Made by a program: the position numbers and the translations under genes. Shown here piece after piece: positions 1 through 64,000 of a DNA stretch of 64,000 bases. Each line of letters begins with the position of its first letter. The stretch's first letter is position 1. Location of the stretch: positions 3,472,001 to 3,536,000 of the forward strand of contig NZ_JARRAG010000002.1 of assembly GCF_029589435.1 (NCBI RefSeq), given 5' to 3'. The DNA comes from Paludisphaera mucosa. GTDB taxonomy: Bacteria; Planctomycetota; Planctomycetia; Isosphaerales; Isosphaeraceae. The notes under the pieces are model-generated. The model was given only the letters and a program-made list of their open reading frames with translations. It was not told where the DNA came from and did no database searches.

Positions 1-270
1 GCAGGGGTCGATCGGGACGTAGCTGAAGCCGTCGCCCCCCTCGGCCTCGACGTCGCGACGCAGCACCGCCGAGATCGTCGGCAGCCGCTCGACGGCCGCC
101 TCGACGTCGTCCTGGAACGAGGCCGGCAGCGGCACCGCCAGGCAGTCGTAGGGGCGCGCGAGCAGCTCCTCGCGGACCCGGATCGCGAAGTCGCCCGAGC
201 CGTGGACGATCGGCATCACCCGGATCCCCGGGGCGATGGTCAAAAAGTCGTCCGCCTCAACCTCGGCCAT
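1..270 (-). CDS. Unrecognised protein, N-terminal 90 residues only
   Basis: The gene reads leftward and is cut by the window edge, so only the N-terminus is visible. The ATG at 270-268 has an AGGA-type ribosome-binding site about seven bases upstream. The visible part has no signal peptide or membrane segment. It is a mixed alpha/beta sequence running from a start MAEVEADDFL to an end YVPIDPC. I do not recognise the family from this fragment. Codon use is typical of the window and no stop interrupts it, so it is very probably a real gene. Function is not assigned. Confidence 0.65.
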   Translation of the reverse strand, partial: MAEVEADDFLTIAPGIRVMPIVHGSGDFAIRVREELLARPYDCLAVPLPASFQDDVEAAVERLPTISAVLRRDVEAEGGDGFSYVPIDPC

Positions 271-758
271 GCGGTCCTCGTCATGATGGCGACGCCCCCC
301 CGCCCCGCGCGGCGGCCGACGTCGACGTCGGACCAGTCTAGCAGGGCCGGCGGGTCGGGGCGACGCGACCTGGGCCGGCCCGACCGATCAGGTTTCGAAA
401 GGTGGCATCCTTAGAAAATGCGAGCAGGCGGGGACGACGCAGCCGGGAATGTCGCCTAGAGAGTGTGAGGCCCGGACGGACGTCGTGATCGGCGACCGAG
501 CCGGGCTGCAAACGGGCCCTCGCCAAGAGGTTCCGCCGTCCGTTTCCTGCCTTTCGGAGGCCGTCCCGGCGTTCGGTCGGGATTTTCCTCCGCGTCCACG
601 ACGACGCATCGAGCCGGCGCGTCCGTATCGCGCCCCCGGCGGATTTTGACGTATCCCGACCCGTCGACGGCCGCGGCCCGAAGGCGTCTCTGCGCCCGGT
701 CCTGGTCGTCGGCCTCGACCGATGGCCGCATTGCGATCCCCGCGGGAGTCTCCAGGCG
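271..758. other. Intergenic region between divergent genes
   Basis: These 488 bases separate the leftward truncated gene from the rightward STAS-FHA-STAS gene, so promoters for both should lie here. Several short frames exist on both strands, but none has a convincing ribosome-binding site or protein-like composition. I see no clear -35/-10 pair, RNA gene or repeat. Confidence 0.5.
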
Positions 759-2363
759 ATGGCTCAAGGTGAATTGACCCTGGCGACCGACGACGCCCCG
801 ACGCGTAAGCCGCGCAAGGTGCGTCTGACCCCCACCAACGAGGGCCCGGCGTCCGACCGCCGCCTCGAGGACTGGATCACCGTCAACCTCGACCCCGAGG
901 TCCACCGCCCGGCCGCGAACCTCTGGACGCAATTGATCGGCAACCTGCCCATGTCGCGGCGGCCGTCGAAGGCGGCGAAGGGGCGGGAGAAGGGGTTCAA
1001 GTCGCGGGGCTGCTGGGAGCGGTTCGGCGTCGTGTACAAACGCGGGGTGACGATCGTCCGGCTCACCGACACGTCGCTCGTCCAGCGGGCCGACATCAAC
1101 GAGCTGGCCGAGGACCTCGGCGACCTGATCGACGTCGGCAACAATCGGATCGTCCTGAACTTCGCCAGGGTCGAGCGCCTGGGGAGCTGGATCGTCGCCG
1201 CGGTGGTCGAGGCCCATCGCCGCTGCGAGGCGGCCGACGGCGGCCGGCTCAAGATCTGCGGCCTGGAGCCCCAGCTCCGCGAGATCTTCACCCTGATCGG
1301 GATGGGCCGACGGATCATCGCCTGCGACGACGAGGCGGCCGCCGTGGAAGGGCCCTGGCCGGGCGCGGCGCCGCGGTCGCTGCCGATCGACATCCTCGAA
1401 GCCCTCGTCTCCGCCTCCGACCTGCCCCCGCTCGCCGGCGGGGCCCCGGTCGAGGCCGCGGGCGGTTCCGACAGCGGCGTGATGGAGGTCGAGCGCGTCG
1501 CCCCCGCCTCGCGGCGGCCCGCCCGCCCGGGCGACCCCCTGGAAGGCAAGGTCTGGCTCCGCGTCGAGTACGCGGGGTTCGAGGGCCGGATGATCGCCCT
1601 GGCGAAGCGGCGGTTCCTGATCGGCCGCGACAGGGGGAGCCACCTGCGGCTGGGCTCGTCGAAGGTTAGCAAGCGGCACGCGACGATCGAGGTCCGCGAC
1701 GGCCGGGTCTTCCTCCGCGACATGGGGAGCACCAACGGCACCCAGATCAACGGCGAGACGATCCGCGACGCCGAGGCCGAGCTGCACACCCAGGACCGCG
1801 TCGTCATCGGCCCGGCCCACTGCCGGATCTGGGTCGGCGTCTCGCGCGAGGAGATGGAACAGTTGGGCGCGATCGAGCCCTCGTGGACCGCCCCCGAGGT
1901 CGTCGTCGACGACGCGCCCGAGTCCGACGCCTCGGCCCCCGCCACGGCCGAGGTCTCGACCTACGACCCCGACGACGACGATCCCGCCTCGCGGATCAAG
2001 CACGAGGTCGTCCAGGACGTCCTCGTCGTCACCCCCGTGCTGACCGACCTCGACGACGAGCAGGCCAACGAGGCGCTCCGGCTCCGCCTGATCGAGCTGG
2101 CCGAACAGCCCCTGCCCCGCCGCGTGGTCGTCGACCTGGAGTTCGTCGGCCGGCTCTCGCGACGGACCATCGGCGTGATCCTGGCCCACCACCTCCGCCT
2201 CGGCCGGGCCGGCGGCGCGGTGCGCATCTGCGAGGCCCACCCCCGGATCATGGCCCTGCTCGACCAGGTCCGCCTGACCATGCTGGTCGACTGCTACCCC
2301 AGCCTCGACGAGGCCGTCCTCGCCTCGTGGAACGTCCCCGCGCGGCCGGGGTCGGCGAACTGA
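759..2363 (+). CDS. STAS-FHA-STAS signalling protein
   Basis: A soluble 534-residue protein with three domains in order. A STAS fold of the anti-anti-sigma type lies at about residues 90-190. An FHA domain lies at about 268-355, with the phosphothreonine-binding hallmarks GRD, S-K-RHA and STNGT-x-ING. A second STAS-like fold lies at about 415-525. STAS domains usually bind anti-sigma kinases and FHA domains bind phosphothreonine made by Hanks-type kinases, so the protein could link Ser/Thr kinases to a sigma or partner switch (inference). The classic phosphorylated serine region reads RLGSW in the first STAS and RLSRR in the second. No partner kinase or phosphatase is adjacent. It converges on the next gene with an 18-base gap. 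Confidence 0.85.
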   Translation: MAQGELTLATDDAPTRKPRKVRLTPTNEGPASDRRLEDWITVNLDPEVHRPAANLWTQLIGNLPMSRRPSKAAKGREKGFKSRGCWERFGVVYKRGVTIVRLTDTSLVQRADINELAEDLGDLIDVGNNRIVLNFARVERLGSWIVAAVVEAHRRCEAADGGRLKICGLEPQLREIFTLIGMGRRIIACDDEAAAVEGPWPGAAPRSLPIDILEALVSASDLPPLAGGAPVEAAGGSDSGVMEVERVAPASRRPARPGDPLEGKVWLRVEYAGFEGRMIALAKRRFLIGRDRGSHLRLGSSKVSKRHATIEVRDGRVFLRDMGSTNGTQINGETIRDAEAELHTQDRVVIGPAHCRIWVGVSREEMEQLGAIEPSWTAPEVVVDDAPESDASAPATAEVSTYDPDDDDPASRIKHEVVQDVLVVTPVLTDLDDEQANEALRLRLIELAEQPLPRRVVVDLEFVGRLSRRTIGVILAHHLRLGRAGGAVRICEAHPRIMALLDQVRLTMLVDCYPSLDEAVLASWNVPARPGSAN

Positions 2364-2381
2364 CGCACGAGGTTCAGGAGG

Positions 2382-3371
2382 TCAGAATCCCAGGTCCTCG
2401 CCCTCGTGGGTCGCCAGCCCGATCTGCTCGGAACCGCCCCGGCGGCCGTTGTACCAGAGGAGCCACTTCCGGCCGTCGAAGATCGCGTACGGCTTGTAGA
2501 CCGCATCCTGGTCCCAACGACCTTCACCCGGTCGGATGATCGGGTTGGCCGGGTGACGGCGCCAGCCGGTGAGGCCGTCCTTCGATCGCGCCACGCCGAT
2601 CTGGGCGTGGTCCCGGTCGCGGAATCCGATGTAGAACATGAGATAGCCGTCGCCCCGGCGGATCACCTGGCAGGCCGTCACCCGGTCCTTCTCCCAGGCG
2701 AGCCCGGGGCCGGGCCCGAACACGGGATCGTCGCCGTGCCTGACCCAGCTCAGCCCGTCCTTGCTAGTCGCATGGCCGATCGCGTCCGGCTCGTACTGCT
2801 CGCCGCCCGAGTACCACATGCGATAGAGCCCGGCCTGGTCGTCGAACAGGACGTGGGGGCACATCACCGCGACCTTCTCCCAGGGCTTCTCCGCCGAGAG
2901 GACGGGGCGGTCGCTCTCGCGCTTCCACGCCTTGCCGTCCCGGCTCGTGGCGTAGCCGATCCACGACTTATCGCGAGCCTGCCCGGTGTACCACATCCGG
3001 TAGAGGCCGCCTTGATGGATCACGACCGGACGGTTGACGTCGTCCTCCCAGTCGGTCCTGTGATTGCGGCCGAGGACGACGACCGGCTTCGACCAGACGA
3101 CGCCGTCCAGGCTCTCCACCAGGGCGATGCTCTTCTTCGGCCGCCAGGAGAACCACATCCGGTAGACGTCGCCGCCCTTGAGGACGGAGACGTCGAAGCA
3201 CGTCCCGAGGTCGCCGCCGAGGACCGGGCTCTTCGGCGATTTCCGCCAGCCGGCGACGGTCTCGGCCTTCGACTCGTCTTGCCCTCGACACCTGGCCTTG
3301 GCCCCGAGGAGAAAGGCGACGAGCGGCATGGCGAAGAGGGCGATCAGGCGATGGCTACGGCGACTCGTCAT
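2382..3371 (-). CDS. Secreted five-bladed beta-propeller, glycosidase-like
   Basis: A 329-residue protein beginning with a cleavable signal peptide (hydrophobic stretch about residues 9-24, then a Cys/Gly/Gln-rich cleavage zone). The rest is a repeating pattern of about 50-60 residues with YRMWY or YLMFY strands followed by IG-ATS-DG turns. This pattern is typical of the five-bladed propellers of glycoside hydrolase families 43, 32 and 130 and of predicted secreted glycosidases. The start has a strong GAGGAGG six bases upstream. It lies downstream of the MoxR gene on the same strand, 87 bases away across a hairpin. Substrate cannot be read from the sequence, and catalytic activity is not shown because the fold also occurs in non-enzymatic proteins. 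Confidence 0.75.
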   Translation of the reverse strand: MTSRRSHRLIALFAMPLVAFLLGAKARCRGQDESKAETVAGWRKSPKSPVLGGDLGTCFDVSVLKGGDVYRMWFSWRPKKSIALVESLDGVVWSKPVVVLGRNHRTDWEDDVNRPVVIHQGGLYRMWYTGQARDKSWIGYATSRDGKAWKRESDRPVLSAEKPWEKVAVMCPHVLFDDQAGLYRMWYSGGEQYEPDAIGHATSKDGLSWVRHGDDPVFGPGPGLAWEKDRVTACQVIRRGDGYLMFYIGFRDRDHAQIGVARSKDGLTGWRRHPANPIIRPGEGRWDQDAVYKPYAIFDGRKWLLWYNGRRGGSEQIGLATHEGEDLGF

Positions 3372-3433
3372 CTTGTGCCTCCTCGGCCTGGCCTGGCGCA
3401 GGCGATGCTGCTTCCGTCGCCGCCCGCTCGCAC

Positions 3434-3451
3434 GAAGCCGGCATCGGCTTC
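3434..3451 (-). terminator. Hairpin just after the MoxR gene
   Basis: GAAGCCG and CGGCTTC form a perfect 7-bp stem around a GCAT loop, eight bases past the MoxR stop codon. There is no T-tract after it on the minus strand, so it may be a weak terminator or an mRNA-end stabiliser rather than a standard intrinsic terminator. Confidence 0.35.
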
Positions 3452-3458
3452 AAGAAGG

Positions 3459-4427
3459 TCAGTCGTCCTCGTCCTCATCATCTTCGTCCGAGACGTCGGG
3501 GTGGAGGGGGTCGTCGGGGTCGAAGAAGAGGTCGCCGAGGCCGAAGGGGGCGTGCTGGCCGCCCATCGAGCGGCGCTTGCGGCGGGCGAGCGCGCCGAGG
3601 TCGACGGCCTCGGGGCCCAGCACCTTCGCCAGCGACTCGCGCCAGGCGGCGTCGCGAGCGAGCGGGTGTTCGGGGTCCTGGGCCATCCGCTTGAGCGCGT
3701 AGCGGACGATGTGGATGCCGTCGCGGGGCGAGAAGTCCAGCTTCAGCGCGTGGGCTTCCTGCAGGAACTCGACGGTCAGCGCCAGCAGCTCGGGCTCGGC
3801 GAACGGCAGGTGGTAGAAGAGGATCGCCATCTCGTCGTCGCGGTCGGGGAAGCCGAGTTCGAGCGTCGGCTGGAGCCGCGAGAGGATGTAGTCGGGGACC
3901 TCGTAGGTCGACTCGTCCTCGTTCATCGTCACACAGATGCGGAACTCGGGGTCGGCCGGGATCGTGATCCCGGCGACGATGCTCTCGACGTAGCGGCGAT
4001 GGTCGAGCAAGGGGGCGAGGCTCGCCCACGACTTCTCGTTCATCCGGTTCCCCTCGTCGAGCACGCAGACGCCGCCGACGAGCATCGCCGTCACCAGCGG
4101 CGAGGCGTGGTAGGCGATCTTGCCGTTCTCGGCCAGGACCGGGGTGACGATCAGGTCCTCGGGCCGGGTGTCGGCGGTGCACTGGGCGATGTACAGCGGA
4201 CGGCCGCGGAGCTTGGCGGCGGCCGTCGCCAGCGTCGTCTTGCCGATGCCCGGCGGGCCGATCAGGCGGGGCGAGAGCGGGCGGTCCCTCGGGTCGACGG
4301 TGAGCCAGCAGGCCGAGAGCTGCTTCAACACCTCGTCCTGGCCGATCCAGCCCTGGTCGGTCGCCGCGGGCTCGCCCAGGTGGAGCGTCACGCCGCCGAT
4401 CTGCCGCGTCCTGCCGCCGTCGCTCAT
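3459..4427 (-). CDS. MoxR-family AAA+ ATPase
   Basis: A 322-residue AAA+ protein. A Walker A motif GPPGIGKTT lies near residue 56. A Walker B VCVLDEGN and a sensor-1 segment ICVTMNED follow, all typical of MoxR-like chaperone ATPases. The C-terminal helical domain ends in a strongly acidic tail (DEDDEDEDD). The start at 4427 is chosen because AAGGA lies seven bases upstream and the protein then begins at the conserved region; a longer open frame upstream is not supported. MoxR proteins usually sit beside DUF58/VWA partners that mature metal or membrane enzymes, but none is seen here. An alpha/beta hydrolase starts divergently 63 bases away. Confidence 0.85.
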
Positions 4428-4490
4428 GGGCCGATCCTTCTCCGCGTCGCGTGACTCGCCGATCTTCAACGACGTCGTTAAGATACACGC

Positions 4491-5459
4491 ATGAACGAAC
4501 CGCAGCCAACCCCGAGTCCCGCGGCCGAGACGGCGATCCACGCCCGCATCCGCCCCTTCCGTTCCCACCGCGCCCGCCGCTGGGCCCTGGCGTGCGTCAT
4601 GCTGGCGGCGGCGTGGCTGCTGATCTCGTTCGCCGTGGCGTACCGGCTCACGCAGCGGAAGCGGCCGCCGTTCCCCGAGCCCGCGCCGGCGGTCTCGTGG
4701 GGGACGCTGGAAGGCCTCCGACTCACGACCGACGACGGCCAGCAGATCGGCGGCTGGTTCGCCGAGGGCCGCGCCGACGCCCCGGCGGTCCTCTTCCTGC
4801 ACGGCAACAAGGGGAGCCGCGGCCACTGCCTGGAACGCGCGGGGATCGTCGCAGCGGAGGCCGGCTGCGCCGTGATGCTGATCTCGATGCGTGCCCACGG
4901 CGACTCCACGGGCGACTTCAACGACATCGGCTACAGCGCCCGCCATGACGTCGTCGCCGCCGTCGAGTTCCTCCTCGCCCGGCGTCCGGGCCGGCCGATC
5001 GTCCTCTTCGGGGTGTCGCTGGGCTCGGCCGCGGCGGCCTTCGCGGCGGCCGAGCTTGGGGAGAAGGTCGACGGCTATGTCCTGGAGAGCCCGTACCAGG
5101 ACCTCAAGACGGCCGTCTGGAACCGGACGAGCACGTACCTGCCGCCGGGGCTCGACGCGATCGCCTATGTCGGCCTCCGCCTCGCCGGCCTCGTGCTGCT
5201 GCCGAACATCGACGCGATCTCGCCCCTGCGCGCGGTCGGGGCGATCCCCGAGGACGTCCCGGTCCTGATCCTGGCCGGCGACGCCGACGAGATGGCCACC
5301 CCCGAGGAGGCGAGGGCCCTGTTCGAGAGGGTTCGGAGCCACGCGCGGCTGGAATCCTTCCCCGGCGCGACCCATTACAACCTCGCCACGGTCGAGCCGG
5401 ACCGCTACAAGCGGACGATCGTCGGTTTCGTCGCCCAGGCTCGTCGCGATCGCCGCTGA
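4491..5459 (+). CDS. Membrane-anchored alpha/beta hydrolase, copy 1
   Basis: A 322-residue protein with one N-terminal membrane segment at about residues 35-55, followed by an alpha/beta-hydrolase fold. The oxyanion strand [11 protein letters not shown] and the nucleophile elbow GVSLGS (Gly-x-Ser-x-Gly) are clear. A late Asp in LAGDADEM and a His in GATHYN complete a plausible Ser-Asp-His triad. The likely role is a membrane-tethered esterase, thioesterase or lipase-like enzyme of the BEM46/ABHD type; the substrate is unknown. The next gene is a close tandem duplicate 93 bases downstream, sharing most motifs. Confidence 0.8.
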
Positions 5460-5552
5460 TCGTCGGCCCGAAACACGGCGACGACGAGCCGGGTATAAGG
5501 CTCAGTCGACGTTGCACATCGCAGCCGAGCCGCGGCCCGGGACGACCCTCGC

Positions 5553-6515
5553 ATGGAAGACGCCGAGCCGATCCCGAGTCACGCCGCGACGCCCGCGTCG
5601 CCGCCCCGACGTCGCCCGACGTACCGGCGCGTCCGTCGCGGCCTGGTCGCCTTCGCCGTGCTCCTCGCGGCCTGGATGGCGATCTCGTTCTGCGTCGCCT
5701 CTCGCCTCACGCGGCGGATGCAGCCGGCGATCCCCGAGACCGCGCCCGAGGTCGCCTGGGGTCCGATGGAACAGCACCGCCTCCTCGCGAGCGACGGCCT
5801 GCGGATCGGGGCCTGGTACGCCGAGGGCCGCGCCGAAGCCCCGGCGCTCCTCTTCCTGCACGGCAGCGGCGCGAGCCGCGCGCAGTGCCTGGGGAGGGCG
5901 GCGCTCCTCAGGCCCGAGATCGGATGCGCCTTGATGTTCATCACGCTCCGGGCGCACGGCGACTCGGACGGCGACTACGACGACATCGGCTACGGCGCCC
6001 GTCGCGACGTCGTCGCCGCGGTCGACTTCCTCGGGGCTCGGAGGCCCGGACGCCCGATCTTCGTCGTAGGGGCCTCGCTCGGCTCGGCCGCGGCGACGTT
6101 CGCGGCCGCGGAGCTGGGCGAAAAGGTCGACGGCTACGTCCTGGAGAGCCCCTATCGCGACCTCAAGACGGCCGTCTGGAACCGCACCCAGGTGCTGCCG
6201 GCGCCCCTGGATCGGGCCGCGTACCTGGGACTTCGCCTGGCCGCGTTCGTCCTTTTGCCCCACCTGGACGCGATCTCGCCCGTCCGCGCGATCGCGGGCG
6301 TGCCCGACGACGTCCCGGTGCTGATCCTGGCGGGAGGTTCCGACGATCTGGCGACGGTCGCCGAAGCCGAGGCGATCCACGAGCGCGTGCGGACGCACGG
6401 ACGGCTCGAGGTCTTCCCGGGCGCAAGGCACAACGAACTCGCCGTCGTCGACCCGGATCGGTACACGCGGACGATCGTCGCATTCGTCGCGGGGGCCTGC
6501 CGCGATCGACGATGA
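5553..6515 (+). CDS. Membrane-anchored alpha/beta hydrolase, copy 2
   Basis: A 320-residue paralogue of the preceding hydrolase, with the same order: N-terminal membrane segment (about residues 32-52), oxyanion strand LFLHGSGASRA, nucleophile elbow GASLGS, an Asp in LAGGSDDL and a His in GARHNE. Long blocks such as the one around [15 protein letters not shown] are shared with copy 1, so the pair arose by tandem duplication and then diverged. Sequence upstream gives no strong ribosome-binding site, but the start aligns with that of copy 1. It may be co-transcribed with copy 1. Substrate unknown. Confidence 0.8.
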   Translation: MEDAEPIPSHAATPASPPRRRPTYRRVRRGLVAFAVLLAAWMAISFCVASRLTRRMQPAIPETAPEVAWGPMEQHRLLASDGLRIGAWYAEGRAEAPALLFLHGSGASRAQCLGRAALLRPEIGCALMFITLRAHGDSDGDYDDIGYGARRDVVAAVDFLGARRPGRPIFVVGASLGSAAATFAAAELGEKVDGYVLESPYRDLKTAVWNRTQVLPAPLDRAAYLGLRLAAFVLLPHLDAISPVRAIAGVPDDVPVLILAGGSDDLATVAEAEAIHERVRTHGRLEVFPGARHNELAVVDPDRYTRTIVAFVAGACRDRR

Positions 6516-6647
6516 TCCCTTTACAAGCTTCTCCCCCCTGCCCCACAATACGGTCTTGAACGACGCCCGCCCGGCCGACGCGGCCCCCGCCGCGCGCCGA
6601 GGCGTCGGGTACTTCCCCCCCTCACGCAAGCCGAGTCTGGATCCATC

Positions 6648-7460
6648 ATGAGTGGCACGCAAGCCGCGTCGGACGCGTCGAAGCAGAAGTTCGACAACAA
6701 CGGCCAGTACAGCCGTGACTCGATCCTCCGCTACGAGAAGATCTTCGGCGACAACTACATCAGCACCGGCGGCGCCGAGACGACCGACAACCTGACCGGC
6801 CGGCTGAAGGGCTTCCTCAAGCCCGGCGTCCGCGTGATCGACGTGGGCAGCGGCATCGGCGGGGCGGCGTTCCACCTGGTGGAGAAGTACGACGCCAAGG
6901 TCGTCGGCATCGACCTGGCCGAGGAGATGATCGCCGTCGGCCACGACCGCGCCAAGGCCGCCGGCATGGCCGACAAGGTCGAGTTCATCCTCGGCGACGT
7001 CCTCAAGACCGACTTCCCCGAGAAGTTCGACCTGGTCTGGAGCCGCGACGCCTTCATGCACATCCCCGACAAGGCCGGGCTGTTCGCCAAGCTCTACAGC
7101 CTGCTCGCCCCCGGCGGCAAGATCATCATCACCGACTACGCCCGCGGCAAGACGCCGGGCTCGCCCGAGTTCGAGGCCTACATCAAGAAGACCGGCTACA
7201 GCGTGATCGAGCCCGAGCAGTACGGCGAGGTCCTGGAAGGGGCCGGGTTCACCGACGTCGTCGTCGACGACGCGACCGACACCTTCGTGGACATCCTCAA
7301 GCGCGAGGAGAAGCGGCTGGTCGACGAGCGCCAGACCTTCCTCGGCCACTTCTCCGAGGAAGACCTGAACTACCTGGTCGACCGCTGGAACATGAAGATC
7401 GGATTCTGCAAGGCCGGCGACATGAAGTGGGGCATCTACCTCGGCACGCGCCCCGCCTGA
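6648..7460 (+). CDS. Phosphoethanolamine N-methyltransferase-like enzyme
   Basis: A 270-residue class I SAM methyltransferase that resembles the malarial and plant phosphoethanolamine methyltransferases over its whole length. These enzymes convert phosphoethanolamine to phosphocholine with three SAM molecules. The SAM motif VIDVGSGIGG starts near residue 63. The N-terminal lid reads NGQY then YEKIFGDNYISTGG, as in PfPMT. The catalytic dyad of PfPMT, Tyr19 and His132, corresponds to Tyr21 and His138 here (the latter in SRDAFMH). Length also matches (PfPMT is 266 residues). It is followed by a permease and a phosphatidylcholine synthase on the same strand, which supports a role in choline-lipid synthesis. 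A different small amine substrate is possible; activity is inferred. Confidence 0.82.
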   Translation: MSGTQAASDASKQKFDNNGQYSRDSILRYEKIFGDNYISTGGAETTDNLTGRLKGFLKPGVRVIDVGSGIGGAAFHLVEKYDAKVVGIDLAEEMIAVGHDRAKAAGMADKVEFILGDVLKTDFPEKFDLVWSRDAFMHIPDKAGLFAKLYSLLAPGGKIIITDYARGKTPGSPEFEAYIKKTGYSVIEPEQYGEVLEGAGFTDVVVDDATDTFVDILKREEKRLVDERQTFLGHFSEEDLNYLVDRWNMKIGFCKAGDMKWGIYLGTRPA

Positions 7461-7559
7461 TTCGTCATGGAGCATACGAGGCCGGTCTCACGCCGCTCCC
7501 GTCGCGCGACGGGGGCGGTCGCGTGCGCGGGAGTCGGCGGATCGGGAGGTCGAGCGGGC

Positions 7560-9143
7560 ATGCCGGCTAGCGCGAGCGACGACGTCCGAGACCTGGCGGC
7601 GTTCGGGTACAAGCAGGAGCTGGACCGCTCCCTCGGCAGCTTCTCGTCGTTCGCGGCCGGCTTCTCTTATATCTCGATCCTCACCGGCGTGTTCCAGATG
7701 TTCTACCTGGGGTACGCCGCGGGGGGCCCCGCGTTCTTCTGGACCTGGCCGACGGTCTTCCTCGGCCAGTTCACGATCGCCCTCTGCTTCGCCGAGCTGG
7801 CCTCGGCGTACCCGCTCTCGGGCGGCGTCTACCAGTGGTCGAAGCAGATCGGCACGCCGCTGGTGGGCTGGCTGACCGGCTGGGTCTACCTCGCCTGCTC
7901 GATCCTCACGCTGGCGGCCGTCGCCCTGGCTCTCCAGAACACGATGCCGCAGATCTCGGCCTGGTTCCAGTGGTTCGGCGACGGCTCGACGCCCGTCGAC
8001 CAGGCCAAGAACGCGGTCCTGCTGGGCTGCACGCTGATCGCCCTGACGACGATCATCAACGCCGTCGGCGTGCGGCTGATGGCCCTGATCAACAACGTGG
8101 GCGTCTGCGCCGAGCTGGGGGGCGTGGTCCTGCTGATCGTCCTGCTGGGGATCCACGCCTGCCGCGGCCCCGCGATCCTGATCGAGACGCAGGGCCGCGG
8201 CGCCGGCGAGCCGGGCGGCTACTTCGGGGCCTTCCTGGCGGCGGCGGTGATGGCGTCGTACGTCCTCTACGGCTTCGACACCGCGGGGACCCTCGCCGAG
8301 GAGACGGCCGATCCCCGCCGCCGCGCGCCGAAGGCGATCCTACGCGCCCTGGCGGCGGCCGGCCTGGTCGGCGGGCTGCTCATCATCGTCGGCCTGCTCG
8401 CGACGCCGGACCCGGCCGACCCGGCGCTCGGCCAGGTGTCGGGCGGGCTGCCCCTGATCGTCAAGACGGTCCTGGGGTCGAAGCTGGGGACCGTCTTCCT
8501 GATCGAGGTCGTCTTCGCGGTGGCCGTCTGCGCCCTGGCCGTCCACACCGGGACGGTGCGGCTGATGTTCGCGATGGCCCGCGACAACAGCCTGCCGTTC
8601 GCCGAGTCGCTGGCCCGCGTGACCGGCGAGACCCGCACGCCGATCGCGCCCGCGATCGTCACGGGGCTGCTGGCCTCCGCGATCCTGCTGGTGAACGTCA
8701 ACGCCCCCCGGATCATCGAGACGCTCTGCTCGGTCGCCCTCGTCTGGGCGAACCTGGCCTACCTGATGGTCACCACGCCGCTCCTTCTGGGCCGCCTCCG
8801 CGAGCGTTTCGGCGAGGTCGACGAGGACGACGACCCAACTCCGACCGGCGAGCGGTTCAGCCTGGGCCGTTGGGGCCTGCCGGTGAACCTCGCGGCGACG
8901 GCCTGGGGCGTGTTCGTCGTCCTCAACATGAGCTGGCCGCGGGCCGAGGTCTACGGCGAGGATCCGGTCGGCCGCTACGCCGCCCTGATCGCGACCGCCG
9001 GGCTGATGGCCGTGGGAGCGGGATATTACCTGGCGGTCGGCCGGCTCCGGGCGGGCGTCCTGCCGGAGCACGCGGCCGACGAACTGGACTTCGACGACTC
9101 GCCGGGATTGATCGTCCAGCTCGCGCCCGGGGAATCGTCGTAG
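7560..9143 (+). CDS. APC-superfamily amino acid/choline-type permease
   Basis: A 527-residue integral membrane protein with about 12 hydrophobic helices and a short cytoplasmic N-terminus. The first helix region (SFSSFAAGFSYISI) and ELASAYPLSGGVYQWS are typical of the amino acid/choline transporter branch of the APC superfamily, which includes GABA, polyamine and fungal choline permeases. I chose the ATG at 7560 because GGGAGGT lies about ten bases upstream; the earlier ATG at 7467 would add an Arg-rich, non-conserved leader. It sits 99 bases after the methyltransferase and 10 bases before the phosphatidylcholine synthase, so import of choline, ethanolamine or a related amine is a reasonable guess. 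Substrate is not shown by sequence alone. Confidence 0.82.
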   Translation: MPASASDDVRDLAAFGYKQELDRSLGSFSSFAAGFSYISILTGVFQMFYLGYAAGGPAFFWTWPTVFLGQFTIALCFAELASAYPLSGGVYQWSKQIGTPLVGWLTGWVYLACSILTLAAVALALQNTMPQISAWFQWFGDGSTPVDQAKNAVLLGCTLIALTTIINAVGVRLMALINNVGVCAELGGVVLLIVLLGIHACRGPAILIETQGRGAGEPGGYFGAFLAAAVMASYVLYGFDTAGTLAEETADPRRRAPKAILRALAAAGLVGGLLIIVGLLATPDPADPALGQVSGGLPLIVKTVLGSKLGTVFLIEVVFAVAVCALAVHTGTVRLMFAMARDNSLPFAESLARVTGETRTPIAPAIVTGLLASAILLVNVNAPRIIETLCSVALVWANLAYLMVTTPLLLGRLRERFGEVDEDDDPTPTGERFSLGRWGLPVNLAATAWGVFVVLNMSWPRAEVYGEDPVGRYAALIATAGLMAVGAGYYLAVGRLRAGVLPEHAADELDFDDSPGLIVQLAPGESS

Positions 9144-9153
9144 CCTCGAAGGG

Positions 9154-9963
9154 ATGCCGAAGATGGTCGAGACGCTGGAATCGCCGCCCGCCGCCGCCGT
9201 CCGCCCGGGCCCGATCCGCCGGTTCCTGGGCTGGTGCGTCCACGCCTATACCGCTTCGGGGCTGGCGATCGCCGCGGTGATCCTGGCGCTGCTGGTCGAG
9301 GGCGGACCGGACGCCTTCCGCTGGTCGTTCCTGCTGATGCTGGTCGCGGTGCTCGTCGACGCCTCCGACGGCACGTTCGCCCGCGCGGTGCGGATCAAGG
9401 AGGCCGTCCCCAGCTTCGACGGCCGCCGGCTCGACGACATCACCGACTTCCTGACCTACACGTTCCTGCCGCTGATGCTCGTCTGGCGCGCCGGGCTGAT
9501 CCCGCCCGGGACCGAGGCCTGGCTGATCGCCCCGCTGCTGGCGAGCGCGTACGGCTTCTGCCAGGTCGACGTGAAGACGCCCGACGGCTACTTCCTGGGC
9601 TTCCCGTCGCTCTGGAACGTCGTCGCGTTCTACCTGTACGTGCTGCCGATCCCGCAGGCCGCGGCCCTGGGGATCCTGCTCTTCCTGGCCATCCTGACGT
9701 TCGTGCCCGTGAAGCACCTGTACCCGTCGCAGCCGGGGCCGCTGAACCGGTTCGCGACGATCACGGGGATCGTCTGGGGCGTGCTGATGGTCTGGCTGCT
9801 CTGGATCCTGCCCACCTCGGCCAGCCCGGAGTTCTCGACCGCGACGCGGGCGCTGGCGTACGTCTCGCTGATCTACCCGGCGTTCTACATGGCGGCGTCG
9901 TGGTACGTCACGCTCCAGGGCTGGCTGCGACCGCGACCGCCGGCCCCGTCGCCGTCTCCCTAA
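9154..9963 (+). CDS. pcs: Phosphatidylcholine synthase
   Basis: A 269-residue CDP-alcohol phosphatidyltransferase with about eight membrane helices. The signature is D-G-x2-A-R, then 12 residues, then G-x3-D-x3-D, starting at Asp72. The 12-residue spacer, rather than the usual eight, is the mark of bacterial Pcs, which joins choline to CDP-diacylglycerol. Other Pcs-like stretches include VHAYTASG near the N-terminus, SLWNVVAFYLYVL and ILTFVPVKHLYP. It starts 10 bases after the permease stop. Together with the methyltransferase this suggests a phosphatidylcholine cluster. Pcs needs free choline, whereas the methyltransferase would give phosphocholine, so a phosphatase elsewhere would be required. 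The last 56 bases overlap the convergent MFS gene. Confidence 0.83.
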   Translation: MPKMVETLESPPAAAVRPGPIRRFLGWCVHAYTASGLAIAAVILALLVEGGPDAFRWSFLLMLVAVLVDASDGTFARAVRIKEAVPSFDGRRLDDITDFLTYTFLPLMLVWRAGLIPPGTEAWLIAPLLASAYGFCQVDVKTPDGYFLGFPSLWNVVAFYLYVLPIPQAAALGILLFLAILTFVPVKHLYPSQPGPLNRFATITGIVWGVLMVWLLWILPTSASPEFSTATRALAYVSLIYPAFYMAASWYVTLQGWLRPRPPAPSPSP

Positions 9964-11323
9964 GCTCCCAATCGCGGGCCTGCTTCTGGCCCTCGTCGAC
10001 GTCGACCATGGCCAGCAGGAAGCCGCCCACGAGGAAGAAGCCGATCACGCCCAGGATGGCCCCCCGGCTCGACCCCGAGGCGAAGTTGATGATGGCGAAC
10101 ATCGCCGGCCCCATGATCCCGGCGAACTTCTCGACGACCGCGAAGAAGCCGAAGAACTCGCCCGACTTCGACCGCGGGATCATGCTCGCGAAGAGCGACC
10201 GGGAGAGCGCCTGCGTGCCCCCCTGCACGACGCCGACGAGCACGGCCAGGATCAGGAAGTCCCGGCTGGTCTTCATCGAGTAGCCGATCACGCAGATGAC
10301 CGTGTAGACCGCCAGGCCCAGGAGGATCGACCGCTTCACCCCGATCCTGCCGGCGAACGCGCCGAAGAGGAACGAGCAGGGGATGCCGACGAACTGGACC
10401 AGCATGATCGACGCGATCATCACGGTCCGGTCAATCCGCAGCTCCTCGCCGTAGATCGTGGCCATGCGGATGATGGTGCCGATCCCGTCGTTGTAGATCA
10501 GGAAGGCCACGAGCATCAGCAAGCCCTGACGGAAGCGGCGGATGTCGCGGGCCGTCTCGCCGAGGCGGCCGAGAGTGGCCCGCACCGGGTTCAAATGCGA
10601 CCAGCGCTCGCCGCCGAAGGTGGGGGGCTCGGGGACGCGGCGAAAGAGCGGGATCGAGAAGACGAACCACCAGACCGCGACCGAGACGAACGCCAGCCGG
10701 GTCGGGAGCGTCGCCTGGGCCTCGGAGAGCCCCTCGCCCGAGGGGAGGCCGAACCAGCTCGGCTTCGTGATCCAGGCCAGGTTCAGTCCCAGCAGCAGGC
10801 CGCCGCCGATGTACCCCAGCGCGTAGCCGGACGTCGAGACCCGGTCGATCTCGTCGTCGCTTGCGATGTGAGGCAGCAGCGCGTCGTAGAAGACGAAGCT
10901 GGCGTTCGCGCCGATGTTCGCCAGGATGAAGAGGATCGAGGCCAGGATCCAGTCGCCCGTGTGGATGAAGTACATCGCGGCCGTCGCGAGCAGGCCGAGC
11001 CCCAGGAAGAGGCCGAGCAGCGGCTTCTTCCGCGCCGTGTGGTCGGCGTAGGCGCCCAGCAGGGGCGACATCAGGGCGACGATCACCATCCCGAGCGTCG
11101 TGACCGCGGCCAGGCGCCCCGAGGCGACCTTGGGCTCCTCGCCCGCGCACGCGACCTGGGAATAGTAGATGGGGAAGACGGCCGTGATGATGACGCACAT
11201 CATCGCCGAATTGGCCCAATCATACATCGCCCAGGCGCGAAGCTCGGGCCGGTCCAGGCCGAGCCGTCTCAGCAGGCCCGGCCCGATCGATCCGCCCCGG
11301 GTCGCGTGGTCAACCTCGGCCAT
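9908..11323 (-). CDS. Atg22/UMF1-like MFS transporter
   Basis: A 471-residue major facilitator protein with about 12 membrane helices. The N-terminal RAWAMYDWANSAM segment followed by VFPIYYSQV is the hallmark of the UMF1 (Atg22-like) family, whose yeast member exports amino acids from the vacuole; bacterial substrates are mostly unknown. The loop GAYADHTARKK is the usual MFS loop 2-3 motif. Its 3' end overlaps the end of pcs by 56 bases in the opposite direction, so the two transcripts can pair at their tails. An efflux adaptor gene starts divergently upstream. Substrate not assigned. Confidence 0.85.
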   Translation of the reverse strand: MAEVDHATRGGSIGPGLLRRLGLDRPELRAWAMYDWANSAMMCVIITAVFPIYYSQVACAGEEPKVASGRLAAVTTLGMVIVALMSPLLGAYADHTARKKPLLGLFLGLGLLATAAMYFIHTGDWILASILFILANIGANASFVFYDALLPHIASDDEIDRVSTSGYALGYIGGGLLLGLNLAWITKPSWFGLPSGEGLSEAQATLPTRLAFVSVAVWWFVFSIPLFRRVPEPPTFGGERWSHLNPVRATLGRLGETARDIRRFRQGLLMLVAFLIYNDGIGTIIRMATIYGEELRIDRTVMIASIMLVQFVGIPCSFLFGAFAGRIGVKRSILLGLAVYTVICVIGYSMKTSRDFLILAVLVGVVQGGTQALSRSLFASMIPRSKSGEFFGFFAVVEKFAGIMGPAMFAIINFASGSSRGAILGVIGFFLVGGFLLAMVDVDEGQKQARDWELRETATGPAVAVAASPGA

Positions 11324-11775
11324 GTCCCTCGGTCCCCCTCCAACCTCTTGCCCGGTCGCCGCCCCGCCGCGCGTGAGGCCGCATCGCCCAGCTCCCCTTT
11401 CTATGCCGCTTCCGCCGCTTTGACCAGGGCATCTTGCCGGGGCGCACCTCCGGCAACCTTAAAAATGGATAACAAACCTAGATGTTGGTGGACAATCCCC
11501 TCGGTCCACGCGGATAGTTGTCACGGAGATGAATCCTGGGCCGTCGCCCCCGCGGCGACGACCGATGCCATGCGACCCGCCAGGCCCGAGGCGTGATCGA
11601 ACGCCGGGACCCGGGCCGCCTACCTCGCTCTCACCGGAATTCCTCCATCCGGGCCGTCGTCCCGCGACCTTGGCGTCGCGGCGTCCCGCCCGCCGGATCC
11701 GTCGCACCGACGCTCTCTCCCTCGCGGCGCGACGACCACAGGCTGTACCAGGCCCACGAACCGCATCGAGGGAAT
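11324..11775. other. Divergent intergenic region with an inverted repeat
   Basis: These 452 bases lie between the leftward MFS gene and the rightward metal-efflux adaptor. The stretch around 11455-11525 is less GC-rich than its surroundings and follows an inverted repeat listed separately. Short frames on both strands have no support as genes. I could not place a convincing -35/-10 pair. Confidence 0.5.
11434..11456. promoter_or_regulatory. Inverted repeat TTGCCGG-N9-CCGGCAA
   Basis: A perfect 7-bp inverted repeat with a 9-base spacer, in the space between two divergent genes (MFS transporter and metal-efflux adaptor). The layout fits a dimeric repressor site, or a small RNA hairpin. It has no T-tract, so it is not a standard terminator. 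No matching regulator gene is adjacent. Confidence 0.4.
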
Positions 11776-13428
11776 ATGTTACGACCGCTTCCGTCGCACT
11801 TGATGACGTACGCCAGGGCCGGATGGATCGTCGGGCTGGTCGCGGCCCTCGCCGTCGGCTTCGGGGCGTGGCACACGTGGGGCAAGTCGCATCCCGCCGA
11901 GCCGGGCCCCGACGCCGCGCGGGAGGCCGTCGCCGAGGCGCCGAAGCCCGCGGCCAAGGGCCCGCACGACCGGGTCGTCAGGATCTCCGCCGAGCAGCAG
12001 AAGCTCATCGGCGTCGAGGTCCAGCCGGTCAAGCTCGAGCCCGAGACGATCCTGGTCCGCGTCCCGGGGCGGATCGCCCCCGACGAGAACCGCTTCGCGT
12101 TCATCACGCCCCGGGCCCCGGGGATCGTGCGGAGCGTCGCAGTGCGGATCGGACAGGACGTCAAGGCCGGCGAGGTGCTGGCGACGATCGAGAGCGCCTC
12201 GGTGGGCCAGGCCCGGCTCGACCTGTTGATGAACCTGCAGTCGCTCGACGTCGCGCTGGCGCAGGCCCGCTGGCAGGAGACGATCCTCAAGAACACGCTG
12301 GAGTTGGTCGTCCGGCTCCGGGCCGAGGACACGCCCGAGGAGATCAACGCCAAGTTCGCCGACAAGCCGGTCGGCACGAACCGCGAGCGATTGATGACCG
12401 CCTACACGGCCCACCGCCTGGCCAAGGCCAACCTCGCCCGCAAGAACGACCTGTACGACCAGGAGATCATCCGGGGCCAGCTCATGGAGGAGAGCAAGGC
12501 CCGCTTCGACGCCGACCTCGCCGCCTACCAGACGCTCCTCGATCAGATGGGTTACGAGAGCAACCTGGCGAACGTCCGCGCCCAGCAGGCGCTGCGGCAG
12601 GCCGAGACCTCGGTGCTCGTCTCGCGCGAGAAGCTCCAGGTGCTGGGCGTCGACCCCGACGACGACGATTACATCCCCAAGACGCTGAAGCAGCAGAACA
12701 TCACGGCCGAGGTGCCGGCCTCCAGGTCCAAGATCCCCGGCGAGAAGAGCGCCGTCACGGACGTCGCCGAGGCCATGTCGGTCGGGACCAAGGCCGCCGC
12801 CCCGAGCGACCCCAAGCCGCTGCCCGCGGAGCCCGCCAGCCTGTACAAGCTCAAGGCCCCCTTCGCCGGCACGATCCTCGACCGCGAGCTGGTCGTCCCG
12901 GGCGTTGCGGTCGACGTGACCCACCGGATCTTCACGCTGGCGAACCTGGACCAGGTCTGGGTCGAGGCCAACATCAACCCCGGCAACCTGCCGTACATCC
13001 AGGACGACGAGAACGTCTCGATCTCGTTCATGTCCGACGCCTACCCCGAGAAGCAGTTCAAGGCGCGGCTGCTCTACACCGGCGACCTCGTCGTCGAGAA
13101 GACCCAGACGGTGACCCTGCTGGCGCGGGCCGAGAACCCCGATCGGTTCCTCAAGCCGGGCATGTACATCGACGTGGCCCTCTCGGTGCGCTCGCAGGAG
13201 CAGGTCCCGTCGGTGCCCAGCGACGCCCTGCTCTCCGACGACGAGCGCTGGATCGCCTTCGTGCGGACCGGCCCCGAGTCGTTCGAGCTGCGCGAGGTCA
13301 AGACCCGCGGCCCCGGCGAGGAGCGGACGGCCGTCTTCTCCGGCCTCCGGCCCGGCGAGGACGTCGTGACCCGGGGCGCGTTCAAGCTCAAGGCCGAGTG
13401 GATCCGCATGGCGTCGACCGAGTCCTGA
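11776..13428 (+). CDS. RND efflux periplasmic adaptor, CusB/CzcB-like
   Basis: A 550-residue membrane-fusion protein. It starts with a signal anchor (about residues 12-32), then a barrel-sandwich half (GRIAPDENRFAFITPRAPG and a VGQDVKAGEVLATIES lipoyl-like turn). A long helical hairpin follows (about residues 150-290), then the second barrel half (LKAPFAGTILDREL) and a beta-barrel and membrane-proximal domain ending near residue 550. This order fits the heavy-metal branch of adaptors. The ATG at 11776 has GAGGG close upstream; open frame before it is not conserved in character. A 14-bp palindrome (13441-13454) follows the stop, and the cognate pump starts 100 bases on. No outer-membrane factor is nearby. 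Metal specificity is not readable. Confidence 0.85.
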   Translation: MLRPLPSHLMTYARAGWIVGLVAALAVGFGAWHTWGKSHPAEPGPDAAREAVAEAPKPAAKGPHDRVVRISAEQQKLIGVEVQPVKLEPETILVRVPGRIAPDENRFAFITPRAPGIVRSVAVRIGQDVKAGEVLATIESASVGQARLDLLMNLQSLDVALAQARWQETILKNTLELVVRLRAEDTPEEINAKFADKPVGTNRERLMTAYTAHRLAKANLARKNDLYDQEIIRGQLMEESKARFDADLAAYQTLLDQMGYESNLANVRAQQALRQAETSVLVSREKLQVLGVDPDDDDYIPKTLKQQNITAEVPASRSKIPGEKSAVTDVAEAMSVGTKAAAPSDPKPLPAEPASLYKLKAPFAGTILDRELVVPGVAVDVTHRIFTLANLDQVWVEANINPGNLPYIQDDENVSISFMSDAYPEKQFKARLLYTGDLVVEKTQTVTLLARAENPDRFLKPGMYIDVALSVRSQEQVPSVPSDALLSDDERWIAFVRTGPESFELREVKTRGPGEERTAVFSGLRPGEDVVTRGAFKLKAEWIRMASTES

Positions 13429-13528
13429 CCGCGGCCGCCGGCCCGTCGACGGGCGGCTCGCGGCGGGCCTCGGCCCGGCCGCGGGCCGCATCCGCCCCCC
13501 CCCGCCCCCTCCAACCCCCCACGCGAAT

Positions 13529-16500
13529 ATGTTCGACCGCTTGATCGACTGGGCGCTGCGCAACCGCCCGATGGTCCTGTTGCTGCTCGTCGGGCTGGGG
13601 CTGTGGGGCGCGCGGTCGCTCGTGAAGCTGCCGATCGACGCGACGCCCGACATCACCAACGTCCAGGTGATGGCCCTGACCAGCTCGCCCGGGCTGGGCC
13701 CGGTCGAGGTCGAGCAGTTCATCACGATCCCGGTCGAGAACGCGATGAACGGGATCCCCCGGATCCAGGAGGTCCGCTCGTTCTCGCAGTTCGGCCTCTC
13801 GGGCGTGACGATCGTCTTCGAGGAGGGGACGGACATCTACTGGGCCCGCCAGCAGGTCGGCGAGCGGCTCGCGGTCGTCCGGTCGTCGATCCCCCCCGAA
13901 TTCGGCCAGCCCGAGATGGGGCCGATCACGACGGGGCTCGGCGAGGTCTTCCAGTTCGAGGTCAAGAACGCCCCCGACGCGGCCCGCCCGCGCTCGCTGA
14001 TGGAGCTGCGGACGATCCTCGACTGGGAGATCGCCCGGCCGCTCAAGAGCGTCCCCGGGGTGGTGGAGGTCAACGCGTTCGGCGGCGAGCTGAAGACCTA
14101 CGAGGTCCGGCTCGACCCCGATCAGCTCCTGGCCCGCAACATCGCGGTCAACCGCGTCTTCGAGGCCATCCGCCAGAACAACAGCAACGCCGGCGGCGGC
14201 TACCTCGAACGCCTGGGCGAGCAGCGCGTGATCCGCGCGGTGGGGCTGGTGAGCAGCCTGGAGGACCTGTCGGAGATCGTGCTCGACACGACCCCGTCGG
14301 GGACGCCGGTGTACGTCCGCGACGTCGCCGAGGTCCGCTTCGCCCCCTTGATCCGCAACGGCGCCGTGACCCGCGACGGCGAGGGCGAGGCCGTCACCGC
14401 GACCGCCATGATGCTCGCCGGCGAGAACTCCCGCGCGGTCGTCGACCGGATCAAGGCGAAGCTCGACGAGATCCGCCCGCGGCTGCCCGAGGGGATCGTC
14501 GTCGAGCCCTTCTACGACCGCGCCGTGCTGATCACCCGCACGATCACGACCGTGGCGTCGAACCTGGCCGAGGGCGGCCTGCTCGTCGTGGCCGTGCTGC
14601 TGGCGATGCTCGGCAACCTGAAGGCGGGCCTGGTCGTCGCGCTGGCGATCCCGCTGTCGATGCTCTTCGCGATCAACATGATGGTCTACTACGGGATCGC
14701 CGGCAGCCTGATGAGCCTGGGCGCGATCGACTTCGGCCTGATCGTCGACAGTTCGGTCATCATGATGGAGAACTGCGTGAGCCACCTGGCCCACGCCGAC
14801 AAGCGGCGTTCGGCCGTCGACGTGGTGCGCGAGGCGGCGTACGAAGTCCGCAAGCCGGTCGTCTTCGGCGTCGCGATCATCACGATCGTCCACCTGCCCC
14901 TGCTGGCGCTCGAGGGGGTCGAGGGCAAGATGTTCCGGCCGATGGCCCTGACCGTCGTCTTCGCCCTGATCGGCTCGCTGATCCTGAGCCTGACGGCGAC
15001 GCCCGTGCTGGCCTCGCTGATTCTCAGGCCGGGGACGTCCGAGGTCGAGACCCCGCCGGTGCGACTCGGCAAGTGGATCTACCGGCCGTTCCTGCGGTTC
15101 GCCATCGACCACCCGGTCGTCGTCGTCGCCGTCTCGCTGCTGGCGTTCGCGGCCACCATGCCGGTGGCGATGAGCCTGGGGGGCGAGTTCATCCCCAAGC
15201 TCGACGAGGGGGACGTCCTCATCGTCGTCACCCGGCCCCCGAGCGCCTCGCTCACCGAGAGCCTCGAGGACTCGACGCGCATCGAGAAGGCGCTCCGCGA
15301 AGCGCTGCCGGACGCCATCGACTCGATCGTCTGCCGGACCGGCCGCCCCGAGATCGGCATCGACCCGGCGGGCGTCAACCAGACCGACGTCTTCGTCTAC
15401 CTGAAGAAGCCGACGGAGACGTACGTCGACATGGCCCTCAAGCCGCTGCACCCCGTGCTGTCGCTGTTCCAGGGCGGCGACCACGGGCCGTCCAAGGCCG
15501 ACCTGATCCGCAGGATGGAGAAGGTCTGCCGCGACGAGCTGCCCGGCGCCTTCTTCAACTTCGGCCAGCCGATCGAGGTCCGGTTCAACGAGATGCTGGC
15601 GGGCGTGCGCGCCGACGTGGGGATCGGGGTCTACGGCGACGACCTCGAGGTTCTCCAGGACAAGGTCAACGAGATCTCCGCGGCCATCAAGGACATCCCG
15701 GGGGCGGCCGACGTCCGCGCCCAGGTGCTCGGCGGCCTCCCCTTCCTCCGCATCCAGATCAACCGCGACGACATCGCCCGCTACGGGATCAACGCGTCGA
15801 CGATCCTCGACGTCGTCTCGGCCCTGGGGGGCAGGGTGGTCGGCCAGGTGATCGAGGGCCAGCGCACGTTCGACCTCCAGGTGCGGTTCGACCCCACGGC
15901 CCGCGACGACGTCGACTCCATCAAGCGGCTCAAGATCGCCGACGCCAACGGCCGCATGATCCCCCTGTCCGAGCTGGCCGACTTCCGTATGGAGGACGGC
16001 GCGTACGAGATCTGGCGGAAGGACCGCCAGCGCCGGGCCATGGTCCAGGCCAACGTCCGCAACCGCGACCTGGCCACGTTCGTCGCCGACGCCCAGAAGC
16101 GCGTCGCCGAGCACGTCGAGATGCCCCGCGGCTACTTCCTGGAGTGGGGCGGGACCTTCCAGAACCTGCAGTCGGCCACCCAGCGGCTGACGATCGTGGT
16201 GCCGGTGGCGCTCGTCCTGATCTTCCTGCTGCTCTACGGCACGTTCCAGTCGGTCAAGCTCGGCCTGCTGATCTTCGTCTCCGTCCCGATGGGGGCGATG
16301 GGCGGGATCCTGGCCCTCTGGCTCCGCGAGATGAACCTGAGCATCTCGGCCGGGGTCGGCTTCATCGCGCTCTCGGGCGTCGCCGTGCTCGACGGCCTCG
16401 TCATCGTCTCGGCGATCCGCCAGCGGGTCGAGAGCGGCGTCCCGATGCGGCAGGCGGTCTCGGAGGCCTCCATGAGCCGGCTGAGGCCCGTCCTCATGAC

Positions 16501-16741
16501 CGCGCTCGTGGCCAGCCTGGGGTTCATCCCGATGGCCTTCTCGACCGGCTCGGGGGCCGACGTCCAGCGGCCGCTGGCGACGGTCGTCATCGGCGGGCTG
16601 GTCACCAGCACGGGCCTCAAGCTCCTGTTCATCCCGGCCACCTACGCCTGGTTCGACCCGGGCCCCAGCCTCCCCGTCGCCGAGGCCGACCCCCTGCCCT
16701 CGGCCGAAGGCGGGCTCGAAGAGGAGGAGCACATGTCCTGA
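13529..16741 (+). CDS. Heavy-metal RND efflux pump, CzcA/CusA family
   Basis: A 1,070-residue inner-membrane RND transporter with the usual two repeats of helices and periplasmic domains. The N-terminus (LPIDATPDITNVQV) and the TM4 proton-relay motif DFGLIVDSSVIMMEN are those of the HME (metal) subfamily. The relay acids are Asp401, Asp407 and Glu414, as expected for CzcA-type pumps. It would export a divalent or monovalent metal using the proton gradient, working with the adaptor encoded just upstream. Length is normal for the family. The 100-base gap from the adaptor is rich in short inverted repeats. An outer-membrane channel is not in the window. Confidence 0.9.
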   Translation: MFDRLIDWALRNRPMVLLLLVGLGLWGARSLVKLPIDATPDITNVQVMALTSSPGLGPVEVEQFITIPVENAMNGIPRIQEVRSFSQFGLSGVTIVFEEGTDIYWARQQVGERLAVVRSSIPPEFGQPEMGPITTGLGEVFQFEVKNAPDAARPRSLMELRTILDWEIARPLKSVPGVVEVNAFGGELKTYEVRLDPDQLLARNIAVNRVFEAIRQNNSNAGGGYLERLGEQRVIRAVGLVSSLEDLSEIVLDTTPSGTPVYVRDVAEVRFAPLIRNGAVTRDGEGEAVTATAMMLAGENSRAVVDRIKAKLDEIRPRLPEGIVVEPFYDRAVLITRTITTVASNLAEGGLLVVAVLLAMLGNLKAGLVVALAIPLSMLFAINMMVYYGIAGSLMSLGAIDFGLIVDSSVIMMENCVSHLAHADKRRSAVDVVREAAYEVRKPVVFGVAIITIVHLPLLALEGVEGKMFRPMALTVVFALIGSLILSLTATPVLASLILRPGTSEVETPPVRLGKWIYRPFLRFAIDHPVVVVAVSLLAFAATMPVAMSLGGEFIPKLDEGDVLIVVTRPPSASLTESLEDSTRIEKALREALPDAIDSIVCRTGRPEIGIDPAGVNQTDVFVYLKKPTETYVDMALKPLHPVLSLFQGGDHGPSKADLIRRMEKVCRDELPGAFFNFGQPIEVRFNEMLAGVRADVGIGVYGDDLEVLQDKVNEISAAIKDIPGAADVRAQVLGGLPFLRIQINRDDIARYGINASTILDVVSALGGRVVGQVIEGQRTFDLQVRFDPTARDDVDSIKRLKIADANGRMIPLSELADFRMEDGAYEIWRKDRQRRAMVQANVRNRDLATFVADAQKRVAEHVEMPRGYFLEWGGTFQNLQSATQRLTIVVPVALVLIFLLLYGTFQSVKLGLLIFVSVPMGAMGGILALWLREMNLSISAGVGFIALSGVAVLDGLVIVSAIRQRVESGVPMRQAVSEASMSRLRPVLMTALVASLGFIPMAFSTGSGADVQRPLATVVIGGLVTSTGLKLLFIPATYAWFDPGPSLPVAEADPLPSAEGGLEEEEHMS

Positions 16742-16891
16742 TCCCGACTCCCCCCGCCGGGCGCGCCGGGCGGCCCCGGGAACGGGCGGACCGTCGCTTG
16801 TCGACGTCCATGCGCGGGTGATACACTACGGCCGACGGTCGTCTTTCGGGCCCCGCGCCCGGTCCCCGGCTCTCGGGATCTCCACACGGTC

Positions 16892-19800
16892 ATGTCCACC
16901 ACCGCGCCGCAGAACGAATCCGTCCGAAAGCGCCGCGCGGCCTGCGAGCGCCTCAAGGAGCGGATCCGGGAGCAGGGCTCCACGCGCGTCGAGGACCTTC
17001 TCGCCGAGGAGCCGGGCCTCGTCGACGACGACGACGCCCTGCTCGAGCTCATCCTCGCCGAGATGACGGCCCGCCGCGCGATGGGGGACGCCTGGTCGAC
17101 CGCGGAGTGGGAGGAGCGGATCCGGGGCATGATCCCCGATCCGGGCCGGCGCGGGGCGCTCCAGAGCCTCCTGTCCACCGAGATGACGACGCTCTCCGAG
17201 TCGAACGGGGACGGGGCGCGTCCCGCCGCCGTCGTCCCCCGCGGCCGGATCGGCCGGTACCACATCCTCGAGGAGATCGGCCGCGGCGGCATGGGGGTGG
17301 TCTACAAGGCCCGCCAGCTCAACCCGGGCCGGATCGTGGCGATCAAGATGATCCTGGCGGGCGACCACGCCAACGTCCGCGAGCGGGCCCGCCTGCGCAC
17401 CGAGGCCGAGGCCGCGGCCAAGCTCGCGCACCCCAACATCGTGCAGATCCTCGACGCCGACTATCACGAGGGGCTGCCGTTCCTGGTCATGGAGTTCGTC
17501 GACGGCGGCAACCTGTCCCAGATGCTCCGGTCCATGCCGCAGCCGATCCGCTGGTCGGCCCGCCTGATCGAGACCCTCGCCCGCGCGATCCATGCGGCGC
17601 ACCGCTCGGGGATCGTCCATCGCGACCTCAACCCGACCAACATCCTGATGACCCAGGCCGGGGTGCCGAAGATCGGCGACTTCGGGCTCGCCAAGTTCCT
17701 GCTCACCGACGCCGGCGCCTCGCAGTCGGGCAAGCTGCTGGGCACCCCCTCTTACATGGCCCCCGAGCAGCTCTCCGACGGCAGCCTGAACGTCGGCGCG
17801 CAGACCGACGTCTACGCCCTCGGCGCGGTCCTCTACGAGATGCTCACCGGCACGCCCCCGTACCGCGGCCTGACGCCGATGGAGACGCTCTGCCAGGTCG
17901 CCGAGGGGGAGATCGTCCCCCCCTCCAAGCTGCGGCACGGCCTGCCCGAAGACCTGGAGACCATCTGCCTGAAATGCCTGGAGCGGAACGCCGCCGCCCG
18001 CTACGCCGACGCCCGGGCGCTGGCCGACGACCTCCGCCGCTTCCAGGACCGCGAGCCCATCCAGGCGCGACGCACCCCCCGCCTCCGGCGCGCGATGCAG
18101 TGGGCCAGCCGCGAGCCGCTGGCCGCCGCGTTCCTGAGCCTCAGCTTCCTGCTGCTGCTCACCCTGTTCATCGTCTCGGCGGTCTACAGCCTCTACATCC
18201 AGAGCTACAGCGAGGAGTCGAAGCGGGAGTTCGCGAATCACGAAGTGCAGCGGTACATGAACCGGATCTCCAAGAACAAGGCCGACACCGAGAGCGAGCA
18301 GGCGCGCCGAAACCGCTACGACCACCAGCTCGGCCGCATCCAGGACCACGTCCGGCGGGGCGAGTCCGAGGTGGCGATCGAGACGTTCGACGTCCTCAAG
18401 CGGACGCCGCCGGCGAAGCTCGGCTTCGAGTGGTACTACGTCGACCGCCTGGTCCACCGCTCGGCGCGGCTCCTGAGCGACGCCTCGGCGCACAAGGCTC
18501 CGGTCGGCCGGATCGCCGCGTCGGGCGACGGCAAGACCCTGGTCTCCGGCGACGTCGAAGGCAAGATCGTCGAGTGGGACGTCCCGTCGCGGTCGCCGAC
18601 GACCGTCCTGACGATGGAGAGCCGGATCCCCGTGCGCGGGCTCGCCGTGGCCAGCGATCCCCGGGGCCGACCCTTGGCCTACGCGGCCGTCCACGTCGAC
18701 GAGGAGTCGGCCGTCGTCCGCATCTGGGACGGGTGGGGCCGGCGGAACTCCTGGAGCTTCGGCGAGACGATGCGGGAAGTCGACGAGGTCGGCTTCGCCC
18801 GAGGCGGGACCCTGCTCGCGGTCCGTTGCGGCGACGACGGCCCGCTCCGACGCGCCCTCTTCTTCGCCGCCGACGGCGGGAAGTGGTTCGAGCTGGAGGA
18901 CGACGAGCTTTCCGACACGACCTGCGCGGCCTTCTCGGCCGCGGCCGACGCGATGGCGATCGGCTGCGGCGACGGCTCCGTGGTGGTGCGGGGACGCGAC
19001 GAAGGCCGGGACGCCGTCCTCCACCCTCCCGACCCCGCACGGCCCACGACCCTCGCCTTCTCGGAGGACGGCGACTTCCTGGCGACGGGCTGGGACGACG
19101 GCCGGCTCGTGGTCTGGGATCTCCGCGACGAGACGCCCGCGACCGTCCTGAGCTGCGTCGACGGCCCGCCGACCTACCTCTCGTTCTGCCTGGGCGGCCG
19201 GGGCCTCGTCGTCCTGGAAGGCCCGCGGACGCTGGTCGTGCGGGGCCTCCGGGGGGACGCCTCGCGACGCCCGCTCACGAAGTCGAGCCTGGCCCCGCTG
19301 CGCCTGGCGACCTCGCCCGACGGCCAGGCCCTCGTCGCGGGCTTCGAGACCGAGCCGGTCCAGATCTGGGACCTGGAGGAGCCGTCGGCCGCGCCACGGC
19401 GGGTCAGCGAGCTGCGGGCGCCGAGCTGCCTCCAGTTCTCGCCGGCGGGCGGGTCGCTCTTCCTGAATTTCGACCAGGACGCGATCTTCGTCTGGTCGAG
19501 GTCCCGGGCCCCGCACCCGCGGATGGAGCTGGCGGGCCACGCCGCCGAGGCCTGGTCCCTCGCGTTCTCGGCCGACGGCCGGACCCTCGCGACCGGCGGC
19601 GACGACCACCAGATCAAGCTCTGGGACGTCGAACGGGGGACCGAGCTGGCGGCGATCGAGGCCCACGAACAGACCGTCAGCGGCCTGGCGTTCTCGCCCT
19701 CCGGCGACCACCTCGCCAGCGTGGGATTGGACGGCGCTTGGAAGATCTGGCGCTTCCGCCGCGACGACCCCGGCGGCGGCGCCCGCCTCGAGCTCCTCCG

Positions 19801-20446
19801 GACGCTCCGGCCGGCCGGCCTCAGCCAGCTGCGCTGCGTGGCCTACTCGACCGACGGCGGCCGGATCGCCGCCTCGGGCCTGAAGCCCGACATCCTCCTC
19901 GACAGCGCCCCCGGATACGACCGGCCGATGACCATCCCCGACGCCCATACGGCGATGATCACGGCCCTGGCCTTCTCGCCGGGGCCGACGAGCCAGCTCG
20001 CCAGCGCGGGGTGCGATCGTCAGGTGCGGCTCTGGGATCCGCAGCTCGGGGACAACATCGACGCCAAGCGCGGCGACGGCGCGATGCTGGCCCTGGCGTC
20101 CTCGCCCGTCGACGACGCCTTCCGATCCCTGCTGGCGGCGAGCGGAGACCAGCGGCTGGTCTCCGTCCTGGACGCCAGCAATCGGAACTTCGGCGATCCC
20201 GTCCGCGGCCATCCGGCCTCGATCCGGTCGCTCGCCTTCTCGCACGACGGGCTGACCCTCGCCACCGGCTGCGACGACGGCGGGGTCCGCCTCTGCGACG
20301 TCCAGACCCGGCAGATCGTCCTGGGCCTCGAAGGCCATCACGCCCGGATCAACGCCGTGGCCTTCTCGCCGGACGACGAGACGCTGGCCTCTTGCAGCCA
20401 TACCGGGGAGGTCTTCCTCTGGAAGTCCTCCGCCCCCTCCCCATGA
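16892..20446 (+). CDS. Ser/Thr protein kinase with WD40 propeller
   Basis: A 1,184-residue Hanks-type kinase. An acidic N-terminal region of about 115 residues precedes the kinase domain (about 118-395), with GRGGMGVVYK, Lys152 in VAIKMI, and DFG at 263-265. The catalytic loop reads His243-Arg-Asp-Leu-Asn247, so the usual Lys after HRDL is Asn; this may lower but need not abolish activity. One membrane helix follows at about 412-435. The outer part, about 520 to the end, is a series of WD40 repeats (LAFSPDG-x-LA-G-DG-x-LWD pattern), probably two propellers. Its stop codon overlaps the start of the next gene by ATGA, which implies coupled translation with the CRTAC1-like protein. Confidence 0.88.
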   Translation: MSTTAPQNESVRKRRAACERLKERIREQGSTRVEDLLAEEPGLVDDDDALLELILAEMTARRAMGDAWSTAEWEERIRGMIPDPGRRGALQSLLSTEMTTLSESNGDGARPAAVVPRGRIGRYHILEEIGRGGMGVVYKARQLNPGRIVAIKMILAGDHANVRERARLRTEAEAAAKLAHPNIVQILDADYHEGLPFLVMEFVDGGNLSQMLRSMPQPIRWSARLIETLARAIHAAHRSGIVHRDLNPTNILMTQAGVPKIGDFGLAKFLLTDAGASQSGKLLGTPSYMAPEQLSDGSLNVGAQTDVYALGAVLYEMLTGTPPYRGLTPMETLCQVAEGEIVPPSKLRHGLPEDLETICLKCLERNAAARYADARALADDLRRFQDREPIQARRTPRLRRAMQWASREPLAAAFLSLSFLLLLTLFIVSAVYSLYIQSYSEESKREFANHEVQRYMNRISKNKADTESEQARRNRYDHQLGRIQDHVRRGESEVAIETFDVLKRTPPAKLGFEWYYVDRLVHRSARLLSDASAHKAPVGRIAASGDGKTLVSGDVEGKIVEWDVPSRSPTTVLTMESRIPVRGLAVASDPRGRPLAYAAVHVDEESAVVRIWDGWGRRNSWSFGETMREVDEVGFARGGTLLAVRCGDDGPLRRALFFAADGGKWFELEDDELSDTTCAAFSAAADAMAIGCGDGSVVVRGRDEGRDAVLHPPDPARPTTLAFSEDGDFLATGWDDGRLVVWDLRDETPATVLSCVDGPPTYLSFCLGGRGLVVLEGPRTLVVRGLRGDASRRPLTKSSLAPLRLATSPDGQALVAGFETEPVQIWDLEEPSAAPRRVSELRAPSCLQFSPAGGSLFLNFDQDAIFVWSRSRAPHPRMELAGHAAEAWSLAFSADGRTLATGGDDHQIKLWDVERGTELAAIEAHEQTVSGLAFSPSGDHLASVGLDGAWKIWRFRRDDPGGGARLELLRTLRPAGLSQLRCVAYSTDGGRIAASGLKPDILLDSAPGYDRPMTIPDAHTAMITALAFSPGPTSQLASAGCDRQVRLWDPQLGDNIDAKRGDGAMLALASSPVDDAFRSLLAASGDQRLVSVLDASNRNFGDPVRGHPASIRSLAFSHDGLTLATGCDDGGVRLCDVQTRQIVLGLEGHHARINAVAFSPDDETLASCSHTGEVFLWKSSAPSP

Positions 20447-22146
20447 GACGCGGATTCGCGGCGATCCTGCTGGCGACGGCCGTCGCGGCGGCCCATGCTC
20501 AGGCCCTACGCTTCGAGGACGTCGCGGCCGAGGCCGGGATCGCCTTCCGCTTCGACTCCGGGTCGCGAGGCCGGCACGACCTTCCCGAGATCATGGGGGG
20601 CGGCCTCGCCCTGTTCGACGCCGACGGCGACGGGCTCCTCGACGTCTACCTCTGCAACGGCGGCCCCGTCGCGGCCGGCGCGGGCGGCGACGATCCGCCC
20701 TGCCGACTCTACCGGAACCTCGGCGGCCTGCGATTCGAGGACCGGACCGCGACCGCCGCCGCGCCGGGCCCCGGATACGCGATGGGGGCCGCGGCCGGCG
20801 ACTTCGACGGCGACGGCCGAGTCGACCTCTTCGTATCGGGCTGGCGCGGCCAGCGGCTCTATCGGAACCTCGGCGGCTGCCGATTCGCCGACGTCACGGA
20901 CGCCGCCGGCCTCGGCTCGAAGGGCTGGACGACCGGCGCCGCCTGGGCCGACCTCGACGGCGACGGCGACCTCGACCTCTACGTCGCCGCCTACGTCGAC
21001 TACGACGCCGATTCCGCCCCCTACTGCGCCGCACCCGACGGCCGCCGCGACTTCTGCGCGCCCGAGGACTTCGAGGCCCAGCCCCACCGGCTCTACCGCA
21101 ACGACGGCGGGGTCTTCACGGACGTGGCGGGCGAGGCGGGGCTCCCGCGTCGTCGGGAGCGAGGGCTCGGGGTCCTGATCGCCGACTTCGACGGCGACCG
21201 CCGGCCCGACGTCTACGTCGCCAACGACGGCGGACGCTGCTGGCTGCTGGCGAATCGCGGGGGGATGCGGTTCGAGGACGTCGCCGAGGAGGCCGGGGCC
21301 GCCCGCGACGGCCGCGGCCGGGCGCTGGCGGGCATGGGCGTCGCCTTCGCGGACCTCGACGGCGACGGGCTCCCCGACCTGGCCGTCACCAACTTCCATC
21401 GCCGCTCGACGGTCGCCTTCCGGGCGGTCGACGGCCTGGGCGGGTTCCAGGACGATTCGGAGCGGCTCGGCCTGGCGGGGGCCACGCGCGAGGTGCTCGG
21501 CTTCGGGATCGTCGCCGCCGATTTCGACGCCGACGGCCGGGTCGACCTGCTCCAGGCCGACGGCCACGTGCTCGATCGGGCCCGCCTGGGCGTCCCGTTC
21601 GCCATGCCGCCGATCCTGCTGCGGGGTCGCGACGGGGGCTTCGACGACGCCTCCCGAGGGGCCGGGCCCTGGTTCGCACGGCCCGCGCTGGGGCGGGGGC
21701 TGGCCGTGGGCGACGTCGACGACGACGGCCGGCTCGACGTCGCGGCGGCCGCCCTCGACGCCCCGTTCGCCCTCTTGCACAACCGGACCGATGCGGGTCC
21801 CGCGATCCGCGTGGACCTCGTCGACCGCCGCGGACTCCCCGCGATCGGGGCCCGCGTCCGGGCGCGAATCGGGGGCCGGACCATCGCCCAGGACCTGATC
21901 GGCGGCGGCAGCTACCTCTCGTCCTCGCCGCCCCGGCTGATCTTCGGCCTCGGCGCGGCGACGGCGATCGACGTTCTGGAAGTCTCCTGGCCGTGGGGCG
22001 CGCTGGAGACGTGGCGGGACCTGCGGCCGGGCGAGCCGGCCCTCGTGGTCGAGGGCTCCGCGCCGCCCCGACCGCCCGACGAGCCCGCGGCGGCCGGCGC
22101 TAGGCCGGGCCCCGAGGCGGCGAGAATTTCGGCCCGTCGCCCGTGA
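20443..22146 (+). CDS. CRTAC1-like FG-GAP/VCBS secreted protein
   Basis: A 567-residue exported protein. It has a signal peptide (about residues 1-20, ending near AHAQA), then six or more FG-GAP/VCBS repeats with calcium-binding loops such as DADGDGLLD, DFDGDGRVD and DLDGDGDLD. A C-terminal ASPIC/UnbV domain lies at about 455-530 (GARVRARIGG and the SSSPPRLIFGLG region). Such proteins are abundant in planctomycetes; binding to surfaces or partners is likely but no enzyme role is known. The ATG overlaps the stop of the WD40 kinase (ATGA), so the two are probably made together. The last 47 bases overlap the convergent HTH gene. Confidence 0.87.
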   Translation: MRRGFAAILLATAVAAAHAQALRFEDVAAEAGIAFRFDSGSRGRHDLPEIMGGGLALFDADGDGLLDVYLCNGGPVAAGAGGDDPPCRLYRNLGGLRFEDRTATAAAPGPGYAMGAAAGDFDGDGRVDLFVSGWRGQRLYRNLGGCRFADVTDAAGLGSKGWTTGAAWADLDGDGDLDLYVAAYVDYDADSAPYCAAPDGRRDFCAPEDFEAQPHRLYRNDGGVFTDVAGEAGLPRRRERGLGVLIADFDGDRRPDVYVANDGGRCWLLANRGGMRFEDVAEEAGAARDGRGRALAGMGVAFADLDGDGLPDLAVTNFHRRSTVAFRAVDGLGGFQDDSERLGLAGATREVLGFGIVAADFDADGRVDLLQADGHVLDRARLGVPFAMPPILLRGRDGGFDDASRGAGPWFARPALGRGLAVGDVDDDGRLDVAAAALDAPFALLHNRTDAGPAIRVDLVDRRGLPAIGARVRARIGGRTIAQDLIGGGSYLSSSPPRLIFGLGAATAIDVLEVSWPWGALETWRDLRPGEPALVVEGSAPPRPPDEPAAAGARPGPEAARISARRP

Positions 22147-22495
22147 GCAGCCAGTGGGGGCTCGTGCCGGTCACTTCGAGGAACCGGAGCATCGCCTGCG
22201 CCGGCATGCTCGCCCCGGATTCGTAGCGGACCCAGTTGCGATAGGGGATCTCGAGCGCCGACGCCAGCATGGGCCCGCCGTGCTCACCGTAAAGCTCCAT
22301 CCGGATCTCGCGAACGCGGCCGGACAGATCGTGCTTGATCACATCCCAATCGGGCTGCCATTCGATGTCGCCCATCTCGACCATCCCGACCAAAGTGATG
22401 CGGGCCCGTGGTTCGTAGTCCGCCCGCGGGGAGCCCGAGCCCGACGGCCCGGCGAGCGGGTTGTTTCCAGAGATGAAGTCTGTGCGGACTTGCAT
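22100..22495 (-). CDS. Small XRE-like helix-turn-helix protein
   Basis: A 131-residue protein with a lambda-repressor-like DNA-binding fold in its C-terminal half. The run VREIRMELYGEHGG, then LASALEIPYRNWVRYESG and a following helix ending in SPHWLLTGDGP, matches the five-helix XRE pattern. The N-terminal 50 residues are polar and unassigned. I chose the ATG at 22495; an internal ATG at 22384 would give 94 residues and still keep the HTH. Neither has a strong ribosome-binding site. The 3' end overlaps the convergent CRTAC1-like gene by 47 bases. Target genes are unknown; the gene lies 254 bases from a divergent hypothetical gene it might regulate. Confidence 0.65.
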   Translation of the reverse strand: MQVRTDFISGNNPLAGPSGSGSPRADYEPRARITLVGMVEMGDIEWQPDWDVIKHDLSGRVREIRMELYGEHGGPMLASALEIPYRNWVRYESGASMPAQAMLRFLEVTGTSPHWLLTGDGPKFSPPRGPA

Positions 22496-22749
22496 CGTAC
22501 CAGGCGATCGCACGCCGGTTGAGGGGCGCGCGTCCGTCCTCTCCGGGATTTCTCGCCCGACTCCGAATCGGCGGCGCGGCGAGCCGGAGGCCCCTTGACG
22601 ATTTTTTCGCGGGCCGGCGTTTTTCCATGACGTCGTCGGCGAGGAATCTCGGTGACTCCTCATGTCGGGCGGAGGCGGACGATCCCGCGAACGCCTCGGT
22701 CCCGACGAAACGACCTCGAATCCGATCGTTGGAATCAGGGGTGTCTACC

Positions 22750-23349
22750 GTGGCTCTCGCTTCACAACACGAACTTGATCATCTGGCCTCGCGGATCCGC
22801 CTGGCGTACCAACGCCGCGGTGCCCGCTGGAACGCAGGATGCTCGACGTCGCGCGTGTGGTCGGCGGCCGCGATGATCCTCTGGCAGTGCCGCATGGACG
22901 ACCCGGAAGTCCCGGTCGACCCCGAGCTGTACGTCGCCTCGCAGCGGGTCGACCGCGACGCCCCCGACCCCTGGGCCGACGTGGCCTCTCCGCAGGCCGC
23001 GGAACGGTATCGGAAACGGATCCAGCGGATCGTCCGCCAGCTCCGCTCCGAGCTGAACCACGAGATCCGGCTCGCCGAGGGCATGATCCTCCGGGGCCGG
23101 CCGCTCGGCGACGTGCTCGGCTCCCGCAATTCGCGAATCTCCCCGTTGAGCCGCTACATCGTGGCCCAGCGAGCCCTGAGGCGCGACCTCGCCGACCACT
23201 GGAGCCGCGGGGCCGCGGCCCAGCATCAGAGCTGCCCGCTCTATCGAAACGCAAGCCTCTCCTTCCTTTCCGCCGATGAGTATCCGACCGATCCTGAGCC
23301 TGCCGAGTCGTTGCACTCCGGCCGGTCAAGCTCGGATTCACTCAACTAA
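22750..23349 (+). CDS. Hypothetical protein, 199 residues
   Basis: A basic, mostly helical soluble protein without a signal peptide or membrane helix. I do not recognise the family. The GTG at 22750 is chosen because AGGGG lies eight bases upstream; an in-frame ATG at 22627 has no ribosome-binding site and would add a segment of non-protein-like composition. The central part (about residues 75-150), with AERYRKRIQRIVRQLRSEL, looks like a coiled or helical bundle, and the C-terminus is polar. It lies between a convergent-ended HTH gene and a small Pro-rich gene. A weak 5-bp hairpin (23355-23367) follows the stop. Confidence 0.55.
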   Translation: MALASQHELDHLASRIRLAYQRRGARWNAGCSTSRVWSAAAMILWQCRMDDPEVPVDPELYVASQRVDRDAPDPWADVASPQAAERYRKRIQRIVRQLRSELNHEIRLAEGMILRGRPLGDVLGSRNSRISPLSRYIVAQRALRRDLADHWSRGAAAQHQSCPLYRNASLSFLSADEYPTDPEPAESLHSGRSSSDSLN

Positions 23350-23613
23350 GCAATCGGGGCAGCCCCGCGAAATGCTTCGATCCGGCCAGGGACGGCCGGG
23401 GTCGATCGTACGTCGCATGTATGGATTTGAGCTACGAGATTCGCGACAACGAGAAGAGGGCGGCGACGTCGCCGCCCCGTTCGACGGCGCCGTCGATCCC
23501 GATCGGGTCCCCACCTGCGCTCAACCAGCCCGGCCTTTCGATTCTCAGACGCTTAATCAAACATACCAAACCCGTTTTCAACAGCTCTCAAGCTTAATCA
23601 AGGGAGTCCAGCC

Positions 23614-23850
23614 ATGCGCACGCGCCACGCTTTCCGCCCCTCCATGGAATCCATGCCCCGCCTCGACCTGCCCAGCACCATCGTGGTGGTCGACCCCCTC
23701 GCCCCGGTCATGATCCCCTCGCAGCCGACCCCGGTCCACGTCCAGCCCACCGATCCCGTCCCCATCCCCAGCCCCGGCCCTTACGACGTCCCCTACGTCG
23801 GCGTCGATCCGTCCCAGCCCATCCACACCGATGTCAACCTCACCGCCTGA
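23614..23850 (+). CDS. Small Pro-rich hypothetical protein
   Basis: A 78-residue frame whose middle is a run of Pro, Val and Asp (IPSQPTPVHVQPTDPVPIPS). GGGAG lies seven bases before the ATG, which supports translation. There is no signal peptide, membrane helix or cysteine. It resembles the short disordered proteins common in planctomycetes, but I do not know a family. It stands alone, 764 bases or less from the flanking genes and just upstream of the ECF sigma/kinase pair. Confidence 0.45.
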   Translation: MRTRHAFRPSMESMPRLDLPSTIVVVDPLAPVMIPSQPTPVHVQPTDPVPIPSPGPYDVPYVGVDPSQPIHTDVNLTA

Positions 23851-24198
23851 CCCGCCCTCTCAAAAGTCAACCGCGCCATATCAAGCAAATTCCGCCCTCC
23901 CGTTCATCGGGATGTTGCGAGGGATCAACGTCCGCCGCGAGGAAGGTGAGCCTATTGTTACATTGCCGGACTTAATTCGCCGCTGAGGGTGCTTTAACCA
24001 ACCCGGACGGGTCGCTCCTTGAAATTTGGGGAGGTCGAGGGGGTCGAATCCCGCAGCAATCCCTTCCATAGCCCGTGGATGGCGGTACAATGATGGCATT
24101 ATCGGGGAGTTCCCCGAGGCTCGACCATCCACACCACCATAGCCGTTCGCCGTGGGCGACCGTCATTGCTTCCCTAATCAAGAAGCAGGGGGCCGGTT
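23851..24198. other. Leader region of the ECF sigma/kinase pair
   Basis: No gene is seen in these 348 bases. A -10-like TACAAT is at 24086-24091, but no good -35 lies at the right distance. Twelve bases after it, 24103-24116 forms a short dyad (CGGGG-AGTT-CCCCG), which could be an operator or a leader hairpin for the sigma gene starting at 24199. Confidence 0.35.
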
Positions 24199-24795
24199 AT
24201 GACGCCGTTGTCGAATCGCGGGATCGACGACGTTCTGACGAAGACTCTCAAAGAAGCTCAAGATGGCGATCAGGTGGCCTGGGAGAAACTCTTCCGAGAG
24301 TATTATCCCAAGGTCCGCCGGGTGGTGCGCCGGAAGCTCGACCGGTCGATGCGGTCGGTCTACGACTCGACCGATTTCGCCAGCGACGTGATGAAGAGCC
24401 TGGCGGCGAACCTGAGCCAGCTCGACTTCCCTTCTTCGGAACACCTGGTCGCCTTCCTGGCGCAGGTCGCCGAGCAGAAGGTGATCGACGAGTATCGTCG
24501 CCGGCGGACGCTCAAGCGGGACGTGACGCGGGAGCGGCCGATCGACGGCGGCGCGTCGGAGTCCGTCCAGGTCCAGATCGCCTCCGACCTGCCGACGCCG
24601 AGCCAGTTCGCCCAGGCGAACGAGGCCGAGGAGAAGCTCCTGGAGGAGCGCACCGAGATCGAGCGGCGGATCATCCGCCTGCGTCAGGAAGGCCACGACA
24701 ACAACGACATCGCCGACCAGACCGGCTGGAACATCCGCAAGGTCCAACGCTTCCTGAAGAACCTGCACGACTCGATCCGCGGCGAGGCTCGGTGA
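24199..24795 (+). CDS. ECF-type RNA polymerase sigma factor
   Basis: A 198-residue sigma-70 family protein of the extracytoplasmic-function type found in planctomycetes. Region 2 (about residues 20-100) carries WEKLFREYYPKVRRVVRRKL and the DSTDFASDVMKS stretch. Region 4 (about 145-190) has ERRIIRLRQEGHDNNDIADQTGW, then a recognition helix NIRKVQRFLKNLH. It would direct RNA polymerase to its own promoter set. AGGGGG lies seven bases before the ATG. The kinase gene begins one base after its stop codon, so the pair is co-translated, and the kinase is the likely regulator in place of a classic anti-sigma factor (inference). Confidence 0.9.
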   Translation: MTPLSNRGIDDVLTKTLKEAQDGDQVAWEKLFREYYPKVRRVVRRKLDRSMRSVYDSTDFASDVMKSLAANLSQLDFPSSEHLVAFLAQVAEQKVIDEYRRRRTLKRDVTRERPIDGGASESVQVQIASDLPTPSQFAQANEAEEKLLEERTEIERRIIRLRQEGHDNNDIADQTGWNIRKVQRFLKNLHDSIRGEAR

Positions 24796-24796
24796 C

Positions 24797-27352
24797 ATGG
24801 ACTTCGCCGACTCGGGGGGCCTGGACCAGGACGGCGTCGAGCGGGTCGACGGCGAGATCGCACGGTTCGAGCAGGCCGCGGCGGCGAATCGCGAGCTGGT
24901 GCTGCGGCTATATTGGGCCGAGCGGCTGAGGGACGGCCCGCCGCTCTCCGTCGTCGAGCGATCCGCCTGCCTGGCCGGCCTGGTCAAGGCCGACCTGCGG
25001 CGCCGCTTCGACCTCGGCGAGGCCCCGGCCGTGTGGGAATATCTCGAAGAGATCCCCCAGCTCCGCGAGGCCGACGCCCGGATGCTGAGCCTCGTCTACG
25101 AGGAATTCTGCCTCCGCGAGGAGCACGGCGACGCGCCCGACGTCGAGTCGTTCTGCGACCGCTACCCGGCGTGGAAGGATTCGTTGATCTCGCAGCTCGG
25201 CTATCACCGGATCCTGAGCAAGGCGGCGGGGCTGGTGCCGCCCAAGCCCAAGTTCCCGGAAGTGGGCGAGCGTTTCGAGGAGTTCTCGCTCCTGGCCCTG
25301 ATCGGCAAGGGGGGCTACTCGCGAGTCTACCTCTCCAGCGACCGCTCGCTGGGGGGTAAGCGCGTGGTGCTGAAGATCTCGGGCGACCGCGGCCAGGAAG
25401 CCGAGACCCAGGGGGCGCTCGACCATCCCCACATCGTCCCCGTCAATTCGGTGGTCTACCAGCCCGACCGCGGCCTCCGGGGCCTCTCGATGCCCTACCG
25501 TCCCGGCCTCCCGCTCGACGACGTGATCCGCCGCGTCCGCCGGCTCGAGCCCCGGCCCTCGTCGGCCCGCACGCTCTGGGACGCCCTCGTGGAGGGAATC
25601 GAGGGGGGCGACGCCGTGCTGGACGAGGAATTCGCCGCCGCCCTGCGGGCGGGCCCCACGAGCGACGGCTGGCGCGGCTTCCCCCTGCGCGGCACGTTCG
25701 CCCAGGGGGCGGCCTGGATCGCGCTGGTCGTCGCACGGGCCCTCGCCTACGCCCACGACCGCCGCACCTACCACCGCGACGTGAAACCCGGCAACGTCCT
25801 GCTCACCATCCAGCACGGGCCGCAGCTGCTGGACTTCAACCTCGCCCAGTCGCCCCACGCCCCTCGCGAGGCCCAATCGGCGATCCAGGGGGGCACTCTC
25901 CCTTACATGGCGCCCGAGCAGATCGAGGCCTTCCTCAACCCCGAGCGCTGGGGAAGCGTCGGCGCCTCGGCCGACATCTACTCGCTGGGCTTGATGCTCC
26001 GCGAGCTGCTCACCGGCCAGGCCCTCGACGTCCCCGATTCGAAGCTGCCGCCGGCCCGGGCGCTTCGAGAGCTGCTGGACCGCCGCCTGGTCCTCCCCGC
26101 GGACGTGCGCGGCCACGACGCCCGGACGCCCCACGCCCTGGAGGCGATCGTCCGGAAGTGCCTGCGCCACGACCCCGCGGATCGCTACGCGAGCGGAAAA
26201 GACCTCGCCGAGGACCTGGAGCGATTCCTCCAGCGGCGACCGATGGTCCACAACGCCAACCCCTCGCGATCCGAGCGGGTGCGCGACTGGGGCGTCCGCA
26301 ACCGCCGCGTGCTCGCGGCCAACGCCTTCTACCTCCTGGTCCTCGCCCTGCTCTCCCCGCTCGTGATCCGCCAGGTCACCGCGATGCTCCAGCCCGAGGC
26401 GAAGCGTCGGCCGGAGTTCCACAATGCGGTCCAGATGGTGGATTCCGGCCGGTACCCCGAGGCGATCGCCCTGCTCACGAATCTCGTCGAGGAAGATCCT
26501 GCGGCCCCGCTCTACCGGTTCTACCTGGGCTTCGCGCACTCCGAGATCGACAGCCGCCCCCAGACGGCCGCGGAGATCTACTACTCCGACGCGATGAAGC
26601 AGCCCGGCGCCGAGGCCGAGCTGCTCGACTGGGCCAAGGGGAATGAGCAACTCGCCAAGCACCTTCGCCGCCTGGGACAGCACTTCCTCAACGAGACGAC
26701 CTCGAACAAAAATCGGGGGACCGAGGCGGGCGAGGCCGCGTTCCAGCGGGCGATGGAGCTGTCCGTCCACGCGTTCTCCACCGCCGTGACCCTCGACCCG
26801 TCGTCGCGCGAGACGATCTACGGCCTGGCGACGACCGAGGAGTTCAAGAAGAATTACGACGTCGCGCACGGGTTGCTGACGAAGATGCTGGAGAAGGCGC
26901 AACCGTCGACCGACCCCGCCCACGCGAACGACCCCACGAGATGGCGTCTCCAACGCTCGCGCGTCGCCGTCATGCTGGCCAAGAGCCTGGCGGGATCCCC
27001 CGATTCGAAGTCCATGGAACAGTCCGCCTCCTGGGCCGACAAGGCGCTCGGCGACCTGGACGTCTGCCAGTCGTCGACGCCGACGTTCCTGAAACCGCTC
27101 TATTACGGCCTGCGCACCGAGGTCGTTCTGACGCTCGGGGAGTTCCACCTGCGGGATGGGGCCGCCGACCTCCTTGCGGCCGATTGCAGCGACGCCAAGG
27201 CGGCGATGGATGCCTGGTTCTTGCTGACCCGGTCGAACGGCGACGAGATCCCCAAGGATGTCGAGGACCGCTATCGGCGGCGACTCCGCATCCTCCAGGA
27301 CGCCGCGGAGAGCGGCCCGCGCCGGGTCCGGACCTCCGCCGGCCGGGAGTAG
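24797..27352 (+). CDS. Ser/Thr protein kinase with TPR-like C-terminus
   Basis: An 851-residue kinase paired with the ECF sigma factor one base upstream. An N-terminal helical region (1-155) precedes the kinase domain (about 160-480), which has the glycine loop LIGKGGYSRVY and catalytic loop His326-Arg-Asp-Val-Lys-Pro. The DFG motif reads Asp346-Phe-Asn, an unusual change of the glycine that normally lets the activation loop swing. The domain also has a long insert before the catalytic loop. A membrane helix lies near 505-530, then TPR-like helical repeats to about 800. The sensor part is thus outside the cytoplasm, with the kinase inside. It ends three bases before the convergent xerD stop. 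Confidence 0.88.
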   Translation: MDFADSGGLDQDGVERVDGEIARFEQAAAANRELVLRLYWAERLRDGPPLSVVERSACLAGLVKADLRRRFDLGEAPAVWEYLEEIPQLREADARMLSLVYEEFCLREEHGDAPDVESFCDRYPAWKDSLISQLGYHRILSKAAGLVPPKPKFPEVGERFEEFSLLALIGKGGYSRVYLSSDRSLGGKRVVLKISGDRGQEAETQGALDHPHIVPVNSVVYQPDRGLRGLSMPYRPGLPLDDVIRRVRRLEPRPSSARTLWDALVEGIEGGDAVLDEEFAAALRAGPTSDGWRGFPLRGTFAQGAAWIALVVARALAYAHDRRTYHRDVKPGNVLLTIQHGPQLLDFNLAQSPHAPREAQSAIQGGTLPYMAPEQIEAFLNPERWGSVGASADIYSLGLMLRELLTGQALDVPDSKLPPARALRELLDRRLVLPADVRGHDARTPHALEAIVRKCLRHDPADRYASGKDLAEDLERFLQRRPMVHNANPSRSERVRDWGVRNRRVLAANAFYLLVLALLSPLVIRQVTAMLQPEAKRRPEFHNAVQMVDSGRYPEAIALLTNLVEEDPAAPLYRFYLGFAHSEIDSRPQTAAEIYYSDAMKQPGAEAELLDWAKGNEQLAKHLRRLGQHFLNETTSNKNRGTEAGEAAFQRAMELSVHAFSTAVTLDPSSRETIYGLATTEEFKKNYDVAHGLLTKMLEKAQPSTDPAHANDPTRWRLQRSRVAVMLAKSLAGSPDSKSMEQSASWADKALGDLDVCQSSTPTFLKPLYYGLRTEVVLTLGEFHLRDGAADLLAADCSDAKAAMDAWFLLTRSNGDEIPKDVEDRYRRRLRILQDAAESGPRRVRTSAGRE

Positions 27353-27355
27353 GGT

Positions 27356-28294
27356 TCAGGAGGAGGCGGCCTCGGGCGCGGATCGGGGATGGAACCGGGC
27401 GTGCACCTGGCGGAGCCGGCTCAGCTCGACGCGGGTGTAGATCTGCGTGGTCGCGATCGAGGCGTGCCCGAGCATCTCCTGCACGGCGCGAAGGTCGGCG
27501 CCGCCGGCCAGCAGGTGGGTCGCGAAGCTGTGCCGCAAGGTGTGGGGGCTGACGTCCCCCTGCAGCCCTGCCGCCGCCGCATGCTGCTTGACGATCCGCC
27601 AGAGGCCGACCCGCGAGAGCGGCCGGCCGGCCCGCGTCACGAAGACGGTGGCGGTGTCGGGATGACGCGCCGTGAGCGCCGGCCGGTCGGTCCTGAGGTA
27701 GGTGACGAGGGCCTCGCGGGCCCGCGAGCCCATGGGCACCCAGCGCTCCTTGTTCCCCTTGCCGATGCACCGCGCCAGCCCGCCTTCCAGGTCGAGGTCG
27801 CCGGGTCGGAGGCCGACGACTTCCGAGGCGCGGCAGCCCGTGGCGTAGAGCGTCTCCAGCGCCGCCCGATCGCGTCGCCCCAGGCGGGTGTCCGCGGCGG
27901 GGGACGACAGCAGCCGGTCGACGGCCGCGGGCCCCAGCACCACGGGCAGCCGGTCCCAGACCGCCGGGGCGGTCAGCAGCTTGGCGACGTTGTCCGTGAG
28001 CTTCCCTTCCAGCACCAGGTAGCGGAAGAACGTGGAGAGGCTCGCCAGGTGGCGGGCCACGCTGCTGGGGGCCAGGCCCGACGTCACCAGCAGGTCGACG
28101 TAGCCCCGCAAGGTCGCGACGTCGAGGTCGGCGACCGGCCCCTGGGCGTGATCCCGGCGCCAGCCGAGGAATCGCATCAGGTCCGACCGGTAGGCGGCCA
28201 GCGTGTGGGGCGATACGCCGCATTCGGCCATCAGGTAATGCAGGAAGGGGCCGACCGGATCCTGGCTCCGTCCCGGGCGATACGGGGGTTTCAC
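27356..28294 (-). CDS. xerD: Tyrosine recombinase XerD
   Basis: A 312-residue site-specific recombinase. The N-terminal core-binding SAM-like domain (about 15-100) is followed by a catalytic domain with all active residues: Arg in GCRASEVVGL, Lys in GKGNKER, His-x-x-Arg in SPHTLRH, His in MLGH, and Tyr in TTQIYTRV. The end VELSRLRQVHARFHPR is more like XerD than XerC. With a partner it would resolve chromosome dimers at dif before division. I chose the GTG at 28294, which has GGGGAG six bases upstream and gives the normal family length; a longer frame upstream is Arg/Pro-rich filler. Nothing around it suggests an integrated element. Confidence 0.87.
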   Translation of the reverse strand: MKPPYRPGRSQDPVGPFLHYLMAECGVSPHTLAAYRSDLMRFLGWRRDHAQGPVADLDVATLRGYVDLLVTSGLAPSSVARHLASLSTFFRYLVLEGKLTDNVAKLLTAPAVWDRLPVVLGPAAVDRLLSSPAADTRLGRRDRAALETLYATGCRASEVVGLRPGDLDLEGGLARCIGKGNKERWVPMGSRAREALVTYLRTDRPALTARHPDTATVFVTRAGRPLSRVGLWRIVKQHAAAAGLQGDVSPHTLRHSFATHLLAGGADLRAVQEMLGHASIATTQIYTRVELSRLRQVHARFHPRSAPEAASS

Positions 28295-28533
28295 GGCGGG
28301 CTCCCCAGCGTTCGAGGTGAAGACCGACTCCGATGGCGAGGCATTTGCAACCGGGCAGGGCTCGCGATCCCCGCTCCCCTGGGATCGGCGTTCGGCGGGT
28401 CGCGACTTCACGGAGCCCGAGCGGGGTCGGGGCGGACCGGGGCGTCGCGTCGGTCTCGTCAGGCGGGGGGGCGGCCGGGTATAACACAAGACCGACTCCC
28501 GCGCGTTTTTCTCCGACGAGGCCCTCTTTGAAG

Positions 28534-29943
28534 ATGTCGTCCCCTGCACCCGGCCCGGCCGACGCCGCGTCCCCGCCCCGCCGCAGCCTCCCCACGATCG
28601 GCGGCCCCTATTTCGCCCTCGCGGTGCTGTTCGGCATGAACCTGCTGAACTACATCGATCGCTACTCGTTCTTCGCGGTCGGCGTGCAGATCAAGGAAGC
28701 GTTCCAGATCGACGACTTCTGGTACAGCATCCTGGGCGTCGCCTTCATGGTGGTCTACACGGTCGTCTCGCCGCTCATGGGCTGGCTGGGCGACCGCTAC
28801 GACCGCAGGCGGCTGCTCGCGGGGGGCGTCGCGTTGTGGAGCTTCGCGACGGTCGGCTCGGCCTTCTCGTTCGACTTCCACCACATGTTCTTCTGGCGCT
28901 CGCTGCTCGGCGTCGGCGAGGCCAGTTACGGCGTCATCGCCCCGACCTTGATCGCCGACCTCTTCCCGGTCGAGAAGCGGGGGCGGGCGATGGGGGTCTA
29001 CTACCTCGCCCTGCCGCTGGGCGGAGCGCTCGGCTACGCCCTCGGCGGATGGATCGGCGACCACTGGGGCTGGTCGCGGGCCTTCCTGGTCGTCGGGCTC
29101 CCCGGGCTCCTGTTCGCGGTGGCCGGGCTGCTCATCCACGACCCCGGGCGCGGGGCGTCGGAGGGGGTCCGACACGCGGGCAAGGCGGACCGACCCAAGA
29201 TGGGGGATTACGTCAAGCTGTTCGGCATCCCGACGTACGTCCTCAACACGATCGGGATGGCGGCCGTGACGTTCGCCACCGGCGCCTACGCCGTCCACGG
29301 CGCGAACTTCTTCCAGACCGTGCGCGGGATGTCGATGACCAAGGCGACCACCTCGATCGGCATCCTGTCGGCCCTGGCCGGGCTGCTGGGGATCGCCCTG
29401 GGTTCGGGGCTGGCCGACTACACGACGCGATTCACCCGCCGCGCCTACCTCTTGCTGGCGGCCGTCGTGACGGCCGGGGCCGTCCCGCTGGGGCTCCTCG
29501 CGATCCTGGAGAAGGACGTCGCGATCTCGCTCGGCTTCCTGTTCGGGGCGATGCTCCTCCTGTCGATGGTCCTGGGTCCCTGCAACACGGTGATCGCCAA
29601 CGTGGTCCCGGCGAACAAGCGGGCTTCGGGCTACGCCCTGTACATCTTCCTGATCCACGTCTTCGGCGACATCAGCTCGCCGGTGATCCTGGGCTGGATC
29701 TCGACGCAATTCGGCCGGCCGGAGGTGGAGGCGTCGTGGCTCGGCCGCTTCTTCAGCTCGCTGGGCGCCACGCCGGTCGGCGACGAGAACCTGACCGTGG
29801 CGATGCTCGTCGTCGCGCCGGTCCTGGCCATCGGCGCGTTTTTCTTCCTGCTCGGCTCGCGCTACCTCCCCGAGGACCAGCAACGCGTCAGCGACGCCGC
29901 GACGGCCGGCGCGAAGAACACCCTGACGGTGTCCTACCACTGA
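28534..29943 (+). CDS. Spinster-like MFS transporter
   Basis: A 469-residue major facilitator protein with about 12 membrane helices. The N-terminal MNLLNYIDRYSFFAVGVQIK, then LMGWLGDRYDRRRLL (loop 2-3 motif), is typical of the spinster-like branch, whose animal members move lysolipids or sphingosine phosphate; bacterial substrates are unknown. The ATG at 28534 is chosen because it places a short cytoplasmic tail before the first helix; the ribosome-binding site is weak (GAAG close to the ATG). It starts divergently from xerD, and its stop is three bases from the stop of the convergent kinase gene. Confidence 0.85.
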   Translation: MSSPAPGPADAASPPRRSLPTIGGPYFALAVLFGMNLLNYIDRYSFFAVGVQIKEAFQIDDFWYSILGVAFMVVYTVVSPLMGWLGDRYDRRRLLAGGVALWSFATVGSAFSFDFHHMFFWRSLLGVGEASYGVIAPTLIADLFPVEKRGRAMGVYYLALPLGGALGYALGGWIGDHWGWSRAFLVVGLPGLLFAVAGLLIHDPGRGASEGVRHAGKADRPKMGDYVKLFGIPTYVLNTIGMAAVTFATGAYAVHGANFFQTVRGMSMTKATTSIGILSALAGLLGIALGSGLADYTTRFTRRAYLLLAAVVTAGAVPLGLLAILEKDVAISLGFLFGAMLLLSMVLGPCNTVIANVVPANKRASGYALYIFLIHVFGDISSPVILGWISTQFGRPEVEASWLGRFFSSLGATPVGDENLTVAMLVVAPVLAIGAFFFLLGSRYLPEDQQRVSDAATAGAKNTLTVSYH

Positions 29944-29946
29944 TCG

Positions 29947-31686
29947 TCATCCCGCCCGGGACGGCGGCTCCGGCTCCTCGCCGATCGTGTTGAGCGGGTC
30001 GGGGGGCCCGGCGGAGAGCGCCGTCGGATCGTCGACGCCCGGGAAGTCGAGGACGTCGAGCGAGGGGAGGACGTCGACCCGCGGCCCCTCGACGGGAGCC
30101 GCTTCGGTCCCGGGCGCGATCGGCTCATGCTCCATCCACCAGGCCTCGGCGCGGTCGGCCGACCAGCCGTCGGCGTCGCGGCACCCGCCGAGCGCGCGCG
30201 ACAGGTCGCTCGCGCTCGCGTAGCGGTCGCCGGGGTCCTTCTCCAGGCATCGCAGGACGACCGCCTCCAGGTCGAACGGGACGTCCGGGTTGTGCTCGGT
30301 CATCAGCTCGACGAGGTCGTTGGCGTGCGCCATCATGACCGAGATGGCGTCCGGGCCCAGGAAGGGCGGCCGGCCGGTGAGCAGGAAGTAGGCGACGGCC
30401 CCCAGGCTGTAGACGTCCACCCGGCCGTCGGGGACCCTATTCTTGAGGATCATCTCCGGGGCCATGTAGAGGGGCGACCCGGTCACGATCCCTTCGAGCG
30501 TCAGGTGCGGCGAGCTCTCGTCGCCCACCGATTTCACCAGGCCGAAATCGAGCACCTTCGCCACGTCGTAGCGGGCCCCCCGCAGGGCCGCGAAGACGTT
30601 GGGCGGCTTCAGGTCGCGATGGATCAGGCCCGCCAGGTGCGCCTCGCGGAGGGCCTCGCAGACCTGGCGCAGCAGGTAGATGACCCGCCCCGCCGGCATC
30701 GGCCCATGGCGGTCGACCACCTCTTGCAGGCTCAGGCCGGGGAGGTATTCCATCACGTAATAGAACTCGCCGTCCTCGGTCCGGCCGTAGTCGTAGACCT
30801 CGACGGTGTTCCAGTGCGAGAGCCGGGCGGTCGCGCGGACCTCGAGCTCGAACCGGGCGCGGGAGGTCTCGCTGCCGGTGAGCTTGGGCGCGATGAGTTT
30901 CATCGCGCAGGGCCGCTTGAGCAGGCGATGCTCGGCGAGATAGACCTCGCCCATCCCGCCGGCGCCCAGCTTCCGCCCCAGCCGATACTGGTTCAGCTCG
31001 CGCTGGCGGACGACCTCGCGTCGATAGCCGTTGATGGTGCTGACCCCGAACACCGACGTCGCGACCGCCGTGGCCAGCAGCACCAGATGCTCGCCGAGGT
31101 TCTCGAACGTCATCGCCGGCTCGGCGCCCACGAGGCTGCGGAACTCGGGCATGACGGCGAGGAGCAGCCCCGTCGCGGCCAGCGGGGAGAGCGCCATCAC
31201 CGCGATCATCCCCAGCGCCCGCCGCCAGTCGTTGGGGATGAAGATCGCGTAGGTGAAGATCAGCGCCGTCACGTACGCCAGGTCGCTCTTGAAGAAGCTC
31301 GCGACCCGCCAGACGTCGACGTCGGGATCGAGCACGCCCAGCCGCATCGCCGTGAACAGGTCGCAGGCCGTATACGCGGCGATCCCCCCGAAGACCACGA
31401 TCTCCATCCATCGCAGCCGGCGGACCGAAGGCCGGACGGGGGCGTTGAGATAGCCCATCATCAGCATCAGGAGACCGCCCACCAGCACCTGACAGCCGAC
31501 GGTCAAGGTGCGCCGGGTCGGGGCCAGCGAACCCTGGATCAGGAAGACCAGGAAGGCCGAGGTCAGGACGATCAGGCAGGACCGCAGCCGGTCGTGGAGC
31601 AGGTCGCGAAGCTCGGCCTCGGCCGTCGCCGCGTCGGCGGCGACGACCCGATTTCCAGGCGCGAAGCTGTCGGGCGCATCGTGCAC
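29947..31686 (-). CDS. Ser/Thr kinase with six N-terminal membrane helices
   Basis: A 579-residue protein with an unusual order. Six hydrophobic helices fill about residues 25-220, starting with a segment around LIVLTSAFLVFLI and ending near VFGVSTINGY. The Hanks-type kinase domain follows at about 231-490, with GAGGMGEVYLAE, the invariant Lys in CAMKLI, His355-Arg-Asp-Leu-Lys-Pro, and a normal DFG. The C-terminal tail is acidic and Pro-rich. Most bacterial kinases of this type have the kinase first and one helix; here a six-helix module could sense membrane state or a ligand. GTG at 31686 has GGAGG seven bases upstream and is preferred over the ATG at 31755. Confidence 0.83.
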   Translation of the reverse strand: MHDAPDSFAPGNRVVAADAATAEAELRDLLHDRLRSCLIVLTSAFLVFLIQGSLAPTRRTLTVGCQVLVGGLLMLMMGYLNAPVRPSVRRLRWMEIVVFGGIAAYTACDLFTAMRLGVLDPDVDVWRVASFFKSDLAYVTALIFTYAIFIPNDWRRALGMIAVMALSPLAATGLLLAVMPEFRSLVGAEPAMTFENLGEHLVLLATAVATSVFGVSTINGYRREVVRQRELNQYRLGRKLGAGGMGEVYLAEHRLLKRPCAMKLIAPKLTGSETSRARFELEVRATARLSHWNTVEVYDYGRTEDGEFYYVMEYLPGLSLQEVVDRHGPMPAGRVIYLLRQVCEALREAHLAGLIHRDLKPPNVFAALRGARYDVAKVLDFGLVKSVGDESSPHLTLEGIVTGSPLYMAPEMILKNRVPDGRVDVYSLGAVAYFLLTGRPPFLGPDAISVMMAHANDLVELMTEHNPDVPFDLEAVVLRCLEKDPGDRYASASDLSRALGGCRDADGWSADRAEAWWMEHEPIAPGTEAAPVEGPRVDVLPSLDVLDFPGVDDPTALSAGPPDPLNTIGEEPEPPSRAG

Positions 31687-31793
31687 GCGGAGGCCTCCGG
31701 GAACGGGCGGACTGCGGTTCCGGCGGGGCGTCCGACGAATCGCGGGCCGCACCATGAGGCTATCTCAACCGGATGCCTCGCTCCATGCAAGAA

Positions 31794-32906
31794 TCACGTG
31801 GCCGATCGCTCGACGCGGACGCTCCGAGCCTTGATGATCAGGTAGGCGTCCCGGCCGGGCGAGAGGCCCAGCGCGTCCGGCGTCGAGTCCAGGGTGCTGA
31901 CCAGCCACCGAAGCTCTCCCGAGCGGACCACGATCTCGGCCTCGCGGCCGTGGGACGCGATCGCCTCCACCGTCCCTCCGAGCTGATTCCGCGCGCTCAG
32001 GCCCGCGATCGGCCCCGAGGCCAGGAGGATCTCGTCGCCCGCCACCTCCACGGCCACCCGCGTCCCGGGCGGCAGGTCGACGAAGGCGGCGATCAGGGAA
32101 GGCCCGCCGTCGAGCGCCAGCCGCGTCCATTCCCGGCGCTCGCCGTGCTCGGCGATGCATCCGGAGAAGGCGTTGCGCACGCCCTCAAGGTGGAGGAACT
32201 CGGCGCTCCGCGAGGCCGCCAGGACTTCGGCCGGCGGCCCCTGGGCGACCAGTCGGCCGGCTTCGAGCAGGAACAAATGGGTGCCGAGCGTGATCGCCTC
32301 GGCCGGGCTGTGGGTGACGTAGAGGATCGGCACCCCCTCGGCGCGCTGCACGCCCCGCAGCCGGTCGAGCAGCGTCCGCCGGCCGGGAAGGTCGAGCGCC
32401 GAGACGGGCTCGTCGCAGAGCAGCAGCCGGGGCCGCGGCGCGAGCGCGCGGGCCAGCCCGACGCGCTGGCGTTCGCCCCCCGACAGCGTCTCGACGGGCC
32501 GCCCGAGCAGCGAGGCGATGCCGCAGAGCGCGGCCACCTCCTGCACGCGCCGCTCGCGGCCGGCCCGCGGCTCCCCCCGTAGGCCGAAGCCGACGTTGCC
32601 GGCGACGTCCAGGTGGGGGAACAGCAGGTCGTCCTGGAAGATCATCCCCACGCGACGCCGGCGCAGGGGGACGTCCACGCCGCGAAGCGGGTCGAACAGC
32701 GGCTGGCCCGCGAGCGTCACCCGGCCGGAGTCGGGTCGGGACAGGCCGGCGATGAGCCGCAGCAGCGTCGACTTCCCGGCGCCGGACGGGCCGAAGACGA
32801 CGCCGATCTCGTCGCCCAGCCGGATCGAGACGTCGACGGTGAGGCCCGCGTGGACTCGGCGGACGACCCGCGCGTCCAGGATCGGGGGCGGCCCCGGGAC
32901 GCTCAA
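31794..32906 (-). CDS. modC: Molybdate ABC transporter ATP-binding protein
   Basis: A 370-residue ABC ATPase that powers molybdate import with ModB and ModA. Walker A is GPSGAGKST, the ABC signature is LSGGERQR, and Walker B is LLLCDEP followed by the D-loop SALD. The C-terminal quarter (about residues 300-365) is a TOBE/Mop-type molybdate-binding domain (LGGTVEAIASHG). The start is a TTG at 32906 preceded by GGGGAGG six bases upstream; it overlaps the modB stop codon as TTGA, so the two are translationally coupled. No ATG fits the N-terminus. It is the last gene of the modABC operon. Confidence 0.88.
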   Translation of the reverse strand: MSVPGPPPILDARVVRRVHAGLTVDVSIRLGDEIGVVFGPSGAGKSTLLRLIAGLSRPDSGRVTLAGQPLFDPLRGVDVPLRRRRVGMIFQDDLLFPHLDVAGNVGFGLRGEPRAGRERRVQEVAALCGIASLLGRPVETLSGGERQRVGLARALAPRPRLLLCDEPVSALDLPGRRTLLDRLRGVQRAEGVPILYVTHSPAEAITLGTHLFLLEAGRLVAQGPPAEVLAASRSAEFLHLEGVRNAFSGCIAEHGERREWTRLALDGGPSLIAAFVDLPPGTRVAVEVAGDEILLASGPIAGLSARNQLGGTVEAIASHGREAEIVVRSGELRWLVSTLDSTPDALGLSPGRDAYLIIKARSVRVERSAT

Positions 32907-33574
32907 ATCGAGCCTCCCCGGGCGGGGAGCGTCCGCTGCACGAAGGCCAGCGCCGCGATCGAGATCGACGAGATGCACACGGCCAGCCAGGTGGCCTGCC
33001 CCTTGTCGCCCGCCTGGACGGCGTCGTAGATGGCCAGCGAGGCGGTCTGGGTCAGGCCCGGGACGTCGCCGGCGACCATCATCGTCGCGCCGAAGTCGCC
33101 GAGCGCCCGGGCGAACGCCAGCGCGATCCCCGCCGCCAGCCCCCTCCACGCGAGCGGGAGCGTGACCGCCAGGAAGACCGACGCCTCCGTACGGCCGAGC
33201 AGCCGCGCCGCGTCTTCCAGCCGGGGGTCGACGGCCTCGAAGGCCCCCCGCGCCGGCAGCAGGAAGAGCGGGAACGCCGCCACGGCCGACGCCAGCACGG
33301 CCCCCGACCAGTGGAAGACCACGACGACGTCGAGAGTCCGCTCCAGCCAGGCCCCGAGCCAGGCCCGGCGACCGAAGACCTGGAGCAGCAAGTACCCCAG
33401 GACGGTCGGCGGCAGGACCAGGGGGAGCGCCAGGAAGCCCGCGACCAGGCCCTTGCCCGGCAGCCTCGACCTCGCCAGCAGGAACGCCGCGGGCAGGCCG
33501 GCGAACACCACGAGCAGCGTCGCCGTCGTCGCCACCTTGAGGGACAGCCCCAGCGGGCCGAGGTCGTGGAGCAC
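32903..33574 (-). CDS. modB: Molybdate ABC transporter permease
   Basis: A 223-residue inner-membrane protein with about five helices. It has the permease EAA-type loop (EDAARLLGRTEASVFLAVTLPLA) that contacts ModC, and ALGDFGATMMVAG near the end, both typical of ModB. The start is a GTG at 33574 with GAGGC about eight bases upstream; this gives the usual ModB length. It lies 17 bases after modA and overlaps modC by four bases. It forms the channel through which molybdate delivered by ModA passes. Confidence 0.88.
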   Translation of the reverse strand: MLHDLGPLGLSLKVATTATLLVVFAGLPAAFLLARSRLPGKGLVAGFLALPLVLPPTVLGYLLLQVFGRRAWLGAWLERTLDVVVVFHWSGAVLASAVAAFPLFLLPARGAFEAVDPRLEDAARLLGRTEASVFLAVTLPLAWRGLAAGIALAFARALGDFGATMMVAGDVPGLTQTASLAIYDAVQAGDKGQATWLAVCISSISIAALAFVQRTLPARGGSI

Positions 33575-33591
33575 GCGGTGACGCCTCGGGG

Positions 33592-34383
33592 TCAGGATTT
33601 CGGCGGGGTGAATCCGTGCTCGCCCAGCACGCGCTGCGCCTCCGGACCCAGCAGGAAGTCGACGAATCGATGCGCCCGCGCCTTCTGACGGGAGCGGGCG
33701 ACGACGCCCAGGGCCTGGATCCGCGGCGAGTAAAGCGCCGGATCGATCTCGATCTGCTTCGACGCCGCGCCCGCGGCGAGCGATCGGCTCACCAGGGCCG
33801 CGTCGGCGTTCCCCTCCTCGACGTGCAGCAGCGCCTGCGAGACCGAGCCCGCGGGGACGATCTTCGGGCCCAGGGCGTCCCACAGCCCGGCCTTTTCGAG
33901 GGCCTCCCGCGCCGCCTTGCCATAAGGCGCGACCTGGGGGTTGGCGATCGCGATCTTGCGGACGACCGGCTTCGCCAGGTCGGCGAGCGACCCCACCTCG
34001 GCGGCGGCCGAGGCGTGGACGAGCAGCACCAGCGCGCCCCGGGCGTAGAAGTCCACCGAGCCGTTCTCGACGTGCTCCTCGCCTTCGAGGGCTTTCGGCA
34101 AAAGCACGTCGGCGGAGAGGAAGACGTCGAACGGGGCGCCGCCCCGGATCTGCTCGGCCAGGTCGCCCGACGCGCCGAAGGTCGGCGGCGCGACCGGGCC
34201 GTCCCGATCTCCATACGTCTCAAGCAGCCTCGGCAGGGCCTTCTGGAGGTCGGCCGCCGCCGCGATCCGCAGCGGCTCGACGGCGGCGGGTCCCGGGCGC
34301 GTCCCCGAACAGCCGATCCCGACGATCAGAAACGCGATCAACGGGACGATTCGAAGGCCGGTGCGATGCGATCCGGGGCTCAT
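33592..34383 (-). CDS. modA: Molybdate-binding lipoprotein
   Basis: A 263-residue periplasmic binding protein with a lipoprotein signal peptide ending in a lipobox (VGIGC, lipidated Cys near residue 25). The mature part starts with RIAAAADLQKALPRL and has GASGDLAEQIRGGAPFDVFLSAD, a classic ModA segment for oxyanion binding. Later stretches (GKAAREALEKAGLW and LVSRSLAAG) also fit. It captures molybdate (or tungstate) for ModBC. It is the first gene of the operon, and a TATAAT box lies 69 bases upstream of the start. A second, more distant relative is encoded at 48522-49388. Confidence 0.9.
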   Translation of the reverse strand: MSPGSHRTGLRIVPLIAFLIVGIGCSGTRPGPAAVEPLRIAAAADLQKALPRLLETYGDRDGPVAPPTFGASGDLAEQIRGGAPFDVFLSADVLLPKALEGEEHVENGSVDFYARGALVLLVHASAAAEVGSLADLAKPVVRKIAIANPQVAPYGKAAREALEKAGLWDALGPKIVPAGSVSQALLHVEEGNADAALVSRSLAAGAASKQIEIDPALYSPRIQALGVVARSRQKARAHRFVDFLLGPEAQRVLGEHGFTPPKS

Positions 34384-34726
34384 GCGCTTTCTCTTGCCGT
34401 CGGGACGGACCCGACGCCTCGCGCGGTGAGAGGCGGGGCGTCGCGGAGTGCATTATAACCTCCCGACCGCCGCTGCGATTGCGATGCGGGAGCGAATCGG
34501 TTAAGAGGAAGCACCGCCGTCGCCGCGGCCGGTCGCGCGTCGTCCACGCGCCGCGATATCCCACCTCGACTTGATCCCGCGATGGGAAGCGGGGGAAAAT
34601 CGTCCCTGCGACGGCGAACGCGCGGTTTCCGGCGTCGCGACGGCCGCGATCGTCGGGCCCCTCCCCCACGCCGAGGGGCGACGCGCAGCGCAGCCGTCTT
34701 TTCTTCGAGGAAAGGCCCCGCCAAGG
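34384..34726. other. Divergent region between modA and the NTPase gene
   Basis: No gene is seen in these 343 bases. The modA promoter and a dyad are listed separately. I saw no ModE-type TATATA half-sites and no molybdenum-cofactor riboswitch fold that I could support by eye. The NTPase gene is preceded by GAGGAAAGG about eleven bases before its ATG. Confidence 0.45.
34452..34503 (-). promoter_or_regulatory. modA -10 box and overlapping dyad
   Basis: Read leftward, 34457-34452 is a perfect TATAAT, 69 bases before the modA ATG. No good -35 hexamer is present at 16-18 bases. Two arms, CTCCCG (34460-34465) and CGGGAG (34487-34492), flanked by TAACC and GGTTA, form a dyad that covers the spacer and -35 zone. 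This fits a regulator-dependent promoter or a repressor site, but no regulator is known for it. Confidence 0.45.
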
Positions 34727-36217
34727 ATGAAGACGGAACAGTTTCTCCAGCACCACGGCATCAAGGGCAATCCGTTCAGCGAGGAGGACGCCCAGACCGA
34801 CACCGTCTTCAAGCGCCGCTGCTTGACGACGATCCACCACCCCGCCTGGAACAAGTTCTTCGGCAGCCCGGCCGACCCCTCGACGGCCCTGGTCTTCGGC
34901 GAGAAGGGGAGCGGCAAGACGGCCCTGCGGCTCCAGGTGACGTCCGAGATCGAGGACTTCAACCAGGCGAACCCGTCGGACCGGGTCTTCGTCATCTCGT
35001 ACGACGACTTCAACCCCTACCTCGACAACTTCCGGACGGCCGTCCGCGCGACCGACACGAACCAGGTCCTGAAGCGCTGGCAGCTCCAGGACCACATGGA
35101 CGCGATCCTCTCGCTGGGCGTGACCCAGCTCGTCGACCTGCTGACGTCGGAGAAAGTGGACCTCTCGGTCCTCAGCCTCGACCAGCGCCGCGACCTGCTG
35201 CTGCTGTCGGCCCTCTACGACGCCTCGACGGGCGAGCCGATCGAACGCCGCTGGAGCCGGCTCCGCCGCCGTTCGGGCTTCCGCCCGCTCTGGACGCGCC
35301 GCGACCTGCAGATCGGCTTCGGGACGACCCTGGCGATCGTCGCCCTGGTCTTCCTCTTCCCCGCCCTGCGAAGCTGGTCGCTGCTCCCCTGGCTGCTGGT
35401 GCCGCTGGTCGCCGGCTGGCTCTACTGGGGATGGCGGATCGCGCGCGCCGAGTGGTACTCGCGCGACATCCGCAAGGGGCTGAAGGTGCTCGACCGCGAC
35501 CCGTCGGCCCTGCGCTGGGAGCTGCTCTGGTTCCGGCCGACCGAGCTGGGCGGACAGCCGATGCCCACCGCCAGCCGCGGCCGCGCCGAGGAGCGCTACG
35601 AGCTGCTCCGCAAGTTCCAGGGCGTGCTCAAGACCCTGGGCTACGGCGGCGTCGTGGTCCTCATCGACCGGGTCGACGAGCCCCAGCAGATCGAGGGCGA
35701 CCCCCGCAAGATGCGGGCCCTGATCTGGCCGCTGCTTGACCACAAGTTCCTGCGCCATCCGGGGATCGGCGTGAAACTGCTGCTGCCGATCGAGCTGGCG
35801 TACTACCTGGAGAAGGAAGACAAGGAGTTCTACGACCGCGCCCGGCCGGACAAGCTCAACATGATCAAGCCGCTGCGCTGGACGGGCCCGTCGCTCTACG
35901 ACCTGGCCAGCGACCGGCTCCGCGCCTGCCAGGCGAACCCGCCGGCCGACGGCGACGGGAACGGTGTCGGCGGCGGCGTCCGGCTGAGAGAGTTCATCGA
36001 CGAAACCGTCGGCGACGACTACCTGAAGGAGGCCCTCGGCAACCTCCGGACGCCTCGCCACCTCTTCAAGTTCCTGCACCGCCTGATCGAGGAACACTGC
36101 CACCGCCACACCGAGGACCAGCCCCGGTGGACGGTGGACTACGACACCTTCCGCACGACCTACGCGTCGTACATGCGCGACCTCGACGCCTTCGATCGGG
36201 GCTACGGTCACGGCTGA
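34727..36217 (+). CDS. Membrane-embedded P-loop NTPase, KAP-like layout
   Basis: A 496-residue protein. A Walker A motif GEKGSGKT is at residues 58-65. Two hydrophobic helices sit in the middle (about 195-240), and a Walker B strand VVVLIDRVDEP follows only at about 310-319. Splitting the nucleotide-binding domain with membrane helices between Walker A and B is the signature layout of KAP-family P-loop NTPases, though I assign the family by layout, not by search. The N-terminus (HGIKGNPFSEEDA) resembles the start of ExeA-type ATPases. The C-terminal part is helical. KAP proteins can act in membrane signalling or in phage defence; no neighbouring effector is seen. It ends 21 bases from the convergent WD40 gene. 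Confidence 0.7.
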   Translation: MKTEQFLQHHGIKGNPFSEEDAQTDTVFKRRCLTTIHHPAWNKFFGSPADPSTALVFGEKGSGKTALRLQVTSEIEDFNQANPSDRVFVISYDDFNPYLDNFRTAVRATDTNQVLKRWQLQDHMDAILSLGVTQLVDLLTSEKVDLSVLSLDQRRDLLLLSALYDASTGEPIERRWSRLRRRSGFRPLWTRRDLQIGFGTTLAIVALVFLFPALRSWSLLPWLLVPLVAGWLYWGWRIARAEWYSRDIRKGLKVLDRDPSALRWELLWFRPTELGGQPMPTASRGRAEERYELLRKFQGVLKTLGYGGVVVLIDRVDEPQQIEGDPRKMRALIWPLLDHKFLRHPGIGVKLLLPIELAYYLEKEDKEFYDRARPDKLNMIKPLRWTGPSLYDLASDRLRACQANPPADGDGNGVGGGVRLREFIDETVGDDYLKEALGNLRTPRHLFKFLHRLIEEHCHRHTEDQPRWTVDYDTFRTTYASYMRDLDAFDRGYGHG

Positions 36218-36238
36218 CGCCGTCGCGGCGGCCCCTCG

Positions 36239-37408
36239 TCAGACGGCGTGGGGCCGCTGCGAAGGCCTGGGCGGGGCGACGGCCGTCGCGGGATGGACCG
36301 GCATCCCGGCGGGGAGGCTGATCCGCTTCAAGAGGACCTGATCCGGGACGCTCGACAGGGCGAGCCATCGGCCATCGGCCGAGAAGTCGAGCGTCCTCAC
36401 CCAGCCCGTCGCCCCTTCCAGGACCCCGGCGGTCTTGCCGCTCTTCGGGTTCCAGAAATGGATGCGGAGGTCCGAGCCGCACGAGGCGAGGACGCCGCCG
36501 TCCTGCGAGAAGGCCAACGCGTGCGATTCGCGCTCCGCCGCCTCGCACATCGTCTTCGCTCGCCCCCCGACCGCGTCCCAGATCTCGATCTGATCCGACG
36601 ACGGCACGTTGAGCCGACTGAGGGCGAGCAGGTCCCCCACCGGGTTCAGCGCGAACGTCAGGATCGGGCGGGCGGCGTCGTCGAGGTCGTGGAAAAATCT
36701 GACCTCGCGGACCTGGTCGCCGAGGTCCCACGTCTTGAGTCGGCCGTCATAGCTCAGCGAGATCAGGCGGCGGGCGTCGGGCGTGAAGGCGAGTTTTCGC
36801 ACGACGTCCAGGTGGCCGCCGAGCGTCGCCTTCACGCTCCCCGATTGCACGTCGACGAGGCGGACCTGATGGTCGAATCCGCCCAGGACCAGGGTCTTGC
36901 CGTCGGGCGAGAACGTCAGGGACCGATTGGCCCCCACCGCTTCCACGGTCCGAGGGTCGGCACCGTCGTCTTGCCAGTCCCAGATGGTCAGGCCGTCGAG
37001 GCCCGCGACGGCGACGGTCCGGCCGTCGGGGGAGAACTCGGCCGCGTAGATCTCGCCGACGATCGACAATCGCGCCTGTTCCTGGCCGAATCCGCCCGCG
37101 AGGGGGTCGCGTACGTCCCAGACCCGCACGGTCCGATCCCAGCCCGAGCTCAACAGGGTCTTGCCGTCGGGCGAGAACCGGAGCGTCTCGATCAGGCCGA
37201 GATGGCCGCCGAGGGTGAATCCGTCCTTTCCGGCCGTAACCGCTTCGTCCTCCACGAACGCCAGCCCCAGCGCCAGCACCGCCACCAACGCGCCGAGCCG
37301 TTCCCATGTGAACAGGGAGAGCCGGACCGTCCGACGCTGCGAACGTCCGCCGTCGGGCTCCTCGCAAGGATCCTGCGACTCGTCGTCTCGTTCCCTCTCG
37401 CGTTGCAT
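36239..37408 (-). CDS. Membrane-anchored WD40 protein, copy 1
   Basis: A 389-residue protein with a short charged cytoplasmic N-terminus, one membrane helix at about residues 35-55 (LGALVAVLALGLAFV), and a seven-blade-sized WD40 region to the end (repeats such as LRFSPDGKTLLSSGWDRTVRVWD). GGGAGGT lies about seven bases before the ATG. The propeller should face the periplasm or a paryphoplasm-like space. It is a paralogue of the gene at 42367-43506, with the same order and repeat style. Its function is probably as a binding scaffold. It lies between the NTPase and the Hsp20 gene and is transcribed away from Hsp20. Confidence 0.8.
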   Translation of the reverse strand: MQRERERDDESQDPCEEPDGGRSQRRTVRLSLFTWERLGALVAVLALGLAFVEDEAVTAGKDGFTLGGHLGLIETLRFSPDGKTLLSSGWDRTVRVWDVRDPLAGGFGQEQARLSIVGEIYAAEFSPDGRTVAVAGLDGLTIWDWQDDGADPRTVEAVGANRSLTFSPDGKTLVLGGFDHQVRLVDVQSGSVKATLGGHLDVVRKLAFTPDARRLISLSYDGRLKTWDLGDQVREVRFFHDLDDAARPILTFALNPVGDLLALSRLNVPSSDQIEIWDAVGGRAKTMCEAAERESHALAFSQDGGVLASCGSDLRIHFWNPKSGKTAGVLEGATGWVRTLDFSADGRWLALSSVPDQVLLKRISLPAGMPVHPATAVAPPRPSQRPHAV

Positions 37409-37868
37409 CTGCCTACCTCCCTACGACGACGGCCTCGAGTCGTCAGACCCATCGAGGCGCCGTCGGCGCGCGGGGCGGCCCGAAGACGCCCATCGGGGTC
37501 TTGAGGGCCGGCCTGGTTCCAGGCCGATCGGGTCGGAATAGCCATTTCGATGGTCCCGAGGGCGGCGATCGGCTCGATCCGCCCGGTCGGTCGTCGCTCG
37601 TCGGCGACCCTCTTCCTGGCGATCCGCCTTCCGCGGCGACGCCGTCACGACCTACTTCGCACGATCTTCAGGCTTCGAGTCGGGGCGACTCCTGAAGCCT
37701 TTCAGCGTTTCTACGAGATTATTCGGACTGGGGACATCCCTCGTCGGAATTTCCCCACGCATCATCTCGTGACTTCATTGATGCAACTCTAGTACCTAGG
37801 CGTCGATTTTCCTTAGCAAGGTCGACCATTCTCCGAATGGCAGCCGAGATGGCCAAAATCCACTTGAA

Positions 37869-37881
37869 TGCCAATTTGGCA
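37869..37881. promoter_or_regulatory. Palindrome TGCCAA-T-TTGGCA upstream of Hsp20
   Basis: A perfect palindrome with a single central base, 235 bases before the Hsp20 start and inside the AT-richer region. A half-site-like ATTGGCAT recurs at 37988-37995. It could be a repressor or activator site controlling the heat-shock gene. The regulator is unknown. Confidence 0.35.
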
Positions 37882-38082
37882 TCACGAATTGCTTATCGAC
37901 TGCCGTAATCAAATGGGATCTCGAGGCTATGGTTCCATCGTTTTTCTCTAAACCTCAATCCGATTATCGTTTGCGATTTTCTATTGAATTGGCATCCATC
38001 GTGCTTTCGTCCCAACTTCAAGAGGTTCTCGCAGAGAGAGACCTCTGAGTGAAACGATAGGCCCGAATCCCGACGGACGACG

Positions 38083-38105
38083 TCTCGACGGATTTGAATC
38101 GAGGA
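38083..38105 (+). promoter_or_regulatory. Leader hairpin covering the Hsp20 ribosome-binding site
   Basis: TCTCGA (38083-38088) can pair with TCGAGGA (38099-38105), with one bulged G and a 10-base loop. The right arm includes most of the ribosome-binding site GAGGAG (38101-38106), which lies nine bases before the ATG. A weak stem hiding the site of an Hsp20 gene is the standard design of an RNA thermometer of the ROSE kind. This is a prediction from pairing by eye. Confidence 0.4.
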
Positions 38106-38115
38106 GAGTGAAACC

Positions 38116-38568
38116 ATGTCCACCTTCACGCGTAATCGGTTCCCTGTGGCAGTCCATGGTCTCGGTCGTTTCGACAGGGAGATGGAAGCCCTTTTCGGGC
38201 GATACCTGGGGGAAGGTTCCCAGGCGAAGGCTTTGAACCGATCGGGCGGCGATCCCCTGCCCCTCTCGCTCTGGAGCGACGAGGGCTGGTTTCATATCGA
38301 GGTCGACCTGCCCGGGGTCGAACTCAAGGACGTGGACGTCTCGATCCACAAGGACGTCCTGACGATCAAGGCCCAGCGCGCGGTGGTCGAGGAGCGGCGC
38401 TACGCCTACAACGGCCGGACGTTCGGCCGCTTCGAGCGGTCGCTGACGCTTCCCGAGTCGGTCGACTCCGAATCGGTCGACGCCCGGCTCGCCGACGGTG
38501 TCCTTCACCTGACGCTCCGCAAGCGGCCCGAGGCGCACGTCAGGAAGGTCGAAATCCGTCAGGACTGA
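38116..38568 (+). CDS. Small heat-shock protein, Hsp20/alpha-crystallin family
   Basis: A 150-residue holdase chaperone. The N-terminal arm (1-45) is followed by the alpha-crystallin domain (about 48-140), with WFHIEVDLPGVELKDVDVSI at its start and FGRFERSLTLPESVD, then ADGVLHLTLRKR near its end; the A-x-x-x-G-V-L motif is intact. It binds unfolding proteins in the cytoplasm during heat or other stress. A clear ribosome-binding site GAGGAG lies nine bases upstream and may be hidden in a hairpin. It is a single-gene unit: a strong hairpin follows the stop, and the next gene is convergent. Confidence 0.93.
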   Translation: MSTFTRNRFPVAVHGLGRFDREMEALFGRYLGEGSQAKALNRSGGDPLPLSLWSDEGWFHIEVDLPGVELKDVDVSIHKDVLTIKAQRAVVEERRYAYNGRTFGRFERSLTLPESVDSESVDARLADGVLHLTLRKRPEAHVRKVEIRQD

Positions 38569-38606
38569 GTCGGCGACGTCGCGAGATCCGAACCGCCTCG
38601 CAAGAG

Positions 38607-38634
38607 GGCCGGCCCGCCGACGCGCGGGCCGGCC
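38607..38634. terminator. Strong hairpin between convergent genes
   Basis: GGCCGGCCCGC and GCGGGCCGGCC form a perfect 11-bp GC stem with a 6-base loop, 38 bases after the Hsp20 stop and nine bases before the stop of the leftward kinase gene. It can act for both strands. There is no long T-tract, which is usual in such GC-rich genomes. Confidence 0.65.
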
Positions 38635-38643
38635 TCCGTTCGC

Positions 38644-41616
38644 TCAGGGCCTGAGGAACGGGTCGTCGTGCGGGACGGGCCCACGTCGGCGTTTGAGGGC
38701 CGCGCCGAACCGGGGCCTGCCGGGGCCCGAGGGCGCGACCCGGTCCTCGCTCGGGCTCCCGATCCGGCGTCCGGGGAGGCCGAACCACGGGCTGGCGATC
38801 ACGTCGGCGATGCCCGCGGGAGGGGCGGTCGGATCTCCGATCGCCTCGCCCATCAGGGCTCGGGCCTCGGCGAGGAAGCGATGCAGCTCCAGGTCGTCGG
38901 GACGCTCGCGACGCCGGTATTCCTCGGAACGGCGGTACCAGTCGCGGGCTTCCTCCTTGCGGCCGAGCCTCCAGAGGGTCATGGCCAGGCCGAATCCGTC
39001 GAACGCCTTCTCGTCGGCGTTCAGCTCCAGGGAGCGTTCGAAGGCCGCCTTGGCGCCCTGCCAGTCGCCGTTGCGGTAGCGGGCGACGCCCAGAGTGTTC
39101 CAGCAGGCCCACGCGTCCGGGGCGTTGGCCACGACCAGCTCGGCCAGCTCGACGGCCTTGGCCGGGTTCCGCGCGGCGATGTCGGGCGTGGTCACCAGGT
39201 ACCAGGCGATGTTGTTCAGGCGGACCTGCTCGAAGGCCTCGCGCTTGGGGTCGTATTCGGAGGCCGTCTTGAGTGCGGCCTCGGAGTCTTCGGGGCGGTC
39301 GGTCTCCCAGTACAGCCGGCTCAACACCTCGTACAAACGGCCCAGCTCGCGCTTGTACCGCGGGACGCGCGGGTAGTCGGTCACGAGGCGTTTCAGGGCG
39401 GCGATCCCCTGCTCCAGCGAGACGACCGCCTCTTCGTGCCGGCGGGCTTCGAGCTGGAGCTCCCCGAGTCGAGCGTAGCAGCGGGCCAGCGATTCCCGGC
39501 CGACCGGATGGACGGAGGATGCGGCCTGGAATTCCTCGACGAGCTTGAGGCCCTTGCGATACGCCGCCTCGGCCTCGCCGCGGCGGCGGCCGAGTTGCAG
39601 CCAGGTCCCCAGGCCCGTGTAGGCGGAGGCCAGCTCATTCTTGAGGTCGATCGCCGGCGGCTGCCCAGGTCCGACCCGGCCTTCCAGGGGCTCCAGCAGG
39701 CCGAGGGCTTCGTTCGTATCCGCCAGAGCCTTCTCGATCCGCCCGGTGTCGCCCTCGATGTTCGCCTTGAGGTTCAGGGCCTGGGCCAGGGCGAATCGAT
39801 TCGACGGGTCGGCCGGCGCGTGCTCGACGGTCTGGCGGAAGAGCTGGACGGACTGCTCGACGGCCCAGTCGCAGGGCCCGTAGACCGCCTGCCGTCGCAG
39901 GAGGTCCGCGTACTTCCGGAGGATGACGGCGAGCTGGAACGCGTTGGCGTCGTCCGGCGCGGCTTCGAGACGCTTGAGCATGCCCTGCATGGCCCGACGG
40001 TAGGCGTCTTCCGCCTCGCCGATCTGGCCGAGCGTCAGGCGGATGTCGCCGATCCGGCTGTAGGCGTTGAACGTGCGGTCGATCACCCGCCGGTCGGCGT
40101 CGTTGCGCGACGCGATCAGCTCGTAGAACTGCAAGGCGGTGCGGAGCAGGTCGACGTCGCCGCGATCGTCCTCCGACTCGCGCGGGAACCACGACTCGGC
40201 CGAGTCCAGGTAGAGCTCCAACGCGCGGTGGGCGACGTCGAGATTGACCTCGGCCCGGTCGAGCTGCATCCGCCGCGCGTCCGACTCGCTGCGGATGCGG
40301 GACATGGCGCCCCAGATCACCAGCGTGCTGATCGCCAGGCAGACCGTGGCCAGCACCAGGACCCCGGCCAGGGCCGCGGCGATCGGCCGATGCCGACGCC
40401 CCCAGCGCACGGCGTGCTCGATCAGGGTCGGGCGGCGGGCGAGGACGGCCTTGTCGTCGAGGAACCGCCTGAGGTCCTCGGCCATCTCGCGCGCCGAGGC
40501 GTATCGGTTGGCGGCCTCCTTCGCCATGGCCTTCAGGACGATCGTCTCCAGGTCGCGCGGGACCTGGGGCGTCGATCGGGAGGGCGGGGCCGGATCCTCG
40601 TTGGTGATCCGCTGCACGAGTGCGGCCATCTCGCCGCCCGGGAAGGCCGGTTCGAGGGCCAGCAGCTCGTAGAGCGTCACGCCCAGCGAGTAGAGGTCGG
40701 TGCGGTGGTCGACGACGCCCCGGTCGGCGATCACCTGCTCGGGGCTCATGTAGCGGAGCGTCCCCACGAGGTCGCCCGTCGCGGTCAGCCCCGAAGCCCC
40801 GTGCAGCCGGGCGAGGCCGAAGTCGGCGACCCAGAGATCCCCCTCCTCGTCGATCAAAAGGTTGCTCGGCTTGACGTCGCGATGGACCACGCCCAGGCCG
40901 TGCGCATGGTCGAGCGCCTCGGCCGCCTGCAGGCCGAGCCGCGCGACCCGGCGGAAGAACGTGGCCCCCGGCCGGGAGGATCGGGCGGGCGGCTCGTCGC
41001 CGTCGCGAGAAGGCGGGGCCCACGACGGCGGCGAGCCGGGATGGGCGTCGCGCTGCCGCCGCATCTCGTCGATCCACGCCGAGAGCGGGCGTCCCGAGAT
41101 GTACTGCATGCTGTAATAATGGACGCCCGAGTCGCAGCCCACGGCGTAGATGGGGACGATGTTCGGGTGCCGCAGGTGGCCCGCCGCCTGGACCTCGACC
41201 TGGAACCGCTGGACGTGGCGGGGGTCCATCGCCGCCGTCGACGGCAGCAGCTTCAGGGCGACGCGACGGCCCAGCGACGACTGCTCGGCCTCGTAGACGA
41301 TGCCCATCCCGCCGCGTCCCAACTCGCGGATGATGCGGTAGTCGCCGAGGCGCTCCGGCGGCATGGGGACGCCGCCCTGGAACCAGACCCCCGCGCTGCG
41401 GAGGCGGTCGAGCCCCTCCAGGCATTCCTCCAGCTCGGTCGCGATCGCCGCGTGCTCGCGGAGGAAGGCCGAGCGGAGGGGCCGTTCGCCGCGCGCGCAG
41501 GCAGCCTCGTACTCGTCCAGCGCCCGGGCGAGGCGGGGGTCGTCGTCGCCGTCGGGCCCCGCCGCGAAGTCGGCGCTGAACGCCTCGGTCGCGTCCTCCG
41601 GCCGTTCAAAGTCCAT
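38644..41616 (-). CDS. Ser/Thr protein kinase with TPR repeats
   Basis: A 990-residue kinase. After an acidic N-terminal region (1-90) the kinase domain runs from about 92 to 390, with LGRGGMGIVYEAEQ, Lys in VALKLL, HRDVKPSN and ADFG all intact. It has a long polar insert before the catalytic loop. A membrane helix lies at about 415-440 (ALAGVLVLATVCLAISTLVI), then TPR-like helical repeats from about 460 to 930 and a basic tail. It overlaps the ECF sigma gene upstream by 11 bases, so the two are made together. The kinase may control that sigma factor in response to a signal read by the TPR region (inference). Confidence 0.9.
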   Translation of the reverse strand: MDFERPEDATEAFSADFAAGPDGDDDPRLARALDEYEAACARGERPLRSAFLREHAAIATELEECLEGLDRLRSAGVWFQGGVPMPPERLGDYRIIRELGRGGMGIVYEAEQSSLGRRVALKLLPSTAAMDPRHVQRFQVEVQAAGHLRHPNIVPIYAVGCDSGVHYYSMQYISGRPLSAWIDEMRRQRDAHPGSPPSWAPPSRDGDEPPARSSRPGATFFRRVARLGLQAAEALDHAHGLGVVHRDVKPSNLLIDEEGDLWVADFGLARLHGASGLTATGDLVGTLRYMSPEQVIADRGVVDHRTDLYSLGVTLYELLALEPAFPGGEMAALVQRITNEDPAPPSRSTPQVPRDLETIVLKAMAKEAANRYASAREMAEDLRRFLDDKAVLARRPTLIEHAVRWGRRHRPIAAALAGVLVLATVCLAISTLVIWGAMSRIRSESDARRMQLDRAEVNLDVAHRALELYLDSAESWFPRESEDDRGDVDLLRTALQFYELIASRNDADRRVIDRTFNAYSRIGDIRLTLGQIGEAEDAYRRAMQGMLKRLEAAPDDANAFQLAVILRKYADLLRRQAVYGPCDWAVEQSVQLFRQTVEHAPADPSNRFALAQALNLKANIEGDTGRIEKALADTNEALGLLEPLEGRVGPGQPPAIDLKNELASAYTGLGTWLQLGRRRGEAEAAYRKGLKLVEEFQAASSVHPVGRESLARCYARLGELQLEARRHEEAVVSLEQGIAALKRLVTDYPRVPRYKRELGRLYEVLSRLYWETDRPEDSEAALKTASEYDPKREAFEQVRLNNIAWYLVTTPDIAARNPAKAVELAELVVANAPDAWACWNTLGVARYRNGDWQGAKAAFERSLELNADEKAFDGFGLAMTLWRLGRKEEARDWYRRSEEYRRRERPDDLELHRFLAEARALMGEAIGDPTAPPAGIADVIASPWFGLPGRRIGSPSEDRVAPSGPGRPRFGAALKRRRGPVPHDDPFLRP

Positions 41617-42235
41617 CGAGCGCCTCCAGTTCGCGACGGAGCTTGGCGAGGGCCCGGGCCCAGAGGTTCTTGACGCTGTCCTGCGTCCGCCCCATGCGTT
41701 CGGAGACTTCGGGGAAGCTGAGGCCTTCGAGCTGGCGGAGGATGATCACCTCGCGATAGTCGGCGGTCAATCCATTGAGCGCGTCGGCCAGCAGGACGGC
41801 CTGCTCCCGGCGCGACGCCTGGGCGCTCGGCGAGCTCTGGGTGGCGACCAGCGGCCCGATCATGGCCTTCGACGACCGGTCGAGATCCTCGTAGAGGTCG
41901 CGCTCCAGGCGGACGTCCCGCCGCTTGGCGCCGAAGTACCGGCGGATCTGGTTGGCCAGCACGCCGCCGAGGATCTGCCGCAGCCACGCCAGGAACTCGC
42001 CCTCGGACCCGCCCCGGAAGCCGCCGATCCGGCGGTGGACCTCCAGCGACACGTCCTGGACCAGGTCGAGCACGTCGATCTTGGCCTGGATCCGCCGGCC
42101 GAGCTGGACCCGGGCGAGGAGGGCGAGGTAGTTGTGATACCGCTGGAGCAGCAGCCCCAGCGCCGCGCCGTCGCCCGCGCGCGCGCCGTCCAGCAGGCGT
42201 TCGACGGGCGGGCTCGTTTCGCCGGCGAGGCTCAT
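41606..42235 (-). CDS. ECF-type RNA polymerase sigma factor
   Basis: A 209-residue sigma factor of the planctomycete ECF type. Region 2 is clear (QAKIDVLDLVQDVSLEVHRR, with GEFLAWLRQIL), and region 4 has LTADYREVIILRQLEGLSFPEV, then the helix MGRTQDSVKNLWARALAKLRREL. The ATG at 42235 gives the usual family start (MSLAGETSPPVERLL), with GGAG nine bases upstream. A GTG at 42262 with GGGAGAG is also possible. Its 3' end overlaps the kinase gene by 11 bases. A membrane WD40 gene lies 131 bases upstream on the same strand and may be part of the same transcript. Confidence 0.88.
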   Translation of the reverse strand: MSLAGETSPPVERLLDGARAGDGAALGLLLQRYHNYLALLARVQLGRRIQAKIDVLDLVQDVSLEVHRRIGGFRGGSEGEFLAWLRQILGGVLANQIRRYFGAKRRDVRLERDLYEDLDRSSKAMIGPLVATQSSPSAQASRREQAVLLADALNGLTADYREVIILRQLEGLSFPEVSERMGRTQDSVKNLWARALAKLRRELEALDGL

Positions 42236-42366
42236 CAGGCTGGGCTCCGAGGGATCGGCCACCGTCTCTCCCGGATCGCACCGCGGTTTCCAGCAGCACT
42301 CTCGACGACCGCGCCGGGGAGTGTCGATCTTAAGGGATTCGGCGACCGAGGTCTCGCCCCTTCCGG

Positions 42367-43506
42367 TCAGCCGGCCCGCGACTTCGGGCCGTCGTGCCGC
42401 GTCCCCAGGCGTTTGTCGGCGGGGGCGGCGGGGACGTCCCAGAAGCGGATGGCCCCGTCGCGGCCGCCGTAGGCCAGGCGTGAGCCGCCCTGGGTGAAGA
42501 GGATCGTCTTGACCCATCCCACGCCCTTGTCGAGCGTGCCGCGGACCTCGCCCGTGCGTGCGTCCCAGAGCTGGATCGTCTGGTTCACGCCGGCGGCCGC
42601 GATCAGGCCCCCGCCCGGCGAGAAGGCCAGGGCGTTGAAACCCTCGTCGCCGCCCATCCTGGCCTTCACCTCGCCGCTGGCCAGGTCCCAGAGGATGGCC
42701 CCCCCTCCCTCGCCCGCCCGCCACGCGGCCGTCGCGATGGTGCGGCCGTCGGGCGAGAAGGCGAAGCAGTGGACGCGGCCGAGCTTGCGGGCGATCGGCT
42801 GCTCGCGCCCCGTCTTCCAGTCCCAGATCCGCAGCTCGCCGCCGAACGTGGAGGCGGCCACGCGATCGCCGTCGACCGAGAAGGCGACGGAGTGGACCAT
42901 GTCGGTCAGGCCCTTCAGGACGACCCGCTCTTCCATGGAGGGGATCGCAAGGATCCGGATCTCGCCCGTCTCGCCGCCGATCGCCAAGGACCGCGAATCG
43001 GGCGCGAACGCCAAATAGCGATAGTCGCTCCCCTCCTTCGCCACCAACGGCTTCCATCCCTCGGCCCCGTTCTCCCAGACGGCCAGGTGCTTGGCCCCGC
43101 CGACGGCCAGGTAGCGGCCGTCGGCGCTCGGCGCCAGGGCGTAGGGATGCGAGTCGTGGGGCAGCGTGAGCACCTCTTCGCCCCAGGTCGGCTTGCCGAG
43201 GTCCAGGTCCCAGAACCGGACCGTGTCGTCGGAGCCGGACGAGATCAGGACGTCCCGGTTGGTATCGAGGGCCAGCGCCTCGAGCAGATCGTCGTGGCCG
43301 CCCGTGGTCGAGCCGTGGCTGCGGCCGCGGCCTTCGTCCTCGATGTCGAGCCGCGTCGAGAGGATGACGGCGACGATCGCCGAGACCAGCAGGAACACCG
43401 CCGCTTCCCAACTCACCCACGACAACCGCACTCGACCGCCGCGGGTCCGGCGTCCGCCTTCGGCACGTTCATCCTCGATCCGGCCGAGTGACTGTTCGTC
43501 GTTCAT
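42367..43506 (-). CDS. Membrane-anchored WD40 protein, copy 2
   Basis: A 379-residue paralogue of the WD40 protein at 36239-37408. A charged N-terminus is followed by one membrane helix at about residues 33-53 (AAVFLLVSAIVAVIL) and then WD40 repeats to about 365 (for example LAFSPGGGLIAAAG and WDARTGEVRG). The propeller should lie outside the cytoplasm. It precedes the ECF sigma and kinase genes on the same strand, so it could be the signal-reading member of a three-gene set (inference). GGAGA lies close before the ATG. Confidence 0.8.
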   Translation of the reverse strand: MNDEQSLGRIEDERAEGGRRTRGGRVRLSWVSWEAAVFLLVSAIVAVILSTRLDIEDEGRGRSHGSTTGGHDDLLEALALDTNRDVLISSGSDDTVRFWDLDLGKPTWGEEVLTLPHDSHPYALAPSADGRYLAVGGAKHLAVWENGAEGWKPLVAKEGSDYRYLAFAPDSRSLAIGGETGEIRILAIPSMEERVVLKGLTDMVHSVAFSVDGDRVAASTFGGELRIWDWKTGREQPIARKLGRVHCFAFSPDGRTIATAAWRAGEGGGAILWDLASGEVKARMGGDEGFNALAFSPGGGLIAAAGVNQTIQLWDARTGEVRGTLDKGVGWVKTILFTQGGSRLAYGGRDGAIRFWDVPAAPADKRLGTRHDGPKSRAG

Positions 43507-43935
43507 GGCTCTCCGATCTCCTATCGAGCGCTAGGGCGCGAACTCGTTCCACGCCGCGGCTTTGCGGCAGACCGACCGCCTTCTCGTCCCTTGCTCGCGA
43601 CGGCGCGGCGGTCGAAATCGTGCGGCCCTACGGGTGATGATTCGCGGGGACGACGAATTTCTTGCGGCCGAGCCCGAGAAACCTGCGAGCCGCCCCTTGC
43701 CGGGCGCGTACCCCCTAGGATCGGGCGACCTCGCCTCGCCGGCGATGTGCCGTCGGCGACCGTCCCGACCCGTTCCGCTTCGCCTCGCCGTTCACGAAAC
43801 TAGTCGTTGAAGCGGCCCCGATAGCGCCGCGGATTCTCGGAAGGCCGCCGCCAGCGGAGAACCCATGCGCCCTACCGACCCGGCCGAGGGCCGGCGGGTT
43901 CGCTCAGGTCTGCGACGAGGTCGTCGCCGCGGCGG
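43507..43935. other. Intergenic region, no gene seen
   Basis: These 429 bases lie between the start of the leftward WD40 gene and the stop of rsgA. Short frames have no support. A small hairpin (GCCGC/GCGGC, 43553-43568) and an imperfect GC stem near 43876-43900, just past the rsgA stop, are the only structures noted; the second may help end the rsgA transcript. Confidence 0.45.
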
Positions 43936-45117
43936 TCAGAAGCCCTCGTCGGGCTTCTGGTGGTAGAGCTTGAGGTAGCTCTCGTAACGTCCCGCGTGGA
44001 TCCACCCCCAGTAGACCGCGTCCTTGACGGCGCAACGGTTCTCGTGGGTATGGGAGCAGTCGGGGAAACGGCAGAGGGGGATGAAGGGGCGGAATTCGAC
44101 GAAGCAGCCCTCCAGCTCGGCGGGGAGGACGCCCCAGAGCTCGAACTGCCGCAGGCCGGGCGTGTCGACGACGTAACCGCCGTCGTTCAAACGGATCAGC
44201 TCGGCGGTGGTCGTCGTGTGCTTGCCCTTGGACGTCCAGTCGGAGACCTCGTTCACGCGCAGGTTCAGCCCGGGCTGGATGACGTTGAGCAGGGAACTCT
44301 TGCCGACGCCGCTCTGGCCGGAGATGGCCGTCACGCCCTTCCGCAGCAGGCCCCGGAGGCGGTCGATGCCGCGGCCGTCGGGGGCCGACGTGACGATCGT
44401 CTCGTAGCCGAGCTGCGTGTACAGGCCGACCACCCATTGATAGGGCGCGACGTCCACGAGGTCGGCCTTGTTCAGCACGATCACGGGGCGGACGCCGCCG
44501 ACCTCCGCGGCCGCGAGGTAGCGGTCGATGAGGCTGATCTTGAGGCCGGGCTCGGCGAGCGCCGAGACGATGAAGACGGAATCGACGTTGGCGGCCAGAA
44601 CGTGGCGCCGGCCGCGATAGCCGCGGGTGACGACCCCGCTGCGGGCTTCGACCCGTTCGATGACCCCCTCCTCGCCGCCCCCCTCGGGGGGTCGGAACCA
44701 GACGCGGTCGCCGACGGCGACGACGTTGCGGCCGTCGATCGCCATGCTCTTGAGCAGTCGGCGGACGTGACACGGGAACGACCGGCCGTCGTCCGTGTCG
44801 ACCACGTTGAGCAGGCCGTGGATCCGGACGACCCGGCCCGCGACCCAGGCCGACTCGTCGACCGCCCGCCGCCCGGACGCCCCCTCGCCGCCGCCCCCGG
44901 CGCCGCCGCCCCCCGGCGGGGACGGCGCCTCGTTCACGTCCGTCATGATGGTGCGACGGCGCGACATCTCCCCCTTGGGACGGACCCGCTCGCCGGCGAT
45001 CGACTCGGACGAGGCCGGCTTCTCGTCGCCGAACGCGCGCGTCAGGTCGTTGGCCCGCGTACGCTTCTGGCGGTTCTTCTTCAGGTCGATCCGGACCTTC
45101 TTCTTCTTGTTCGCCAA
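43936..45117 (-). CDS. rsgA: Ribosome small-subunit-dependent GTPase RsgA
   Basis: A 393-residue circularly permuted GTPase that checks late assembly of the 30S subunit. An N-terminal Lys/Arg-rich tail and a Gly-rich linker (about residues 65-82) precede an OB fold (about 95-160). The GTPase motifs appear in the permuted order NKAD (G4), SAPDG (G5), GQSGVGKSS (G1, near 266-274) and DTPG (G3). A zinc knuckle near the end, CRFPDCSHTHENRC, is conserved. The N-terminal extension is longer than in Escherichia coli. It lies 51 bases after the ACT-domain gene on the same strand. Confidence 0.93.
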   Translation of the reverse strand: MANKKKKVRIDLKKNRQKRTRANDLTRAFGDEKPASSESIAGERVRPKGEMSRRRTIMTDVNEAPSPPGGGGAGGGGEGASGRRAVDESAWVAGRVVRIHGLLNVVDTDDGRSFPCHVRRLLKSMAIDGRNVVAVGDRVWFRPPEGGGEEGVIERVEARSGVVTRGYRGRRHVLAANVDSVFIVSALAEPGLKISLIDRYLAAAEVGGVRPVIVLNKADLVDVAPYQWVVGLYTQLGYETIVTSAPDGRGIDRLRGLLRKGVTAISGQSGVGKSSLLNVIQPGLNLRVNEVSDWTSKGKHTTTTAELIRLNDGGYVVDTPGLRQFELWGVLPAELEGCFVEFRPFIPLCRFPDCSHTHENRCAVKDAVYWGWIHAGRYESYLKLYHQKPDEGF

Positions 45118-45168
45118 GTCGAGCCCTTCGATCGGGGGGGAGGAAACGGCCGCGGCCCGGATTCGGCC

Positions 45169-45615
45169 TCAGCGCGAGTGCAACGGGCGCCGGCCGCCCG
45201 GCTTCTCCGAGGTCGAGGCGCCCGGCTCTCGCAAGATCTGCTGGGCGCGCTTGAGGTTCGCGGTGTGCAGGATCGCCAGGGCCTTGCCCTGGCTCGTCGT
45301 CGACGAGACGTAGGCGTACTCGATGTTGATGTGCTCGGCCGCCAGCTTCTCCAGGACGCCCGCCAGCGAGCCCGTGCGGTTCTCGATCTGGAGGGCGAGC
45401 ACCTCGTCGACGGTGGACTCGGTCCCCAGTGAGGTCAACACGCGTTTGGCGGCGTCGAGGTCGGAGGTCACCAGGCGGAGGACGCTGACGCCGCCGGACT
45501 CCATGACGCTGATGGCCAGGACGTCCACCTTCTCCTGGGCGAGAGCCGAGCAGATCTTCGCCAGCCGGCCGGGCTTGTTCTCGAGACGGGCGGTGACTTC
45601 ACTGACGAGTTCCAT
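45169..45615 (-). CDS. Tandem ACT-domain protein
   Basis: A 148-residue cytoplasmic protein made of two ACT domains (about residues 3-68 and 72-135). The first begins EVTARLENKPGRLAKICSAL and the second QIENRTGSLAGVLEKLAAEH; both have the glycine turn that binds amino-acid ligands. Similar stand-alone tandem ACT proteins are often regulators whose ligand is an amino acid; the target is unknown. GGAGGAC lies eight bases before the ATG. It is probably co-transcribed with rsgA, 51 bases downstream. Confidence 0.85.
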   Translation of the reverse strand: MELVSEVTARLENKPGRLAKICSALAQEKVDVLAISVMESGGVSVLRLVTSDLDAAKRVLTSLGTESTVDEVLALQIENRTGSLAGVLEKLAAEHINIEYAYVSSTTSQGKALAILHTANLKRAQQILREPGASTSEKPGGRRPLHSR

Positions 45616-45762
45616 CGATGCGTCCTCCGATACGAGAGCGGATTCAGGACGACGGATCGACCGCGAGGCCGACGGGCCTCGCGGTCGCGGCCCGACCCCC
45701 GCGGCTGTCGCGCAGGTCGGGACCGAGAGACGATTCCTGGGGCGCGGCCGAAGCCCGGGGCG

Positions 45763-48303
45763 TCAGCGGTCCGGTCCGCGGCGACCGGCCCCGCCTTTCG
45801 GCGGCATGGCCCCCGCTCCCGGCTGGCCCGGTCCGGCCCCCGGCTGGCCGGGCTGTCCCGGCTGGGCCGGTGCGGCCGTCGCGGCCGCGTTCGCGGCGGC
45901 CGCCCTGGCGGCGACCCGGGCGCTCGCGATCGCCGGGGCGAGCATCGCGGGGAGCACCCCCTTGGTCCCCAGCAGGGCCGTCATGTCGGGGAACGCGCCG
46001 CGGGTGACGATCCGGATCGAATCGTCGTCGACGGCCACGGTCGTCGTCGACGGGAACATCAGGGCCTTCAATTCGTCGGCCTTCGGGAGGTGGGCCGGGT
46101 CGACGCGGATCGAGATCATCGAGGCGTCGCCCGGACCCGGCGCCGCGGCGCCGGGGCCTCCGCCCTGGGGACCCTGGGGCCCCATCGACGAACTGCCCAC
46201 GCCCGGGGACATCATCCCGCCGGGGCCCCGCATCCCGCTGCTGCTGCCGCGGCTGGACGACATCCCGCTGTTCGACGACCCGCCGGGGGCGATCATGCCG
46301 CTGCTCGACGACCCGCCGGAGGACGACAGGGCCGAGGAGATGCCCGGCAGGCCCGCCGCTCCCTGGCCCGGCGCGTTGGCGACGGCCGGCGGGTTCAGGA
46401 TCACCTCGCTGGCGGCGATCGCGGTGTTGATGCCGGTCTGCAAGGTCCCGGGGAGGCTCGCCAGGACGGCCGCGGTCGTCTCGCGGAAGTCGCCGTACAT
46501 GAGCAGGACGGCGGACTCCGGCGCCTTGGCGAGGGCCTGGGCGATGGCCTCCGGGGCCGTCCAGGTCTTGCGCCGCAGCGATTCGACCGCCAGCCGCGCC
46601 GCCTCGGGAGAGGTCGAGACCGCCAGGAATCCCGCCTCCAGGCGGACGGTCGGCTTGAAGCCGGGCGTCACGAACTTCGCCTGGGACGACGTGGGGACGT
46701 ACAACGTATAGGTGCGAGAGTTCTCGCCCGCCTGGCTGGGGAGGAGGCGGAATTCGGGGATGGCGGCCTCGTCGCGGCGGCGGTCCTTGCGCTCGCCGCC
46801 GGCCCCTTCGCCCTCGCCCCGCCCGCCGGGAAAGCCCGGACCGCCGGGACCGCCCGGGCCGGGCCTCGCGGCCTCCGCCTTGACCGCCGCGGCGACCTGC
46901 TCGGCGGCGGCCTCCTTGATCTTCCGGTTGACCTCCAGCATGACCGCGTCGAGCGCCCGGCTGAAGCGGGCCGGGTCGCCGACCTCGGCGACCAGCACGG
47001 GCTTGGGCGTCCGAGGGCCCATCATGCTGAGCAGCGCGGTGGGGTCGGTGAGGCTGCCGGCCGGCGCTTCCTCGACGGTCGCGGCGGAGGTGTTGGGGGA
47101 CAGGTAGACGACCACCCGCGGCCCCAGGTTGCCCAGGAAGTCCTTCTCGAAGTCCATGCGGCTCCGGGTCCGGACGTTCTCGGCGATCTCCTCATACCTC
47201 CCCTTGGCCACCTCGCCGGCGCCGAGCGCGACCGACTTGATCATGGCCGACCACTGCTCGGGCTTGAGCGAGGCGGAGGCGAAGTATTCGACGCCGTCGG
47301 GGATGGGCAGCAGCTTCTTGGCCTCGAAGACGGGCTGGTCGAGGAACGCCAGCGCGCCCTGCCGGGGCTTGGGGGCCACGATCCGGGTGACGCTCGCCAG
47401 GGCGTCGTCCTGGAACCCCCAGACGTACTCGACCTTCTTGACGCCGAGGTCGACCATGGGCTGATCCAGCTTCCCCGGCCGGACGTTGGGGTCGACGAAG
47501 GCCCTCAAAACGGGGACCAGGCCCGCTTCGATCTTGGCGAGGGCGGTCACCGGTTCGTAGCCCACCACGTTGGGCGACTTGCCGTCGAGCGTCGCCGCGA
47601 CGGCGTCGGCGTCGGAGGGCTGGCCGAAGCCGATCACGAGGTCTTCCTTCTTCTCGGGCCACCAGGCCCATCCCTGATCGGGCGTCTTGGGATCCCCCTT
47701 CGCCGACGGGACGACGACGATCACCCGGCCCCCCTTCCGCTCGGGCCGAGGCTTGGCGGCGGGGTCCATGAACGAGCCGACGAGGCGGCTGAACAGCGCC
47801 TGGCTCTCCTTGCTCGTCACCGCCCCCTTGAGCACGATCACCCCGCGCCTTCCCGTGGGGGCGCTCGGGTCGGCGTGGGCGGCGACGACGAAGCCCTTGC
47901 GGGCGAGGTGCTTGATGATGGCCACCCCGTCGGCCCCGTTGATCTTCCGATTCGGCAGCCAGCCCGCGACGCGTTCGAACAGCGGGACGCCGACCTCCTG
48001 GAGCATGGCGCCCATCGGCGTGTCGTTGAGCATGCGGTACGCGGCCGTCTTGCGCCAGGCGTCCTCGTGGGCGTCGAGGCCGTCGAATTCCAGGTACATC
48101 CCCAGGTTGTCGCGTGCGACATAGGCCGCGCCGGGGGTCGACGTCGCGGGGGATGCCGGCTCGACGGCCGCCGACTTGGCGGCGGGCGCCGTCTGGGCCG
48201 CCGCGTCGACCGGGATGCAGAGCCCGACGAGCGCCGCCGCCAGCAAGGCGGGGGCGACCCGGCGGTCCGGAGTGCGGGACGGGTCGAACGGGAGTCGTCG
48301 CAC
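45763..48303 (-). CDS. Large secreted protein with Gly/Ser/Met-rich region
   Basis: An 846-residue exported protein of unknown function. I chose the GTG at 48303 because TGAGGA lies about nine bases upstream and a signal peptide follows (hydrophobic segment about residues 17-30, cleavage near AAAQT). Residues about 60-480 form a globular alpha/beta region with LAFLDQPVFEAKKLL and VEYFASASLKPEQW. Low-complexity stretches follow: a Pro/Gly segment near 530-550, a Ser/Gly/Met-rich segment of about 60 residues near 695-750 (DNA 46160-46340, with imperfect short repeats), and an Ala/Gln/Pro tail. No catalytic motif is seen. Such proteins are common in planctomycetes. A structural or surface role is possible. 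Confidence 0.7.
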   Translation of the reverse strand: MRRLPFDPSRTPDRRVAPALLAAALVGLCIPVDAAAQTAPAAKSAAVEPASPATSTPGAAYVARDNLGMYLEFDGLDAHEDAWRKTAAYRMLNDTPMGAMLQEVGVPLFERVAGWLPNRKINGADGVAIIKHLARKGFVVAAHADPSAPTGRRGVIVLKGAVTSKESQALFSRLVGSFMDPAAKPRPERKGGRVIVVVPSAKGDPKTPDQGWAWWPEKKEDLVIGFGQPSDADAVAATLDGKSPNVVGYEPVTALAKIEAGLVPVLRAFVDPNVRPGKLDQPMVDLGVKKVEYVWGFQDDALASVTRIVAPKPRQGALAFLDQPVFEAKKLLPIPDGVEYFASASLKPEQWSAMIKSVALGAGEVAKGRYEEIAENVRTRSRMDFEKDFLGNLGPRVVVYLSPNTSAATVEEAPAGSLTDPTALLSMMGPRTPKPVLVAEVGDPARFSRALDAVMLEVNRKIKEAAAEQVAAAVKAEAARPGPGGPGGPGFPGGRGEGEGAGGERKDRRRDEAAIPEFRLLPSQAGENSRTYTLYVPTSSQAKFVTPGFKPTVRLEAGFLAVSTSPEAARLAVESLRRKTWTAPEAIAQALAKAPESAVLLMYGDFRETTAAVLASLPGTLQTGINTAIAASEVILNPPAVANAPGQGAAGLPGISSALSSSGGSSSSGMIAPGGSSNSGMSSSRGSSSGMRGPGGMMSPGVGSSSMGPQGPQGGGPGAAAPGPGDASMISIRVDPAHLPKADELKALMFPSTTTVAVDDDSIRIVTRGAFPDMTALLGTKGVLPAMLAPAIASARVAARAAAANAAATAAPAQPGQPGQPGAGPGQPGAGAMPPKGGAGRRGPDR

Positions 48304-48521
48304 GGGGGCGGTCCTCAGGGATGTGTCCGGGATGCAAGACGCGACGCCGCGTTCCGGCGCTCCCCGCGTCGGCGTGCGACGGCCGCGGACGCCGCCGCGA
48401 CCCTCGCCGACGAGCGCGCTCGGGGGCCGGATCAACCCTCATGGTATGGTTGATGCCATCCCGCGCCAACACGTCGCCCGGGGAAGCCGACCGCGATCTC
48501 TTCGTCGTCCTCGAAACGGGA

Positions 48522-49388
48522 TCAGCGACCGGACGACCGGGCCTCGGCCGATCCGGGCGCCCGCCGGGGATCGGCGGGCGAGAAGCCGTGGGCGAGGAAG
48601 ACGGCCGCCCCCTCCGGCGAGGCGACCAGCTCGGCGAAGCTCCGGGCCGACTCCTCGTGAGCGGTCGAATCCAGAAGTGCGATCGTCACGCGGACGTGGT
48701 CCAGCTCGATCCGGCCCAGCGACGGGTGCGCCATGACCGACTCGGGCCCCTCCTGAGGGCGCTGCTCCGCGGGGACGTCGACGGCCTCGATCTTCTCGCG
48801 GTTGGCGTAGACCACGGCGTTCCAGACGAACGCCGCGTCCAGCTCGTCGGCGACGAGGGCCGCGGCCAGCTGGCGACCGGCCGCGGCCCGCTTGACCACG
48901 TTCGCCTCGACCTCGCGCTCGACGCCCGCCTTCCGCAGCATCAGCGCGAGGATGTTCCCCGAGATCGCGGTCCCGGGATTGGTCACGCCCATCCGCACGC
49001 CCGGCCGGGCCAGGTCCTTCAAGCCCTTGATCCCCTTGGGGTTGCCCCGGGCGACGGCGATCACCGGCGTGAGCGAGGCCGGATTCCAGGCGCGTCGCAC
49101 CTTGATCCCGTCGCGGTCCAGCATGGCCAGGAACGGGTCGTGGGAGATGAACAGGTCGGCGTGCTCGACGACCTTGATGCGCTCGATGAGCGAACGGGGG
49201 TCGTTCATCTCGACGACGACGTGGACGCCGGTCCGCTCCTCGTAGACCCTGGCCAGCTCCTCGATCGACGTCTTCATGCTCGGCCCGGTCAGGCAGAGGA
49301 TCGACGGCTTGTCGTCGGCCCCGGCGGCCGCGGGCGCGATCGCGAGTCCGAAGACTGCGATCAGAAGACGGAGGGAACGCATTCTCAT
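48522..49388 (-). CDS. ModA-like extracellular solute-binding protein
   Basis: A 288-residue secreted protein with a signal peptide (about residues 1-23, ending near AAGADD). The body has the type II binding-protein pattern of the ModA/WtpA branch: LTGPSMKTSIEELARVYEERTG near the N-terminus, ADLFISHDPFLAML in place of the ModA motif FISAD, and VRMGVTNPGTAISGNIL. It may bind molybdate, tungstate or another oxyanion. No permease or ATPase is adjacent; the modABC operon lies some 14 kb away. Its stop-to-start gap from the upstream lipoprotein gene is only 14 bases, so it is probably in that operon. Confidence 0.75.
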   Translation of the reverse strand: MRMRSLRLLIAVFGLAIAPAAAGADDKPSILCLTGPSMKTSIEELARVYEERTGVHVVVEMNDPRSLIERIKVVEHADLFISHDPFLAMLDRDGIKVRRAWNPASLTPVIAVARGNPKGIKGLKDLARPGVRMGVTNPGTAISGNILALMLRKAGVEREVEANVVKRAAAGRQLAAALVADELDAAFVWNAVVYANREKIEAVDVPAEQRPQEGPESVMAHPSLGRIELDHVRVTIALLDSTAHEESARSFAELVASPEGAAVFLAHGFSPADPRRAPGSAEARSSGR

Positions 49389-49402
49389 GGCGGATCTCCC
49401 GA

Positions 49403-49852
49403 TCAGCGACGCGACTTGGCCGCCTTCAAATCGATGGGGGGGATGACGTTCTCGCCGGGACGGATCGTGGCCTGGAGCCCGGACGTTTCCGCCCTGGCGT
49501 AGCGGCCGCGCAACCGGTCCTCGCCGCCGCCCGCGTCGTCTGCGAGGAGGCCGGGGCCGCCCCGCCAGACGACCGTCAGGCGGTATTCGCCGGCCGGGGC
49601 CCCGTCGCCGGCCGTCCGGGTGCTCGGCCGGAACGCGCCGTCGGGCTCCACGATGGCGGTCGGTGGCGGCGTGACGGTGCCGAGCGTCTGTGTGGAATGG
49701 AAGACGACCTCCGCGCCGACGGCCGGCGCGCCGTCGACGAGGACGCGTCCCGATACCGGGTGGATGGGCGGTCCGTCCTGGGGCTCGCCGCAGCCCGCGA
49801 AGACCGCCGTCGCCAGGAGGGCGGGGCGAAGCCGTCGTAGGTCCATCCGCAT
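49403..49852 (-). CDS. Small lipoprotein with carboxypeptidase-regulatory-like fold
   Basis: A 149-residue lipoprotein. The signal peptide ends in a lipobox (VFAGC, lipidated Cys at about residue 21). The mature domain is a beta-sandwich of the carboxypeptidase regulatory/transthyretin type, with VSGRVLVDGAPAVGAEVVF at the start and PAGEYRLTVVW in the middle. Such lipoproteins regularly follow DUF1559 genes in planctomycetes, as here (13 bases after). The role is unknown; they may be parts of a cell-surface pilus-like or adhesion system. Confidence 0.85.
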   Translation of the reverse strand: MRMDLRRLRPALLATAVFAGCGEPQDGPPIHPVSGRVLVDGAPAVGAEVVFHSTQTLGTVTPPPTAIVEPDGAFRPSTRTAGDGAPAGEYRLTVVWRGGPGLLADDAGGGEDRLRGRYARAETSGLQATIRPGENVIPPIDLKAAKSRR

Positions 49853-49865
49853 CTCCGGGGCTCGC

Positions 49866-50771
49866 TCAGTATTCCGACGCCGAGACGATCTCGCCGCCGT
49901 CGCGCGTGGCCAGGGCGAAGACGATCGGGACGGCGACCGTGTCCTTCAAGAACCGGACGCCGCCGTCGCAGAAGGCGACGTTGGCCCCGCCGACGTGGAA
50001 GCCGTAGACGCCCTGCGAATTGCTGCAATTCACGGCGCAGGCCCAGCCCAGCGCGCGGCCGTCGGCCGTGTAACCCTGGAACTGAAAATGCTGCCAGGCG
50101 GCCCAGGGCCCCCACCACATCGGCAGGTTCAGGCCCACCGTCGTGGGCTGCCGCACCCGATTCCGCAGGTAGTAGCCGGGACGTCCCGCCTGCTCCTGGA
50201 TCAGGGTCGTGTTCGACGTGCCGTCCACGATGTTGCCGATGGGCTGGAGGTCGTCCTGCGTCTTCAGGGCCGGGTTCCGCGTCGTGCCGGCGGGGAGGCC
50301 CTGGGGGTTCAGCAGGTGGTTGACGAAGTAGTCGCCGACCGCCCCGGTGGTGTTGAACGGGACGTTGGACTGGTCGCCCATCGCCATCAACAGGTCGTCG
50401 TGCGGGGCCGACGGGCAGAGGAACGTCGCCACGACCGTCTGGACCACGGTGGAGTTGCCCAGGTGGTAGAAATGCAGGCCGAGGTTGAAGCCGTCGTAGA
50501 GCGGGCGCTGTTCCAGGTGGGGGAGCAGGTCGACGCACCATCCGTGCGACGCCGGGATCGTCGTCCGGGCCGGCGGGAAGCCGCGGCGGACGTCGTGGAA
50601 GTTCAAGAACCCGAGCGCCGCCTGCTTGAGGTTGTTGAGGCACTGCGCCCGCCGCGCCGTCTCGCGGGCCGCCTGCACGGCGGGCAGCAAGAGGGCGATC
50701 AGGATCGCGATGATCGCGATGACGATCAGCAGCTCGATCAGGGTGAACCCCCGACGACGTCGATCAGCCAT
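49866..50771 (-). CDS. DUF1559 pseudopilin-like protein
   Basis: A 301-residue protein with a type IV pilin-like N-terminus: short basic leader, then GFTLIELLIVIAIIAIL, with the prepilin peptidase site before the Phe. The rest is the DUF1559 domain, with CLNNLKQAALGFLNFHD near the start and FHVGGANVAFCDGGVRFLKD near the end, both standard for the family. Planctomycetes have many copies, probably surface proteins sorted by a type II/IV pathway. The ATG at 50771 has GGGGGG twelve bases upstream. It is followed by its usual small lipoprotein partner. Confidence 0.93.
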   Translation of the reverse strand: MADRRRRGFTLIELLIVIAIIAILIALLLPAVQAARETARRAQCLNNLKQAALGFLNFHDVRRGFPPARTTIPASHGWCVDLLPHLEQRPLYDGFNLGLHFYHLGNSTVVQTVVATFLCPSAPHDDLLMAMGDQSNVPFNTTGAVGDYFVNHLLNPQGLPAGTTRNPALKTQDDLQPIGNIVDGTSNTTLIQEQAGRPGYYLRNRVRQPTTVGLNLPMWWGPWAAWQHFQFQGYTADGRALGWACAVNCSNSQGVYGFHVGGANVAFCDGGVRFLKDTVAVPIVFALATRDGGEIVSASEY

Positions 50772-50871
50772 GTTGACGCAATCCCCCCGGTGATGCACCT
50801 CGGCCCGTCGTCCCCGGCGAACGATCCTAGGGACAAACGTCAGAGCAATCAAGGGGAAAGCGGCCGACGAT

Positions 50872-51060
50872 TCATTCGCGCGGCGCGGGGGCGGCCTCGA
50901 CGCCGGCCGAGGGCGCGGCCGCGGCGGGGGGCTCACGGTCGGCGGCGGGTTCGACCGCGAGCCGGTTCCACGAGGCGGCGATCGCGTAGCCGAGCAGGCC
51001 GCCGATGACGACCATGCCCAGGGCCTGGAGCCGTCGAGGGGTCAGCAGGCGGGCGCTCAC
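50872..51060 (-). CDS. Small single-helix membrane protein
   Basis: A 62-residue protein starting with GTG at 51060; the GTGA overlaps the stop of the DUF1501 gene, which implies coupled translation. A basic N-terminus (LLTPRRLQALG) precedes one membrane helix (MVVIGGLLGYAIAASW), then an Ala/Pro/Glu-rich tail. The helix is much like the N-terminal anchor of some planctomycete sulfatases and other exported enzymes, so this may be a small anchor protein or the remnant of a longer gene. No known function. Confidence 0.6.
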   Translation of the reverse strand: MSARLLTPRRLQALGMVVIGGLLGYAIAASWNRLAVEPAADREPPAAAAPSAGVEAAPAPRE

Positions 51061-52532
51061 GCGACGATCTCGTGCACGACGCGGCCGTGGACGTCGGTCA
51101 GGCGGAAGTCGCGGCCTGCATAGTGGAAGGTGAATTTCTCGTGGTCGAAGCCGAGCAGGTGCAGGATCGTGGCGTGGAGGTCGTGGACGTGGACCTTGTT
51201 CTCGACGGCCTGGAAGCCCAGCTCGTCGGTCGCCCCGTGGACGTGGCCCTTCTTGACACCGCCGCCCGCCAGCCAGGCGGTGAAGCCGTAGTGGTTGTGG
51301 TCGCGGCCGTTCATCTTGCCGGCGTTGGCGCCGGGCGTGGGCAGCTCGACGGTCGGCGTGCGGCCGAACTCGCCCGAGCAGACGACGAGCGTGTCGTCGA
51401 GCATCCCGCGCTGCTTGAGGTCGAACAGGAAAGCGGCGATCCCCTGGTCGCACTGCTGGGCGAGCGAGCGATGGCCGGTCTCCAGGTCGTCGTGGTTGTC
51501 CCAGGGCTGCCCCGCGCCGTGCCAGAGCTGCACGAACCGAACGCCGCGTTCGAGGAGCCTGCGGGTCGCCAGCAGCTGGCGGGCGTGGACGCCCGGCCCG
51601 TAGAGGTCGCGGACGTGCTGCGGCTCGCGATCGACGTCGAACGCGTCGGCGGCCTCGGACTGCATCCGGTAGGCCAGCTCGAACGACTGGATGCGGGCCT
51701 CCAGGTCGGCCTCGTGCCGGCGACGGTCGAGGTGCTCGCGGTTCAGCTCCGCGAGCAGGTCGAGCTGGGCGCGCTGGGCCTGCGGGCCGACTCCGTGGTT
51801 GCGGATGTGGGCGATCAGCTTCTCGATGTCGGTGTTGCGGCTGTCGAGGTACGTCCCCTGATATACGCCCGGCAGGAATGCCGACTGCCAGTTCTGGGAC
51901 TCGGCGATCGGGAAGCCGTCGGGGCACATGACGAGGAAGCCGGGCAGGTTCTGGTTCTCGGTCCCGAGCCCGTAGAGCACCCACGAGCCCAGGCTGGGCC
52001 GCGCCTGCCGCGCCTCGCCGCAGTTCATGAGCATCAAGGACGGCTCATGGTTCGGGACGTCGGCGTGCATCGAGCGGACGACGCACATCTCGTCGGCCAT
52101 CTGGGCCGTCCGCGCGAAGATCTCGCTGACTTCCAGGCCGCTCTCGCCGTACTTGCGGAACTTGTAAGGCGACCCCAGCGCCGCGCCGGTCTTGCGCTCG
52201 GTCGGCAGGTTGGTCGGGACTTCCTTGCCGTGGTACTTGGTCAGCGTCGGCTTGGGATCGAAGGTGTCGACGTGCGACATCCCGCCGTTCATGAACAGGT
52301 GGACGACCCGCTTGGCCGTCCCCTTCCCCGGGGCCGCCTTGGGGAGCAGCGGGTTGGCCGACATCCCGGCCGGCGCGGGGACGGCGTCGGCGGCCCGCGC
52401 CGCGCGACCGAGGCCGCCGGTCTCCGAGAGCAGCGCGCCGAGGGCCAGCGAGCCGAAGCCCACGCCCGAGCGGCAGAGCATCTCGCGGCGGGTGGCGAGC
52501 CTGTTTTCGAGCCCGTTGGGGACGTGCGACAT
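51057..52532 (-). CDS. DUF1501 secreted protein, sulfatase-like fold
   Basis: A 491-residue protein of the DUF1501 family, which belongs to the alkaline-phosphatase/sulfatase superfamily. A twin-arginine signal (TRREMLCRSGVGFGSLALG) leads to the export site near AARAADA. Family blocks are present: VVHLFMNGGMSHVDTFDPKP, VVRSMHADVPNHEPS, VRFVQLWHGAGQPWDNHDD and VVCSGEFGRTP. The ATG at 52532 has GAGGG eight bases upstream. It follows the PSD1 cytochrome gene by 34 bases, the usual planctomycete pairing. The substrate is unknown. No sulfatase formylglycine motif C/S-x-P-x-R is seen. Confidence 0.92.
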   Translation of the reverse strand: MSHVPNGLENRLATRREMLCRSGVGFGSLALGALLSETGGLGRAARAADAVPAPAGMSANPLLPKAAPGKGTAKRVVHLFMNGGMSHVDTFDPKPTLTKYHGKEVPTNLPTERKTGAALGSPYKFRKYGESGLEVSEIFARTAQMADEMCVVRSMHADVPNHEPSLMLMNCGEARQARPSLGSWVLYGLGTENQNLPGFLVMCPDGFPIAESQNWQSAFLPGVYQGTYLDSRNTDIEKLIAHIRNHGVGPQAQRAQLDLLAELNREHLDRRRHEADLEARIQSFELAYRMQSEAADAFDVDREPQHVRDLYGPGVHARQLLATRRLLERGVRFVQLWHGAGQPWDNHDDLETGHRSLAQQCDQGIAAFLFDLKQRGMLDDTLVVCSGEFGRTPTVELPTPGANAGKMNGRDHNHYGFTAWLAGGGVKKGHVHGATDELGFQAVENKVHVHDLHATILHLLGFDHEKFTFHYAGRDFRLTDVHGRVVHEIVA

Positions 52533-52566
52533 CGGGAAAGCCCTCAAACCCGGGCGGCCGGGTCGA

Positions 52567-55410
52567 TCAATCGACGAAGAGGAATTCATTCGTGAGCATG
52601 AGCACCTGGGCGAGCTGCGCCAGGGGCGGCGCCGTGGGCTCGTTCGCGGCGGCGGGACGGCCCACGAAGGCCAGGGCCAACGCCGCCTCGCGCTCGTCCG
52701 GCCCGCGTCCCAGCACCCGCTCGTAGACCGACCGCACGGCCGCGGCCTGGTCGGCCGTCGCCACTTCGGCGGCCAGGCGGCGGGCCTGGTCCTGCACGAA
52801 CGGGCTGTTCATCAGGAACAACGCCTGCTGGGGCACCGTCGTGACGAACCGTCGCGGGTTGGTGGCGTCGGGGATGGCGAAGTCGAACGCCCGGTAGACC
52901 CCGTCCATGTTCTGGCGGTCGATGAACCCGTACACCGTGCGGCGGGGCGGGTTCGATGAGCCGTCGAAGGCGACCGACGGCCCCCCCCGCGCCGGGTCGA
53001 GCGAGCCGCAGACGGCCAGGATCGAGTCGCGGAGGGCCTCGAAGTCCAGCCGCTGGCGGTTGAACCGCCAGACCAGCCGATTGCGGGCGTCCTTGACCAG
53101 GCAGTCGGGCCGCAGGACGCTCGACTGCTGATAGACGCTCGACAGCATGATCCGGCGATGCAGGCCCTTGATCGACCAGCCGTCGGCGACGAAGCCGGCC
53201 GCCAGGTCGTCGAGCAGGTCGGGATGCGAGGGCGGGTCGGCCCGGACGCCGAAGTCGCTGGGGCTGTCGACCAGCCCTTCGCCCAGGTGCCAGCGCCAGA
53301 CGCGATTGACGATCACCCGGGCCGCCAGCGGGGCCGCCCGGCCGACGATCGCCTGGGCCAGCTCCAGCCGGCCGCTCCCCTTCGCGAACGGCTGACGCTC
53401 GGGGCCGCTCAGGACCTTGAGGAACTGACGCGGGACCGGCTTCCCCGGACGGCCGGGATTGCCGCGGACGAAGACGTGGGGGTCCGTCGGCTGGGGGGCG
53501 TCGTTCATGACCATCGCCCGGCGGATCCGCCCGGCCGACGCCTTGTCGACCTCGGCGATCTTGTTCTCGAGCTTCTGAAGCTCGGCGCGCTGGGCCCGGT
53601 CGATCAGCCCGCGGTCCTCGCCGGGTCCCGGGATCAGCGGCCCGCCGGGGGCGTGCAACGCCTGCCGGAGCGACTCCCACTCGGGCTCGGCCAAAGGCTG
53701 CCCCTTCTTGTCTCCCGCCGCGCGGAGGCGCTCTTCCACCCCGGCGAGCAGGGCCGCATAGCCGGCGGCGACCTGCTCCATCGAGGTCGGCTTCGCCTCG
53801 CGGAGGGCCGCCAGGACGAGGGGATGGACCGAACCCGGCTTCGCCTGGTTCCGTTCGTCGAGCTTCGCGAACGTCTCGGGGGCCTGGGCCGTAAACTCGT
53901 CCTTGGGCAGGGCCTGGAAGAGCTTCCAGGGGGCGAGCACGGGGTCGGCGTCGGCGGCGGGGACGTCGACGCGGGCCTTCCACAGCCGGGCGGCCAGCCG
54001 CAGCCGGAGCGAGGCCAGGCCGTCGCGCTTGGCGCGGTCGTCCGCCCCCGTGGCTCGGGGGTCGAAGCCGACGTCGTACGCGGCCTTCAGGTAGAGCGAG
54101 CCGCGGGCCTGGAGGTCGTCGACGACCTCCGCCCGGCGGGCGGCCTTGTAGTCGTCGCGGGCCTTGCGGGCCTCGGCGAGCTGCTTCTCCAGGTCCTGGA
54201 CGTCGGCCGACTCGGCCGCCGAGCCGCCGTCGAGCCGGGGCAGCTCGGCGGGCTCGATCGAGCTGGCGAAGACGCCGTACAGCGAGTAGTAGTCCTCGGT
54301 CGGGATCGGGTCGAACTTGTGGTCGTGGCAGCGGGCGCAGGCGACCGTCAGGCCGAGCAGGCCGCGGCCCACCAGGTCGATCCGGTCGTCGATGATCTCG
54401 TTCTTGTCCTGCAGGAACCGCCGGCCGACCGTCAGGAAGCCCATCGCCGCCAGCCGCTTGGTATCGCCATCGGCCGGGAGCTGGTCGGCGGCAAGCTGCT
54501 CGACGACGAAGCGGTCGAAGGGGACGTCGGCGTTGAAGGCGTCGATCACGTAGTCGCGATAGGTGAACGCGTACGGGTACTTGCGCTCCTCCTGGAAGAC
54601 GTACCCCTTCGTGTCGGCGTAGCGGGCGACGTCCAACCAGTGTCTCCCCCAGCGCTCGCCGTAGAGCGGCGAGGCCAGCAGTCGGTCGACGACCTTCGCG
54701 AAGGCGTCGGGCGACGGGTCGGCTTCGAAGACCCGGATCTCGTCCAGCGTCGGCGGGACGCCCAGCAGGTCGAGCGAGGCGCGGCGGAGGAGCGTCCGGC
54801 GGTCGACGGCCGGGGACGGGGTCATCCCCTCCTGCTCAAGCCTCGCGAGAATCCGGGCGTCGAGCGACGACCGGACCCAGGCGCGATCGTGGACGTCGGG
54901 AGCGGGCGCGGGCTTCAGCGGCTGGAAGGCCCAGTGGTCGCGGGCGGGATCGGCGGCCGAGGCCGACGGGCCGGCCGCGGCGTCGCCCCAGGGCGCGCCC
55001 ATCTCGACCCAGCGTGTGAGGGCCTGGATCGCCGGTTCCGAAAGCTTGCCGGCGGGGGGCATTTTCAGCCCCTCGTCGCCGGCGTGCGCCAGGGCCTGGA
55101 CCATGGGCGACTCGGCGGGCTTGCCGGGGACGACCGCCGGGCCCAGCGAGCCCCCCTTGAGGATCGCTTCGCGGCTGTCGACGCGGAAGTCGGCCTTCTG
55201 CTTCTCCGGCCCGTGACACTTCTGGCAGGACTCGACCAGGACCGGCCGGATCGACGTCTCGAAGAAGGCCACCGCGTCGGCCGTGGGCTTCGCGCCCGCC
55301 GCCGGTTCCTCGCCGTTCGCGACCAGGGGGCTGATCAGCATCGCCAGGGCGGCGACGGTCGTTCGAGAGGGGCGTCGGAGCCGATCGCGCGAGGCGTCAT
55401 GCATGGTCAT
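52567..55410 (-). CDS. PSD1 and DUF1549/DUF1553 cytochrome c protein
   Basis: A 947-residue exported protein. A signal peptide (about residues 15-35) is followed by a planctomycete cytochrome c domain with one heme site CQKCH near residue 63, then DUF1549 (about 160-370, with WARHWLDVARYADTKG-like GRHWLDVARYADTKGY and CARCHDHKFDPI). DUF1553 is at about 660-920, with VNRVWRWHLGEGLVDSPSDFG. These proteins are encoded with DUF1501 partners, as here, and are thought to act at the cell surface, possibly in breakdown of polymers with electron transfer; the reaction is unknown. ATGs at 55410 and 55404 are both possible. Confidence 0.92.
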   Translation of the reverse strand: MTMHDASRDRLRRPSRTTVAALAMLISPLVANGEEPAAGAKPTADAVAFFETSIRPVLVESCQKCHGPEKQKADFRVDSREAILKGGSLGPAVVPGKPAESPMVQALAHAGDEGLKMPPAGKLSEPAIQALTRWVEMGAPWGDAAAGPSASAADPARDHWAFQPLKPAPAPDVHDRAWVRSSLDARILARLEQEGMTPSPAVDRRTLLRRASLDLLGVPPTLDEIRVFEADPSPDAFAKVVDRLLASPLYGERWGRHWLDVARYADTKGYVFQEERKYPYAFTYRDYVIDAFNADVPFDRFVVEQLAADQLPADGDTKRLAAMGFLTVGRRFLQDKNEIIDDRIDLVGRGLLGLTVACARCHDHKFDPIPTEDYYSLYGVFASSIEPAELPRLDGGSAAESADVQDLEKQLAEARKARDDYKAARRAEVVDDLQARGSLYLKAAYDVGFDPRATGADDRAKRDGLASLRLRLAARLWKARVDVPAADADPVLAPWKLFQALPKDEFTAQAPETFAKLDERNQAKPGSVHPLVLAALREAKPTSMEQVAAGYAALLAGVEERLRAAGDKKGQPLAEPEWESLRQALHAPGGPLIPGPGEDRGLIDRAQRAELQKLENKIAEVDKASAGRIRRAMVMNDAPQPTDPHVFVRGNPGRPGKPVPRQFLKVLSGPERQPFAKGSGRLELAQAIVGRAAPLAARVIVNRVWRWHLGEGLVDSPSDFGVRADPPSHPDLLDDLAAGFVADGWSIKGLHRRIMLSSVYQQSSVLRPDCLVKDARNRLVWRFNRQRLDFEALRDSILAVCGSLDPARGGPSVAFDGSSNPPRRTVYGFIDRQNMDGVYRAFDFAIPDATNPRRFVTTVPQQALFLMNSPFVQDQARRLAAEVATADQAAAVRSVYERVLGRGPDEREAALALAFVGRPAAANEPTAPPLAQLAQVLMLTNEFLFVD

Positions 55411-55604
55411 GAGTCGATCCGCTTTTTCGGCTGGAGGCTGGGGGGATGTCCAGTCGACCGGTCGTCGACGGCGGGGCGGTTCCGCGGGCGGCAAGGCGGG
55501 GCGAGCGGTGGGCCGTCGGCGCGCAGGGATCGGATCACCCTTGGGGCCGCGTCGCCTGTATCATGGACGCGCGAGCCCCCGAAATCAACCCCCAATATTC
55601 AAGG

Positions 55605-55632
55605 TTGCCTTTATCCGACGCCCCGTGATAAT
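55605..55632 (+). promoter_or_regulatory. Promoter of the tetR-efflux operon
   Basis: TTGCCT (55605-55610) and GATAAT (55627-55632) are spaced by 16 bases and match sigma-70-type hexamers at four and five of six positions. Transcription would start around 55639-55640, inside the palindromic operator. The ATG of the TetR gene is 43 bases after the -10 box. Confidence 0.6.
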
Positions 55633-55636
55633 TCAT

Positions 55637-55654
55637 GGACTGACCGGTCAGTCC
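55637..55654. promoter_or_regulatory. Perfect 18-bp palindromic operator
   Basis: GGACTGACCGGTCAGTCC is a perfect palindrome five bases after the -10 box and 20 bases before the TetR start codon. Its size, symmetry and place over the likely transcription start fit the binding site of the TetR repressor encoded next to it, giving autoregulation of the efflux operon. No second copy was noted in the window. Confidence 0.75.
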
Positions 55655-55674
55655 CCATTAAGGTTGTTTCACTG

Positions 55675-56409
55675 ATGAGCGCGGCCTACGAAGACAAGCT
55701 GAAGCCCCGACGTCGCGAGAAGGACGTCGAGACCCGCCGCGAGGAGATCCTCGACACGGCGACGGAACTCTTTGCGGAGCATGGGTTTTCGGACGCCATG
55801 ACGCAGGAGTTGGCGAACCGGCTGGGGATCGGCAAGGGGACGATCTACCGCTGTTTTCCGAGCAAGCGCGACCTGTTCTTGGCTGCCGCGGACCGGGTTA
55901 TGCAAATGATGTCGGCCCAGGTCGAGGCGTATATCGCTGGAGTAGAAGACGGGCTCCAACGCATCGCCCGGGCGATCCTGGCCTTCCTGACCTTCTTCGC
56001 CGAGCACCCGGAGTACGTGGAGCTGCTGATCCAGGAGCGGGCGCAGTTCAAGGACCGGACCCGGCCCACGTACATCGAGCACCGCCAGGCCCACGGCATG
56101 AAGTGGCGTCAGGTCTACGCGGGGCTGACGATCGACGGCAGATTCCGCGAGATCTCCCCCCAGCAGATCAGCGACGTGATCGGCAACCTGATCTACGGCA
56201 CGATGTTCAGCAATTACTTCGCCGGCCAGGCGAAGCCCGTCGCGGAGCAGGCCCGCGACATCCTCGACGTCGTCTTCCGGGGGATCCTCACGGACGCCGA
56301 GCGGGCCCGGCTGGCGGACGTCGACCTGCTCGACGGGGCCCCCCCCCTGCCCCGGGTCGCGAAGTCCACCGGGGTGCGGGCGGCGGACGGCGGGCGGGCG
56401 AAGTCTTAA
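55675..56409 (+). CDS. TetR-family repressor of the efflux operon
   Basis: A 244-residue regulator. The N-terminal TetR DNA-binding domain (about residues 20-66) is standard: RREEILDTATELFAEHGF, MTQELANRLGIGKGTIYRCFPSKRDLF. The C-terminal ligand-binding domain is helical (to about 215), with an Ala/Lys-rich tail. It lies first in an operon with a lipoprotein adaptor and two RND pumps, and 20 bases after a perfect palindrome that is the likely operator. It would repress the pumps until an effector, such as a drug or lipid-like compound, binds. Confidence 0.9.
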   Translation: MSAAYEDKLKPRRREKDVETRREEILDTATELFAEHGFSDAMTQELANRLGIGKGTIYRCFPSKRDLFLAAADRVMQMMSAQVEAYIAGVEDGLQRIARAILAFLTFFAEHPEYVELLIQERAQFKDRTRPTYIEHRQAHGMKWRQVYAGLTIDGRFREISPQQISDVIGNLIYGTMFSNYFAGQAKPVAEQARDILDVVFRGILTDAERARLADVDLLDGAPPLPRVAKSTGVRAADGGRAKS

Positions 56410-56435
56410 TTCTCAAGGTGAGGAGCGCAGGGTTT

Positions 56436-57767
56436 ATGAATCGTCGCGTCTCGTTCGGGCTGGCGATGCTGGCGTGCGGTTGCGTCGCGGGATGCGGGAG
56501 CGCATCGTCGTCGACCTCGCCCGCCGCTCGGCCGCCGGACCTCGTGCTTTTCGACAAGCCGATCACCCGCGAGGTGCTGGACTTCGAGACCTTCCCCGGC
56601 CGGACCGAGGCGGTGATGTCGGTCGAGATCCGGGCGCGGGTCTCGGGCTACCTGAACCAGGTCTACTTCCAGGACGGCCAGCACGTCGAGAAGGACGGCG
56701 TCCTCTTCCAGATCGACGCCCGGCCCTTCCAGTCGGCCGTCGACCGGACCCAGGCGGCGCTCGAGCAGGCCGAGGCGCACGCCAAGCGGTGCAGCAACGA
56801 GTACCAGCGGGCGAAGGTCCTCTACGACCGCGGCCTCTCGATCAGCCGGGAGGAGTACGACCGCTACGCCTTCGACCACGCCGAGTCCGTCGCGGCGATC
56901 GGCACGGCCAAGGCCGCCCACGACCTGGCGCTGCTCGACCTGGAGTTCACGCGCGTCACCTCGCCCATCGGCGGCCGGCTCGGCCGCCGCCTGGTCGACC
57001 CGGGCAACCTCGTGCAGGCCGACACGACGGCCCTGACCTCGGTCGTCAGCCAGGACCCGATCTACGTCTACTTCGACGTCCACGAGGCGGCCATGCTGCG
57101 GATCCGCCGCCTGCTCGACGAGGGCAAGGTCAAGGCCGACGGCGACAAGCAGGTCCCCGTCGAGATCGGGCTGTCGGACGAGAAGGAGTACCGCCACAAG
57201 GGCCTCGTCGACTTCACCGACAACCGCGTCGACCTGAACACCGGCACCCTCCGCTTCCGCGCCCGGCTCGACAACCCGACCGGCCTGTTCACGCCGGGCC
57301 TGTTCGTCCGCGTCAAGCTGCCGATCGGCGAGCCCCACAAGGCCCTGATGATCCGCGAGGAGGCGCTGACGTCCGACCAGGGGCAGAAGAAGGTCTACGT
57401 CCTGCGCCGGGCGATGAAGGACGGCAAGCCGGCCTTCTTCGAGGACAAGACGGGCAAGCCGCTGGCCAACCGCGACGGCTCGCCGATCCCCAAGTTCAAC
57501 CACACGCTCGTCGGCCTGGGCCAGATCGGCGTCCTGGTCGACGGCTTCCGCGAGGTCTCCGAGGGCCTCCAGCCCGACGACATGGTGGTGGTCAGCGGCC
57601 TGCAAAAGCTCCGCAAGGACTCGCCCGTCGCCGCCCGCGCCTTCGAGTCCGAGGCCGACGCGACGGCCGCCAAGCCCGCGCCGACCGGCCCCACCGCGCC
57701 GGTCAAGGCTCCCGACGCATCTTCGCCGGCCGGGTCTCCCGCGGCCGCCGCGCCCAAGGCGCACTGA
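56436..57767 (+). CDS. RND efflux adaptor lipoprotein, AcrA/MexA-like
   Basis: A 443-residue periplasmic adaptor. The signal peptide ends in a lipobox (CVAGC, lipidated Cys near residue 20). The barrel-sandwich (VEIRARVSGYLNQVYFQDGQHVEKDGVLFQID), a short helical hairpin, LEFTRVTSPIGGRLGRRLVDPGNLV and the beta-barrel are all present in order. Compared with AcrA it has an insertion near residues 320-350 (ending IPKFNHTLV) and an Ala/Pro-rich C-terminus. It starts 26 bases after tetR and links the two downstream pumps to an outer-membrane channel that is not in the window. Confidence 0.9.
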   Translation: MNRRVSFGLAMLACGCVAGCGSASSSTSPAARPPDLVLFDKPITREVLDFETFPGRTEAVMSVEIRARVSGYLNQVYFQDGQHVEKDGVLFQIDARPFQSAVDRTQAALEQAEAHAKRCSNEYQRAKVLYDRGLSISREEYDRYAFDHAESVAAIGTAKAAHDLALLDLEFTRVTSPIGGRLGRRLVDPGNLVQADTTALTSVVSQDPIYVYFDVHEAAMLRIRRLLDEGKVKADGDKQVPVEIGLSDEKEYRHKGLVDFTDNRVDLNTGTLRFRARLDNPTGLFTPGLFVRVKLPIGEPHKALMIREEALTSDQGQKKVYVLRRAMKDGKPAFFEDKTGKPLANRDGSPIPKFNHTLVGLGQIGVLVDGFREVSEGLQPDDMVVVSGLQKLRKDSPVAARAFESEADATAAKPAPTGPTAPVKAPDASSPAGSPAAAAPKAH

Positions 57768-57829
57768 CGGCCCGCGACGTCAGCCCCGAGCTTCCTCCGC
57801 CCCGACGCCCCAGGTGAGACGCCCCAGCC

Positions 57830-60800
57830 GTGTTCACGCGCTTCTTCATCGACAGGCCGATCTTCGCCTCGGTGATCTCGATCGTGATCACGCTGGCCGG
57901 CGGGCTCTCGCTCTACAGCCTGCCGGTCGCGATGTTCCCGCAGATCGCCCCCCCCACGGTGATGGTGACCTGCCAGTACCCGGGGGCCAACGCGCAGGTC
58001 GTCGCCGACACCGTCGCCTCGCCGATCGAGCAGAAGGTCAACGGCGTCGACGAGATGATGTACATGTCGTCGCAGTCGACCAACGACGGCAACTACACGC
58101 TGACCGTGACCTTCAAGCAGGGGATCAACCTCGACCTGGCCCAGGTCCTGGTGCAGAACCGGGTGGCCCTGGCGCTGCCGATGCTGCCGGACGTCATCAA
58201 GGCGACCGGCGTGACGACCCGCAAGCGCTCGCCCGACATCCTGCTGTCGATCGGCATCTATTCGCCCGACGGCCGCTACGACCAGCTCTACCTGAGCAAC
58301 TACGCCCTGATGAAAGTCCGCGAGGAGCTGGCGCGGGTCCCGGGGATCAGCGACGTCGGCGTGCTCGGCACACGCAATTACAGCATGCGGATCTGGCTCG
58401 ACCCCGACAAGCTCGCCACCCGCAAGCTCAACGCCGGCGACGTCGTCGCCGCGCTCCGCGAGCAGAACGTGCAGGTGGCCGCCGGCTCGGTCGGCCAGAC
58501 CCCCTCGGCCAACGGCCAGCGCACCCAGTTCACGATCGACACCCTGGGCCGGCTCAACGAGGTGGACCAGTTCAAGGATGTGATCGTCAAGCGGGGCGCC
58601 GAGGGCCGGCTCGTCCGGATCCGCGACCTGGGCGAGATCGAGATGGGGGCCCGCAGCCTCGACATCGACAGCGAGATCAACGGCATGCCCGTGGCCAACA
58701 TGGCCATCTTCATGCTCCCCGACGCCAACGCGCTCGAGACGGCCGACATCGTCCGCGCCAAGATCGACGAGCTGAGGAAGGACTTCCCCGAAGGCCTCGA
58801 CTACATGATCCGCTACGACACGACGCCCTTCATCCGGGAGTCGATCCAGGAGGTCTTCAAGACCCTGCTGGACTCGGTCGTGCTGGTGGCGCTCGTCGTC
58901 CTCCTGTTCCTGCAGAACTGGCGGTCGGCCCTGATCCCGCTGGTGGCGGTGCCGGTCGGGATCGTCGGGACCTTCGCGGTCATGCTGGGCATGGGGTTCA
59001 GCCTGAACAACCTGACGCTGTTCGGGCTGGTGCTGGCGATCGGCATCGTGGTCGACGACGCCATCGTCGTCGTCGAGGCCGTCGAGCACCACATCGAGCA
59101 CGGCATGGCGCCCCGGGCGGCGACCATCCAGGCGATGTCCGAGGTCTCCGCGCCCGTGATCGCCGTCGGCCTGGTGCTGACGGCGGTGTTCGTCCCCTGC
59201 GCGTTCATCTCGGGGATCACCGGCCAGTTCTTCCGACAATTCGCCCTCACGATCGCGTCGTCGACGATCCTGTCGACGATCAACTCGCTGACCCTGAGCC
59301 CGGCGCTGGCCGCCCTGCTCCTCAAGCCCCGCAAGAAGGGCGAGTACCAGGCCCTGCCCCGGCCTGTGCTCGCCGGGATGGGCGCGTGGTTCGGCTACAC
59401 GACGCTGGGCCCGCGGCTGCTCCCCTATCTGGAACGGGCCGGAAGCGAGGCGGTCAGCCGTGCGGCGGTCCTCGACTCGGCGCGGGACGTCCTCGACCGC
59501 ATGGGGGCGACGCCCGGCCAGACGGCCGGCGTGCTGGGGATGGTGGCGGGGGGCCTCCTGCTCTGGGGCCTGTCCGGCATCGTGAACCGCATCCTGAGCG
59601 GGTTCTTCACTCTGTTCAACCGCGGCTTCCTCGCCTCGGCGAGCCTGTACTCGCGGCTGGTGGGGAGCCTGCTGCGGGTCTTCATGCTGGTCTTCGCGGT
59701 GTACGCCGGGCTGCTCTTCCTGACGTACGACACCTTCATCAAGACGCCGCGCGGCTTCGTCCCGGCGCAGGACATGGGGTACATGCTGGCGAACATCCAG
59801 CTCCCCGACTCGGCCTCGCTGGAGCGGACCCGCGCGACGCTTCGGAAGATGGCGGACATCGTCCGCAAAGCGCCGGGCGTGGCGTCGACGGTCGCGATCT
59901 CGGGCCAGTCGCTGCTGCTGAGCGCCTTCGGCTCGAACTTCGGGACGATGTTCATCACCCTCAACCCCTTCGACGAGCGGCGGGCCGACGACCTCTATTA
60001 CGAGGTCATCATGAACAAGCTCCGCGGCCAGCTCGCGTCGACCGTCCCCGAGGCCAACGTCTCGATCTTCGGCCCGCCGCCGATCCGCGGCGCCGGCCGC
60101 GCGGGGGGCTGGATGCTGATGGTCGAGGACCGCGGCGACCTGGGCCCCGTGCAGCTCCAGCGCGAGGTCGAGCGCCTGGTCGCCGCCGCCAACGTCAGCC
60201 CGATCAACCCCGGCATCGACGTGAAGGGCGATCGGATCCCGATGGAGTCGGCCAAGCCCGAGGCGGCCAAGCCGGAGGAGCCCCCGAAGCCGGGCTCGGC
60301 GGCCTGGTTCGGCAACCTGTTCGCCGGAGCCGCCGAACGCCGAACGCCGGCCGTCGACGGCCTCACGGCCGTCTTCCGCGCCAACGTCCCGCAGATCTTC
60401 CTCGACGTCGACCGCGACGCCTGCATGGTCAAGGGCCTCTCGCTCCGCGACGTCTTCCAGACGCTGCAGGCGTACCTCGGGTCGCTCTACGTCAACGACT
60501 TCAACCTGTTCGGGCGGACCTGGCAGGTGGTGGTCCAGGCGATGCCCCGCTATCGCGACCAGAAGGACGACATCAGCCGGCTCCAGGTGCGCAACAACGC
60601 CGGCACGATGGTCCCTCTCGGGGCCGTGGCCCAGGTCAAGGAGATGAACGGGCCCTTGATCCTCACCCGCTACAACATGTACCCCGCGGCCTCGATCAAC
60701 GGCTCGGCGGTCCCGGGGGTCAGCTCGGGGACCGCGATCCAGGCGATGGAGAACCTCGCCGCCCGCGAGCTGCCCCAGGCGATGAGCTTCGAGTGGACCG

Positions 60801-61510
60801 AGCTGGCCTTCCTGGAGCAGCAGGCGGGCAACACGGCGCTGTACGTCTTCGGCTTCTCGATCGCCATGGTCTTCCTCGTCCTGGCGGCGCAGTTCGAGAG
60901 CTGGTCGATGCCGCTGGCGGTCATCCTCTCGGTCCCGTTGTGCATGCTCAGCGCCGTCGTCGGCGTCCGCAACAGCGCACTGCTGGGGGTGCACAACGCC
61001 GGGACGGACATCAACATCTTCACCCAGGTCGGGCTGGTCGTGCTCGTCGGCCTGGCGAGCAAGAACTCGATCCTGATCGTCCAGTTCGCCAAGCTCATCC
61101 ACACCCAGGGCCGCTCGGTCCGCGAAGCGACGCTGGAGGCCTGCCGGCTGCGGCTGCGGCCGATCATCATGACGTCGATGGCCTTCATCCTCGGCGTGCT
61201 CCCCCTGCTCTACGCCCACGGGGCCGGCGCCGAGATGCGGAAGTCGCTGGGCGTGGCCGTGTTCAGCGGCATGCTCGGCGTCACCATCTTCGGCGTCGTG
61301 CTGACGCCCGTCTTCTTCTACGTGATCGACAGGGCGAGCGAGTCGCGGTTCTTCGCCTCGCCGTGGGTCCGCTTCATCACGGGCGGGACGCTCGACGTCC
61401 TGACGCTCCGAATCGTCTGGCGGCCCGCATTGACGCTCGCGAAGCGCGGCGCCGCCACCGTCCGCCACGCACGCAAGACCCGGAAGCCCGTTCCCCCCGA
61501 CGAGACGTGA
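57830..61510 (+). CDS. HAE1-type RND efflux pump, first of two
   Basis: A 1,226-residue inner-membrane drug-type RND transporter starting with GTG. Its N-terminus FTRFFIDRPIFASVISIVIT is typical, and the TM4 relay Asp-Asp in IVVDDAIVVVEA is intact. It is longer than AcrB (1,049). Part of the excess is an insert of about 100 residues after the sixth helix (about residues 500-600) that carries two further hydrophobic segments, and another is a charged Lys/Glu/Pro insert near 800-825. It would extrude amphiphilic compounds with the adaptor upstream. The next pump starts seven bases after its stop and shares a 114-bp identical tract. Confidence 0.9.
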   Translation: MFTRFFIDRPIFASVISIVITLAGGLSLYSLPVAMFPQIAPPTVMVTCQYPGANAQVVADTVASPIEQKVNGVDEMMYMSSQSTNDGNYTLTVTFKQGINLDLAQVLVQNRVALALPMLPDVIKATGVTTRKRSPDILLSIGIYSPDGRYDQLYLSNYALMKVREELARVPGISDVGVLGTRNYSMRIWLDPDKLATRKLNAGDVVAALREQNVQVAAGSVGQTPSANGQRTQFTIDTLGRLNEVDQFKDVIVKRGAEGRLVRIRDLGEIEMGARSLDIDSEINGMPVANMAIFMLPDANALETADIVRAKIDELRKDFPEGLDYMIRYDTTPFIRESIQEVFKTLLDSVVLVALVVLLFLQNWRSALIPLVAVPVGIVGTFAVMLGMGFSLNNLTLFGLVLAIGIVVDDAIVVVEAVEHHIEHGMAPRAATIQAMSEVSAPVIAVGLVLTAVFVPCAFISGITGQFFRQFALTIASSTILSTINSLTLSPALAALLLKPRKKGEYQALPRPVLAGMGAWFGYTTLGPRLLPYLERAGSEAVSRAAVLDSARDVLDRMGATPGQTAGVLGMVAGGLLLWGLSGIVNRILSGFFTLFNRGFLASASLYSRLVGSLLRVFMLVFAVYAGLLFLTYDTFIKTPRGFVPAQDMGYMLANIQLPDSASLERTRATLRKMADIVRKAPGVASTVAISGQSLLLSAFGSNFGTMFITLNPFDERRADDLYYEVIMNKLRGQLASTVPEANVSIFGPPPIRGAGRAGGWMLMVEDRGDLGPVQLQREVERLVAAANVSPINPGIDVKGDRIPMESAKPEAAKPEEPPKPGSAAWFGNLFAGAAERRTPAVDGLTAVFRANVPQIFLDVDRDACMVKGLSLRDVFQTLQAYLGSLYVNDFNLFGRTWQVVVQAMPRYRDQKDDISRLQVRNNAGTMVPLGAVAQVKEMNGPLILTRYNMYPAASINGSAVPGVSSGTAIQAMENLAARELPQAMSFEWTELAFLEQQAGNTALYVFGFSIAMVFLVLAAQFESWSMPLAVILSVPLCMLSAVVGVRNSALLGVHNAGTDINIFTQVGLVVLVGLASKNSILIVQFAKLIHTQGRSVREATLEACRLRLRPIIMTSMAFILGVLPLLYAHGAGAEMRKSLGVAVFSGMLGVTIFGVVLTPVFFYVIDRASESRFFASPWVRFITGGTLDVLTLRIVWRPALTLAKRGAATVRHARKTRKPVPPDET
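58990..59103 (+). repeat. 114-bp tract, first copy (pump 1)
   Basis: This tract is identical, base for base including wobble positions, to 62678-62791 in the next pump gene. It encodes the TM4 relay region. Flanking sequence is clearly less similar, which points to gene conversion or strong recent exchange. Confidence 0.9.
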
Positions 61511-61517
61511 GGTCGCC

Positions 61518-64000
61518 GTGTTCTCCCGATTCTTCATCGACCGCCCGATCTTCGCCTCGGTGCTCTCGATCATCGTGACGCTCTCCGGCGGCATCACGCT
61601 GTGGACGCTCCCGGTGGCGCAGTACCCCGACATCACGCCGCCGACCGTCGAGGTCTCGGCGTACTACCCCGGGGCCAACGCGCAGGTCGTCGCCGACACC
61701 GTCGCCGCGCCCATCGAGCAGCAGGTGAACGGCGTCGAGAACATGATGTACATGTCGTCGCAGTGCACCAACGACGGCAACTACACGCTCACCGTCACGT
61801 TCAAGCCGGGCGTCGACCTGAACATGGCCCAGGTGCTGGTGCAGAACCGCGAGTCGTTGGCCGAACCCATCCTGCCCGATCTGGTCAAGCGCCGCGGCGT
61901 CTCGGTGACGAAGAAGTCGCCCAGCATCCTGATGATCATCAACGTCTTCTCGCCCGACGGCACCCGCGACAACCTCTACCTGAGCAACTACGCCACCATC
62001 CAGCTCCGCGACGAGCTGGCCCGGCTCGACGGCATCGGCGACATCACCTATCTCGGCCAGCGCAACTACAGCATGCGGGTCTGGCTCGACCCCCAGAAGA
62101 TGACCTTCCGCAACCTGAGCGCCTCCGACGTCGTGCGGGCGATCGAGCAGCAGAACGTGCAGGTCGCCGCCGGCCAGCTCGGCCAGCCCCCCGTCGACAC
62201 CGGGCAGGCCTTCCAGTTCACGATCACGACCCTCGGCCGGCTCAGCGAGAGCGAGCAGTTCGCCGACATGATCCTCAAGGCCGACCAGATGGGCGGCATC
62301 GTCCGGCTCCGCGACGTCGCCGAGGTCGAGCTGGGCGCGCAGGGCTACGACCAGGCCTGCACCCTCGACGGCCGCCCCACGGTCGCCCTCTCGGTCTACC
62401 AGCGGCCGGGCTCCAACGCGCTCGAGACGGCCCGCAACGTCCGCGCCAAGATGGAAGAGCTGAAGGAGCGGTTCCCCGAGGGCGTCGACTACGCCATCGC
62501 CTACGACACCACCCCGTTCATCACCGAGTCGGTCAACGAGGTGTTCAAGACGCTCCGCGACGCCGTCGTCCTGGTGGCCGTCGTCGTGCTGCTGTTCCTG
62601 CAGAACTGGCGGTCGGCGCTGATCCCGCTCATCGCCGTGCCCGTCGCCGTGGTCGGCACGTTCGCCGTGATGTCGGCCATGGGGTTCAGCCTGAACAACC
62701 TGACGCTGTTCGGGCTGGTGCTGGCGATCGGCATCGTGGTCGACGACGCCATCGTCGTCGTCGAGGCCGTCGAGCACCACATCGAGCACGGGCTCGCCCC
62801 GAGGGACGCCACCATCAAAGCGATGGAACAGGTGTCGTCGCCGGTCGTGGCGGTCGGGCTGGTGCTGACGGCGGTCTTCGTCCCCTGCGCGTTCATCTCG
62901 GGGATCACCGGCCAGTTCTTCCGACAGTTCGCCCTCACGATCGCCACCTCGACGCTGATCTCGGCGTTCAACTCGCTCACCCTGAGCCCGGCCCTGGCCG
63001 CCCTGCTGCTCAAGCCCCGCAAGAAGGGGACCTACGAGGCCCTGCCGAGCCTGGCCTTCGTGCTGGTCGGCTGCTGGGTCGGGGCCGTCTGGATGGGGCC
63101 GATGCTCGCGGGACTGGTCCCGCAGCCGGAAGCGCTCCGGGCGTCGACGCTGCTCCCCCATGACCGCTTCGTCGGCCTGCTCGGCGCCATCGCCGGCGGG
63201 GCCGCGGGCTGGCTGCTCGGCATCCCCCTGAATCGCCTGATGGGCTGGACGTTCGCCGTCTTCAACCGCGGCTTCGACGCCGCGGCCGGCGCGTACACGC
63301 GGATCGTCGGCGGCCTGCTGCGGATCAGTTTCCTCGTGCTCCTGCTCTACGGCGGCCTCCTGTTCGTGACCTACTGGGGCTTCATGCGGACGCCCACGGG
63401 GTTCATCCCCTCGCAGGACAAGGGATACCTGCTCGTCAACGTCCAGCTCCCCGACTCGTCGTCGCTGGAACGGACGCAGGCGGTCATGAAGCAGGCCGAG
63501 GCTTTGGCGCTGAAGCTGCCGGGCGTCACCCACACGCTGGCCATCGCCGGCCAGTCGATCCTGATGAACGCCAACGCGCCCAACTTCGGCGCGATGTACG
63601 TGATGCTCGACGACTTCCACCACCGCTCCCAGGAAGGCCTGACCGGCCCCGTGATCGCCGCCCGCCTCCAGGAGGCCCTCCAGGATCAGGTGCACGAGGG
63701 GGCGGTCAACGTCTTCGACGCCCCGCCGGTCGACGGCCTGGGGACGGCCGGCGGCTTCAAGATCGTGGTCGAGGACCGCGGCGACCTGGGCCCGCACGAG
63801 CTGGAGACCGCGGCCCGGCGGGTGGTCGCCGCCGGCGAAGGGTCGCCGCTGTTGCAGGGGCTCTTCACCAGCTTCCGGGCCGACACCCCCTGGCTGTTCC
63901 TCGACGTCGACCGCGAGAAGGCCAAGCTGCTGGGCGTCTCGATCGCCGAGCTGTTCAACACCTTGCAGGTCTACCTCGGCTCGCTCTACGTCAACGACTT
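61518..64000 (+). CDS. HAE1-type RND efflux pump, second of two (cut by window end)
   Basis: The first 827 residues of a second RND pump, open to the last base of the window. The GTG at 61518 has TGAGG about five bases upstream, and the gene starts seven bases after the first pump. The N-terminus FSRFFIDRPIFASVLSIIVT, the YPDITPPTVEVSAYYPGA segment and the Asp-Asp relay in TM4 are intact. As in pump 1, a hydrophobic pair is inserted after the sixth helix (about residues 510-580, with AFVLVGCWVGAVWMGPML and LLGAIAGGAAGWLLG). Two pumps with one adaptor could form a mixed trimer, as in MdtBC, or separate complexes. Confidence 0.9.
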   Translation, partial: MFSRFFIDRPIFASVLSIIVTLSGGITLWTLPVAQYPDITPPTVEVSAYYPGANAQVVADTVAAPIEQQVNGVENMMYMSSQCTNDGNYTLTVTFKPGVDLNMAQVLVQNRESLAEPILPDLVKRRGVSVTKKSPSILMIINVFSPDGTRDNLYLSNYATIQLRDELARLDGIGDITYLGQRNYSMRVWLDPQKMTFRNLSASDVVRAIEQQNVQVAAGQLGQPPVDTGQAFQFTITTLGRLSESEQFADMILKADQMGGIVRLRDVAEVELGAQGYDQACTLDGRPTVALSVYQRPGSNALETARNVRAKMEELKERFPEGVDYAIAYDTTPFITESVNEVFKTLRDAVVLVAVVVLLFLQNWRSALIPLIAVPVAVVGTFAVMSAMGFSLNNLTLFGLVLAIGIVVDDAIVVVEAVEHHIEHGLAPRDATIKAMEQVSSPVVAVGLVLTAVFVPCAFISGITGQFFRQFALTIATSTLISAFNSLTLSPALAALLLKPRKKGTYEALPSLAFVLVGCWVGAVWMGPMLAGLVPQPEALRASTLLPHDRFVGLLGAIAGGAAGWLLGIPLNRLMGWTFAVFNRGFDAAAGAYTRIVGGLLRISFLVLLLYGGLLFVTYWGFMRTPTGFIPSQDKGYLLVNVQLPDSSSLERTQAVMKQAEALALKLPGVTHTLAIAGQSILMNANAPNFGAMYVMLDDFHHRSQEGLTGPVIAARLQEALQDQVHEGAVNVFDAPPVDGLGTAGGFKIVVEDRGDLGPHELETAARRVVAAGEGSPLLQGLFTSFRADTPWLFLDVDREKAKLLGVSIAELFNTLQVYLGSLYVND
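62678..62791 (+). repeat. 114-bp tract, second copy (pump 2)
   Basis: The second copy of the identical tract described for 58990-59103, in frame and encoding the same TM4 segment. A further nearly identical stretch, covering the FVPCAFISGITGQFFRQF region, follows in both genes after a short divergent segment. Confidence 0.9.

Follow-up and report, generated by a model that had tools for sequence, protein, structure and literature searches.

Pairing of a plant- and malaria-type phosphoethanolamine methyltransferase homologue with a Pcs-type transferase suggests a phosphatidylcholine route without imported choline in Isosphaeraceae

The bacterial routes to phosphatidylcholine described in PMC10434233 include methylation of the lipid, the use of outside choline by phosphatidylcholine synthase (Pcs), and acylation starting from glycerophosphocholine or lysophosphatidylcholine. 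In the account given there, PmtA forms phosphatidylcholine by SAM-dependent methylation and needs no outside choline, and Pcs is dependent on it. PmtA acts on the intact lipid, whereas the enzyme considered here matches methyltransferases of the phosphobase type, the phosphoethanolamine methyltransferases (PMTs) of plants and malaria parasites. Plasmodium falciparum uses the CDP-choline route; the genomic partner of the PMT homologue described below is instead Pcs. The known Pcs pathway thus draws on outside choline, but at this locus a Pcs-type gene is linked to one for a putative choline-forming enzyme.

The locus lies in a 64,000-nucleotide stretch of the Paludisphaera mucosa genome (the window), where three open reading frames follow one another on the same strand, as a sequence-only reading had described (Table 1). 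The permease stop and the Pcs-type gene are 10 bp apart. Homologues of the permease align only from about residue 27-38, so its start is probably the internal one. Convergent with the Pcs-type gene, and overlapping its 3′ end, is a gene for an ATG22-like transporter, relatives of which occur within the Pcs locus in 16 of 30 Pcs-containing genomes, some of these loci being cut by contig ends; it is probably not part of the phosphatidylcholine route. Scanning for promoters and terminators gave a single candidate of each kind, the former at 6520-6549 (0.2 expected) and the latter within the permease gene (1.0 expected); neither is used as evidence here.

Table 1. Genes of the locus, in window coordinates
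Feature	Coordinates	Strand	Basis or description
PMT homologue	6648..7460	+	270 aa, single domain; sequence and fold matches
APC-family amino acid/choline-type permease	ORF 7467..9143, probable start 7560	+	558 aa from 7467
Pcs-type CDP-alcohol transferase	9154..9963	+	269 aa; NCBIfam Pcs models, motif
ATG22-like MFS transporter	9908..11323	-	PF11700, 8e-63

Relationship of the methyltransferase to eukaryotic PMTs

By sequence and fold, the first gene product is a PMT homologue. In a sequence search of the PDB, 11 distinct PMT sequences occupy the top ranks (E 6e-75 to 4e-42), followed by MitM at 1e-21, and in a fold search ranks 1-21 are all PMT chains. These rankings bear out the proposed likeness to the plant and malarial enzymes and rule out an unrelated family of SAM methyltransferases. 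The second domain of Arabidopsis PMT1 and PMT2 is the best match by both sequence and fold (42-44% identity), that of PMT2 being the top PDB sequence match (E 5.7e-75, 43% identity); the Arabidopsis protein has two domains, however, and the bacterial one only one. The P. falciparum enzyme (PfPMT) resembles the bacterial protein in being a single domain (266 residues in the PDB chain) with the same fold, a Tyr-His dyad and most of the phosphobase residues, at 36.5% identity.

The PfPMT residues used for comparison (Tyr19, Tyr27, His132, Tyr160, Tyr175, Arg179, Tyr181 and Lys247) are those named in PMC6705855. Tyr21 and His138, the catalytic dyad proposed from the window sequence, do align with PfPMT Tyr19 and His132, and both are invariant among the 25 bacterial PMTs, as is the residue corresponding to PfPMT Asp128. 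The phosphobase residues Tyr27, Tyr160, Tyr175, Tyr181 and Lys247 are kept in all 25 and in the six eukaryotic chains as well. What sets the bacterial group apart is a paired exchange seen in 25/25 proteins: Thr (Thr182 in the window protein) stands in place of Arg179, one of the electrostatic phosphobase residues of PfPMT, and Arg (Arg246) in place of Gly243. All six eukaryotic chains, the Arabidopsis and PfPMT sequences among them, show the opposite state, with Arg at 179 and Gly at 243. The new Arg246 is separated by one helix turn from the retained Lys250, the counterpart of PfPMT Lys247, and from this arrangement we infer that the phosphate-site arginine has been relocated, the invariant Arg246 taking the place of the lost Arg179. 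The exchange, which the sequence-only reading had overlooked, bears on the substrate of the enzyme; because Arg179 is Thr throughout the bacterial set, the protein is named here a homologue by sequence and fold, with no claim to a proven PMT substrate. The exchange also distinguishes the bacterial from the eukaryotic PMTs cleanly and is relevant to their relationship.

A tree built without an outgroup separates the 25 bacterial from the 6 eukaryotic rows with support of 100/99, a split from which the direction of descent or transfer is not readable. Rooting on six distantly related methyltransferases from the window genome gave a tree that is not usable, because the outgroup rows are very long-branched and break up the bacterial rows. 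Searches of mobile elements were negative for phages (1e-10), viral contigs and, at E 1e-25, plasmids; at 1e-10, 65 plasmid records contain partial matches, none covering 80% of the protein, with identities of 30-37% among those listed. In genome contigs, a scan matched four loci from planctomycetes and, weakly, two from Prevotella.

Linkage to a Pcs-type transferase and a permease

Among 45 Isosphaeraceae genomes, which as relatives are not independent samples, 25 contain PMT and 30 contain Pcs. Every genome with PMT also has Pcs, compared with 5 of the 20 that lack PMT; counted by genus, the figures are 12/12 and 1/9. In 18 of the PMT genomes the two genes are same-strand neighbours, two of these having no gene in between, and in the other 7 they are apart; neighbourhood at this frequency makes the pairing more than chance. 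The gene group to be looked for in relatives of P. mucosa does recur there. No PMT was found outside Isosphaeraceae in the genomes sampled. Since phosphatidylcholine has been reported from a Gemmata (PMC10817699), which belongs to a different family of planctomycetes, the lipid itself does not require PMT.

The third gene product is a putative Pcs-type enzyme, which would condense choline with CDP-diacylglycerol. Its best family matches are the NCBIfam Pcs models, although all five score far below their curated cutoffs (99-155 bits against 300-440; PssA, 23 bits), and the Pcs proteins of three relatives likewise fall short at 101-143 bits. These models appear to be lineage-specific equivalogs, and the protein is therefore called Pcs-type rather than a certified Pcs. 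In common with the known pathway it has a CDP-alcohol motif with the 12-residue spacer that had been noted in the window (DG-x2-AR-x12-G-x3-D-x3-D), a spacing we take to be that of Pcs. The motif is found in 29 of 30 Isosphaeraceae Pcs proteins, the exception (G017) having W for the first G. The window genome encodes four CDP-alcohol transferases in all; two of the others have an 8-residue spacer and the fourth gives no match to the motif pattern. Among solved structures the Pcs fold is nearest to phosphatidylserine synthase, and a PDB profile search with Pcs returned no match at E 0.1.

The permease matches PF13520 (2e-47), TIGR00907 (3e-51) and TIGR03428 (511 bits, below the 740 cutoff), and its gene separates PMT from Pcs in 16 of the 25. 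genomes with PMT. Homologues at E 1e-60 occur in 26 of the 45 genomes, all 26 of them Pcs-positive. At that threshold, G005, G011 and G012 (99% completeness) give no permease match while keeping PMT and Pcs; conversely, G039-G041 contain permease and Pcs with no PMT at E 1e-40.

A candidate pathway and its alternatives

Family membership, retention of the catalytic residues, gene linkage and co-occurrence are the observations on which a pathway can be built, and on balance we consider it probable that they reflect a home-made supply of choline. PMT would transfer three methyl groups from SAM to phosphoethanolamine, a phosphatase would free choline from the resulting phosphocholine, and Pcs would join choline to CDP-diacylglycerol, giving phosphatidylcholine and CMP. 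The permease may import choline or ethanolamine when available, so that salvage and synthesis would meet at Pcs. Within this scheme, it is the substrate of PMT, the number of methyl groups, the phosphatase step and the direction of flux that we infer.

Phosphoethanolamine itself could be supplied by either of two kinds of enzyme. One is a relative of choline/ethanolamine kinase, which would act on ethanolamine and is encoded in 17 of the 25 PMT genomes compared with 1 of the 20 others and lies directly upstream of PMT in five. Seven such proteins were scanned (four encoded beside PMT in G002, G011, G026 and G038, one from the window genome and two more), and all pass PF01633 at 63-99 bits against a cutoff of 29; their best NCBIfam match is GntI, below cutoff. 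The sole kinase match of the window genome shares 32% identity with the PMT-linked type and is encoded far from PMT, no kinase adjoins PMT in the six genomes of the window's genus, and a match is missing from 8 of the 25 genomes with PMT. The other, perhaps in one genus, is a CobD-like decarboxylase that would act on phosphoserine and whose gene is divergent from PMT in G043 and G044. No kinase was found in these two genomes, which are 81% and 74% complete, so its absence may be an assembly gap. The closest solved match of the CobD-like protein is L-threonine-O-3-phosphate decarboxylase (1lc5, E 8e-36), and it reaches 229-235 bits with TIGR01140, below the 290.55 cutoff; it thus resembles CobD, the threonine-phosphate decarboxylase, but is encoded beside PMT. 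The CobD relative SMUL_1544 makes ethanolamine phosphate. This protein is labelled a 'threonine phosphate decarboxylase-like enzyme', and norcobamides are stated to carry an ethanolamine linker.

The sequence-only reading, made without sight of the kinase and CobD-like genes of relatives, had proposed combining phosphobase methylation with Pcs and had pointed to the want of a phosphocholine phosphatase. Family membership and the gene group in relatives support the combination, and the gap persists: no dedicated phosphatase was identified among the annotated neighbours of the PMT and Pcs genes, and none of the 25 genomes with PMT contains a match to PF06888, the PHOSPHO1-type family, at E 0.001. 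As a candidate for the missing step this family was rejected, its occurrences (5 of 45 genomes, 2 over cutoff) being all in PMT-negative genomes. The PEMT family PF04191 gives no match in the window genome at E 1e-5; 30 of the 45 genomes do match it, but this is uninformative, because 5 of 14 controls, including Bacillus subtilis and Lactococcus lactis, match as well and the family is not specific.

The gap, together with the loss of Arg179 in all 25 proteins and a choline/ethanolamine-type permease so often placed between PMT and Pcs, would be accommodated if PMT turned free ethanolamine, or some other amino alcohol, into choline by direct methylation, with no need of a phosphatase. Against this reading, which we hold to be unlikely, Tyr160, Tyr175, Tyr181 and Lys247 are invariant, Arg246 stands near Lys250 as if the phosphate site had been rebuilt, and the kinase genes next to PMT in five genomes would be hard to explain if free ethanolamine were the substrate. 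Also unlikely is the more specific proposal that the bacterial PMTs form a class, marked by the lost Arg179 and gained Arg246, that takes free ethanolamine to choline and hands it straight to Pcs; if true, phosphatidylcholine would be made with neither a phosphorylated intermediate nor imported choline. The Thr at 179 could alternatively admit a bulkier, singly charged phosphodiester such as glycerophosphoethanolamine, from whose methylated product a glycerophosphodiesterase would release choline for Pcs, but both the kinase and the CobD-like neighbours point to phosphoethanolamine, and we regard this as very improbable.

Another arrangement would have the two enzymes serve separate purposes, with phosphocholine from PMT going to CDP-choline, glycan decoration or glycine betaine, Pcs using imported choline, and their nearness reflecting only a shared choline metabolism. 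Permease and Pcs do stay together where PMT lies elsewhere (G018, G019, G037, G038, G043 and G044) or has no match (G017 and G039-G041), and so form a unit of their own. We nevertheless hold this to be quite unlikely, as PMT and Pcs persist in G005, G011 and G012, which give no permease match. A linkage check covered one of the three CDP-alcohol transferases other than Pcs (the remaining two being G000:C1:66407 and G000:C1:777355): this protein, which carries an N-terminal extension, is found in 38 of 45 genomes whatever their PMT status, and a CDP-choline route through it was rejected.

For the favoured route through phosphocholine, the linkage of soluble phosphobase methylation to Pcs would constitute a further bacterial route to phosphatidylcholine, one that frees Pcs from outside choline. 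Overall, the pairing of a plant- and malaria-type PMT homologue with a bacterial Pcs-type enzyme suggests that many Isosphaeraceae possess a phosphatidylcholine route independent of imported choline.

The methyltransferase locus

The 8.2-Mb genome containing the window carries a trio of one-strand genes, for a phosphoethanolamine methyltransferase (PMT) homologue of 270 aa, a permease and a phosphatidylcholine-synthase-type CDP-alcohol transferase (Pcs) of 269 aa, and the sequence-only reading of this arrangement is sound. The probable permease start lies ~100 bp beyond the end of PMT, with a 10-bp gap between the permease stop and the Pcs start. Upstream of PMT is a tandem pair of alpha/beta hydrolases that share 63% identity, with relatives at the PMT locus in five of the six genomes of the window's genus; an ATG22-like MFS transporter has relatives at the Pcs locus in 16 of 30 Pcs genomes.

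Features of the locus in window coordinates
Feature	Position	Strand	Remark
alpha/beta hydrolase	4491-5459		tandem pair
alpha/beta hydrolase	5553-6515		tandem pair
PMT	6648-7460	+	ORF
permease	7467-9143	+	ORF; probable start 7560
Pcs	9154-9963	+	ORF
ATG22-like MFS transporter	9908-11323		convergent; overlaps Pcs 3′ end

The window PMT, which shares 92% identity with its Paludisphaera soli counterpart, had been likened to the malarial and plant enzymes, and database comparison bears this out. In a search of all PDB sequences, phosphoethanolamine methyltransferases take the first 11 places (E 5.7e-75 to 4e-42), followed by MitM at 1e-21, and a fold search with a predicted structure (built from 16 of 25 family sequences; mean pLDDT 90.6) returns PMT chains as its top 21 matches. 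Of the aligned residues, 43% are identical in Arabidopsis PMT (second domain), 36.5% in the Plasmodium falciparum enzyme (PfPMT) and 31-34% in nematode PMT-2.

The catalytic dyad of PfPMT, which had been recognized in the window protein from sequence alone, is retained, as are the tyrosines and lysine of the phosphobase site listed with it in an excerpt of PMC6705855. The exception among the residues named there is Arg179, to which the excerpt assigns an electrostatic role in this site: its position is occupied by Thr182 in the window protein and by Thr in all 25 family members, vs Arg in all six eukaryotic chains. The position of PfPMT Gly243 is Arg246 in the window, Arg in 25/25 family members and Gly in 6/6 eukaryotic chains. 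Only four columns are fixed within each group yet differ between the 25 bacterial and six eukaryotic sequences, and these are two of them. Arg246 is four residues ahead of Lys250 (PfPMT Lys247) on a single predicted helix (237-255), so the two should point to the same side. This helix geometry suggests that the phosphate-binding arginine may have been relocated, from the Arg179 to the Arg246 position, rather than lost.

Pcs and the permease

Against five NCBIfam Pcs models the window Pcs scores 99-155 bits, every one under cutoff, vs 23 bits for PssA, and three relatives show the same pattern. The 12-residue spacer described earlier in its CDP-alcohol motif is confirmed and is shared by 29 of the 30 Pcs proteins in the family. 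An exception to the motif, in which W replaces the first glycine, occurs at locus L074 of G017, an incomplete genome with no PMT match. The predicted Pcs structure (from 18 of 30 sequences; pLDDT 84.8) has phosphatidylserine synthase as its nearest fold, the sole entry matching below E 0.001. The permease is an APC-superfamily member whose TIGR03428 match is under cutoff. The window's genome also encodes a CDP-alcohol transferase (L142; G000:C2:70195-71262) whose N-terminus is extended by ~150 residues that match no Pfam family, a type found in 38/45 family genomes.

Distribution and neighbouring genes

Among 45 Isosphaeraceae genomes, PMT (E at most 1e-40) is present in 25, Pcs (1e-20) in 30 and the permease (1e-60) in 26. 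Pcs accompanies PMT in 25/25 genomes and the permease in 26/26. It occurs without PMT in G016 (83% complete), G017 (89%), G039, G040 and G041, and without the permease in G016, which has Pcs only, and in G005, G011 and G012, which are 99% complete and have PMT, the permease being unmatched at 1e-60. By genus, Pcs is found in 12/12 with PMT vs 1/9 others; co-occurrence gives Fisher p = 4.5e-8 over genomes and 4.4e-5 over genera, uncorrected for relatedness. The gene order, sought in other members of the family, is shared: PMT and Pcs adjoin on one strand in 18/25 PMT genomes, with the permease between them in 16 and nothing in two. In G005 they are adjacent with no permease between, and a sulfatase-family protein (PF00884, weaker PF01663 phosphodiesterase match; L059:8520-10337) is divergent from PMT. 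In a 392-genome Planctomycetota sample, with an uncounted Isosphaeraceae share and six candidates per genome scored among those listed, both matches at 1e-40 are from Isosphaeraceae.

In five genomes (G002, G011, G026, G037, G038), the gene immediately preceding PMT, co-directional and 188-308 bp away, encodes a PF01633 choline/ethanolamine-kinase relative, the G037 copy being placed by its 91% identity to that of G038 rather than by its own Pfam scan. Genome-wide at E 1e-8, such kinases are present in 17/25 PMT genomes vs 1/20 others, two different queries returning the identical 18 genomes; the sole PMT-negative one is G017, the rest of whose genus has PMT. The G032 copy is split in two pieces, and that of the window genome is divergent (32% identity; PF01633 4e-28) and unlinked to PMT. 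No kinase is matched at this threshold in G043 and G044, only 81% and 74% complete, where a CobD-like gene lies divergent from PMT, 419-428 bp away. The nearest solved relative of its product is a threonine-phosphate decarboxylase; conceivably, the enzyme could act on phosphoserine and would then yield phosphoethanolamine. Another PMT-bearing genus has additional CobD-like genes at a distance from PMT (L096 and L097, in G037 and G038), with 72-73% identity to the copy that neighbours PMT. Both a kinase match and a PMT-adjoining CobD-like gene are absent from six PMT genomes (G003, G012, G021, G022, G023, G030).

A putative route to phosphatidylcholine

The substrate of Pcs is choline, and known PMTs yield phosphocholine. 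The proposed pathway would therefore include a phosphatase between the two enzymes, and the gap noticed at this step stands, no phosphatase having been identified adjoining the PMT and Pcs genes among the neighbours selected for Pfam scanning. The PHOSPHO1-type family (PF06888) has no match in any of the 25 PMT genomes. PF06888 HAD phosphatases are matched in five PMT-negative genomes only (L155-L159), three with Pcs and the permease and two over the family cutoff. As a first guess, an unspecific phosphatase is the candidate for the missing step; if no phosphatase exists, direct methylation of ethanolamine by PMT becomes the preferred reading.

Three routes to bacterial phosphatidylcholine are described, with Pcs relying on outside choline, in an excerpt of PMC10434233, and the Pcs and lipid-methylation routes are named in one of PMC12139422. 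Among the papers listed by searches of an open-access library, outside which most subscription journals lie, none was found linking PMT to Pcs in a planctomycete or other bacterium. For the lipid's reported presence in Isosphaeraceae, the one mention found is an abbreviation, in a figure legend of PMC7828035 that covers two Singulisphaera species. Phosphatidylcholine is also reported, in an excerpt of PMC10817699, for a Gemmata, of another planctomycete family, so the lipid alone does not require PMT.

The idea of a phosphatidylcholine cluster holds as a pathway hypothesis with putative chemistry. Overall, the locus may represent a known enzyme family with a changed substrate site, placed in an unexpected bacterial combination with Pcs within a putative pathway.
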